Shown here: piece after piece, positions 1-45,958 of the stretch
Numbering within the stretch: the first letter of the stretch is position 1
How the letters are laid out: the number at the start of each line of letters is the position of its first letter
Assembly: GCA_029884425.1 (NCBI GenBank)
Contig: JAOUHV010000019.1
Coordinates: 1-45,958 of the forward strand
DNA length: 45,958 nt
From: Gammaproteobacteria bacterium
GTDB lineage: Bacteria; Pseudomonadota; Gammaproteobacteria; S012-40
Reading direction: 5' to 3'
Notes under the pieces: generated by a model
The model's database searches: none
What the model was told of the DNA's origin: nothing
Seen by the model: only the letters and a program-made list of their open reading frames with translations
Translations under genes and position numbers: made by a program

Positions 1-764
1 GCAGCCAGCGTTTTAATGACGCTAAATTTATCAATCTTGTCGTCTATCCGGCCTTTGCGACGCACGCCCGCAGTATCAATCAGCGTGAACTGCTCACCTT
101 CGTAATCGAAGGGAATATAGATACTGTCACGGGTGGTGCCCGGCATGTCGTACGCCAGCACGCGGTCTTCGCCCAGCAGGCGATTCACCAGGGTTGATTT
201 GCCCACGTTTGGGCGACCTATCACGGCAACCTTGGCGCCGCCTTCTTGTTCTGCATCCTCTTCGGTTTCTTCGATGACCGGCAATTGCGCAAAAACTTCG
301 TCGAGCAGCGCGGAAATGCCCTCGCCATGCGCTGAGGAAATACCGTACGGTTGCCCTAAGCCCAAACTATGAAATTCCACGCCGGCAACATTTTTGTCCT
401 GGCGTTCAGTTTTGTTCACCGTTAGAAATACCGGCTTGTTTAGCATGCGCAATTGCTGGGCAATGTCTTGATCGCCGGCACTCAAGCCGCTGAGACCATC
501 GACCACAAACAAAATGGCATCGGCTTCTTCCATCGCCTGTTTTGCCTGTTCGGCGATGTAGGCATCAATGCCATCGCCGCCAGTTAATCCACCGGTATCG
601 ACCACGATAAATTGCCTGTCATCGTATTCCGCCCGTCCATAGCGGCGATCGCGGGTTAATCCGGAAATGTCGGCAACCAGCGCATCTCGCGTTTTGGTAA
701 GTCGGTTATAGAGAGTGGACTTCCCCACATTGGGGCGCCCAACCAAAGCAATGACGTGTTTCAC
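1..764 (-). CDS. der: Ribosome-assembly GTPase Der (EngA), 5' part only
   Basis: Der is a double-GTPase that acts in 50S ribosomal subunit maturation in the cytoplasm. The visible 254 residues hold the first G domain (P-loop GRPNVGKST right at the N-terminus, switch DTGG, NKTE) and the start of the second (a second GRPNVGKST, then DTAGVRRK). The gene runs off the left edge, so the rest of G domain 2 and the KH-like domain are missing. I chose the GTG at 764 because it gives [12 protein letters not shown], the usual Der N-terminus; an AAGAG sequence lies upstream. It follows bamB by 33 bp on the same strand, the common gammaproteobacterial order bamB-der. Confidence 0.95.
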
Positions 765-797
765 GGTAATAAACTCTTTTTACGGTCCGATTCGAAC

Positions 798-2018
798 CTA
801 ATGACGTTCTTGCAGCACGGCAATCACGCCGCGCCGATAACTAAGGATAATGCGACCATCGACCACTTGGGCGGCATGCGCCATACCAACCGTGTCCGGC
901 CAAAACTGGTCATTCACATGATCCAGTTCATCCGCCAATTCATCCACATGACTGGCCTGCATCACATTTTTTGCCGGCAATTGCGCCAGCAGACTGCCAT
1001 CGCTGCTATCGACCCAATACAGTATGCCCAGTCGATCACCGACCAGCAGTTTGTTTCCCATCACCACCGGCGCTGTCGCTGCCAGTGCTGACAATAAATC
1101 CTGCTTCCACAGTGTCGCACCACTGCTGGCGTCCAGTGCCCACAACTGACCTTCGGTGTCAGTAAGATAAAGCTGTTTGCCGTCTTTCACCAAATTGCGG
1201 TAAACCGACATTTCACGAGTCCAGATAGTGCGTCCACTGTCGGCGGCCAATGCCGTCACTCGTCCCTGGTAGCTCGCGACATAAATCACGCCATCGGCAT
1301 ATACCAGATCCGCATCGATATCGACCATGCGCTCCAGTTCCGAACGGCCTCGCGGTACAGCCACCGCCACATCCCAGATTTGTTTGCCATCGTGCTGTGA
1401 CAGCGCCACTAATTTTCCACTGGCAAAACCCACCACCACCATGTCATTGACCAGCAGCGGCGTGCTGCTGCCACGCAGACTCAGCAGGGGAACAGTGCGA
1501 TCAAACACCCACAACTGTTTGCCACTGGCGGCCTGCAGCCCGATCACCCGGCCATCGCCAGTACGAACTATCACCCGACCATTGGCCGCCACCGGTGCCG
1601 CGAGTACTTCACTGGAGACATCCGTGCGCCACAGCACATCACCGTTTCGCGGATCCAAGGCAATGATCTTGGCGTCGGAGGTACCCAGCAGCAACATACC
1701 CTCGCCCAGGGAAGGGCCTGCTGAAAACCGTGCTGGCACACGAACCTGCCAATTAACGCGACCGCTATCGAGGTCATAACTGCTCACCTGGCCACTGGCA
1801 TCGGCCATGTACACATGGCCATTGTGTACCAGAGGACGATTCGCCAGATACTGATCCAGGTCCGCACCTAATTCATCACCCCACAGCACTTTGACTTTGG
1901 CCTGCGGCAACACAGGAACGAACTTCGACAGTTCGTGCACATCAATGTCTTTCGGCGGTGTAGAGCACGCGGCCAGCAACAGCGGCAGCAACAATAGCGC
2001 GTGGGCCAGTCTTTTCAT
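798..2018 (-). CDS. bamB: Outer-membrane assembly lipoprotein BamB
   Basis: BamB is the beta-propeller lipoprotein of the BAM complex, which inserts beta-barrel proteins into the outer membrane. The 406-residue product has a lipoprotein signal (hydrophobic run LLLLPLLLAAC, lipidated Cys18). Repeated PQQ-like blades follow, for example GHVYMADASGQVSSYDLDSG, GRVIVRTGDGRVIGLQAASG and GKLVALSQHDGKQIWD. Length is close to the E. coli protein (392). It starts directly after the yfgM stop, so the two are probably translationally coupled, and der follows. Assignment is firm from sequence pattern plus context. Confidence 0.95.
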   Translation of the reverse strand: MKRLAHALLLLPLLLAACSTPPKDIDVHELSKFVPVLPQAKVKVLWGDELGADLDQYLANRPLVHNGHVYMADASGQVSSYDLDSGRVNWQVRVPARFSAGPSLGEGMLLLGTSDAKIIALDPRNGDVLWRTDVSSEVLAAPVAANGRVIVRTGDGRVIGLQAASGKQLWVFDRTVPLLSLRGSSTPLLVNDMVVVGFASGKLVALSQHDGKQIWDVAVAVPRGRSELERMVDIDADLVYADGVIYVASYQGRVTALAADSGRTIWTREMSVYRNLVKDGKQLYLTDTEGQLWALDASSGATLWKQDLLSALAATAPVVMGNKLLVGDRLGILYWVDSSDGSLLAQLPAKNVMQASHVDELADELDHVNDQFWPDTVGMAHAAQVVDGRIILSYRRGVIAVLQERH

Positions 2019-2019
2019 T

Positions 2020-2658
2020 TTAGGACGCCGCCACCAATCCCAAATTATCTATTTTCATCTGCACCAGAGAGCGCAATTGTGAAGCCAATTCCTGATCGTC
2101 CAACGCTGTCTGGTAAGCCGTTCTTGCTGCGGCCACATCACCTTTTTGCGCGTACGCATCACCACGAACAACCGCGTAGCTGGAACGGAAACTTTCGGGC
2201 ACTTCACCACCGAGTTGCGCCAACGCTGCATCCACTTGCTGTTGCGCCAACAGCACTTTGGCCAAACGCAATTTGGCAATCGCCTTCAGCTCGACCTGAT
2301 CAGCGTGATCTGCCGCCCACTGCAGGCGCAGTTTGGCGTTATCCAGCTCACCTTTTTCAGCTTCAATTTTGGCCAGCGCCAATGCAGCCAACGGCGCATA
2401 ACCGGAATCACTGTTCTTTTCAATCAAGGCTGATGCCCGGCTGGCCGCGGCTTCCACATCACCACGCTGCAGCTCATCCATCATCTGGCTGTAATCTGCT
2501 GAAACACGCGCCTTGGCGGATTCCTGAAAATCCATCCACACCCGACCACCCACAACGCCAGAAATCAAAAACACGACGCCAATCAATGTGATTTTGCCGT
2601 ACTTTTCCCACCACACTCTCAGTTCTGCAACTTGCTCTTGATCGGTTCTTCCAACCAC
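2020..2658 (-). CDS. yfgM: YfgM-like ancillary SecYEG translocon protein (TPR)
   Basis: The protein has 212 residues: a short cytoplasmic N-terminus rich in charged residues (EQVAELRVWWEKYG), one transmembrane segment at about residues 22-40, then a periplasmic helical region with TPR-like repeats (LAALALAKIEAEKGELDNA; VVRGDAYAQKGDVAAARTAY). This is the layout of YfgM, an inner-membrane protein known to associate with SecYEG and periplasmic chaperones. The position between hisS and bamB is the conserved one. The gap from hisS is 21 bp. Confidence 0.9.
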   Translation of the reverse strand: MVGRTDQEQVAELRVWWEKYGKITLIGVVFLISGVVGGRVWMDFQESAKARVSADYSQMMDELQRGDVEAAASRASALIEKNSDSGYAPLAALALAKIEAEKGELDNAKLRLQWAADHADQVELKAIAKLRLAKVLLAQQQVDAALAQLGGEVPESFRSSYAVVRGDAYAQKGDVAAARTAYQTALDDQELASQLRSLVQMKIDNLGLVAAS

Positions 2659-2679
2659 GGGTCTGCCCTCTGACTATGT

Positions 2680-3951
2680 TTAAATTTGTTGTGAAAAATA
2701 TTCGGCGACAGCATCCAACGACATGGAAATCTGCTCACCCTCGCCGCGCAATGGCTTGATCGCCACTTCGTTTCTGCTCACTTCGTCCTCGCCCAGCAGC
2801 AACGCCCAACGCGCACCGCAACGATCGGCGCGCTTCATCTGCGCCTTGAAACCACCGCCGCCGGCGTTCGCCAGCAAGCGCAGTGCCGGCATGCGATCGC
2901 GCAACTCTTCGGCCAACAACATTCCGCGCTGCTCAGCGACATCCCCCATCATGGCAAGAAATAAATGCGGCTGCCCGGCATCCACCTGCAAACCAACTTC
3001 TTCCATGATCGCTACCAAACGTTCCATGCCCATTGCGAAGCCCACTGCCGGTGTTGGCTTGCCGCCCAGATACGACACCAGCCCGTCAAATCGGCCGCCA
3101 GCGCAAACCGTCCCTTGCGCACCCAGACGATCCGTCACCCATTCAAAAACGGTGCGACTGTAATAATCCAGACCACGCACCAAACGTGGATTAATCTGGT
3201 ACTTCACCTTAGCCGCGTCTAACCGCGCCGTCAAAAGCTGAAAATGCGCGCGCGATTCATCATCCAGATAATCCATCAGCACCGGCGCATTTTGCACCAC
3301 CGCCTGCACTTGTGGATTCTTGCTGTCCAATACGCGCAGGGGATTTCCTTCCAGGCGACGCAAGCTGTCTTCGTCCAGTTGATCCTTGTGCGCACTGAGA
3401 TATTCAACCAGTTTATCGCGATAAACTGCACGCGCTTCAAGCGAGCCCAAACTGTTTATCTGCAGCGTCACATCGTCGAGCAAGCCCAGCATTTTCCACA
3501 GGCGACGCGTCATCAAAATCAGTTCGGCATCAATGTCCGGATCTGCCAGCCCAAACACCTCGACGCCGATTTGGTAAAACTGGCGATAGCGACCTTTTTG
3601 CGGCCGCTCATGGCGGAACATCGGACCTTTGTACCACAACCGCTGAGTCTGGTTGTGCAACATGCCATTTTCTATCGCCGCACGAACACAGCCCGCCGTA
3701 CCTTCGGGACGCAAGGTGAGATTGTCACCGTTGCGGTCTTCAAAGGTGTACATTTCCTTTTCAACGATGTCCGTTACCTCGCCAATCGAGCGCTTGAACA
3801 ACTCGGTTTTTTCGACGACAGGCAGACGAATTTCCTGGTAACCATAGTTATCAAGCACGCGCCCGACCACTGACTCCAAGTGGTGCCAATAGGGCATATG
3901 CTCCGGCAGGATGTCGTGCATCCCGCGAATGGATTTGATTTGATTTGACAA
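2680..3951 (-). CDS. hisS: Histidyl-tRNA synthetase
   Basis: Class II aminoacyl-tRNA synthetase that charges tRNA-His. Visible family motifs are the N-terminal IRGMHDILP, motif 2 ([19 protein letters not shown]), the histidine-A motif [15 protein letters not shown], motif 3 around GFAMGMERL, and an anticodon-binding domain at the C-terminus. The open frame extends to a GTG at 3972 with no ribosome site. I prefer the TTG at 3951: GGAG lies 6 nt upstream and the product (423 aa, [11 protein letters not shown]) aligns with E. coli HisS (424 aa). rodZ lies upstream across a gap that holds a perfect inverted repeat. ispG, often found here, is absent. Confidence 0.95.
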
Positions 3952-3982
3952 CAAACTACTCCGAAGAAACACCGGAAATGCA

Positions 3983-4006
3983 GCAGCGCAGTTCTAACTG
4001 CGCTGC
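3983..4006. repeat. Perfect 11-bp inverted repeat between rodZ and hisS
   Basis: GCAGCGCAGTT is followed after two bases by its exact reverse complement, giving a strong hairpin on either strand. In the minus-strand transcript it lies 8 nt after the rodZ stop. It is not followed by a run of U, so it is not a standard intrinsic terminator; it could be an mRNA-stability or attenuation element. Confidence 0.6.
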
Positions 4007-4014
4007 CATCTGAT

Positions 4015-4638
4015 TTACTGCTGTTCCGTGGTGGACAGGTCAGCAAAACCCTCGCTATCGATGCTGTTGTTAGCGCTTGGTGCGGGCAGGGCCAGTTCAT
4101 TCGTCACCTGGGCAGCACCGTCAGTCGCTACCTCAGCAGACGCGGCAGGTGCCACATCAACCTGTTCTGCGACGGTTTGCTCGGTCGCTGTATTCTCGCC
4201 AAAGGTCGAGGCCCACAACACCACCAGCAGAGCACCCACACCAACCAGCGCGTACGACACCCAGCGAACCGGCACCGGGCCGCCATTCACATTTTCGCGC
4301 AATGACACGCGCGCCAAGGTCGGTTGATTGCTTTCACCGCCGGCAGCTTCGTACATGCGAACCAGTTCTTGCGCATCCAAATTGAGCATTTCTGCGTAGC
4401 GAGCCAAAAAGTTGCGCACAAAAATAGGAGCCGGTAGATTGGCAAAATCGTCCGATTCCAACGCACGCAACTGCTGCACGCTGATTTTCATGCGTGATGC
4501 GGCATCCATCTCGCTGATAACCGCTTCCTCGCGGCGACTTTTCAGCAACTTGCCAGGGCCTTCGACGACAGGCGGGTTGGCTGCCTCGCTGGTCACCAGC
4601 TCGATATTCGCGCGTTCTTCAGTGGTATTGATTGTCAT
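4015..4638 (-). CDS. rodZ: RodZ-like cytoskeletal protein, short form
   Basis: RodZ links the MreB cytoskeleton to the membrane and helps keep rod shape. The product (207 aa from the ATG at 4638) has an N-terminal HTH domain at about residues 30-95 (GKLLKSRREEAVISEMDAASRMKIS... PIFVRNFLARYAEML), a basic stretch, and one transmembrane segment at about 127-144. A low-complexity Ala/Thr/Glu tail of some 60 residues follows. E. coli RodZ has 337 residues and ends in a periplasmic beta domain (DUF4115) that I cannot find here. An ATG at 4689 is possible (224 aa, 3 bp after pilF), but the purine-rich AGGAAGAG precedes 4638. The pilF-rodZ order supports the name. Confidence 0.85.
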   Translation of the reverse strand: MTINTTEERANIELVTSEAANPPVVEGPGKLLKSRREEAVISEMDAASRMKISVQQLRALESDDFANLPAPIFVRNFLARYAEMLNLDAQELVRMYEAAGGESNQPTLARVSLRENVNGGPVPVRWVSYALVGVGALLVVLWASTFGENTATEQTVAEQVDVAPAASAEVATDGAAQVTNELALPAPSANNSIDSEGFADLSTTEQQ

Positions 4639-4692
4639 GGTCTGTTCTCTTCCTCGGTTTGCCTTCTGCTCGGCGGCAGAAAACGTCATCTG

Positions 4693-5454
4693 TTATTCAG
4701 GCTGTGCCAGCTGTATCGCCCAGGGCGATGCCGGAAACTGACTTTTCAGCCGCTGTTCCATTTTTTCTGCGCGGGCAAGTTCACCGCGTGCTTTGGCGAC
4801 TCTTGCCGCCAACCAGACACTTTCTGCGTTAGCCGGCTGTTTTTGATCGTATCGCTGCAGATAATCCGCAGCGGCAGCGTAATCCTGCTGGTCCACACTC
4901 ATCCGAGCCAATGCCAGCAAGGACTGCGGCATATCCGGCTGCAATGCCAATGCTTTGGCATAGAGCTCTTTTGCTTTGTCATCTGCCCCCGCGCGCTCGG
5001 CACAGTTGCCGGCATTTTCGTAGGCTAGCTGCGGCGTGCGATACCACGGATTGGCCACCGCCTGCACAAAATAGCTCTCGGCGTCCGAATAATCGGTTTT
5101 GTTGCACAAGAATACGCCGTAATTGTTGCTGTATTCGCCAAATTCTGCGCTTTCACGCGGCACGTATTGCAGGGCTTTGCGGTAGTAATATTCCGCCTGT
5201 TTCAAATCGCCGACGCGGGCATAGGTGGTCGCCAGCAGCTCATGAATCTGGCTATCCTGCGGCTTGGCCGCGGCGGCCTTGCGTAACTTGTCCAGCGCAA
5301 CATCGTATTGGCCGAGGCGATAATATTTTCCAGCTTCGTCCAGATTGGTTCGCGCCACTTCATCAGGCGAAACAGCCCCGCTTTGCCCCAACGACGCACA
5401 GCCAGCGAGCGCCATGATCGCCAAAGCACCAACCAGCCCGAATCTGATTTTCAT
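4693..5454 (-). CDS. pilF: Type IV pilus assembly lipoprotein PilF/PilW (TPR)
   Basis: PilF (PilW) is an outer-membrane lipoprotein needed for assembly of the PilQ secretin in type IV pilus systems. The 253-residue product has a lipoprotein signal with lipobox LAGC (Cys19). It then carries a series of TPR repeats (AGKYYRLGQYDVALDKLRKA; YYRKALQY; GVFLCNKTDYSDAESYFVQAV; NCAERAGADDKAKELYAKAL). Its position between rlmN and rodZ is the conserved one. No other pilus genes are in the window. The gap to rlmN is 12 bp, consistent with one transcript. Confidence 0.9.
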   Translation of the reverse strand: MKIRFGLVGALAIMALAGCASLGQSGAVSPDEVARTNLDEAGKYYRLGQYDVALDKLRKAAAAKPQDSQIHELLATTYARVGDLKQAEYYYRKALQYVPRESAEFGEYSNNYGVFLCNKTDYSDAESYFVQAVANPWYRTPQLAYENAGNCAERAGADDKAKELYAKALALQPDMPQSLLALARMSVDQQDYAAAADYLQRYDQKQPANAESVWLAARVAKARGELARAEKMEQRLKSQFPASPWAIQLAQPE

Positions 5455-5466
5455 CGCCCGCTCCCT

Positions 5467-6570
5467 TTATCGTTGCTGCGCCAAACGAATCGTGCGTCTG
5501 GTCTTATCCTGAACCTTGCCGGCCAATTGGCCGCAGGCCGCATCAATATCATCACCCCTGGTTTTACGCACCGTGGTGGTATAACCCGCGTTAATGAGCA
5601 TGTTCTGGAATCGCAATACGCTGTCGGCGTCCGAGCGCTGATACGGCGAGTTGGGGAAGGGATTAAACGGTATCAAGTTCACCTTGGAAGGAATTCCCTT
5701 CAGCAACTTAATCAACTCACGGGCGTGCTGCGGCTGGTCGTTCACTCCCGCCAGCATGACATACTCAAATGTCACTTTAGCACGAGCGGAATCTTTCACG
5801 TAGTTGCGACATGCCTCCAGCAGCATTTCGACCGGATATTTGCGATTGAGCGGCACCAGCTCGTCACGCAACTTGTTGTTGGTTGCATGCAGCGACACTG
5901 CCAGCGCCACGTCCGTATCCCGTTGCAAATCCATCAGGGCCGGCACCACACCCGCCGTACTGATGGTCACCCGCCGGCGCGACAAGCCAAAGGCATTATC
6001 ATCCAGCAAAATCTCTATTACTTTTAACACATTATCATAATTGAGCAGTGGTTCGCCCATGCCCATGAAGACAACATTGGAAATAATGCGTTCCGCGTTC
6101 GGTTCAAACTGGCCGAGCATTTTCGCTGCCAGCCATACCTGACCGATAATTTCACCGACTGTCAGGTTACGATTAAATCCCTGCTGTGCCGTCGAACAAA
6201 ACGAACAATTGAGGATGCAGCCCACCTGGGAGGAAATGCACAGCGTGCCGCGATTGACCTCGGGAATGTATACCGTCTCGATACAGTTACCATCCTCCAG
6301 GCGCAACAGCCACTTGTGCGTACCATCACTGGCCGCCTGATCGACCACCACCTGCGGCGGACGAATCTCCGCATGTTCGGTCAGGCGCGCGCGCAACTCC
6401 TTCGACAGATTGCTCATCTGCTCAAAGTCAGTCACACCCAACTGGTAGATCCATTTAATCAGCTGCGTAGAACGAAAGGGCTTCTCGCCAATTTTGACAA
6501 AGAAGCCCTTCAGATCGTCATAGCCGAGATCCAGCAGATTAGTTCGCTGCATCACGTCGGTCATTGCCAC
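5467..6570 (-). CDS. rlmN: Dual-specificity 23S rRNA/tRNA adenine-C2 methyltransferase RlmN
   Basis: Radical-SAM enzyme that methylates C2 of A2503 in 23S rRNA and A37 in some tRNAs. The 367-residue product shows the radical-SAM cluster motif CxxxCxxC at Cys118, Cys122 and Cys125 (CILNCSFC). It also has the [14 protein letters not shown]-binding segment and the C-terminal catalytic Cys346 ([10 protein letters not shown]) that forms the methyl-transfer intermediate. It lies 30 bp after ndk and 12 bp before pilF, the usual ndk-rlmN-pilF order. It depends on Fe-S supply, which the neighbouring isc operon would provide. Confidence 0.97.
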
Positions 6571-6600
6571 ATCACTCTTGGGCTTATCGCCCTGTAAAAA

Positions 6601-7032
6601 TTAACGCGTGCGTGGGCACAACTCGGTAGCGCTGAAGAAAAATGCAATTTCGTTCTTCGCATTTTCCAGGCTGTCAGAGCCGTGAACCGCATTTTCATCG
6701 ATGCTGGAGGCGAAATCCGCACGGATAGTACCTGGAGCCGCATCCTTAGGATTGGTGGCACCCATCACTTCGCGGTGCTTGGCAACGGCATTTTCACCTT
6801 CCAGCACCTGGATCATCACAGGACCGGAGGTCATGAAGCTCACCAGATCGTTATAGAATGGACGCGCCTTGTGCACTTCGTAAAAACCGCCCGCCTGGGC
6901 TTTGGTCAGGTGCGCCATCTTGGCTGCCACAACGCGCAGACCCGCCTTTTCGAAGCGTGCATAGATTTCACCGATTACATTTTTTGCCACTGCATCGGGC
7001 TTGATAATAGAAATAGTACGTTCAATCGCCAT
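6601..7032 (-). CDS. ndk: Nucleoside diphosphate kinase
   Basis: Ndk transfers the gamma phosphate of ATP to other nucleoside diphosphates through a phosphohistidine. The ATG at 7032 gives [18 protein letters not shown] and a 143-residue protein, the length of E. coli Ndk. The catalytic His117 lies in [12 protein letters not shown] sits just upstream of this start. A longer in-frame extension of 23 residues upstream is not family-like and covers the promoter. It is the first gene of the minus-strand block leading to der. Confidence 0.97.
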
Positions 7033-7072
7033 CTGTCTCACTCCAAAATAGACCTGAATTCGAAAACGCGTC

Positions 7073-7101
7073 ATTCTATCGTCAGACCCTTGCGCAAGCA
7101 A
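7073..7101 (-). promoter_or_regulatory. Sigma-70-type promoter for ndk-rlmN-pilF
   Basis: On the minus strand TTGCTT (7101-7096) and TAGAAT (7078-7073) are separated by 17 bp. The start point would fall near 7066, about 35 nt before the ndk ATG. Inferred from sequence only. Confidence 0.55.
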
Positions 7102-7426
7102 ACGCCACGGTGCTATTTCGTTGATCGATCAAGACAAACTGTGACCCAAGTCCAATAAATTCCCTTATCCCCATCCCGGATAGGCCGATTAAAGCACTGG
7201 AATAATAGGCAAATACGACCTGGCAGAGCGTTGTTTTAACTGGGTTTTATTGAAATACCCAACTCTGTTAATGGTTCGTTAATCTGTTTTTTGGGATAAT
7301 ACCCCAGCAATTTTATACCTATTTTAAAAGGTTTGGAGCGCCTTCACTCCGCACAGGTCCGCCTTGCGCAGTAAAGGATTATCAAGTAGCTTACACGGGT
7401 TTAGCGATAGAGCCAGAGTGTTGACT
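7102..7426. other. Noncoding region between divergent ndk and lipoprotein gene
   Basis: This stretch is AT-rich around 7200-7330. It must hold the promoter of the plus-strand lipoprotein gene. The candidates GATAAT (7295-7300) and TATACC (7315-7320) lack a good -35 box. I saw no RNA gene and no match to a known riboswitch consensus that I can recall. Confidence 0.4.
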
Positions 7427-9874
7427 ATGTACAAAAACCTCAGCGTCCTGAGTCTGCTTGCCCCACTACTGCTAGCGGGTTGTGGTGCGGCCAATCTGGG
7501 TGATCCTTCACAGGACGCCAACGGCGATGTTACGCCCCCACAACTGACAGCGATCATCATCAATGCCCAACCAGCCGTCGGCGGCAACAAGACCTTGGAT
7601 GGCGTCAATCTGGATCACGTCACCTTCGTCTTCGACGAGGCCATTGACATCGCTCAGCTCAAAGACTCCAACAATGTCCTTGTGGGCGGTACAAACACTG
7701 TCTCCATCAACGGTACCCCCACGACGCTCGTCGGCAACTGGGAATATGACGACACCAGTTTTATGCTGACGTTCAAGCCAACCAATTCACTCTTAGGAAA
7801 TAACGCAATGGGCGCCGTGATGCTATCTAAAAAGGTTGCCGACCTGGCCGGCAACCTCTACAACGACGGCAGCCAAAATCTGGTAGATCGCGCGCTTTTC
7901 GCCACACTCAAAACCCTGGAAGTTACCGTTAGCGTCAATGGACTACTGCCCGCCGGCGCCAACGTCACCGTCACCAACAAGACTCTTAGCAATCTGGCTG
8001 ACACCCTCACTTTCACTGCGGCTGCCAACAGCGCCACGTTTACCAACGTCCCGGTCATCAATGGCCAAACTTACATAGTTGAAGTCAAGAACACCCAGCA
8101 GGTTTGTACCGGCACCGGCACGTTCATCATGGGTTTAACCGCGCCCAGCATCGTCGTAAATTGTTCTGACGTTACTCCGTACTTTGCCAACGCCCCCTAC
8201 TGGAACGACCGTCTTCAGCCCAAAGCTGATCCAAATACTCCTGGCCCCCTCCCCCTCTGCGACAATACCGTCAACTCGGGCTGTTTCCATGGCGGCATCT
8301 ACCGTGTTTACGAAACCAGCAACCTTACTAGTTGCGCTGGCGTCAGTATCACTGATGCCCTGTCTGCATTCACCTGGATCTGTCAGACCAAAGCCGACGG
8401 ATCAGGCATCCAGGCTATTTCCACCGGCTTTGCCGCTGGCAAGGGTCTGCGCGATCTGCTCAATGTGCAAGTCGCCAATCCGATCGAGAACAGTTCAGCG
8501 GCTTGGCGCAGCAACAAAATCACGCTTAAACAGAACAACCAAACCTACAGCAGTGCACTGTCTGTGTGGTGGCCCAACACGATCAACCTGACCAGCAGTA
8601 GTTTGTTGTCTGCAGGTCGCCATGTTTATGTTTACGTTGACATGGGGATTTCACGATTCTCTACCCCCGCAGTCGACAATAACAACATCGGCAGCATCAG
8701 CAACATCAGCTTAGTCATCCCTGCCGGAACGAAACTAGTGGGCAATGTCAATCTGCTCACTCCCCATCTATGGGTTGAGGGCGAATTTATTGGCGCCAGC
8801 AACAATGAAGCTGCGCTCACGCTCGGCAGTACCAACTACGCCATTCTGCACAACATCAGAATTCCCTTCAGCAATGGCAGCGGCATATTACTGGACAACG
8901 CCACCAACACGCGCAGTGGCGGCACAATCAATATTAACAACGCCAATGGCCATGGCCTGCAGATTACTGACGGTAAGTTCAACGCGCTGAGCAATGTGGT
9001 TTTGACCAACAATCTCCAGAATGGCCTATTCATCACCAAGACAGACCAACTTTTCGACGCACAAGTTGACAACATGCTGGAAAATGTTCGTGCGGATAAC
9101 AATGGCGGCAATGGTATCGAGCTGCGCGACACAAAAAATAATCACATTATCCTGAGCACCGCTTCATCCAACGGTGGCGATGGCCTGCGTTTCAGTAAAA
9201 GCAATGCTGCCGCCTTTGGTGCATCATTTAACTACGTGAGCCAATTCACCAGCGTAAACAATGCCGGAGCCGGCATCCGCGCAACAGATAACTTGCTGCT
9301 TAACACCATCAACGGTTCGTTTATCACCCTGAACTCTGGCGGCGGCGTCGTCGCAACAACCGCATTCGCCTATTCGCCACTACGGTTTAACCGCAGCGAA
9401 ATTGCGCATAACGGCACTGGCAACTGCATCATCGACAGTGGCAGTGTTTGCCCCGCCGGCCTCGCTGTCGTCAACCCAGCCAGCATGGCGGATGTGTTCG
9501 TTGGCTCCACCGGGCTCTCCGAGCAGTACGGCAACATCAACTTTGGCATCAACGACGGCAAACGCTGGGTTGGCGGAACCTTTGACCTGAATGCCGACCT
9601 GGGCGGCGGCGAATGCACTACGCAGAGCGAACCGTGCGTTTTGGTGGATTGGAGCCTCAAGGCAAACAGCTCCTTCCCCAGCCAGAACAGCAACAACACC
9701 TTGGCGAAATACGTTGCCGGTTTCGACGACAACAACGTCAATCCTGTTGAGTTCAACTACCAACCTGCCAAAGTCGATCACCTGTACGATGGCCTGGGCA
9801 ACAGCAATGGTTACTGCTCCGTCGGCGAGGTTTGCACGGACGCTCTAACCATCGGTCACTACCAGCGCCCATAG
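7427..9874 (+). CDS. Large lipoprotein with Ig-like and parallel beta-helix regions
   Basis: I do not recognise a specific family. The ATG at 7427 gives an 815-residue protein with a lipoprotein signal (LLAPLLLAGC, Cys19). Residues about 35-165 resemble a bacterial Ig-like (Big_5 type) domain (HVTFVFDEAID... LTFKPTNSLLGNNAMGAVMLSKKVADLAGN). Residues about 455-645 show short repeats of the parallel beta-helix kind (GSGILLDNA, NGHGLQITDG, QNGLFITK, GNGIELRDTKNN, GDGLRFSK, GAGIRATDN). Closely spaced Cys pairs (NSGC near PLC; NCIIDSGSVC; ECTTQSEPC; YCSVGEVC) suggest disulfides outside the cytoplasm. It is Asn/Ser/Gly rich, unlike its neighbours. Such helices occur in carbohydrate-active enzymes, adhesins and surface proteins; no catalytic site could be assigned. 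A longer frame from 7364 exists but lacks a signal at its start. Confidence 0.85.
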   Translation: MYKNLSVLSLLAPLLLAGCGAANLGDPSQDANGDVTPPQLTAIIINAQPAVGGNKTLDGVNLDHVTFVFDEAIDIAQLKDSNNVLVGGTNTVSINGTPTTLVGNWEYDDTSFMLTFKPTNSLLGNNAMGAVMLSKKVADLAGNLYNDGSQNLVDRALFATLKTLEVTVSVNGLLPAGANVTVTNKTLSNLADTLTFTAAANSATFTNVPVINGQTYIVEVKNTQQVCTGTGTFIMGLTAPSIVVNCSDVTPYFANAPYWNDRLQPKADPNTPGPLPLCDNTVNSGCFHGGIYRVYETSNLTSCAGVSITDALSAFTWICQTKADGSGIQAISTGFAAGKGLRDLLNVQVANPIENSSAAWRSNKITLKQNNQTYSSALSVWWPNTINLTSSSLLSAGRHVYVYVDMGISRFSTPAVDNNNIGSISNISLVIPAGTKLVGNVNLLTPHLWVEGEFIGASNNEAALTLGSTNYAILHNIRIPFSNGSGILLDNATNTRSGGTININNANGHGLQITDGKFNALSNVVLTNNLQNGLFITKTDQLFDAQVDNMLENVRADNNGGNGIELRDTKNNHIILSTASSNGGDGLRFSKSNAAAFGASFNYVSQFTSVNNAGAGIRATDNLLLNTINGSFITLNSGGGVVATTAFAYSPLRFNRSEIAHNGTGNCIIDSGSVCPAGLAVVNPASMADVFVGSTGLSEQYGNINFGINDGKRWVGGTFDLNADLGGGECTTQSEPCVLVDWSLKANSSFPSQNSNNTLAKYVAGFDDNNVNPVEFNYQPAKVDHLYDGLGNSNGYCSVGEVCTDALTIGHYQRP

Positions 9875-9894
9875 CAACGCAGTCATGGCAAAAC

Positions 9895-9923
9895 AAAAAA
9901 GCCCGGCAATGCCGGGCTTTTTT
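9895..9923. terminator. Bidirectional intrinsic terminator
   Basis: GCCCGGC and GCCGGGC pair around a 3-nt loop, flanked by six A on the left and six T on the right. It can end the lipoprotein transcript on the plus strand and the isc operon on the minus strand. Confidence 0.9.
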
Positions 9924-9940
9924 GTATCTGCGACATTTGC

Positions 9941-10135
9941 TTAATCGCGTTCGCCAATCCACGCCATCTGAATGGCTTCGAGAATTTTCTCACCTGAGCG
10001 CTCAGGCTGATCATCAAATTCCTCTAACTCACACACCCAGGCATGCAAATCGGTAAACCGCACAAAACGCGGATCAACGTCGGGATATTTTTCATCCAGC
10101 GCAATCGCTATTTCCAACGAGTCTGTCCAGTTCAT
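9941..10135 (-). CDS. iscX: IscX, Fe-S cluster assembly regulator/adaptor
   Basis: Small acidic protein of 64 residues (MNWTDSLEIAIALDEKYPDV...), nearly the same length as E. coli IscX (66). It has the family segments VRFTDLHAWVCELEEF and NEKILEAI-like SGEKILEAIQMAW. IscX binds IscS and modulates cysteine desulfurase activity. The ATG at 10135, 7 bp after the fdx stop, is the family start; a longer frame from 10207 would overlap fdx. It is the last gene of the isc operon, 18 bp before the terminator. Confidence 0.92.
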   Translation of the reverse strand: MNWTDSLEIAIALDEKYPDVDPRFVRFTDLHAWVCELEEFDDQPERSGEKILEAIQMAWIGERD

Positions 10136-10142
10136 AAGCCCT

Positions 10143-10481
10143 CTAGTGACGCTCCGATACCATGTTGATCGTATACTTGGGAATCTCGACCACCAGATCG
10201 TGATCACCCACCTTCGCCTGACAACTCAAACGGGAGTCTGGGTCCAAGCCCCAAGCCTTGTCGAGCAAATCCTCTTCTGTCTCGGTGGCTTCGTTCAAGG
10301 AATTCATTCCCTCACGAATATAGACATGACAGGTTGTGCAAGCGCAGGATTTCTCACAAGCATGCTCGATATCCACGTCATTTTTCAACAATACATCGCA
10401 AATGGTTTCGCCTTTTTCGGCCTGAACCACTGTGCCATTGGGACACAATTCCTCGTGTGGCAACACAATAATCTGCGGCAT
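10143..10481 (-). CDS. fdx: Isc-type [2Fe-2S] ferredoxin
   Basis: Electron donor for Fe-S cluster assembly. The 112-residue product has cluster ligands at Cys42, Cys48, Cys51 and Cys87 ([11 protein letters not shown] ... LSCQAK), the same numbering as E. coli Fdx. An extra Cys46 is also present. It starts 2 bp after the hscA stop, so translation is probably coupled. It lies between hscA and iscX as in the standard isc operon. Confidence 0.96.
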
Positions 10482-10483
10482 AA

Positions 10484-12355
10484 CTACCCTCTAAATTCTT
10501 CGAGCTTGTGCCCAGCCAAGGCTTTTTGAATATTCGAATTCATGCGGCGCGCAACATAGTCTGCACAGACCCGCTCCACGTCAACAATCGCAGCCTTAAT
10601 CGCATCAGCATTGCTGCCGGCGCGTTGTGCAATTAGCGCAGCCAGTGCAGCATCAATTTGCTGCCGCTCATCGGCGCTCAGCAATCGCTCACCATCCTCG
10701 GCCAGCGCCGAGGTCAATGCTTCAATTTCGCGATCGGCCTCAACCTGTTGTTCCCGCAATTTGCGTTGTTGCATGTCTTCCGCCGCATGGGCAAAAGAAT
10801 CACGCAGCATGGTTTCGATTTCACTGTCCGTCAAACCATACGACGGCTTGACCACGATGCTTGCCTCTACACCACTAATCATCTCGCGCGCACTGACGCC
10901 TAGCAAACCATCGGCATCCACCTGAAAGGTCACACGAATACGCGCCGCACCCGCCACCATCGGCGGAATACCGCGCAATTCAAATCGCGCCAGTGAGCGA
11001 CAATCCCCCACTGTTTCGCGCTCGCCTTGCAGCACATGCACCGCCAGGGCGGTTTGGCCGTCTTTAAACGTGGTAAATTCCTGGGCCCGCGCCACTGGAA
11101 TGGTGGTATTGCGGGGAATAATTTTTTCCACCAAACCACCCATGGTTTCAAGTCCCAGCGACAAGGGAATCACATCGAGCAGCAACATTTCCTCATCAGA
11201 CTTGTTGCCCACCAGCACGTCGGCTTGCAGCGCAGCACCAATGGCCACCACTTTATCCGGATCAATATTGACCAGAGCATCGCGACCAAAAAACTCACGC
11301 ACTGCTTCGCGAACAGCCAGCACCCGCGTTGAACCACCCACCAAAACCACTTCTGCAATTTCGTCCTTGCTCACACCTGCATCACGCAGCGCACGACGAC
11401 ACGGAGCCAGCGTCTTTTTGATCAACGGCTCAATCAACTGATTTAACTGCACACGCGTCAATTCACCTTGCCAGGAAAATTCCGCCAGTTGCAACGAAAT
11501 TGGCGCAACAGCAACATCGGTCAGCATTTCTTTCACGGCGCGCGCCTGCTGCAACACCAAGCGCATCAACTGATGACCTTCATCACCTTTGATACCCGCT
11601 TGCTGCATAATCCACTGCGCCACCAGCCTGTCCATGTCATCACCACCCAGCGCAGAATCGCCACCAGTGGCCAACACTTCAAACACGCCTTTGTTCAAAC
11701 GCAGAATGGAAATATCAAACGTACCGCCGCCCAAGTCGTAGACAGCAATCACGCCCTCGGCACGGGTATCCAAACCATAAGCGACTGCCGCTGCGGTGGG
11801 CTCGTTCAACAAACGCAGCACATTCAAACCCGCCAGCTTCGCCGCATCCTTGGTCGCATGACGCTGCGCTTCATCAAAATAAGCCGGCACAGTTATCACT
11901 ACGCCAACCAAATCGCCGCCGAGTGTTTGCTCCGCACGTTCGCGCAACTGATTGAGAATGGTCGCCGACACTTCGACCGGACTAACATCGCCGGCCACGG
12001 TGCGAATTCGCAACATGCCACTTTCGCCGGACAATAATTCATAAGGCGGCTGTTCACCCAGCGTCACAACATCATCCAGTCCACGCCCCATGAAGCGTTT
12101 CACCGATGCAATCGTGTTTAGCGGGTCCTGAACAGCGACGGCCAATGCCTCGTGGCCCACGGTCGTTTGACCTGCTGCGTAGTGCACCACCGAGGGCAAA
12201 ATATGCCGCCCAGTCGCATCAGGCAAGGTTTCGGCAACGCCGCTGCGCACACTCGCCACCAACGAATTGGTGGTTCCCAAGTCGATGCCCGCAGCCAATT
12301 TGCGCTGGTGCGGAACCGCGCTTTGTCCTGGTTCAGAGATTTGCAGTAATGCCAT
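10484..12355 (-). CDS. hscA: Fe-S chaperone HscA (specialised Hsp70)
   Basis: HscA is the Hsp70 that, with HscB, releases clusters from the IscU scaffold. The 623-residue product has the Hsp70 nucleotide-binding signatures GIDLGTTNS (residues 23-30), [12 protein letters not shown] and VLVGGSTRV, then a substrate-binding beta domain and a helical lid. The length is near E. coli HscA (616). hscB lies 14 bp upstream and fdx 2 bp downstream. Its known client, IscU, is not encoded in the operon. Confidence 0.96.
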
Positions 12356-12369
12356 GAGGTAAACCGTAT

Positions 12370-12906
12370 TTATTCGTCTAACTGAGCCTCGACCTGCTCA
12401 GCATCGTGTTTTAATTTGCTAAAGAATTGTAGTTTACGAACATTCAGCGCAACCCGCTGCAGTGCAGCATCGCTGTTTTCTTCAAAACCTGCACTCAACT
12501 CTTTGTGCAGTTGACGCTCCCTGGCATCAATCTGCTCGAGCAGCGTCTGCACTTGATCCGTACTGCCAGCCATTGCTGCATCATCCAATGCTTCGCGCAA
12601 CTCCATCTGTTCCATCAAAAACGCCGGCGCCATATTGGCATTGCTTTCGATTTGCACATCAACGCCTCGCAACCCCAGCAGATAGACCGATCGCAACAAT
12701 GGAGATTTCAGGGTGTTGTAGGCATCGTTTATCCGTGCTGCATGTTGCACGGACAGGCGGCGCTCTTTTTCAGAAGAATTGGCAAAACGATCAGGGTGCA
12801 AGGCGCGCTGAACCGCGCGATAATTTTCGCTGAGCACAGCGACATCCAAGTCAAAGCTGGCAGAAACACCTAACAGCTCAAAATAATTTTTCTCGTGCTG
12901 TATCAT
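12370..12906 (-). CDS. hscB: Fe-S co-chaperone HscB (J-domain protein)
   Basis: HscB brings IscU to HscA and stimulates its ATPase. The 178-residue product has an N-terminal J domain with the HPD motif at residues 37-39 (RALHPDRFA). The C-terminal three-helix domain contains the hydrophobic IscU-binding face ([13 protein letters not shown]). Length matches the family (E. coli 171). It lies between iscA and hscA. Retention of an apparently intact IscU-binding surface argues that an IscU exists elsewhere in the genome. Confidence 0.95.
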
Positions 12907-12918
12907 CGATAAATCGAA

Positions 12919-13241
12919 TTAAACGGTGAAGCTTTCGCCACAGCCACACTCGCCGGCGACGTTAGGATTGTTGAATTTGAAACCTTCATTCAACCCCTCT
13001 TGGCAAAATCCAGCTCGGTACCGTCGATGTACAGCAGGCTTTTCTTATCGACGATGACATTCACGCCATAACTTTCAAAGACTTCATCCGTCTCTTCCAC
13101 CTGATCGACAAACTCCAGCACATACGCCATACCGGAACAGCCGCTAGGCTTAACGCCCAAACGTAAGCCCACGCCTTTGCCACGATTGGTGAGAAATTTC
13201 TTTACCCGCTCAGCAGCGGCAACCGTCATTGTCACAGCCAT
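12919..13241 (-). pseudogene. iscA: iscA with one-base frameshift (or sequencing error)
   Basis: IscA is an A-type Fe-S carrier that uses Cys35, Cys99 and Cys101. The first 82 or so residues are well conserved ([23 protein letters not shown] with Cys35). The frame then breaks near 12996-13000: AAGAGGGGTTGA gives a stop at residue 84. Adding one base restores [12 protein letters not shown] followed by [11 protein letters not shown] and a stop at 12919, which is 107 residues, the same as E. coli. The two C-terminal Cys ligands are therefore out of frame. The break lies next to a run of four G, so a homopolymer read error is possible. GGAGGT precedes the ATG. If real, the product is an 83-residue truncated protein. 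Confidence 0.85.
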
Positions 13242-13254
13242 AACTTTACCTCCG

Positions 13255-14472
13255 TTAATGATGTGCCGCCCACTGTACAGAATTCAGATCAATACCTTCC
13301 TTGTACATATCCCACAATGGCGACATATCCCGCAATTTGGCCACTTTTTCACGCACCAGTTTTACGGTGTAATCAACTTCTTCGGCGGTCGTAAAGCGAC
13401 CGATAGTGAAACGAATCGAGCTGTGCGCCAGTTCATCGCTGCGACCCAAGGCACGCAGCACGTAGGATGGCTCCAAGCTGGATGAAGTACAGGCTGAACC
13501 GGAAGATACCGCGATATCTTTGAGCGCCATGATCAGCGATTCGCCTTCGACAAAATTAAAACTCACGTTCAAATTGCCGGGAATGCGCTGCTCCATATCG
13601 CCGTTGACATAGATTTCTTCCAGGTCTTTGATGCCATTCCACAGGCGGTCACGCAGTGCTGTAATGTGAGTGTTATCCTTGGCCATTTCTTCTTTGGCCA
13701 ATCGAAATGCTTCGCCCATACCAACGATCTGATGCGTTGGCAGCGTACCCGAGCGCAAACCACGCTCGTGACCTCCGCCGTGCATTTGCGCTTCCAAACG
13801 CACCCGTGGTTTACGACGCACGTACAGCGCACCAATGCCTTTCGGGCCATAAATTTTATGTGCGGAAAAAGACATCAGATCCACTTTCATGGTTTCCATG
13901 TCGATCTCTACCTTGCCCGCACTTTGCGCGCCATCAACATGGAAAATGATGCCGCGAGAACGCGTCATTTCGCCAATCGCGCGAATATCCTGTACCACAC
14001 CAATTTCGTTATTGACGTGCATGATGGACACCAGCACAGTGTCGTCACGCATCGCGGCTTCAAGCTTGTTCAGGTCGATCAAGCCGCTGGCTTCGGGCTC
14101 AAGATAGGTTACTTCAAAACCTTCGCGCTCCAACTGGCGGCAGGTATCCAAAACCGCTTTGTGCTCGGTTTTGCAGGTGATGATGTGCTTGCCTTTTTTG
14201 CGATAGAACTGGGCTGCGCCCTTGATCGCCAAGTTGTCTGATTCGGTTGCGCCAGAAGTCCAAACAATTTCACGCGGATCGGCATTAATCAGATCAGCGA
14301 CATTTTTACGAGCGGTTTCCACCGCTTCGTCAGCCGCCCAGCCAAATGCATGTGAGCGCGACGCAGGGTTACCAAACTGGCCATCCAGCGTCAGGTATTC
14401 CATCATTTTTTTTGCGACACGCGGATCAACTGGCGTTGTTGCAGAATAATCCAGATAGATTGGCAACTTCAT
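13255..14472 (-). CDS. iscS: Cysteine desulfurase IscS
   Basis: PLP enzyme that converts cysteine to alanine and passes persulfide sulfur to scaffold and tRNA-thiolation partners. The 405-residue product matches E. coli IscS in key positions: His104, the PLP Lys206 ([12 protein letters not shown]), the active Cys328 ([14 protein letters not shown]) and the C-terminal tail [17 protein letters not shown] that docks partners. It lies 13 bp before iscA, where iscU would normally intervene. A second desulfurase lies 29 bp upstream. Confidence 0.97.
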
Positions 14473-14501
14473 TTCTTGCGTTACTCCATCAAAGTCTTCA
14501 T

Positions 14502-15644
14502 CTAAACCAACACTGCCGACAGGGAACGCAGCATGGAGATTTGCTGCTGCAGCGCCTGTAAAAAAGCATGAATGTCGTCAGCACTGGTTGCCCGCCCTAA
14601 ACTGACGCGGATCGCGCCACGAGCGATGTCTTTTTCAACCCCCATGGCCATCAGCACATGCGAAGGTTGTTCACTTTTGCTGGCACAGGCTGAACCGCTC
14701 GATACGGCAAAACCTGCCAGATCCAAATTCATTAGTAGCGTTTCACCGTCAATGCCGGCAACGCTGAAAAAACTGGTGTTAGGTAAGCGGTCTGCATGTC
14801 TGGCAAAAACCACCACGCCGCCAAGTTGCATCAACCCTTGCTCGAGCTGATCGCGCAACTGTTGTAACCGCGTCATTTGTTGCAAATTCGCTTTGGCGAT
14901 TTCCGCCGCCTTGCCAAAACCGACAATGGCCGCAACATTTTCCGTCCCTGACCGCAGCCCTTTTTCCTGACCACCGCCGTAAATTTGCGGTTCCAGCTTT
15001 AGCTGCTTGTCCATCACCAAGGCACCAACACCTTTGGGACCATAAATCTTGTGCGCCGATAGCGTCATCATCTGCACGCCCAGGCCACGAAAATCGACGG
15101 GAATTTTGCCCAGCGCCTGCACTGCATCGGTGTGCACTACCGCTCCGTGCGCTCGCGCCAAGACCGCGATTTCCTGCACCTGCTGCAACACGCCCGTTTC
15201 GTTGTTGGCCAGCATCACCGACAACAACCCCAAGCCTTGTTGCAATGACGTCCGCAGCGCAGACTGGCGCAACAAACCATCGGGACCGGTTGCCAGCTCG
15301 TCAAACCGCACACCCTGGCGCTGCAATGCGTAGCACGCTTCCAGCACCGCAGGATGTTCAATCGCGCTACAGGCAATGTGCGAAAAGCCCATGCCGCGCG
15401 CGCATCCCAGAATAGCCAGACTGTTCGCCTCGCTGCCACCACTGGTAAACACCACCTGCGAAGGATGTGCATTCACCAACGCAGCAACCTGTTCACGGGC
15501 CACATCCATCGCGGCGCGGGCTTGTCGCCCTGGCGCATGGACCGCTGACGGATTGGCACTGAGCGTTTGCAAAAACGGCAACATCGCCTCCAACACCAAC
15601 GAATCCACCGGCGTTGTCGCGTTGTAATCCAGGTAAACCGTCAT
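14502..15644 (-). CDS. Second cysteine desulfurase (NifS/IscS-like, class V aminotransferase)
   Basis: The 380-residue PLP protein is clearly related to IscS but distinct from it. Seen residues are His97, the PLP Lys199 ([12 protein letters not shown]) and the active Cys320 ([15 protein letters not shown]). It lacks the C-terminal IscS tail that binds partner proteins. It lies 30 bp after iscR and 29 bp before iscS, so it belongs to the operon. It could supply sulfur for Fe-S assembly with a different partner from IscS. The paralogy is clear; the specific role is not. Confidence 0.93.
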
Positions 15645-15674
15645 GGCGCAACCCTCGCAATCAGGGTGCGGCGA

Positions 15675-16157
15675 TTAGCTGTTTACCGCCGCCTGTTGTG
15701 CGTTACCTTCACCATTGATCACGCGCTCTTTTTGGCGCAGTGCCACTTCCTGCACACCGCGATTGGCTACCAATTTGCCCAGCGTGATGTTATTCAGGAA
15801 ACTCTGGATCTGGCCACTCAAGTCGCACCACAGTTCGTGGGTAAGACAGTTGCCGTCACCCTGGCAGTTGCCCTTGCCGGCGCAACGGGTCACGTCAATG
15901 CTCTCATCCACAGCGGCAATCACTTCAGCGATGGAAATCTCGTCGGAACCACGGCTCAGACGGTAACCACCGCCAGGACCACGGGCGCTGTCCACCAGGC
16001 CGCGCTTACGCAGCTTGGAAAACAACTGCTCCAGGTAGGACAAAGAGATCCCCTGACGCTTGGAAATATCCGACAGAGTGATCGGACCTTCGTTGTAGTT
16101 AATTGCCAGATCCAGCATTGCGGTGACCGCGTAGCGGCCTTTTGTCGTCAATCGCAT
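15675..16157 (-). CDS. iscR: Fe-S responsive transcription regulator IscR (Rrf2 family)
   Basis: IscR carries a [2Fe-2S] cluster and represses the isc operon when clusters are plentiful. The ATG at 16157 gives [18 protein letters not shown], the family N-terminus, and a 160-residue protein. The winged helix includes [19 protein letters not shown]. Cluster ligands Cys92, Cys98, Cys104 and His107 are all present at the E. coli positions. An in-frame ATG at 16193 would add 12 residues that are not family-like. It is the first gene of the isc operon and has a type-1-like IscR site in its promoter. Confidence 0.96.
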
Positions 16158-16210
16158 AGTCTTCTCTCTAAGGTTTTTTGCGAAACTTCGCACTCTGTTT
16201 AACTATGCTT

Positions 16211-16239
16211 ATTGTTGCTTATCTGACTAAACTTGTCAA
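16211..16239 (-). promoter_or_regulatory. Promoter of the isc operon
   Basis: On the minus strand TTGACA (16239-16234) is followed after 17 bp by AACAAT (16216-16211). The start point would fall near 16204, about 47 nt before the iscR ATG. The -35 box matches consensus; the -10 box is weak, as is usual for regulated promoters. Confidence 0.6.
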
Positions 16240-16242
16240 TTT
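16218..16242 (-). promoter_or_regulatory. IscR type-1-like binding site
   Basis: On the minus strand TTGACAAGTTTAGTCAGATA fits the E. coli type-1 pattern (YYGACTRWWWYAGTCRRSTAT) at nearly all conserved positions, including GAC and AGTC half sites with proper spacing. It overlaps the -35 box and spacer of the isc promoter, consistent with autorepression by [2Fe-2S]-IscR. The match is by eye to a remembered consensus. Confidence 0.6.
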
Positions 16243-16287
16243 TTTAACCCTTCGAGTTCAAGTGAAATTAAACCCGATTCTTCGCAC

Positions 16288-17070
16288 TCAGCGCAGCGTC
16301 TCATCCTGGACCGAGCCCTGACCTTCAGGACTGTCGATACTGCACGAGTCCAGCTCCGGCATGCGCCCTTCCGGCACCTCAGCACCTATGGCCTTGAGCG
16401 CGTGGCAAATCTGCTCCATTCGCTCATCCATCAGATGAATATGGTCCAGCATGGCGTTCACTGCGTGGGCCACCGGATCCGGCATGTCCGGCGTGGTGCC
16501 ATAGGCATCAAAGCCGATTTTCGCGGCTATTTTCTGGCGCTTTTCATCCATTTCTGGCTTTTTAGCGACAATTCGTCCTGGCACACCGACCACCGTCGCT
16601 GCCGCAGGTACGCTTTTGACCACCACTGCGTTTGAGCCAATCCGCGCCCCGGTGCCGATCTCGATCGGCCCCAGCACCTTGGCGCCCGCGCCGACCACCA
16701 CATCGTTACCCAGCGTGGGGTGGCGTTTACCCTTTTTCCAGGACGTGCCGCCCAGGGTCACGCCATGATACAAGGTGACATCGTCACCGATCTGCGCCGT
16801 CTCGCCGATCACCACCCCCATGCCGTGGTCGATAAAAAATCGCCGGCCTATGGTCGCGCCCGGATGAATCTCGATTCCGGTAAACCAGCGCCCCACCCCG
16901 GAAATAAACCGCGCCAACCACAGCAGCCGGTGCCGCCAGAACCAGTTGGCCAGGCGGTGCGCCCACAGCGCGTGCAGCCCAGGGTAGGTGGTCAATACTT
17001 CAAAACTGTTGCGCGCCGCCGGATCACGGTCAAATACGCAACGGATGTCTTCTCGGATTCGTGCAAACAT
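16288..17070 (-). CDS. cysE: Serine O-acetyltransferase
   Basis: CysE makes O-acetylserine from serine and acetyl-CoA, the first step of cysteine synthesis. The 260-residue product has an N-terminal helical part and a left-handed beta-helix with hexapeptide repeats ([33 protein letters not shown] and GVTLGG, the catalytic His in IDHGMG). It resembles the short EpsC/NifP type rather than the longer enteric CysE, and carries a C-terminal extension after the repeats. It is placed just upstream of iscR, and so supplies the substrate of the desulfurases. It follows trmJ by 18 bp. Confidence 0.93.
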
Positions 17071-17088
17071 GAAATTCCGTCTTTACCG

Positions 17089-17868
17089 CTATTTCTTAGT
17101 TATATGGTCAACTTCTTTGTTTAACAAGTCCAGTCGATCTTTCATCCACTGGTACTTTTTCCCTTTGGCGGCGCTGAGAATACCATGCAGGATGTCCAGT
17201 TCGGTCAAGCTGGGACGGGCGCGCTGGTATAAACGGCGCAGTCGGCGCATCAATTTGACATTACTTTCATCCATAAACCCCAATTCCTGCATGGTCACCT
17301 GCAGGTTCTGGAAGTAGCCCTCCATGCGCGCCACATCCGCCAGCTCCTCGTCCACCGCCTCGGCCGGCTGCGCCGCCAATGACGCCATCTGGATTTCGTA
17401 GGTCACCACCTGAATTGCCGCCGCCACATTGAGCGACTGGAAATGGGGGTTGGTCGGGATGTGCATCAAATAGTGGCAACGATCCAGCTCCTCGTTGGTC
17501 AGGCCGGAGTGCTCGCGGCCGAACAGAACCGCCACCTGCAGCCCGGCCTGAGCCTCGGCCACTGCCTTTTGGCCACATTCGCGGGCATCCAGCTGCGGCC
17601 ACTCGACGCTGCGCAGCCGGGCGCTGGCACCGATCACCAGTTGGCAATCAGCCACCGCCTCGTCCAGCGAGGCACACACCCGCGCCGTCGCCAGCAGATC
17701 ATCTGCGCCGGAAGCCCGCGCCGTGGCCTCTTCCGCCGGAAATTGCTTGGGATTCACCAGCACCAGCCGGTGCAGTGACATGTTTTTCATGGCTCGCGCC
17801 GCCGCGCCGATATTACCGGGGTGACTGGTCTCAATCATGACCACACGGATGTTGCTGACAAAATTCAT
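17089..17868 (-). CDS. trmJ: tRNA (cytidine/uridine-32 2'-O) methyltransferase TrmJ
   Basis: SPOUT-family enzyme that methylates ribose at position 32 of tRNAs. The 259-residue protein has the N-terminal VVMIETSHPGNIGAAARAMKNM motif. It also has the knot segments (AVLFGREHSGLTNEEL; IPTNPHFQSLNVAAAIQVVTYE) typical of TrmJ. The C-terminal helical extension matches the length of E. coli TrmJ (246). It is the most upstream gene of the trmJ-cysE-isc run, divergent from suhB. trmJ-suhB divergence next to isc genes is the conserved gammaproteobacterial arrangement. Confidence 0.95.
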   Translation of the reverse strand: MNFVSNIRVVMIETSHPGNIGAAARAMKNMSLHRLVLVNPKQFPAEEATARASGADDLLATARVCASLDEAVADCQLVIGASARLRSVEWPQLDARECGQKAVAEAQAGLQVAVLFGREHSGLTNEELDRCHYLMHIPTNPHFQSLNVAAAIQVVTYEIQMASLAAQPAEAVDEELADVARMEGYFQNLQVTMQELGFMDESNVKLMRRLRRLYQRARPSLTELDILHGILSAAKGKKYQWMKDRLDLLNKEVDHITKK

Positions 17869-17880
17869 AAAACCCTTAGA

Positions 17881-17909
17881 TTGCTATCAGAAAGCGTAAG
17901 CCCTAAAAT
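17881..17909 (+). promoter_or_regulatory. Sigma-70-type promoter for suhB
   Basis: TTGCTA (17881-17886) and TAAAAT (17904-17909) are separated by 17 bp. The start point would fall near 17916, about 40 nt before the suhB ATG. It begins only 12 bp from the trmJ start on the other strand. Confidence 0.6.
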
Positions 17910-17957
17910 ACGCGGCCCGCAGCGATAGCCGCAATGTAACAATCCCGGAGAAACGTG

Positions 17958-18734
17958 ATGCATCCCACCCTGAATATCGCAACCCGCGCGGCCCGCAGTG
18001 CCGGTCAAGTGATTTTACGCTCAGTCAATCACATAGACACTCTGAATATTTCAGAAAAGCAGGCCAACGACTACGTTACCGAAGTCGACAAACGTGCGGA
18101 AGTGGAAATCATCAATGTGATTCGCCGCGCCTACCCCGACCACGCCATTCTTGCTGAAGAGAGCGGCGCCAGTGGCGAGGGCGATTTCCAGTGGATCATT
18201 GACCCCCTGGACGGCACCACCAACTTTTTACGCGGCATTCCGCAGTTCTCCGTGTCCATCGCCATGCTGCACAAAGGCAAGCTGGAACTGGGCGTAGTGT
18301 ACGACCCGGTCAAGGACGAAATGTTCATGGCCTACCGTGGCAACGGTGCCCAGCTCAATGACCGCCGCATCCGGGTTACCGCACGCAAAACCATGCGTGG
18401 CGCACTGCTGGGCACGGGTTTCCCGTTCCGTCCAGACCAGGACCTGGATCGCTACCTCAAGACGCTCAAAGCTCTGATCCCCGACACTGCTGGCATTCGT
18501 CGCCCAGGTTCGGCAGCACTGGATCTGGCCTACGTGGCCGCCGGTCGTTATGACGCGTTCTGGGAACTGGGCCTGAATCGTTGGGACATGGCGGCTGGCG
18601 CACTGATCGTGCGCGAAGCCGGCGGCGCCGTAACCGACATTGATGGCACGGACAGCTTCCTGGATAGCGGCGACCTGCTGGCGTCCAACCTGCGCCTGCA
18701 CGAAATCATGCTCAAGCGCCTGCGCGACGCATAA
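17958..18734 (+). CDS. suhB: Inositol-1-monophosphatase / SuhB
   Basis: SuhB is an Mg-dependent inositol monophosphatase that also acts as an rRNA-transcription antitermination factor in E. coli. The 258-residue protein has the metal-binding motifs EES (Glu68) and DPLDGTTNF (Asp82, Asp85), and the second motif NRWDMAAGALIVREAGG. I use the ATG at 17958, which gives MHPTLNIATRAAR as in the family; a GTG precedes it directly. GGAG lies upstream. It is divergent from trmJ. Confidence 0.95.
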   Translation: MHPTLNIATRAARSAGQVILRSVNHIDTLNISEKQANDYVTEVDKRAEVEIINVIRRAYPDHAILAEESGASGEGDFQWIIDPLDGTTNFLRGIPQFSVSIAMLHKGKLELGVVYDPVKDEMFMAYRGNGAQLNDRRIRVTARKTMRGALLGTGFPFRPDQDLDRYLKTLKALIPDTAGIRRPGSAALDLAYVAAGRYDAFWELGLNRWDMAAGALIVREAGGAVTDIDGTDSFLDSGDLLASNLRLHEIMLKRLRDA

Positions 18735-18746
18735 TCATCGATTTTT

Positions 18747-18772
18747 CGCGGCTCGTCAGCCGACGAGCCGCG
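18747..18772. repeat. GC-rich hairpin downstream of suhB
   Basis: CGCGGCTCGT pairs perfectly with ACGAGCCGCG around a 6-nt loop. No T run follows on the plus strand, so a classic intrinsic terminator is not supported; it may slow transcription or protect the suhB mRNA 3' end. Confidence 0.5.
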
Positions 18773-18845
18773 CGCTCTGCCCATCCCCCACGATTCCCTG
18801 TACAATTCCGCGATCATCAAAACCGCGACCTGCACAGGAGCCTCC

Positions 18846-19658
18846 ATGAGCCAAGCGCCGTACATCATCAGCCCCCAGGCACTGCACGCTGTTCTCCAAC
18901 AAACCGATCTGGTCATCATCGATCTGTGCGATCCGCAATTGTTCGCGCAGGGACACATTCCCGGCGCTCGCCATCTGCCTTACGGCCAGATCGTCCGCCA
19001 CACGCCGCCGACCTTCGGCCTGATGCCGTCAGCTGAACACCTCAGCCAGATTTTCAGCAGCCTGGGCATCACACCAAACAGCTGGGTCGTGGCCTGTGAC
19101 GACGAAGGCGGCGGCAAAGCAGCCCGCCTGTTGTGGACGCTGGAAGCAGCCGGTCATCGCAAACTCTCCCTGCTGGACGGCGGCATCCACAGCTGGAAAG
19201 CCGCCAAACTGCCATTGAGCACCGACAGCCAGCCCATCGAACACAGCCATTACCCGCTGACATTCAGCAATCCGTCGGTGATCGCCGAGCGCAGCTACAT
19301 CCAGAACCACCTCAGTGACAAATCGGTGCGTATCCTCGACGCCCGCAGCCCCGCAGAATACGCCGGCACCGACGTGCGCGCCGCACGCGGTGGTCATATT
19401 CCTGGTGCCGTCAATATCGAATGGACCGATGCCCTGGATCGCAACAACGCCCTGCAGCTCAAACCACTGACTGAATTACAGGCCATGTTCTCCGCCAAAG
19501 GCATCCATCCCGAACTCGAAGTGATTGTTTACTGTCACAGCCATCACCGTTCAGCGCTGTCGTTTGCCGTGCTCAGACATCTGGGATTTACCAAACTGCG
19601 TGGCTATCCCGGCTCCTGGTCAGACTGGGGCAATCAGAACGACACCCCGATTGAGTAA
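18846..19658 (+). CDS. Two-domain rhodanese-like sulfurtransferase
   Basis: The 270-residue protein has two rhodanese domains, at about residues 5-125 and 145-265. The second holds the catalytic Cys230 in an unusual loop CHSHHRS, where thiosulfate sulfurtransferases often have CRxGxR. The first domain also keeps a cysteine at the equivalent place (VVACDDEGGG, Cys84). The family transfers sulfane sulfur from thiosulfate or mercaptopyruvate to cyanide or other thiols. AGGAG lies before the ATG. The histidine-rich loop leaves the donor and acceptor open. It ends 9 bp from the end of the convergent sensor gene. Confidence 0.9.
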   Translation: MSQAPYIISPQALHAVLQQTDLVIIDLCDPQLFAQGHIPGARHLPYGQIVRHTPPTFGLMPSAEHLSQIFSSLGITPNSWVVACDDEGGGKAARLLWTLEAAGHRKLSLLDGGIHSWKAAKLPLSTDSQPIEHSHYPLTFSNPSVIAERSYIQNHLSDKSVRILDARSPAEYAGTDVRAARGGHIPGAVNIEWTDALDRNNALQLKPLTELQAMFSAKGIHPELEVIVYCHSHHRSALSFAVLRHLGFTKLRGYPGSWSDWGNQNDTPIE

Positions 19659-19667
19659 AACTCTTTT

Positions 19668-21095
19668 TCACGCCTCCGCGCGGTTGCGCTCACCAATATC
19701 GCGCATAATCGCCACAAAACGCCCTTCGTCGTTATGCAGTGCAAAGTACTGCATAACGACTTCTGCAGGAATAAGATGCCCATCACGCTGCCGATAGTGA
19801 GTTTCGAAACTCATACTCTGCTGTTGGCCGCTCAACAAGGGTGAGATTTTTTCTCGCAACTGCGCCTCACTGAATTCCACCATCAGCTCAAAAGCGCGCA
19901 TCTGCAGCACATCGTCATTTTGATAACCTAGCTGCTGCATCGCCCTGGCATTGGCATACAACAATTCCAACGACGCTGGTGCAAACATAAACACACCATC
20001 CTGCGCTCGATCCAGCGAGCGCTTAAAATACAGCAACTCATCCTCTGATTGGCTGAGCTGCCGCATGACCCGCCGATTGTTTCGGTAAAAAATTGCAGCG
20101 CTGCCCAGCATGGTCAGTAAAGCCAAGCCAAATCCCAGCTCACCCTCCCATTGCTGTCTGCGCAACTGTACAATCCTGTCGCTCAGCACCGTATCTGCAT
20201 CATCAACAACCTGCTGGTGCAACTGCTGAATATCGTCGACAAACTTGCTGATCTCATTAAAAAAATACGTTGGCGTTCCTGGCACAACTCCGCCCTGCTG
20301 TACCAACGCCACCTGTTTCAAAAAATCATCCAGCCCGCCTGCCAACTGGGATAGGTTTTCCAAAACCCGCAGATACTGTCCAGGCGTATCACGCAAATGC
20401 TGTTGCAGCATGCGGGTCAATCTGTGAGTTTCATTTTGTAAAATTGCCCTGTGTGCCTCAATAGCGCGAACAACCGATACGGGGGGAGTTTGCCCCACCA
20501 GCGGCGACACCAGCCCGCGAATCGAAGCCAACTGTTCAGTCATGACAGGAATGCGATGAACCGCCGCATTAACCAGGTAAAACGACTCCAACTGTCCATC
20601 CAAGGTCAGATTAGAGCGATCCGCTGCCTGGACAATCAGCCGCTGCATCTCACCAACCAACTGACTGTAGCGATCAAACGCAGGAGTGTTGGAGCGCGAC
20701 TGACCGGCTTCAACTAACAGACTCGAGACATTTTTTCCCCACTCGGCCAACTCACCATCGAGCCCTAGCGCACTGATTTGTGGTGCCTGCACGCCGGCAC
20801 GTATCGCCGCTCGCAAACGATCAGAATGCTCGACTATCGTCGGCAAAAGCCGCCCGTTGCCAGCAAGACTGTAGAGATTATCCAATCCTCGGATTTTCTG
20901 CAGCATCAGCATCATGCCGTACAGACGCTGAATCTCACGCAAGCCAAGCCGTTCTCGCTGCAGGAACTCAATGTCCGACTCATATTTTTGGTGATATTGC
21001 CAAAAGCCAAAAGAAACCAGAAACAGTGGAATCAGAATCACCAGCAAAAACAGCCCTAAGACAGAGTTTTTATTTCGATTCAATGCTATTGCCAT
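19668..21095 (-). CDS. Membrane sensor protein: periplasmic helical domain plus PAS, no output domain
   Basis: The ATG at 21095 (AAGGGGG upstream) gives 475 residues. Transmembrane segments are at about 12-31 and 319-337. Between them lies a helical sensor region (MLMLQKIRGLDNLYSLAG; SNLTLDGQLESFYLVNAAV; MTEQLASIRGLV). A PAS/PAC domain at about 358-470 closes the protein (SLDRAQDGVFMFAPASLELLYAN ... DGHLIPAEVVMQYF ... RDIGERNRAEA). Proteins of this build normally go on into a GGDEF/EAL or histidine kinase module; here a stop follows the PAC end at once. It is either a true stand-alone sensor or the remnant of a larger signalling gene. An in-frame ATG at 21146 is less likely. Confidence 0.8.
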   Translation of the reverse strand: MAIALNRNKNSVLGLFLLVILIPLFLVSFGFWQYHQKYESDIEFLQRERLGLREIQRLYGMMLMLQKIRGLDNLYSLAGNGRLLPTIVEHSDRLRAAIRAGVQAPQISALGLDGELAEWGKNVSSLLVEAGQSRSNTPAFDRYSQLVGEMQRLIVQAADRSNLTLDGQLESFYLVNAAVHRIPVMTEQLASIRGLVSPLVGQTPPVSVVRAIEAHRAILQNETHRLTRMLQQHLRDTPGQYLRVLENLSQLAGGLDDFLKQVALVQQGGVVPGTPTYFFNEISKFVDDIQQLHQQVVDDADTVLSDRIVQLRRQQWEGELGFGLALLTMLGSAAIFYRNNRRVMRQLSQSEDELLYFKRSLDRAQDGVFMFAPASLELLYANARAMQQLGYQNDDVLQMRAFELMVEFSEAQLREKISPLLSGQQQSMSFETHYRQRDGHLIPAEVVMQYFALHNDEGRFVAIMRDIGERNRAEA

Positions 21096-21638
21096 CAGTG
21101 GCCCCCTTGCCTGCGTAATTCCATCCATGCACAACCACGCAAACATTATTGCTAACGGCCACGAAACGTCCTTGTCGGCAATACATCAAGCCTGTTTGGC
21201 CACATTTATTTTTTTTATTTTCTGCGCCGACAGCATGATTTCAAGCGACTTGCCGATCACATCCATCGCTTATTCCAGCGAACTGTCGATTTTCAGCAAT
21301 CTCATTCCTTCCAACATCACGGGCAATCACCCAAAATCGGCCTCACCCGCAATGTATAAAATCCACCGACTTTAGCCCCATGTACGCTCTTCATTAGATT
21401 TACTTAACCGAAAACAAGGTAAAAATCCAATCTATCAACCAGAATCAGTAACGATCGACGGCCAAACCAATACAACATCAAGGACTATGCAGTGCTGGGA
21501 AGATCTTTTGTCACCCACACCATAATTCACCTCCCCACCATCGCGTCTGCGATATAATTGCCCCCTCGCTGGCGGGTATTTTCTGCGATCACGCAGCAAC
21601 CCTCTGTTTATTAAAACTATTTCGATAAATTTCACGCC
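21096..21638. other. Noncoding region between sensor gene and mutS
   Basis: This 543-bp stretch has short open frames without recognisable content. It should hold the promoters of the sensor (minus) and mutS (plus). A TATAAT at 21553-21558 lies 80 bp before mutS, but no good -35 box is at the right distance. No RNA gene or repeat was seen. Confidence 0.4.
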
Positions 21639-24221
21639 ATGTCAGTCGTCGATAGCAAAAAGACCAAAGGCCACACTCCAATGATGCAGCAGTACCTGCG
21701 CATCAAGGCCGACTACCCTCACACCATCGTGTTTTACCGCATGGGCGATTTTTACGAGCTGTTCTTCGACGATGCCCGCAAGGTTTCGCGTCTGCTCGAC
21801 ATTACCCTGACTGCGCGCGGCGAATCCAACGGTGAACCCATCCCCATGGCCGGCGTACCGTATCATTCGGTGGAACCCTATCTGGCCAAACTGGTTCGCC
21901 TGGGCGAATCGGTCGCCATTTGCGAACAGGTCGGCGATCCGGCCACCTCCAAGGGCCCGGTCGAACGTCAGGTGGCGCGGGTGGTCACGCCCGGCACCGT
22001 CACCGACGAAATGCTGCTGGAAGAGCGCCGCGACAACCTGCTCGGTGCGCTGTACTTTGACGGTACGCACTACGGCGTCGCCAGTCTGGACTTGGCCAGT
22101 GGTCGTTTCTATGTGTTGCAAACTGACACCGAGGAAGGACTGCTGGCGGAAATCGAGCGGTTGCGTCCGTCCGAATTGCTGGTCAGCGAAGAGATGAGCC
22201 TGCCAGTCATCCTGCAAAAACGCCCCGGCCTGCGCAAACAGCCACCCTGGCTGTTTGATCTGCACAGTGCCCAACGCCAACTGAACCAGCAGTTCAACAC
22301 CAAGGATCTGTCCGGCTTTGGTTGCGAGGATTTGCACAGCGCCGTCGCCGCCGCCGGCTGTTTGCTGCAATACGTCAAGGACACGCAGAAAAGCGCCCTG
22401 CCGCATCTGCGCGGTCTGCGCACCGTGCGCCTGGACGACGCCATCAACCTGGATGCAGCCACCCGCCGCAATCTGGAACTGGAAATCAACATGAACGGCG
22501 GCACCAGCAACACCCTGGCCTCGGTGCTGGACAACACCGCCACCGCCATGGGTGGCCGCCTGTTGCGACGCTGGATCAACCAACCTATTCGCCAGCACGC
22601 CATTTTGCGCCAACGTTATCAGGCCATCGACACCCTGCTGGAGCAAAGCCGCTTTGAGGAAATTTTCGACACCCTGCGCAGCGTCGGTGACATCGAACGC
22701 ATCCTCGCCCGCGTCGCGTTACGCAGCGCCCGTCCACGCGATTTGGCGGTGCTGCGCGACACGCTGGGACTGATGCCGCAGATTCATGCGCATCTGACCG
22801 AACTGGATTCACCGCTGCTGCAACAACTGCAACAGGACATGGATCTGCACGCCGATGTTTTCGCCCTGCTGTCGGCGGCGATTATCGACAATCCACCGGT
22901 AGTGATTCGCGACGGCGGCGTCATCGCCGCCGGCTTTGATGCCGAGCTGGACGAACTGCGCCTGCTGCGTGAAAACAGCGATCAGTTTTTGGTGGATCTG
23001 GAAACCCGCGAGCGCGAACGCACCGGCATCAGCACACTGAAAGTTGGCTATAACCGCATTCACGGCTACTACATCGAATTGTCCCGAGTGCGCGCCGATC
23101 AGGTGCCACTGGACTACCAGCGCCGCCAAACCCTGAAGGGTGCCGAGCGCTACATCACGCCGGAATTAAAAACTTTCGAAGACAAAGTCCTCAGTGCCAA
23201 AGAGCGCGCACTGGCCAAGGAAAAAGCACTGTACGATGCCATTCTCGAACAGTTACAGCCGCCGCTGGCAGCAATGCAAACCACCGCCGAAGCCTTGGCG
23301 CAACTGGACGTGCTTAACAATCTGGCCGAGCGCGCCACCACGCTGAAACTGTGCCAGCCACAACTGCAAAGCCAGCCCGGACTGGTGATCAAAGGGGGTC
23401 GTCATCCTGTGGTCGAACAGGTACTGTCCGAGCCCTTCGTGCCCAACGATCTGGAACTGCACGACCAACGCCGCATGCTGATCATCACCGGCCCCAACAT
23501 GGGCGGTAAATCGACCTACATGCGTCAGACTGCGATCCTCGCATTGATGGCGCACATCGGCAGCTATGTCGCCGCCGACAGCGCCGCAATCGGCCCGATG
23601 GACAGAATTTTCACCCGCATCGGTGCATCGGACGATCTGGCCGGTGGTCGTTCGACCTTCATGGTGGAGATGACCGAAACCGCCAACATCCTGCACAACG
23701 CCACCGCCGAAAGTCTGGTACTGATGGACGAAATCGGTCGCGGCACTTCAACCTTCGACGGCCTGTCACTGGCCTGGGCCTGTGCTGAACATCTGGCGCA
23801 AGACGTGCGCGCGTTCACCCTGTTCGCCACTCACTATTTCGAACTGACCACCCTGCCCGAAGAACACCCCAGCATCGCCAACGTGCATTTGACAGCAGTG
23901 GAACACGGCAACAAAATTGTTTTCATGCACACGGTGAAGGAAGGCCCTGCCAGCCAGAGTTATGGTCTGGCCGTCGCCAGCCTGGCCGGCGTGCCGCAAG
24001 TGGTGGTGGACATGGCCAAACGCCGCCTGCATCAACTGGAAAATCAGGCCGTGCAGCAACCCGCCGTGATCAGTGCACCGGTACAGCAGCAACTGGGGTT
24101 GTTTGACATGCCGGTGGAATCGCCTGCGCTGGTCGCGTTGAAAAAAATGGACATCAACGACATGACGCCGCGCGACGCTATCAACGCGCTCTATAGCCTG
24201 CAGGCGTTGATGAAAAAATAA
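21639..24221 (+). CDS. mutS: DNA mismatch repair protein MutS
   Basis: MutS binds mismatched DNA and starts methyl-directed repair. The 860-residue protein has the N-terminal mismatch-binding domain with the Phe-x-Glu motif ([14 protein letters not shown]), connector, core and clamp domains. Its ABC-type ATPase has Walker [10 protein letters not shown] at residue 618 onward, Walker B around [16 protein letters not shown], and a C-terminal tail. Length matches E. coli (853). No mutL is nearby. The ATG is preceded by a long noncoding stretch. Confidence 0.98.
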
Positions 24222-24285
24222 AGTGTCGCAGCCGCCCCACATTCTCACTAAAATAGCGGCACGCAAAAAAAATCAGGAGTAAAGA

Positions 24286-24609
24286 ATGGCCTACGTCGTC
24301 TCTGACAACTGCGTCAAATGCAAATATACCGATTGTGTTGAAGTGTGCCCGGTGGACTGCTTCCACGAAGGCCCCAACTTTCTCGTCATTGATCCTGACG
24401 AATGCATTGATTGCACATTGTGCGAACCTGAATGCCCCGCCGGTGCCATTTTCTCTGAAGATGACGTGCCTGCCGGCCAGGAAGCCTACATTGCACTCAA
24501 CGCCGAACTTGCCAAACTCTGGCCGGTAATCACCGAGAGAAAAGACGCCCTGCCTGACGCCAAAGAATGGGACGGCAAGACCAACAAAATGCAGTACATC
24601 GAACGTTAA
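24286..24609 (+). CDS. fdxA: 7Fe ferredoxin FdxA ([3Fe-4S][4Fe-4S])
   Basis: The 107-residue protein resembles Azotobacter-type ferredoxin I. Cys9, Cys17 and Cys50 are the expected 3Fe ligands, and Cys21, Cys40, Cys43 and Cys46 the 4Fe ligands. Cys12 and Cys25 are also present. It is a low-potential electron carrier whose partners are not shown by context. CAGGAG lies 10 nt before the ATG. mutS ends 64 bp upstream, the order mutS-fdxA seen in many pseudomonads, and the AddB-like nuclease starts 10 bp downstream. Confidence 0.95.
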
Positions 24610-24619
24610 CCTCGTCACG

Positions 24620-27517
24620 ATGACATCGCCCCCGGTTCACGCGCTGGCCTTTGCCGATCATGTGCTGGCCAGCGTGGCCGGGGAAATCATCCGCCAGCAT
24701 CGTCACCAATTGCCCGACCTGAGTCAGGTCGTGGTACTGCTGCCCGATTTGCTGCCCGCCGTGCGCTTGCGCCGCTTGCTGCTGCAGGAAGCACAGGCAC
24801 AGAATTGTCCCGCCTTGTTGGGACCGCACATCACCACACTGAAACAGCACATCGAAGGCGAATCCCTGCTGGACACGCCGGTGCTCAGCGGCGATGCGCG
24901 CGAACTGGTGCTGGTCGAAGCACTCAAGCAACACCCGGAACTGTTCAATCACGGCAACCCCTGGGCCATTGCCGATTCGCTGCTGAAATTATTCGACGAG
25001 CTGGTGATGTACCAGTGCCAGTTGCCGCAAAACCTGGACGACTTCATCATCCAGTTGCAGCACATCTACGGCACCCAGTCGGCGGCGCTGTCGCGCGAAG
25101 CGCAACTGGTACACACCTTGTGGCTGGCTTGGCAGGAACAACTGCGCGCCCACGGCCAAATCGATCTGAACACTGCCTATCTGTTGCGCCTGGCCCAGCA
25201 TCGCCCACCAGCGCAACGGCGCTACTACGTCGCCGGCTATGCCGGACTGACACCCGCTGAAGCCCAATGGCTGGCGCCGCTGCTGAACAGTGGTCAGGCG
25301 CAATTTTTTATGCACGGCGCACCGCAGTCGCAACCGTCACTGCCCGGTTATCCGTTGCAACAACTGCTGCAGCGTCTGCAACAACCCGCAACCAACATCA
25401 ACAACGCGCAAGCCAAACAGTTGTACAGCCAGTGGCTGGACATGGTGTTTGGCAGTACCGAAACCGATCTGGGCAGTCGCTGTCGCCAATTCGCCCAACA
25501 ACATCCGCGCAGTCCCGCCCAAGGAAAACTGCACCTGTTCAAGGCGGACAGTTTTGAACAGGAAGCCCAGGCCATCGTGCTCAAAGTGCTGCACATCAAG
25601 GCGCAAAAAAAACAGCGCATCGGTTTGGTGATCGAAGACCGCCGCCTGGCGCGTCGCCTGCGGGCGCTGCTTGAGCGCCGCCAAATCGCGCTGCGTGATT
25701 CCACCGGCTGGTCGCTGTCCACCACCTCAGCCGCCGCCGCACTGGAAAACTGGCTGCAATGCCTGGAAGAAGATTTCGCTCATCAACCGCTGCTGGACCT
25801 GCTCAAATCACCCTACCTGTGTGACGAAGCGGCTCGCAGCGATTACCTCAAGCAGGTCTACCGACTGGAGCTGGACGTGGTGCGCATGGAAAACATTCCG
25901 CGCAATCTCGCCCGTTACCAGGCCGCACTGCACTCACGCCAGCAACGTCTGGAAAATGTATTGCCGTTCGATGCCCGTCCGCTGCAGCAACTGCTCGATC
26001 ACCTGGGACAGGCCGCAGAACCCATCCTGCACATTCGTCGCCAGCAACACCCTGCAGTGGTCTGGCTGCAGGCATTGCAACAAAGTCTGGAACGACTGGG
26101 ACTGACCCAAGGCTTTGGCAACGATGACGGCGGTCAACAAATTCTGCTGGTGCTGCATGACTTGGAACAGGCAGGCCGACACAGCGAATTGCCGCTGGGC
26201 TGGGGAGATTTTCGCACCTGGCTGGGCCGTGCCCTGGAAAAACACACCTTCAAGCCACAAGATCCGCACGAACAATACGTCGATCTGCTACACTTGCCGC
26301 AAAGCCAGCTGGGCCATTTTGAAGCCCTGATCATCGGTGGCGTCAGCAGCGAATATTTTCCTGCCAGTCGCGGCAGTAGCCCATTTTTCAACAACGCCGT
26401 GCGCAGCCAGCTTGGGCTGCCCACCCGCCAGCAGGCACAGGACCAACAGCTCTACCATTTCCGCCGCCTGCTCGAATCCGCACCCGACATCTGGCTAACC
26501 TTTCATCAGGGCGAAGAGGAAAACCTGCCCAGCCCCTGGTTCACCCTGTTGCAAGCCGCCCATCAATTGGGCTGGCAGCAATCGTTAACCGATACGGCAC
26601 TGGAACAATGGCTGAACACCCCGGAACAGGTTCGCTGGCCGACCCACAGCTCGCTGCCCCACGCCAGCGATCAACCACTGCCCAGCCTACCAACCACACT
26701 GTTTCCACAGCACCTCTCGGCCACCTCGCATCAGCAATTGATCGACTGCCCGTATGCGTTCTTCGCCGCCAAAGGCTTGAAGCTGCAGGCACCGGAGGAA
26801 GTACGCGAAGCACTGGAGAAAAACGATTACGGCCACCGCATTCATCAAATGCTTGAGGCATTCCACACCCAACTGCCTGGTCTGCCGCCGCCGTTTGCCA
26901 AGGTGGTCAACGCCACCAATCAACATGACGCCGAAGCACACCTGAACATGATTTGCGAAGCGGTGTTTGCCCGCGACATTGAAGACAATTTCCAGCATCG
27001 CGGCTGGTTGCGTCGCGCCCAGCATTTGATTCCTGCCATCATCCGGTGGGAACTCAAACGCCAGCAGGATCATTGGCGCTTCCATCGCGCCGAAGTCTCG
27101 CAACGGGCGCCACTGGCGGACATCTGCCAGCTCTATGGCCGGCTCGATCGTATTGACCAGCGCGACCAGGGATACGCCATTCTCGACTACAAAACCGGCA
27201 GAATACCTAGCCAGCAGGATGTCGACAGCGGCGAAGCGGTGCAGCTGGCGCATTATGCGCTGACCCTGGCCGACGTCGATGTACAACAGGTCGAATACGT
27301 TCTCCTTGACGGTGACAACGTTCGCGGCAGCCGCATCGAAGGCGAACACCTGGCCGAATTGACCCAGCGCATCGCCGAGCGCCTGCAAACGGTGGGCGAA
27401 CAGATTCTTGATCAACAGCCACTGCCTGCCTGGGGCGACCCGGAAACCTGTTCTTACTGCAGCTTTCGTGGCCTGTGCCGCAAAGATCACTGGCTAAGGC
27501 TCCTGATCAAGCCTTAG
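24620..27517 (+). CDS. AddB-like PD-(D/E)XK nuclease with Fe-S cluster
   Basis: The 965-residue protein has an inactivated-helicase-like N-terminal part with no Walker A motif and a C-terminal PD-(D/E)XK nuclease. The nuclease shows GHRIHQMLEAFH, GRLDRID and ILDYKTG (Asp856, Lys858), then QLAHYAL. Four cysteines (Cys710 in IDCPYAFFA, and Cys944, Cys947, Cys953 in CSYCSFRGLC) form the split pattern of the AddB [4Fe-4S] staple. This is the AddB/RexB half of a RecBCD-like end-resection enzyme. The UvrD-type AddA partner, which often lies next to it, is not in the window. It follows fdxA by 10 bp. Confidence 0.85.
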   Translation: MTSPPVHALAFADHVLASVAGEIIRQHRHQLPDLSQVVVLLPDLLPAVRLRRLLLQEAQAQNCPALLGPHITTLKQHIEGESLLDTPVLSGDARELVLVEALKQHPELFNHGNPWAIADSLLKLFDELVMYQCQLPQNLDDFIIQLQHIYGTQSAALSREAQLVHTLWLAWQEQLRAHGQIDLNTAYLLRLAQHRPPAQRRYYVAGYAGLTPAEAQWLAPLLNSGQAQFFMHGAPQSQPSLPGYPLQQLLQRLQQPATNINNAQAKQLYSQWLDMVFGSTETDLGSRCRQFAQQHPRSPAQGKLHLFKADSFEQEAQAIVLKVLHIKAQKKQRIGLVIEDRRLARRLRALLERRQIALRDSTGWSLSTTSAAAALENWLQCLEEDFAHQPLLDLLKSPYLCDEAARSDYLKQVYRLELDVVRMENIPRNLARYQAALHSRQQRLENVLPFDARPLQQLLDHLGQAAEPILHIRRQQHPAVVWLQALQQSLERLGLTQGFGNDDGGQQILLVLHDLEQAGRHSELPLGWGDFRTWLGRALEKHTFKPQDPHEQYVDLLHLPQSQLGHFEALIIGGVSSEYFPASRGSSPFFNNAVRSQLGLPTRQQAQDQQLYHFRRLLESAPDIWLTFHQGEEENLPSPWFTLLQAAHQLGWQQSLTDTALEQWLNTPEQVRWPTHSSLPHASDQPLPSLPTTLFPQHLSATSHQQLIDCPYAFFAAKGLKLQAPEEVREALEKNDYGHRIHQMLEAFHTQLPGLPPPFAKVVNATNQHDAEAHLNMICEAVFARDIEDNFQHRGWLRRAQHLIPAIIRWELKRQQDHWRFHRAEVSQRAPLADICQLYGRLDRIDQRDQGYAILDYKTGRIPSQQDVDSGEAVQLAHYALTLADVDVQQVEYVLLDGDNVRGSRIEGEHLAELTQRIAERLQTVGEQILDQQPLPAWGDPETCSYCSFRGLCRKDHWLRLLIKP

Positions 27518-27546
27518 CCAACTGATTTTTCATTCACAGTTTTTCT

Positions 27547-27575
27547 TGCTGTTTTATTTCGGAGTCACTATACTA
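27547..27575 (+). promoter_or_regulatory. Promoter for tRNA-Leu
   Basis: TTGCTG (27547-27552) and TATACT (27570-27575) are spaced by 17 bp. The start point would fall a few bases before the tRNA 5' end at 27589. Confidence 0.65.
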
Positions 27576-27588
27576 CGCAACCTTAAAG

Positions 27589-27674
27589 CCGGGGTGGCGG
27601 AATTGGTAGACGCGCCGGATTCAAAATCCGGTGATGGTGACATCGTGCGAGTTCGATTCTCGCCCTCGGTACCA
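27589..27674 (+). tRNA. leuX: tRNA-Leu(CAA)
   Basis: The 86-nt sequence folds as a type II tRNA. The acceptor stem GCCGGGG pairs with CCTCGGT (G1-U72 start as in other tRNA-Leu), the D-loop follows, and the anticodon stem CCGGA/TCCGG encloses TTCAAAA with anticodon CAA. There is a long variable arm, a T arm GCGAG-TTCGATT-CTCGC, and an encoded CCA end. It reads UUG codons. It has its own promoter and terminator. The symbol follows E. coli use for the CAA isoacceptor. Confidence 0.95.
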
Positions 27675-27681
27675 AATCGCT

Positions 27682-27716
27682 AAAAAGCCATATGTTAAAC
27701 ACATATGGCTTTTTTT
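27682..27716 (+). terminator. Intrinsic terminator after tRNA-Leu
   Basis: AAAAAGCCATATG pairs with CATATGGCTTTTT around a short loop, followed by further T. It ends the tRNA transcript and lies just before glgP. Confidence 0.9.
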
Positions 27717-27770
27717 ATGGGTGCGACTCTTCTATCATCAATGGTTCTCGCCACTAATGATGGAATGTTC

Positions 27771-30380
27771 ATGAACAACGGCACTCGTTTTCTCCTCGAA
27801 GTTCAACCACGCATCCCTGAGCGCCTGTCTCGTATCAATGAGCTTGCCAACAACCTGTTGTACAGTTGGACCCCGCAAATCGTACAACTTTTCGAACGCC
27901 TGGATTCACAACTGTGGCGCAACTGCGGCCATAACCCCAAAGTTTTTTTGCGCCGAGTTGATCAAGCCATTATTCAACAAGCGGCTGAAGATCGCCTGTT
28001 TCTGGAAGATTTCGATCGCGCCATCAACATTCACGACAATTATCTCGCCGCCAAACCTGTTGCCGAAATTCAGCAATTTTTAGATCCGAAAAAAGATCTG
28101 GTCGCCTATTTTTGCGCTGAATTTGGTTTACACGAAAGTCTGCCCATTTATTCCGGCGGCCTGGGCATTCTCGCCGGCGACCACTGCAAAGCCGTTAGCG
28201 ATTTGGGCGTACCGTTTATTGGCGTCGGCCTGCTATACCGTCAAGGCTATTTCATTCAAACCATCAATGCCCAGGGCAATCAGCTGGCACATTATTCACC
28301 CAGTCACTTTAACGATCTGCCCATCCAGCCCGCCGTTGACGCACATGGTCGCGAAGTGATGGTGCAAGTCGACATTCAGGATCGACAGGTGAACGTCAAA
28401 GTCTGGCGCGCCCGCGCTGGTCACATCGATTTGCTGCTGCTGGATACCGACCTGCCCTCCAATAACGAACAAGACCGCCACATCACCTATCAACTTTACG
28501 GCGGCGACAAACACATGCGCATTCAGCAGGAAATGGTGCTGGGTCTGGGCGGTGTTCGTGCGCTACGCGAGATGCAAAAAAATCCTACCGTATGGCATAT
28601 CAACGAAGGCCATGCGGCGTTCTCCATTCTCGAACGCTGCCGCGAACTGGTTGCCCAGGGACGTAATTTCCATTCCGCGCTGGAACAAGTTGCTGCCGGA
28701 ACCGTGTTTACCACCCACACGCCCGTGCCCGCAGGCCACGACATTTTCAGCCACGACCTGATGCGCGAATATTTTCCTTCGCTGCCGGCAAAGCTGCAGA
28801 TTTCCGATACGCAATTTTTACAACTGGGCAGCTTCCCTGGCGATCCTCACAGCTTTAATCAAACCGCACTGTCGCTGCGTGGCTCACGATTCCATAACGG
28901 CGTCAGCAAAATTCATGGCGGCGTTGCTTCCAAAATGGAAACCTACGTTTGGCCAAACATTCCAGCGCGCGAAAACCCCATTGAGCATGTCACCAATGGC
29001 ATTCACGTTTCGACGTTTTTGTCGCACGAGTGGGCCAACCTGTTCAACATGCGCCTTGGTGCTGGCTGGCGCGGTGAATTGCGTAACGAGGAATACTGGG
29101 AAAGCATCGACGACATTCCCGATCACGTTTACTGGAGCACGCACCAGTCGATTAAGCAGGATTTGTTTGAGTACCTTCATGCACGTTTGCAATTACAGCA
29201 TCGACGCAATGGCTGCAGCGACGCCGAAATTGAGCGCCTGACCAAATACATCAACCCCAAGGACACCGACGTGCTGGTGATTGGTTTTGCACGCAGGTTT
29301 GCGACCTACAAGCGGGCCACACTGCTGTTCTCCAATCCAGAACGTTTGGCGCGATTGATCAACAATTCGACCACGCCCGTCATTTTCATTTTTGCCGGCA
29401 AGGCGCATCCCAAAGATCATCCGGGACAGGAATTGATTCGCACCATTCACGAATTTTCGCGCCGCCCGGAATTTGAAGGCAAAATCGTTCTCGCTGAAGG
29501 CTATGACATGGCTTTGGCGCGCAAGCTGGTGGCCGGCGTGGATGTTTGGCTCAACAATCCGGAGTATCCGATGGAAGCCAGCGGCACTTCCGGCGAAAAA
29601 GCTGGCGTCAACGGCGTCATCAATTTGAGCGTACTTGATGGCTGGTGGGGTGAAGGTTACAACGGCAACAACGGCTGGGCCATCAAACCACACGGCCCCG
29701 AATTTGATCCTGCGTTCCGCGATCGTCAGGAAGGCGAAGATTTGTTGAGCCTGCTGGAACATCAGGTCGTGCCACTGTATTACAGTCGCCCTGATACACT
29801 TTACGCCGGCCACGACAGACGCTCTTCCCGTCGCACACCTCATGGATTTTCATCCGACTGGGTGCGCATGTCCAAAGCATCAATGAAAAGCCTGATTCCG
29901 CGTTTCAATTCCGAACGCATGGTGATGGATTACGTCAGCAAACTGTACAGTAAGGCTGCCAAACAAGGACGCCGACTGGCCGAATCCGGCGGCGAACCAG
30001 CAACCAATCTTGCGCAGTGGAAACAAGGCGTCAACGAGGCTTGGCCCAAAGTCACTATCCGCCGACTGGATGATTTGCAGCACACCAGCATTCTTGCCGG
30101 CGAAACGCTCAACATTCAGGTGGCGCTAAATTTGGCCGGACTACAGCCCAAAGATGTGATTATCGAATGCCTGATTGAAACCCAGGACTCGCTGCACCAC
30201 TACCACCTGCAGGAGTGCCATCGTTTCAGTGCAACCAACATTCGCCAGCATGAGGAAACGATTTTCCAGTTGTCACTGTCGCCCTCGCTGTCAGGACTGC
30301 AGTCTTACCGCATTCGCGCCTATCCCTACCACCAACACCTGTCACATCGATTTGAGACAGGCAAATTGTTATGGATTTAG
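27771..30380 (+). CDS. glgP: Alpha-glucan (glycogen) phosphorylase, DUF3417 type
   Basis: Releases glucose-1-phosphate from the ends of alpha-1,4-glucans. The 869-residue protein starts with a DUF3417 segment (RIPERLSRINELANNLLYSWTPQIV). It continues as a GT35 phosphorylase (CAEFGLHESLPIYSGGLGILAGDHCKAVSDLG; HINEGHAAF; EASGTSGEKAGVNGV with the likely PLP Lys610). This shorter alpha-glucan phosphorylase type differs from enteric GlgP/MalP. The frame is open back to 27705, but that stretch overlaps the tRNA terminator; the ATG at 27771 with TGGA upstream is a better start. Its stop overlaps the malQ stop on the other strand by 4 bp. Confidence 0.93.
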   Translation: MNNGTRFLLEVQPRIPERLSRINELANNLLYSWTPQIVQLFERLDSQLWRNCGHNPKVFLRRVDQAIIQQAAEDRLFLEDFDRAINIHDNYLAAKPVAEIQQFLDPKKDLVAYFCAEFGLHESLPIYSGGLGILAGDHCKAVSDLGVPFIGVGLLYRQGYFIQTINAQGNQLAHYSPSHFNDLPIQPAVDAHGREVMVQVDIQDRQVNVKVWRARAGHIDLLLLDTDLPSNNEQDRHITYQLYGGDKHMRIQQEMVLGLGGVRALREMQKNPTVWHINEGHAAFSILERCRELVAQGRNFHSALEQVAAGTVFTTHTPVPAGHDIFSHDLMREYFPSLPAKLQISDTQFLQLGSFPGDPHSFNQTALSLRGSRFHNGVSKIHGGVASKMETYVWPNIPARENPIEHVTNGIHVSTFLSHEWANLFNMRLGAGWRGELRNEEYWESIDDIPDHVYWSTHQSIKQDLFEYLHARLQLQHRRNGCSDAEIERLTKYINPKDTDVLVIGFARRFATYKRATLLFSNPERLARLINNSTTPVIFIFAGKAHPKDHPGQELIRTIHEFSRRPEFEGKIVLAEGYDMALARKLVAGVDVWLNNPEYPMEASGTSGEKAGVNGVINLSVLDGWWGEGYNGNNGWAIKPHGPEFDPAFRDRQEGEDLLSLLEHQVVPLYYSRPDTLYAGHDRRSSRRTPHGFSSDWVRMSKASMKSLIPRFNSERMVMDYVSKLYSKAAKQGRRLAESGGEPATNLAQWKQGVNEAWPKVTIRRLDDLQHTSILAGETLNIQVALNLAGLQPKDVIIECLIETQDSLHHYHLQECHRFSATNIRQHEETIFQLSLSPSLSGLQSYRIRAYPYHQHLSHRFETGKLLWI

Positions 30381-31825
30381 CGCGGTAACAACCGACCATA
30401 CAACCCCAGCCACTGGCGACACTGTGTCGCCAGTTCGGGCTGAAATTGATCCCAGGCAAAACGCCAACTCCAGTTGCCTTTTTCGGTTCCTGGCACATTC
30501 ATCCGATGCTGACCATCCAGCATCAATAAATCCTGCAACGGCAACACACACCAGCGCGAACGTGACGCCAAGGCGCTGCGCACCAGCGCTACCGGCATCG
30601 CACTTTCATTGCACATCAAATAATCGCACACATGCTGACGCACCGAGGCCGGCTGTTCTTGCCACCAACCCAGCGTGGTATTGTTGTCGTGTGTGCCTGT
30701 ATAGACCACACTGTTCTGCGCATGATTATGTGGCAGATAGGGATTATCCGCGCCGCCACCAAACGCAAACTGCAAAATCTTCATGCCGGGCAAATGAAAT
30801 GCCTCGCGCAATGCTTCGACTTGCTCGGTAATCACGCCTAAATCTTCGGCCACCAGCGGCAACTGCTCGCCAAACTTGTTCTGCAGTGCTTCAAAAAATG
30901 CCGCGCCAGGACCCAATTCCCAATGACCATTGATCGCTGTTTTTTCCTCGGCGGCAATTTCCCAATACGCTTCAAAACCCCGGAAGTGATCGATGCGAAT
31001 CACATCAAACAAGCCAAGCTGGGTGGCCATACGCTGATTCCACCAGGCGAAATTTTGTTGTGCCAACACATCCCAGTTGTACAGCGGATTACCCCAGCGC
31101 TGCCCGGTGGCAGAAAAATAATCGGGCGGCACGCCCGCCACCACCGTTGGCTGGCCACGCTCATCCAGCCGGAAAATTTCGGGATTGCCCCAGACATCCG
31201 CGCTGTCATGCGCGACAAAAATTGGCATATCGCCAAACAGGCCCACGCCTTTTTGCCGGGCATAATCGCGAATTCCCTGCCACTGGGTAAAAAATACAAA
31301 CTGCTCGAAACGAAACGCTTCAACCTCTTTTGCCAATTGGCTTGCCCACTGCTGCAATGCACTGGCATCGCGATCACGCAACGGCTTTGGCCAATCACAC
31401 CAGGACACGCCGTTATAATGCAGCTTCAACGCGCGAAACAGCGAATAGTCGTCCAACCAGCTCGACTGCGTTTGACAAAATTCACGATACGCGCGCTTAT
31501 CGCTCTCAGTAGCCTGACGACCAAATCCTTGCGCCGCAAAATATTTACGCTCATCCGCCACACTGCGAGATTCGGCATCCGTCAGCCAAGAGCGGGAAAC
31601 GGCATACTGCCAGTCAATCAGCGCAGGATCGCCGGCATGCACAGACATCGATTGATAGGGAGAACGATCACCATGAGGCGGCCCCAGCGGCAATACCTGC
31701 CACAAGGAAAATCCCGCTTCCGCGAGAAAATCAACAAACCTGTACGCGTCCACGCCCAGTACGCCAGACGGCAAACTGGTCGGATGCAGTAACACGCCAG
31801 CACTACGGGTTTGAACATCAAACAC
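30377..31825 (-). CDS. malQ: 4-alpha-glucanotransferase (amylomaltase)
   Basis: GH77 enzyme that moves maltooligosaccharide segments between alpha-1,4-glucans. The 482-residue protein is the short Thermus-type form (E. coli MalQ is 694). It opens with RSAGVLLHPTSLPSG. Catalytic residues are the nucleophile Asp279 (DVIRIDHFRGFEAYW), the acid/base Glu327 (LVAEDLGVI) and Asp380 (YTGTHDNNT). It is 17 bp after the GH57 gene on the same strand and convergent with glgP. In glycogen use it would rework short chains left by GlgP. Confidence 0.95.
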   Translation of the reverse strand: MFDVQTRSAGVLLHPTSLPSGVLGVDAYRFVDFLAEAGFSLWQVLPLGPPHGDRSPYQSMSVHAGDPALIDWQYAVSRSWLTDAESRSVADERKYFAAQGFGRQATESDKRAYREFCQTQSSWLDDYSLFRALKLHYNGVSWCDWPKPLRDRDASALQQWASQLAKEVEAFRFEQFVFFTQWQGIRDYARQKGVGLFGDMPIFVAHDSADVWGNPEIFRLDERGQPTVVAGVPPDYFSATGQRWGNPLYNWDVLAQQNFAWWNQRMATQLGLFDVIRIDHFRGFEAYWEIAAEEKTAINGHWELGPGAAFFEALQNKFGEQLPLVAEDLGVITEQVEALREAFHLPGMKILQFAFGGGADNPYLPHNHAQNSVVYTGTHDNNTTLGWWQEQPASVRQHVCDYLMCNESAMPVALVRSALASRSRWCVLPLQDLLMLDGQHRMNVPGTEKGNWSWRFAWDQFQPELATQCRQWLGLYGRLLPR

Positions 31826-31842
31826 AGGACTTCCTCGGCTTG

Positions 31843-33552
31843 TTAGTTTTGCTTGCCTTGACGCATCACACCGCCTGCAGCGGGATCACCGCCACCCTGA
31901 CTGATTGCCTGCTGCAAAACTTCGGGCACAGGCAAACCAATCAACTGATACAACGCAGCCAGATGGGTGCGATACAAGCGATCAAAATCGCGCACAGAGT
32001 TCGATGGATTGTAATCACCAAACCACCAGAACCAGTCTGAACCTTCACAAATCGCCAACTGCTGAGTCGCACGCTCCAGCGCCTCACCTTTAAGCAAATG
32101 TTTGGTCACCTGCAAATCAAAGGCGTGCTTGGCTTCGCATAACAAATCCCAACCACGATTTTTTTCCTTATCGCCAATCCAGGTGGAAAATGTGCCGTAC
32201 ACCCATGATCCAGCCACCAGTCTCTCCAGCGAGATCGGCACAGCCGGCGAGTCAACAACATCACTGAAGTGACTCATTTTCAGTTTTGGATTTTGACTCA
32301 GCTTGCTGTACAAGGCATGTAAAAAATAATAGGCGTTATCGGGGTAATATTCCCAGGCGTTCTCGCCATCGAGAATAATCGAAACAACGGCGTTTTTCTT
32401 ATCACCACAGGCGCTGGCAATATTTTCCAGGTGATGCATCAAATTATTCACTGCATCATCGGAGTGCCATGAAGAATAGGTAAATCCGATCAGGTCAGAC
32501 AAGCCATCATCACGAAAGAACAAACGCAGCGGATTTTGGCCAAACTGAAATGAGGAATGCAGGCACGAGCCTTCCAGTCGCCCCTGTAGCGTTGGCGATT
32601 GCGCCACGCTGCTACGCATCACTGTCTCGCCACTGGCAAGCCATTGGACACCGAATTCAGCGTACTGTTTGATCGTTTCTTCACTGACCGAACCTTCCGA
32701 GGGCCAACAGCCGCGCGGACGAAAACCAAAATAGCGTTCAAAAACCTGAAAGCCTTTTTCGATATGCCAGCGAGTCCGATCTTCGCCACCCGGATAATGC
32801 GGAAACTCCGGCAATGGCGCCTGCGGCATCGCTTCGCGAGCCGAATTGAATTCCAGCAGCAAGGGCACAATCGGATGCATGTATGGTGAACACGCCAACT
32901 CAACCTGACCTCGCTCCGCCAAACGACGGTAGCGAGGAATCACCTGACGAATCAGCTCCCCCATCAAGGTCAGCAACTGTTTGCAATCTTCCCGAGTGAA
33001 TCCCTGCGCTTTTTTCTGCAGCATTTGAATGAAGCTATCCTGCCGCCGAACCGTCTCCGCCATCCATGCCAGGTGATACCAAACCAGTAAATCGACAAAA
33101 AACTGCTCTTCGACATACGCCAGCGAAGCGGGATTTTTTTGCAACCAGCGCGCAAACGTCGCCAATTGATCAAAAGGCGCAAAGCGCTTGATCAGGCGTT
33201 CTTCGTTGGCCCGCAGACATGCCTCTATCAGTTGCAACCGCGAAGTCTGATCCACTGCCAGCGGGCGGATCACCAATAACGACAGCAGCGGATCACTGAT
33301 CGGCGTGCCATGCAGCAAAAACTGCTGGATCTGCTGACCATAATCATCCAACTGCTCCAGCAACACCGGAGCAAAATTCACCACCACCTTGGCGGCCGGC
33401 ACAGCCTCAAGCATTGCCGCCATATCGACGTAATCTTTTACCGCATGCAAATACGTCCACGGCAATTCATATTGCCCCGTGGCCGCATTGCGATAATGTG
33501 GCTGATGCATATGCCACATGATCACCACTTTCAGTGGCGTCTTATCCGACAT
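31843..33552 (-). CDS. Glycoside hydrolase family 57 protein
   Basis: The 569-residue protein has the GH57 conserved regions: HMHQP (residues 14-18), the nucleophile Glu286 ([10 protein letters not shown]) and the acid/base Asp395 ([11 protein letters not shown]). Regions between carry [12 protein letters not shown] and [19 protein letters not shown]57 enzymes include alpha-amylases, 4-alpha-glucanotransferases and amylopullulanases; which activity applies cannot be read from motifs here. No signal peptide is seen, so it acts in the cytoplasm. It overlaps the 3' end of glgC by 11 bp and precedes malQ, so glgC-GH57-malQ look like one operon for storage glucan handling. Confidence 0.93.
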
Positions 33553-34807
33553 AACGCCGATCCTCTCCCAACATATCTGGAGTTACCAATACCACCCCAC
33601 CGGGGCTGACATAAAATCGCTTGGCATCCTCCGCCGCATTTTCACCGATCACCGTACCATCAGGAATATTACACCCCTTGTCGATGACTACCCGCTTCAA
33701 GCGGCAGCGCTCGCCAATAATTACATCGGGCAAAATCACCGCATCTTCAACTTCTGAAAACGAATTAATCTTCACATTGGAAAACAGCAAGGAGTGTCGC
33801 ACCATCGCACCAGAAATTATGCAGCCACCTGACACCATGGAATCCACCGCTGCACCACGCCGATCATCATCATCAAATACAAATTTTGCTGGCGGCAGCT
33901 GTTCCTGGTAAGTCCAAATCGGCCATTCGCGATCGTACAAGTTCAGCTCTGGCGTCACGCCAATCAGCTCCATATTGGCCTCCCAGAAAGAATCCACCGT
34001 GCCCACATCCCGCCAATACGCTTGACTATTCGTTTCCGGATCGCGGAAGGGATACGCAAACACGCGGTGCTCGTTGATAATACCGGGAATGATGTTTTTG
34101 CCGAAATCATGGTCCGAACTGTCATTCACCGCATCACTAATCAACTGCTGATACAAAAAATCCGGATTGAAAATATAAATCCCCATGGATGCCAGCGACA
34201 CGCCTGGTTTGCCCGGCATAGACGCCGGATTGGCCGGTTTTTCGTCAAACGCTACAACTCGTCCACTCGGTTCGACGGACATAACGCCGAACGCTCTGGC
34301 AGACTCCACATCCACTTCGATACAGCCGACCGTCATGTCAGCCTTTTTTTCCACGTGGTACGCCAGCATCGTACCGTAATCCATTTTGTAGATATGATCA
34401 CCGGCCAGCACCACAATGTGGCCAGGGCGATGTCGGCGGATAATATCCAGATTTTGATACACAGCATCAGCAGTGCCTGCATACCATGAAGTCTCGATGC
34501 GCTGCTGCGCTGGTAAAATCTCTACGTATTCACCCAACTCGCCACGCAAAAACCCCCAGCCCTGCTGTACATGGCGAATCAGCGAGTGTGATTTATACTG
34601 AGTCACCACAGCAACTCGACGAATCCCTGAATTGATACAATTTGATAGCGGGAAATCAATGATGCGAAACTTGCCACCAAATGGCACGGCCGGTTTGGAG
34701 CGCCAGCGAGTCAATTGCTGCAATCGACTACCTCGGCCACCTGCCAATATGATCGCGAATGCGTTGCGCGTCAGGCGGCTAACATAACGTGTTGGTTTAT
34801 CTTCCAC
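33542..34807 (-). CDS. glgC: Glucose-1-phosphate adenylyltransferase (ADP-glucose pyrophosphorylase)
   Basis: Makes ADP-glucose, the donor for glycogen synthase. The 421-residue protein has the nucleotide-binding [12 protein letters not shown] motif, [21 protein letters not shown], the substrate site [22 protein letters not shown] and a C-terminal left-handed beta-helix. Length is close to E. coli GlgC (431). AGGAGG lies before the ATG. It heads a minus-strand operon with the GH57 gene and malQ and is divergent from glgB. Confidence 0.97.
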
Positions 34808-34999
34808 ATGTCCCTCCTGGGTTATCCAAACTTCTCACCAAGCGTCAACGACGACCTCGCCGCCGATCTTTTTCAATAATAAATTGCTTTAAAAATACTT
34901 ATCATATAAATCTATTACTACTGTTTGTACAATCAATTTGTTCCACGATGTTGAATATCCGCCTTTGAACGAGCTTTTTGCTGGTTCTGGCCCCAACCG
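34808..34999. promoter_or_regulatory. Divergent AT-rich promoter region glgC/glgB
   Basis: The 192-bp gap between glgC (minus) and glgB (plus) has a very AT-rich core near 34875-34940. TATGAT-like and TATAAA-like -10 candidates occur on both strands, but I cannot pin one promoter. No operator is evident. Confidence 0.4.
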
Positions 35000-37210
35000 A
35001 TGGATAAACGGTCCCCGTTGAAACGCCCTATGACTAATTTTGAGATTGATTCCCCACTTCGACAGCAATTCGAACTGATTTGCTCCGCACGTCATCACGA
35101 CCCCTTTGCGGTATTGGGACGCCACCAACAGGACAAAATTTGCAGCGTTCGCTTCTACAACCCTCATGCCAGCTCTGCCCGCATTTTGCCGCTGGACGAG
35201 CCGATGCTCTCCACTGACATGGAAGGCGTGTTCATCTGGCAAGGCCCCGCACAGAAATTACCTGCAAACTATCAGATCCAATGGCAGCACATTGAAGGCC
35301 ATCAGATTGTCCAACATGACCCGTATGCATTTGATGCGCAGATTTCTGAATTTGATCTTCACCTGTTTGGCGAAGGCAAACATTGGCATGCCTATCAATT
35401 TCTTGGCGCAAATCGCCGGGTTATTGGCGACATTGAGGGCGTTCTCTTCGCCACATGGGCTCCCAATGCCTCACGCGTCAGCGTCGTTGGCGATTTCAAT
35501 CAATGGGACGGGCGACGCCATCCCATGCGCAATCGCGGCAGTAGCGGCGTGTGGGAGTTATTCATTCCCGGTTGTCAGGCCGGTGATTTGTACAAATTTG
35601 AAATTCGCAACCGAGATACCGGCCTCGCTGTTTCCAAAACCGACCCCTACGGCAAAGCGTTTGAGCTGCGCCCAAAATCAGCGTGCTACGTCAACACATC
35701 CGATTATGTCTGGCAGGATCAACAATGGCAGCGTGCACGCGAGCAAGCAAACTGGTTGCATCAACCACTATCAATTTATGAGCTTCACCTAGGCTCCTGG
35801 CATCGCAATGAGCACGGTGGCTTTCTAAATTATCGCGAGCTGGCCGAGCGCCTGGTGCCATACATCAAGGAGCTGGGATTCACCCACATCGAGCTATTGC
35901 CCATCACCGAGCATCCGCTGGATGCCTCCTGGGGCTATCAGGCGCTGGGCTATTTTGCCCCCACCAGTCGTTTCGGTTCGCCCGATGATTTCCGCTATTT
36001 CGTCGATTTGTGCCATCAAAACAATATCGGCGTCATTCTCGACTGGGTGCCTGCGCATTTCCCCAGCGACAGCCATGGCCTGGCGCGATTTGACGGCACC
36101 GCGCTGTACGAACACGACGATCCACGCAAAGGTTTTCATCGCGACTGGGGCACCTTGATTTACAACTACAGCCGGCCAGAGGTGAAAAATTTCCTGCTAT
36201 CCAGCGCTTTTTATTGGCTGGAAGAATTCCATCTGGATGGTCTGCGCGTCGATGCCGTCGCCTCAATGCTGTATCTGGATTATTCGCGCGATCCCAATGA
36301 CTGGATTCCCAATCAATACGGCGGCAGGGAAAATCTTGAGGCCATCGATTTCCTGCGTGAAATGAACAGCGTCACCCACGCTGAACATCCAGGCACGCTG
36401 ATCATGGCCGAGGAATCCACCGCTTGGCCTGGCGTATCCCGCCCGGTGTATACCGGCGGCCTGGGTTTCAGCACCAAGTGGAACATGGGCTGGATGCATG
36501 ACACGCTCGATTACATGCAACACGATCCAGTCCATCGCCACTTTCATCACAATCAACTGACGTTTGGCTTGCTGTATTCTTTCACCGAAAACTTTATTTT
36601 GCCGTTCTCTCACGATGAGGTTGTCCACGGCAAAGGCTCGCTACGCAGCAAAATGCCCGGCGATGAATGGCAGCAGTTCGCCAACTTGCGCCTGCTGTAC
36701 ACCTACATGTTCACCTATCCCGGTAAAAAGCTGCTGTTCATGGGTTGTGAATTCGGCCAGGGCCCGGAATGGAACCATCAACATTCGCTGGACTGGTATG
36801 TGCTGCAATATCCGCATCACCAAGGGCTCAAGCAACTGGTCAGCGATTTAAACTATCACTATCGACAACAACCAGCGCTGCACCATTTTGACTTTGATCA
36901 TCGCGGTTTTCAGTGGATCAACTGCAATGATGCATCGCAATCAGTGCTTAGCTACATTCGTCAGGATGAAAGCGGATTCGTCATCGTGGTGCTGAATTTC
37001 ACCCCTGTGGTTCGCCATCATTACCGCATCGGCGTACCGCGTGGTGGGAACTATTGCGAGCTGCTGAATTCTGACGGTCATGCCTATGGTGGTAGCAACC
37101 AGGGCAATGGTGGCCAACTCACCGCGGAAAATCATGCCTGCATGGGCTTCGATCATTCGCTCAGCCTCACCCTACCCCCATTGGGAGGGATGATACTCAA
37201 ACCGATATAG
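35000..37210 (+). CDS. glgB: 1,4-alpha-glucan branching enzyme
   Basis: GH13 enzyme that forms alpha-1,6 branches in glycogen. The 736-residue protein has an N1 domain, a CBM48 domain ([26 protein letters not shown]) and the catalytic barrel with nucleophile Asp418 ([11 protein letters not shown]), acid/base Glu471 ([12 protein letters not shown]) and Asp539 ([12 protein letters not shown]). Length fits E. coli GlgB (728). ATG at 35000 or 35030 could be the start; neither has a clear ribosome site. It is divergent from glgC and followed by pgi after 90 bp. Confidence 0.96.
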
Positions 37211-37300
37211 CGGTTATAATTCGCAAATCAACTATCAAGTCTGAAACATATACTGTCGATTCACTGGCAAACGTACATTGAAGATACAAGGAGCACACGA

Positions 37301-38626
37301 GTGAGCAAGTCACTTTCCAGACTGTCCATAGACAACGGCAATTTGTTTGACAAGCACATCGGCAACGGCGGCGTCAGCGAGGAAGCGTTGCGTGCACTGT
37401 CGCCCCGGCTGGACAAACTGCGCCAGCGCTGCCAGCAATGGGTCAAACAAAAAGACTCCACCTTCCTTAATCTGCCAATCACCACCAACCTTGATCAGAT
37501 CAAACGCAAAGGGCAGCAGATTGCCAACAACTACCGCCGCACCGTCGTTTTCGGCATTGGCGGCTCATCACTGGGCGGCGAAATGCTGGTACGCACCTTG
37601 GGCAGCCAGGAGCCGGCCAACACCGTTGAGTTTTATGACAACGTCGACCCCTCAACCCTGGTCGCGCTGGACAAAGTCGACTGGAATGAAACCATGCTGC
37701 TGGTGGTTTCCAAATCCGGCAACACCGCCGAGACACTATCGCAATTCCTCACCATGCTGCCCATCATGGAACACCAGCTTGGCAGCGACAAAGTCAAAGA
37801 ACATGTACTGGTCATCACTGAAAACACCGATGGCGCGCTCTATCAACTGGCCGAACGCCTGGAAATCGAAGTCATTGAACACCCACCCGTCGGTGGCCGC
37901 TTCTCGGTACTGTCAGTCGTCGGCCTGTTGCCTGCGTATGTTGGTGGGGTAGACATTGACGGCGTGATGGAGGGTGCGCGCTCGATGATGGAACGCTGCC
38001 TGGAAAGCGATATCGTTACCAATCCAGCGTTCTATAACGGCGCAGCGCAATACCTGCACGCCGAACGCAATCGCACCATCAGTGTTGTCATGCCTTACGC
38101 CGACAATTTGCGTTTTGTCGTCAACTGGTTCCGCCAGCTATGGGCCGAGAGCTTGGGCAAAATTGACGCCCAGGGCAAAAATCGTGGCCTGACACCAACC
38201 GAGGCACATGGCGTTACCGATCAGCACTCGCAATTGCAGTTACTGCTGGAAGGCCCGGACGACAAACTGGTCACATTCCTGTCGGATCCAGGCTTCCGTT
38301 TCCGTGGTTTGCGCGTGCCGATGCGCTTCCAGGATATTCCTGCCATCGCACCGCTGGCCGGCCACACCATTGGTGAGCTGTTCGTTTCCGAGCTTAAGGC
38401 CACTCGAACCACACTCAGCCGCCGTGGACGCCCCAACCGCACCCTGGCACTGCTCGAGCGCGACGCCTACGCACTGGGCGAGCTGATCATTTTGCTGGAA
38501 ATGGAAACGGTCGTGGTCGCCGAACTCATGGGCATTGATGCATTCGACCAACCTGCCGTTGAAGAATCCAAAGTCCTCACCCGCGAATACCTGGGCGAAC
38601 TGCGTTCAGCGACCGGTCTGATCTAA
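37301..38626 (+). CDS. pgi: Glucose-6-phosphate isomerase, short form
   Basis: Interconverts glucose-6-phosphate and fructose-6-phosphate. The 441-residue protein has the SIS fold segments VVFGIGGSSLGGEML and VVSKSGNTAETL. The catalytic region has HAERNRTISVVMPY and the family signature near GLTPTEAHGVTDQHSQLQLL. It is about 100 residues shorter than E. coli Pgi (549) and resembles the length of Bacillus- and Thermotoga-type enzymes. It starts with GTG, 8 nt after AAGGAG. Sitting after glgB, it connects glycogen turnover to glycolysis. Confidence 0.94.
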   Translation: MSKSLSRLSIDNGNLFDKHIGNGGVSEEALRALSPRLDKLRQRCQQWVKQKDSTFLNLPITTNLDQIKRKGQQIANNYRRTVVFGIGGSSLGGEMLVRTLGSQEPANTVEFYDNVDPSTLVALDKVDWNETMLLVVSKSGNTAETLSQFLTMLPIMEHQLGSDKVKEHVLVITENTDGALYQLAERLEIEVIEHPPVGGRFSVLSVVGLLPAYVGGVDIDGVMEGARSMMERCLESDIVTNPAFYNGAAQYLHAERNRTISVVMPYADNLRFVVNWFRQLWAESLGKIDAQGKNRGLTPTEAHGVTDQHSQLQLLLEGPDDKLVTFLSDPGFRFRGLRVPMRFQDIPAIAPLAGHTIGELFVSELKATRTTLSRRGRPNRTLALLERDAYALGELIILLEMETVVVAELMGIDAFDQPAVEESKVLTREYLGELRSATGLI

Positions 38627-38633
38627 TCCTGAC

Positions 38634-38665
38634 GGCATCGGGACACTTGCGATTGTCCCGATGCC
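38634..38665 (+). terminator. Terminator-like hairpin after pgi
   Basis: GGCATCGGGAC pairs perfectly with GTCCCGATGCC around a 10-nt loop, 8 bp after the pgi stop. Only a short TCTCT follows, so termination strength is uncertain. Confidence 0.5.
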
Positions 38666-38681
38666 TCTCTAAGATGGCGCG

Positions 38682-39392
38682 ATGAATCACCAGATCACGC
38701 CCATTGGTTTTGTCGAATCCTGTTTCAAAGAAAAATTTGGCGTCCCTCGCCAACCCGGACTCGTCAGCCAGGCCCCCGCCACCCTGCATTTTTATCCACC
38801 GTACGACCAGGACATTGCCTTCGCCGGTCTGGAAGCTTTTTCGCACCTGTGGATCATGTTCCTGTTTCACCTCAACCGTGATGAACAATGGCGCCCACTA
38901 GTGCGTCCGCCACGATTAGGCGGCAACGAAAAACGCGGCGTTTTTTCCACCCGATCACCGTACCACCCCAATGCCATCGGCCTGTCAGTCGTCGAGATAG
39001 TTTCGATTGAAACAACGGATCACTCGTGCCGAATCCAGATCAAAAATGCCGACCTGGTGCACGGCACACCCATCGTCGACATCAAACCCTACCTGCCTTA
39101 CGTCGATGCGATTCCCAACGCGCACTCTGGATTTGCCCCCAGCGCACCCGCCAGCAAAATGGCCGTTCACTTCAGCCCGCCAGCGCTGGAACAATGCCTA
39201 CAAAAATCACTGCAGCACCGCTGCGATGTCCGTCAGCTTATTCAACAAATACTGGAAACCGATCCCCGCCCTGCCTACAAACAAAACATAGCGGAAGACA
39301 AAATCTATGGCATGCGGTTATTTGATTTTGATGTGCGCTGGCAGGCCAGCCACGATCACATTGATGTATTACAGCTGGATCAAGCGGAATAA
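38682..39392 (+). CDS. trmO: tRNA (N6-threonylcarbamoyladenosine-37 N6)-methyltransferase TrmO
   Basis: TrmO (YaeB/TsaA) methylates t6A37 in some tRNAs using SAM. The 236-residue protein has the family start ITPIGFVESCFKEKFGVPRQPG. It also has FSHLWIMFLFHLN, RGVFSTRSPYHPNAIGLS and VDIKPYLPYVD, all typical of the TsaA/VirR beta-barrel fold, and is the size of E. coli TrmO (235). It is a single gene between pgi and the porin gene. Confidence 0.95.
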   Translation: MNHQITPIGFVESCFKEKFGVPRQPGLVSQAPATLHFYPPYDQDIAFAGLEAFSHLWIMFLFHLNRDEQWRPLVRPPRLGGNEKRGVFSTRSPYHPNAIGLSVVEIVSIETTDHSCRIQIKNADLVHGTPIVDIKPYLPYVDAIPNAHSGFAPSAPASKMAVHFSPPALEQCLQKSLQHRCDVRQLIQQILETDPRPAYKQNIAEDKIYGMRLFDFDVRWQASHDHIDVLQLDQAE

Positions 39393-39444
39393 ACGCTGTC
39401 GCAACAAATCAGAAAAATAACTTGGCGGGAAATTAGCAAAGCGG

Positions 39445-39483
39445 AAAAAAACAAGCGCATGGCTATCGGGTAGCCATGCGCTT
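39445..39483 (-). terminator. Intrinsic terminator of the porin gene
   Basis: AAGCGCATGGCTA pairs with TAGCCATGCGCTT around a 5-nt loop. On the minus strand it is followed by a run of seven T, as expected after the gene at 39493. Confidence 0.9.
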
Positions 39484-39492
39484 GGGTACTAA

Positions 39493-40482
39493 TTAGAACT
39501 TCGCAACGAAACCAACCACACCTGAAGAATCGGTGTTGGTGCCATTATCATCGCTGCGATACTCAGCCTTCACATCCAGGTTTTTGGCCATGCCATACTT
39601 CAACGCCAGGGTAGTAGACGTAGAATCCTTCTTGCTTACCGCAGGAGCGGCAGCGGCCTCATAGGCAACAGTGTCATAACGCAGCGTCACATCCAGCGCC
39701 GGCATCACTTCATAGCCCACAGTCACACCGATGGCACTATCAACCGCCTTCTCGGCCATCATATATTCCACGCCCAAGCCCACACCAGCCACTTTGCCGG
39801 TCAGGTTGATGTCAGTCACTGCGCCAGCGCCAGCTTCCTGGGTAACGTGGCCCAATTCAACATCCAGACCTTCCATGATGGGCGCATTCACCACCAACGC
39901 CAAGGAATTCACGCTTTTACCCTTACTATCCTTGTTGTGACCAATGTCATTCAGGAAGCCCACAGTCACCTTGGCCATGCCGGCATCAACCGCAGCCGCC
40001 AAACCCGCAACGTTGTTGCCGTACAGTGCCGTCTGATTGTCAAAAATGCCGTAAATCTGGCCGTTAGTAACGGTGCTCAAATCAACCGCATCCTGACCTT
40101 CCATGCCGATGGGGTTGTTGAACACACCACCAACCAGCGTTACGTTTGAGGCAACAGGAGCTGCGAAAAACGCTTGTTCAATGACTGCAGCATCGGTTGA
40201 TGTCGTATCCCACATATCTTCAACATTATCATTGTCAGTATCGTGACCAACCAAAGGATTCACTTGCTGACGATTGTTACCAGCAAGATTCACGTCAACA
40301 TCCATACGAACGGTCACACCATCCTGAGTCGCAGAGAAATCCACCTCACCAGCCGCGCCGAAGGTATATTCTTCGTTGTCAGCTTTCATCTGAATATCAG
40401 CAAAGCCGCTCACATCCGCCGCCTGAGCTGAAAAAGACACTGCACTTGCTACTGCCAAAGCCACCAAACTACGCTTCATCAT
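39493..40482 (-). CDS. Outer-membrane beta-barrel porin-like protein
   Basis: The 329-residue protein has a signal peptide (MMKRSLVALAVASAVSFSAQA, cleaved near residue 21). A series of amphipathic strands follows, and it ends in Phe (GVVGFVAKF), the C-terminal signal for BAM-mediated insertion. An acidic loop GHDTDNDNVEDMWD resembles a calcium-binding DxDxDx loop. The exact porin family and substrate are not clear. GTAGGAG lies before the ATG, and TTGACT (40541-40536) may be its -35 box. It is a monocistronic gene with a strong terminator, typical of an abundant membrane protein. Confidence 0.85.
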   Translation of the reverse strand: MMKRSLVALAVASAVSFSAQAADVSGFADIQMKADNEEYTFGAAGEVDFSATQDGVTVRMDVDVNLAGNNRQQVNPLVGHDTDNDNVEDMWDTTSTDAAVIEQAFFAAPVASNVTLVGGVFNNPIGMEGQDAVDLSTVTNGQIYGIFDNQTALYGNNVAGLAAAVDAGMAKVTVGFLNDIGHNKDSKGKSVNSLALVVNAPIMEGLDVELGHVTQEAGAGAVTDINLTGKVAGVGLGVEYMMAEKAVDSAIGVTVGYEVMPALDVTLRYDTVAYEAAAAPAVSKKDSTSTTLALKYGMAKNLDVKAEYRSDDNGTNTDSSGVVGFVAKF

Positions 40483-40818
40483 GTGTGTTTCTCCTACAGT
40501 TTTAACTTCATTAGTTGATGCAATAAAACAACACCAGTCAACCAGACCTGTTTCTAAAACCCCTCAGGTACGGAAACTACGCCTTTTGTTTCGACAAAGC
40601 AACTGGTTTCCTGAAGCAAAATGTATCTTTTTTACCTAAATTTTGATCTAGCACACACTCACAGCCCCGCCTGTTGTTGTTTTTTTGTCCAAAAAGCAAA
40701 AACCTGTCTGTTTTCAGAAACTCAGATGTATAATGTTCGACCAACCAGCAACTGCCTGCCTTAGGGCGTTGTTTACCATAACAAAAATCCTCTTTTTTTG
40801 CGTTCGGCGGACATTTCC
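40483..40818. other. Divergent noncoding region porin / AGCS symporter
   Basis: About 336 bp with T-rich stretches. A TATAAT at 40729-40734 could serve the plus-strand symporter but its -35 region is poor. The minus-strand TTGACT (40541-40536) lies 54 bp before the porin ATG. A 91-codon open frame on the minus strand here lacks any recognisable content. Confidence 0.4.
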
Positions 40819-42171
40819 ATGCTAGACACACTGACAGAATTGACCGGAGCACTTTCAGGACTGCTCTGGGGGAACGCCCTGACCTTTATCCTGCTGCTGG
40901 GCGTCGGCTTCTATCTCACCTTCAAACTCGGCTTTGTGCAGATCCGCGGTTTTATGCACAGTACGCGAATTTTGTCCGGCAAATACACCCATCCCGATGA
41001 GGTCGGCGAGGTGTCGCACTTTCAGGCACTGTCCACCGCCCTGTCTGCCACCGTAGGCACCGGCAACATCGCCGGCGTCGCCACCGCCATCGCACTGGGT
41101 GGTCCCGGTGCACTGTTCTGGATGTGGGTGACCGCCTTTATAGGTATGGCGACCAAGTTCACCGAGTGCACCCTGGCACTGAAATTCCGCAAAGTGAATC
41201 CAGACGGCAGCGTCTCCGGCGGACCGATGTACACCTTGCTGCACGGTCTGAAAATGAAACGCATGGCGATATTGTTCGCCAGCTTTACCCTGATCGCCTC
41301 ATTCGGCATCGGCAACATGGTGCAGGCCAACTCGGTTGTCGACGGATTGGGCTTTATTTGGCCAGAACTGCGTCAGGACGGCTGGATCGTGGGCGTCATC
41401 ATGGCTCTATTGGTTGGTCTGGTCATCATCGGCGGCGTAAAGCGCATCGCCAGTTTTGCCTCGACAATTGTGCCGTTCATGGCGATTTTTTATCTGGTTG
41501 CGGCTTTGTTTGTGCTATTTAACTACCTGCCACAAATCCCCTCGGCACTGTTCACCATTCTAAATCTGGCGCTTAATCCCTGGGCGGCGGGTGCGGCAGC
41601 GATCGGTGAAGCCATTCGCTGGGGTGTGGCACGCGGTTTGTTCTCCAACGAAGCCGGCCTGGGTTCATCCCCCATGGCGCACGCAGCGGCCAAAACCAAC
41701 GAACCGGTACGCGAAGGTCTGGTAGCCATGCTCGAGCCCTTCATCGACACCATCGTAATCTGTACCCTGACCGGTCTGGTGATTGTGGTGACCGGCGCCT
41801 ACCTGACCAAACCCGAAGAAGCCATGGGCGCGTCACTTACCGCTTACGCCTTCAGCCTGAGCATGGGCAACGCCGGCGCCTGGGTGGTCGGTCTGGGTCT
41901 GGTGCTGTTTGCCTTTTCCACCATTGTCTCCTGGTCATACTACGGCGACCGTGCAGCGCAATTTTTGTTCGGCGATAAAGCCGTTCTGCCCTACCGTCTG
42001 GTGTTCACCATGCTGGTAGTGGTCGGTGCCGCCGTGCCGCTGAATCTGGTGTGGAACATGGCCGACGTTGCCAACATTCTCATGGCGCTGCCCAACTTGC
42101 TGGCGCTGATTCTGCTAGCCGGTCTGGCGAAGACATTGAAGGACGATTACTTCCATCGCCACAAGGACTAA
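40819..42171 (+). CDS. Sodium:alanine/glycine symporter family protein (AGCS)
   Basis: Inner-membrane amino acid:cation symporter (AlsT/DagA family). The 450-residue protein has about 10-11 hydrophobic segments. It carries the family motifs GTGNIAGVATAIALGGPGALFWMW, RGLFSNEAGLGSSPMAHAAAKT and a C-terminal SWSYYGDRAAQFLFG segment. I use the ATG at 40819; the frame extends back to a TTG at 40798. It probably imports alanine or glycine with Na+ (family knowledge). It is a single gene with no metabolic neighbours to refine the substrate. Confidence 0.93.
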   Translation: MLDTLTELTGALSGLLWGNALTFILLLGVGFYLTFKLGFVQIRGFMHSTRILSGKYTHPDEVGEVSHFQALSTALSATVGTGNIAGVATAIALGGPGALFWMWVTAFIGMATKFTECTLALKFRKVNPDGSVSGGPMYTLLHGLKMKRMAILFASFTLIASFGIGNMVQANSVVDGLGFIWPELRQDGWIVGVIMALLVGLVIIGGVKRIASFASTIVPFMAIFYLVAALFVLFNYLPQIPSALFTILNLALNPWAAGAAAIGEAIRWGVARGLFSNEAGLGSSPMAHAAAKTNEPVREGLVAMLEPFIDTIVICTLTGLVIVVTGAYLTKPEEAMGASLTAYAFSLSMGNAGAWVVGLGLVLFAFSTIVSWSYYGDRAAQFLFGDKAVLPYRLVFTMLVVVGAAVPLNLVWNMADVANILMALPNLLALILLAGLAKTLKDDYFHRHKD

Positions 42172-42259
42172 TCGCCGGTCGCGCCCGCTCCCCGTGGTCG
42201 AATATCGCCCAGGGTGCGGGCGACCGACCATCGCTCGTAGCCAGCAAAATCTGACGTGA

Positions 42260-42281
42260 TATACTGTATTTTTAAACAGCC
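42260..42281 (+). promoter_or_regulatory. LexA (SOS) box overlapping the recG promoter
   Basis: TACTGTATTTTTAAACAGCC (42262-42281) has CTGT-N8-ACAG, the core of the gammaproteobacterial LexA box, and matches TACTGTAT of the consensus exactly at its left side. A TATACT -10 candidate (42260-42265) overlaps it. The recG ATG is 13 bp downstream. Binding is inferred. Confidence 0.6.
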
Positions 42282-42293
42282 ACCGTCACGTCG

Positions 42294-44411
<2,118 letters not shown>

Positions 44412-44425
44412 CCAACGGTATTTCT

Positions 44426-44977
44426 ATGTTCTCCACCCATCGCGAGCCCATTTGGTCTGATGCACGCGGCTGGCATTTACGCCATTGCCCAGCGACGCTG
44501 CACTCCTGGCTCACCGACCGACACTCGCTCACCAAGCGTTTGCAGCAAGCCTGCGATGGTCAATTTCGTGTTCAGGTGGTAAAGCAGTTTTGGGGCAGAC
44601 CACTGCAAAGCGAACGCGAACAACTGGCGCTTTCCGATCACGAATTCTGTTTCATCCGCCATGTGCAACTGCGCTGTTTTGATCAACCGTGGGTGTTTGC
44701 CCGCACAGTGATTCCGCACACCACGCTGCGCGGACCACTGCGCTCACTCACCCGTCTGGGCAGCAAACCGCTGGGCGCAGTGCTGTTTGCCAACCCCGCC
44801 ATCCAGCGTGAGAATCTGCAAATCGCGCGTCTGAGTCGCGGCCAAGGCATGTATAATGCCGCCACGTCGGGGCAAACAAACGACCTCGACATCTGGGGGC
44901 GTCGGTCGCGTTTTCGTTTTCACCACCACGCTCTGTTGGTCAGCGAAATTTTTTTACCTGCACACCAGGCATATTGA
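44426..44977 (+). CDS. ubiC: Chorismate lyase UbiC
   Basis: Converts chorismate to 4-hydroxybenzoate and pyruvate, the first step of ubiquinone synthesis. The 183-residue protein shows the UbiC pattern ([79 protein letters not shown]). Length fits the family (E. coli 165). Its stop overlaps the ubiA start by one base, so the pair is translationally coupled. Assignment is firm through sequence plus ubiA next door. Confidence 0.94.
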
Positions 44978-45855
44978 TGCACAGCACCACTCTGACAACC
45001 CGCCAGCGACTGCGCGAATACGCTTTGTTGATGCGCATGGACAAACCCATTGGCACGCTGTTACTGCTCTGGCCCACGTTATGGGGATTGTGGCTGGCCG
45101 CCGATGGCATGCCCGACTGGCATGTGTTGCTGGTATTTGTGCTGGGCGTATTTTTGATGCGCTCTGCCGGCTGCGCCATTAACGATTTTGCCGATCGCAA
45201 CATTGACGGTCGCGTGCAACGCACCCAACAGCGACCACTCGCCGCCAATCGCATTTCCGCCAAAGAAGCCGTTTTGCTTGCTGCCAGTCTGGCGCTGGTC
45301 GCCTTTGCGCTGGTGCTAACCATGAACAGTTTCACCATTATGTTGTCGTTTGTCGCGGTAACGCTGGCAGCCACCTATCCTTTCATGAAACGCTATACGC
45401 ATTTACCGCAGGTTTATTTGGGCGCGGCCTTCGCTTGGGCGATACCCATGAGCTTTGCCGCACAAACTGGCGAGATTCCGTCCTTGGCTTGGTGGCTGTT
45501 TATCATCACCATTCTCTGGACCACGGCCTACGACACCATGTACGCCATGGTTGATCGCGATGATGATTTGAAAATTGGCGTGAAATCCACCGCCATTTTG
45601 TTTGGCCAGGCGGACATCGCCATCATCGCCGCGCTGCAAGGGCTGGTACTGGGCGGTTTTATACTGATAGGACTATCGCAGTCCCTGGGGCTGTTTTACT
45701 ATGCCGGCATTCTGCTCGCCGCCGGTCTGGCCATGTATCAATTGTGGCTGATTCGCAACCGGCAGCGTGACTGCTGTTTTCGCGCATTTTTGAATAACAA
45801 TTGGCTGGGCGCCGCCGTGTTTGCGGGAATTTTCCTCGACACACTCACTCGATAA
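44977..45855 (+). CDS. ubiA: 4-hydroxybenzoate octaprenyltransferase UbiA
   Basis: Membrane prenyltransferase that attaches the polyprenyl chain to 4-hydroxybenzoate in ubiquinone synthesis. The 292-residue protein has about eight hydrophobic segments and two Asp-rich motifs: ND-x-x-D-x-x-x-D (Asn69, Asp70, Asp73, Asp77, in [14 protein letters not shown]) and [17 protein letters not shown]. The start MDKPIG motif after residue 20 matches the family. The ATG at 44977 overlaps the ubiC TGA; a TTG lies directly before it. Confidence 0.96.
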
Positions 45856-45867
45856 GTTGGGATAGCT

Positions 45868-45958
45868 ATGGCTTTTGGTTTTCTGGAATTAGGTGCCATC
45901 ATCGGCGGATTTGCACTGCTGGTGTACGGCGCAGATCGTTTTGTACTGGGCGCGGGCA
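45868..45958 (+). CDS. Calcium/sodium antiporter, N-terminus only
   Basis: Only 30 residues are visible before the window ends. They form a hydrophobic segment with GFALLVYGADRFVLGAG, which matches the first helix of the YrbG-type CaCA (Ca2+/cation antiporter) family. The start ATG is 12 bp after the ubiA stop. Family assignment is likely but rests on a short stretch. Confidence 0.7.
   Translation, partial: MAFGFLELGAIIGGFALLVYGADRFVLGAG

Follow-up and report, generated by a model that had tools for sequence, protein, structure and literature searches.

A gammaproteobacterial isc operon that keeps iscS, hscB and hscA and has no iscU raises the question of where its scaffold protein is encoded. 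In iron-sulfur cluster assembly, IscU accepts sulfur from IscS and is also the client of the HscA/HscB chaperone pair, which acts on its LPPVK motif; the isc operon is commonly viewed as one co-transcribed, self-regulated unit. In the stretch of 45,958 nucleotides analysed here (hereafter the window), iscS and iscA stand almost side by side at the place where iscU is expected, for which a preliminary description offered three explanations, namely that iscU had moved elsewhere, that another scaffold had taken over, or that the assembly had lost the gene. We found that the window operon truly lacks iscU, and that iscU has been relocated to another part of the chromosome, where it adjoins a duplicated regulator gene.

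The isc operon of the window

The operon lies on the minus strand next to cysE, in the order iscR-nfs1-iscS-iscA-hscB-hscA-fdx-iscX. The genes iscR, iscS, hscB, hscA, fdx and iscX are contiguous on this single strand, and their products all scored above the cut-offs of the respective NCBIfam models. The Rrf2 regulator IscR (15675–16157; TIGR02010, 211.4 bits) carries three cluster-ligand cysteines and the CLTH motif, and is followed by nfs1 (14502–15644), which encodes a second NifS/IscS-like cysteine desulfurase (top NCBIfam match TIGR03402, 426 bits, under the equivalog cut-off), and by a bona fide iscS (13255–14472; TIGR02006, 773.9 bits). Beyond iscA come the J-type co-chaperone gene hscB (12370–12906; TIGR00714), the Hsp70-type chaperone gene hscA (10484–12355; TIGR01991, 904.5 bits), the ISC ferredoxin gene fdx (10143–10481; TIGR02007) and iscX (9941–10135; TIGR03412). 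Compared with the standard iscRSUA-hscBA-fdx-iscX operon of E. coli and Pseudomonas, the components are shared and so is the order save for iscU, and the cysE/trmJ/suhB neighbours are those of Pseudomonas isc loci. As in the standard operon, an IscR with cluster ligands is encoded behind a type-1-like IscR box; unlike the standard operon, the window has an extra NifS-like desulfurase before iscS and no operonic iscU, which is found at a distant locus instead.

The junction between iscS and iscA (13242–13254, minus strand) consists of 13 bp, CGGAGGTAAAGTT on the coding strand, and holds the GGAGG Shine-Dalgarno sequence of iscA, whose start is at 13241, and nothing more. Both the 13-bp spacing and the absence of any IscU-like protein from the window had been reported in the preliminary description and held on inspection. 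The description was otherwise correct, but iscA, which it also listed, is not intact: the truncated minus-strand gene (12990–13241) reached 121.8 bits against TIGR02011, below the cut-off of 150.6; its frame breaks at about 12996–13000 (LDFAK, then RG and a stop), and the C-terminal CGCGESF resumes in another frame (window 12917–13241). The iscA frame is open in all eight other family genomes compared, and the break, which is confined to this genome, could stem from an error in the sequence or from a recent mutation or loss.

The relocated iscU locus

The genome carrying the window (2.9 Mb in 89 contigs, 98.4% complete, 1.5% contaminated) was searched with PF01592 (NifU_N/IscU), a whole-genome search that the preliminary description had called for, and a single protein was found, encoded on contig C9 at 63120–63494. 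It scored 227.6 bits against the IscU model TIGR01999 (cut-off 192.4 bits) and aligned without gaps to E. coli IscU over 126 residues, with all cluster ligands and cysteines and the LPPVK motif kept. The C9 protein is thus collinear with IscU over its full length (compare E. coli IscU, PDB 2L4X and 3LVL), and differs from it in a short C-terminal extension, while the gene has another genomic place and another promoter. The gene order on C9 is rsmE-iscR2-iscU-speE, so the first of the three explanations, a move of iscU, was borne out. Contamination is an unlikely source of C9, given its base composition near that of the window (GC 0.51 vs 0.55; trinucleotide r = 0.93, the closest profile among those compared) and the family's own gene order around iscU.

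Viewed in isolation, an operon without iscU would suit a replacement of IscU by another scaffold, whether SufB/SufBCD, NifU, SufU or IscA alone. The genome, however, encodes a bona fide IscU as its sole PF01592 protein, the search for SufU/NifU domains yielded no second U-type scaffold, and a search that recovered all 14 controls detected no SufB/SufD core protein in the genome. With a true IscU present and these others missing, the second explanation finds no support, and we regard such a replacement as highly improbable. Contig C49 encodes an additional member of the IscA/ErpA/NfuA domain family.

Conservation within the family and across Gammaproteobacteria

Close relatives, with which the preliminary description had proposed to compare the operon, showed the same arrangement. 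The order rsmE-iscR2-iscU-speE was present in 8/8 family genomes in which a relocated iscU was located (G000, which carries the window, and G001, G002, G003, G005, G007, G008 and G011), and in these eight as well as in G009 the iscS-iscA gap measures 13–36 bp and contains no iscU, giving eight other family genomes with the iscU-less junction; G009 is 67% complete, and no iscU was found in its partial assembly. Within the family, genus g5 (G004 and G010) retains the standard iscS-iscU-iscA order. In two further family members, G006 and G012, no match to HscB was obtained and a SufU-like protein is present; a SufS-SufU fusion considered in G006 was ruled out, as the two are encoded in separate frames.

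We then surveyed 232 evenly sampled gammaproteobacterial genomes, 99 of them with HscA, by comparing the positions of iscU and hscA and subsequently reading the loci. An iscS-iscA junction without iscU was present in 13 of the 99 HscA-bearing genomes sampled, from 9 families (G000, G005, G068, G084, G101, G102, G140, G151, G176, G188, G197, G208 and G234). One of these, G084, is a closed 2.92-Mb chromosome whose sole IscU gene lies 1.8 Mb from hscA. Two loci cut by contig ends (G135 and G125) were not counted, five apparent splits (G175, G124, G161, G082 and G159) look like contig breaks and were rejected, and in G139, G152 and G174 the operon is split at points other than iscU. Three genomes, G048, G228 and G238, carry iscU twice, once in the operon and once paired with an iscR-like gene elsewhere, and a second iscU is also present in G092, G105, G123 and G199.

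The third explanation, that iscU was collapsed or mis-joined at 13242–13254 and that C9 carries the displaced operon gene or derives from another organism binned with this genome, draws on the fragmentation of the genome into 89 contigs and on the frame break in the adjoining iscA, which the eight other family genomes do not share. Against it, the same junction recurs in those eight genomes and in further families, among them the closed chromosome of G084, and C9 has both the family's gene order and, of those compared, the trinucleotide profile closest to that of the window. Loss of iscU by the assembly is therefore refuted as an account of the junction, and an artefact of this kind would be very surprising. 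Found in at least nine families of Gammaproteobacteria, the iscU split is a real operon variant and not an assembly error.

IscR2 and IscR boxes

In the family and in the survey loci, the relocated iscU is usually preceded by an IscR paralogue. In the window's genome, the iscR2 product belongs to the Rrf2 family (PF02082, 110.7 vs 30 bits) and conserves the SYLEQLF helix-turn-helix region. IscR is its nearest model, but unlike IscR it falls below the TIGR02010 cut-off (136.7 vs 207.55 bits) and has lost the set of three cysteines and one histidine that ligates the [2Fe-2S] cluster. The three cysteines and CLTH were present in 23/24 operon IscRs checked; the remaining one (L071) was not scored, its segment being out of register and ending before the motif was complete. 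Among the pair-associated IscRs, the full ligand set is missing in 21 of 27 and kept in six (L129, L132, L134, L136, L137 and L224). Binding of IscR to type-1 sites depends on its cluster in E. coli and P. aeruginosa, and the cluster-less E. coli variant IscR(C92A) retains binding to type-2 sites (PMC12594620, PMC6599224). By sequence, IscR2 resembles this variant (PMC12594620), and from the missing ligands and the behaviour of cluster-less IscR in these two species it is predicted to act independently of cluster status.

Type-1 boxes were scored against the E. coli consensus (PMC6599224) with a match threshold of 19/25. The box 5' of iscR in the window (16219–16243, minus strand, AAAATTGACAAGTTTAGTCAGATAA) matches 19/25 positions (p = 0.005 vs dinucleotide shuffles). 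A type-1-like box at or above the threshold was found in 18/22 upstream regions of iscR2-iscU units vs 4/67 control promoters (suhB, rsmE, speE, cysE and trmJ; Mann-Whitney p = 1e-8), a comparison in which the genomes are partly related and not independent and the box overlaps a −35-like TTGAC. No good type-1-like box was detected upstream of iscR2-iscU in G003, G101 and G140, and type-2 IscR sites were not enriched upstream of iscR2 (combined p = 0.24). These boxes are most simply read as sites through which the cluster-bearing IscR would act in trans on the two loci.

These observations suggest how the pathway may operate. The isc pathway is complete and spread over two loci: the iscR2-iscU unit provides the IscU scaffold, and the window operon supplies the sulfur donor, the carrier, the chaperones and the ferredoxin. 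IscU would have its usual partners, IscS and HscA/HscB; IscS would presumably pass sulfur to it in the standard way, and HscA/HscB would presumably act on the LPPVK motif seen in the C9 protein. The type-1-like boxes upstream of both loci would allow co-repression in trans by the cluster-bearing IscR, and IscR2, devoid of cluster ligands, could modulate the iscU unit without responding to a cluster, so that the IscU dose would be set by a separate promoter and a separate regulator. We consider it probable that the isc pathway is split in this way, with a duplicate iscR-iscU having taken over, the operon iscU deleted and the two loci co-regulated through IscR boxes.

Relocation might also be a form of operon decay that is selectively neutral and has no bearing on regulation, as the stand-alone iscU of family f91, which sits beside sat with no IscR partner found, would allow; the IscR-like partner gene in most cases, the conservation of its order with iscU across genera and the IscR-like boxes speak against this account, which we regard as unlikely. 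The two f91 loci are L212 in G102 (iscU at 3453–3839), in which iscU adjoins the sulfate adenylyltransferase gene sat on the same strand, and L211 in G208. Coming back to the split pathway with shared regulation, we also entertain, tentatively, the broader idea that it represents a recurrent two-locus ISC architecture in which IscU supply has passed under a cluster-blind IscR paralogue and its dose is set by a signal other than cluster status.

Route and number of origins

Most likely, a copy of iscR-iscU arose at a second site and became the working copy, and a clean deletion then removed the operon iscU. This route by duplication and loss is favoured by the genomes with both iscU copies, which resemble intermediates. 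Alternatively, and as regards the route only, iscU may have moved directly beside an existing IscR paralogue, or an iscR2-iscU cassette may have been gained horizontally. Consistent with this, extra IscR-like genes without iscU occur in G046, G047, G055 and G013, no iscR2-iscU stands beside rsmE in other families or in G004, and holding the 21 iscU-less operons together as one clade lowers the fit to the IscS tree (AU p = 0.028); conversely, the retention of both copies in G048, G228 and G238 is what duplication would predict, and the IscU tree, with too few columns and 42/83 inner branches open, does not distinguish a duplicate from a direct move and so favours neither route. Direct movement or cassette gain is accordingly a possibility that we keep in view, though a somewhat doubtful one.

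The IscS tree requires several changes among these 21 operons. A single origin of all of them was weakly rejected by the same AU test, which points to several origins or to differential loss after an old duplication, whereas one origin within the family was not rejected (p = 0.51). IscR-like genes without a neighbouring iscU (L121–L126) were also noted in G046, G047, G055, G013, G010 and G045.

Implications and further observations

With the split present in 13/99 sampled HscA-bearing genomes, operon-based annotation would score iscU as missing where it is in fact encoded elsewhere. The split also means that the IscU dose can be set separately from the remaining ISC components, and the natural sets of species with split, double and standard arrangements offer a means of testing whether IscU stoichiometry needs IscR feedback. 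We found no description of the iscU-split arrangement in the open literature, of which the large Fe-S phylogenomic surveys were perhaps only partly covered; the parts are all known, and the arrangement appears to be a new, largely unremarked variant, with priority not established.

Several features were seen beside the split itself. In G004, contig C116 (L066) carries a second isc-like cluster, iscS-iscU-iscA-hscA-fdx, which has a divergent IscU and no hscB match, in addition to the standard IscU of that genome. The NifS-like nfs1 (14502–15644) that precedes iscS in the window occupies the same position in most family members, and nfs1-like genes are also present in betaproteobacterial and other loci (Azoarcus, Thauera, Methylotenera and Muproteobacteria). 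Adjoining the isc operon, positions 7364–9874 of the window encode a large protein predicted to be secreted, which starts like a lipoprotein and contains repeats resembling a right-handed beta-helix.

Follow-up and report, generated by a model that had tools for sequence, protein, structure and literature searches.

SOS control of recG has been described for several gammaproteobacteria. Passages of one study (PMC3323433) report that LexA of Vibrio parahaemolyticus gel-shifts the recG promoter, place the recG gene of Escherichia coli outside LexA control and mention predicted LexA sites at some alphaproteobacterial recG genes. For Vibrio cholerae, excerpts of PMC5963079 enter recG (VC2711) with 4.1 in the RNA-seq table of the mitomycin C SOS regulon. 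The same excerpts state that V. cholerae LexA did not shift several candidate DNAs resembling LexA boxes, and a sequence match is thus not proof of binding. Sections of work on Shewanella piezotolerans WP3 (PMC4471891) report that mutation of lexA raises the expression of recG, among other genes, at both temperatures, a likeness drawn via expression data only. Furthermore, evidence of recG regulation through a different motif is given for several Bacteroidetes in parts of PMC8565304, repression of recG after damage is noted for Acinetobacter baylyi, an organism without LexA, in parts of PMC3978071, and an oxyR-recG operon is indicated for Pseudomonas aeruginosa by the title of a reference cited in PMC1250226. 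RecG remodels stalled replication forks, and a constant supply of the helicase, as in E. coli, versus an on-demand supply, as in Vibrio, alters the balance of fork repair.

The window analyzed here, i.e., the whole stretch of 45,958 nucleotides, carries recG (42294..44411, plus strand) encoding an ATP-dependent DNA helicase of 705 amino acids with the Pfam domains RecG_wedge, DEAD, Helicase_C and RecG_dom3_C. The deduced product exceeds the cut-offs of the NCBIfam RecG models and matches the solved RecG 9wm0 with an E-value of 1.8e-259. It represents the same helicase as in E. coli (approximately 59% identical), where, however, recG is not regulated by LexA. Downstream, ubiC (44426..44977, plus strand) was assigned to chorismate lyase based on Pfam Chor_lyase (2.5e-32, over the Pfam cut-off), whereas the match to the NCBIfam chorismate lyase model is below the cut-off of that model. 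It is followed by ubiA (44974..45855, plus strand), encoding 4-hydroxybenzoate octaprenyltransferase (TIGR01474, over the cut-off). As in the Vibrionaceae, where recG is treated as an SOS gene, a LexA box is located on the recG promoter. The locus differs from the Vibrionaceae in its order and neighborhood, with a symporter gene preceding recG and ubiC-ubiA following it, and in being predicted from sequence alone; it also differs from P. aeruginosa, in which the gammaproteobacterial recG gene is, by the title cited above, part of an operon with oxyR. A LexA box at recG accordingly represents a known arrangement, as exemplified by Vibrio, and the present locus is a credible new case of it rather than a new kind of system. 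No paper naming LexA control of recG-ubiCA in its title or in the abstract shown was found.

At positions 42260-42281 the window reads TATACTGTATTTTTAAACAGCC, identical to the reading in the initial annotation, which had placed CTGT-N8-ACAG over a TATACT hexamer before recG. The 20-bp LexA box TACTGTATTTTTAAACAGCC (42262..42281, plus strand) comprises the core CTGT-N8-ACAG at 42264-42279, the sole exact match to this motif in the whole window, and an outer flank CC that is non-consensus. Twelve bases lie between the end of the box at 42281 and the recG ATG at 42294. The left half of the box shares bases with a predicted extended -10 element, TG-A-TATACT (42257..42265, plus strand), identified as a consensus match, in which the hexamer occupies 42260-42265 and the TG lies one base 5' of it. 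A weak -35 element, TAGCCA (42238-42243, plus strand), was found by consensus scanning and is separated from the -10 hexamer by a 16-nt spacer. In total, the predicted promoter matches the consensus at 9 of 12 positions, with TG before the second hexamer, and is to be read as a consensus match only, since approximately 0.8 such sites are expected in shuffles of the scanned region (42100-44500). The box at recG thus extends across the predicted extended -10 element and the presumed start of transcription, where LexA operators typically act in repression. The recG reading frame opens only 18 nt before the ATG at 42294, with a TAA stop inside the box; an earlier alternative start was therefore ruled out, leaving this ATG as the only usable one. 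A clear Shine-Dalgarno sequence is not visible in the sequence before it.

The genome encodes a LexA protein that exceeds the TIGR00498 cut-off and can be aligned with E. coli LexA over the full length. Its recognition helix FRSANAAEEHLRALARKG differs in two residues from the E. coli helix FRSPNAAEEHLKALARKG, and the protein possesses the Ala-Gly, Ser and Lys motifs of E. coli LexA, which we take to serve self-cleavage. Moreover, boxes were found upstream of further genes of this genome: two tandem boxes precede lexA, and one box lies 153 bp upstream of the family match of recA. Two boxes with centers 18 bp apart (G000:C41:5275-5308, locus L056) belong to an imuA-like gene, named from its sequence, the product of which contains a RecA-like stretch, and two with centers 24 bp apart (G000:C77:4300-4339, locus L062) to a YebG-like gene, whose match to NCBIfam YebG (E-value 5.8e-08) is below the cut-off. 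Based on the canonical LexA and the boxes at lexA, recA, imuA and yebG, LexA of this organism very probably recognizes the motif.

For scoring, a native matrix was built from 27 boxes, namely those preceding lexA and recA, taken from this genome and from relatives, together with the imuA and yebG boxes of this genome; recG was excluded. The recG site reached 22.9 bits, which is within the range of 15.0–29.4 bits obtained for the 27 training boxes by leave-one-out scoring. A matrix of E. coli boxes gave 21.9 bits and a matrix of the seven own-genome boxes alone 21.2 bits. Within the same genome, the native matrix assigned 20.2 and 8.7 bits to the lexA boxes, 17.8 bits to that of recA, 20.4 and 20.8 bits to those of imuA and 24.4 and 24.5 bits to those of yebG; hence, of these seven boxes, only the two at yebG score above the recG box. 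It is the top-scoring LexA-matrix site of the window, followed by TACTGTTTGTACAATCAATT at 34919-34938 with 15.1 bits, a LexA-like site of a strength expected approximately 2.8 times per genome by chance.

Sites with the recG score are expected 0.020 times per 2.9-Mb genome at 58% GC, 0.10 times at 50% GC and 0.45 times at 40% GC, and a first-order Markov simulation yielded one such site in 40 Mb. The GC content amounts to 54.6% for the window and 53.2% for positions 42200-42293. Concerning the looser pattern CTGTATN4ATACAG with up to two mismatches, 79 places were counted in the genome versus 35 for the control, and the recG site belongs to the ten that deviate by no more than one mismatch. 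The bare CTGT-N8-ACAG motif was dropped as significant evidence, since it occurred in 43 of 100 dinucleotide-shuffled versions of the window and at 36 places genome-wide versus 28 for the reversed control; the weight rests on the full 20-bp score.

By sequence, the LexA box is well supported, given its score, its overlap with the -10 element and a genome that encodes a matching LexA. We consider it likely, and with good confidence, that the site is a real, working operator through which LexA represses recG and from which DNA damage relieves it. A sizeable induction of recG by damage is also regarded as likely, at a slightly lower level of confidence. In the proposed mechanism, LexA bound to 42262-42281 would cover the -10 element along with the presumed transcription start and keep the expression of recG low, probably together with that of ubiC and ubiA, which follow at close spacing. 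DNA damage would lead to RecA filaments and LexA self-cleavage, by which the recG promoter would be freed; more RecG would then be available for the remodeling of stalled forks. Binding, repression and induction, as well as co-transcription of ubiC and ubiA, are what we infer from the arrangement of the locus.

Among the other readings, LexA might bind the site with negligible induction of recG, either because a single box represses a strong extended -10 promoter only weakly or because recG is mainly transcribed from another promoter, by read-through from the symporter gene. The single box at recG, compared to two each at lexA, imuA and yebG, would fit this reading. The sodium:alanine symporter gene is encoded on the same strand and ends 122 bp upstream of recG, and no T-run terminator-like site was found between the two genes. 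However, the intergenic region contains a strong G+C-rich hairpin without a T run (42175..42231, plus strand), identified by folding versus shuffles: region 42168-42240 folds with -35.8 kcal/mol (z -3.3), and 2 of 200 shuffles were equally stable. Moreover, the box is placed directly on the TATACT site, the sole promoter-like site found by the consensus scan of 42100-44500. We regard negligible induction as unlikely. The hairpin was not among the terminator-like sites of the scan; it is located just 3' of the symporter gene and may terminate the transcript arriving from there or protect it.

Regarding the genes downstream of recG, co-control of ubiC-ubiA by LexA is plausible. The distance between recG and ubiC is 14 nt, the start of ubiA overlaps the end of ubiC, and no terminator-like site was found between recG and ubiC in the scan of 42100-44500; together, these features suggest that both genes would follow recG. 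If the box also drives ubiC-ubiA, quinone synthesis would be tied to DNA damage.

In order to place the site among related genomes, regions upstream of recG were screened in the family and the class, with distances measured from where the protein match begins, a point that does not coincide with the gene start in every case. The family comprises 13 genomes from 10 genera, and the genus itself is represented by the source genome alone. The DNA upstream of recG was readable in 10 other family genomes, none of which has a recG box of at least 12 bits, the best score being 6.5 bits; these 10 include L017, with 161 bp of upstream DNA only, and L143, with a broken recG start. A lexA box is present in six of these 10 relatives (G002, G003, G004, G005, G007 and G008), which thus use the motif, though not at recG. 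In the same family, no LexA match at an E-value of 1e-30 or better was obtained for G001 and G006, each of which is at least 94% complete; RecG of G001 is the closest to the source RecG within the family (65%).

At class level, 187 genomes had a match, of which the listed G172, G182, G049, G042, G165, G186 and G069 were left out; loci L028 and L029, which lack upstream DNA, were excluded from the family and class recG counts. Among the matches listed, none of the 154 other class genomes carries a recG box of at least 15 bits and two (L219 and L285) carry one of at least 12 bits. Likewise, no box of at least 12 bits was detected at recG in 80 named loci, mostly of Pseudomonas. The sensitivity of the scan can be gauged from canonical lexA genes, for which 15 of 19 upstream regions reached at least 12 bits with the E. 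coli matrix. Within the family and class sample, the recG box is private to this lineage and not conserved in the family relatives. The initial annotation's reading of the site as a LexA box gains from the 22.9 bits obtained with a lineage-built matrix. Of the two observations that it had named as refuting this reading, a lack of conservation in relatives and a lack of induction by damage, the first applies to all 10 family genomes.

The gene upstream of recG also differs in the relatives: a symporter homologue was found at none of 136 other recG loci, and the recG promoter of this lineage therefore has a new 5' neighborhood. UbiC homologues are present at 36 and UbiA homologues at 32 of these 136 loci, some of them at least 1 kb away. 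In view of the differing upstream gene, non-conservation of the box points to a lineage-specific gain and not to a lack of function, and since regulons differ between species, conservation of a site in relatives is not strictly required for membership in the LexA regulon. The box probably arose as a lineage-specific, independent gain. That it is instead a chance look-alike, i.e., an A+T-rich promoter matching CTGT-N8-ACAG by coincidence and free of LexA control, would fit its absence from all readable family relatives, the frequency of the bare motif in shuffles and its count in the genome versus the control, the contribution of the -10 hexamer TATACT to the left half-site and an expectation that climbs to approximately 0.45 per genome in AT-rich promoter-like sequence, but appears quite improbable given that the 20-bp score is expected 0.02–0.1 times per genome at 50–58% GC, and fewer times within promoters, and that the gene behind the site serves DNA repair and has LexA boxes at its promoter in other gammaproteobacteria. 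Simple chance as the sole reading of the recG box was dropped on the expectation for the 20-bp score.

As a positive control, a second order was screened, namely that of G150, a genome whose upstream DNA resembles that upstream of recG in Photobacterium. The scan covered 50 of the 55 genomes with a match, the weakest five (G262, G214, G255, G240 and G231) being left out. A recG box of at least 12 bits was found in 15 of the 50 genomes, representing 7 of 23 families (loci L325, L327-L329, L332-L334, L337, L338, L340, L343, L345, L346, L350 and L352), and nine of the 50 have a box of at least 15 bits. These boxes are located 33–93 bp before the recG protein match; among control windows of 510 bp, 1 of 240 reached 12 bits. 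A LexA box at recG is thus a common feature within part of this second order. SOS control of recG, which had been put forward as a notable difference, would set the locus apart from E. coli, where the gene is not LexA-regulated, but is less exceptional in a wider frame, being already published for V. parahaemolyticus, V. cholerae and Shewanella and accompanied by the boxes before recG in the second order (15 of 50 genomes).

The distribution of the boxes suggests that recG repeatedly joins or leaves the SOS regulon in the gammaproteobacteria. The seemingly repeated entry of recG into this regulon in separate lineages is the most interesting aspect of the locus and would provide a useful case for regulon rewiring. 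A more far-reaching scenario, which we put forward tentatively and hold to be possible rather than probable, is that the whole recG-ubiC-ubiA unit came under LexA control once the recG promoter had acquired its new neighbor, that DNA damage raises fork remodeling together with the first two steps of ubiquinone synthesis, and that recG was recruited to the SOS response independently in more than one gammaproteobacterial order. In one family of the second order, loci L353, L354 and L357 carry degenerate boxes of 9.6–10.6 bits at nearly the same position, which could be decaying or diverged.
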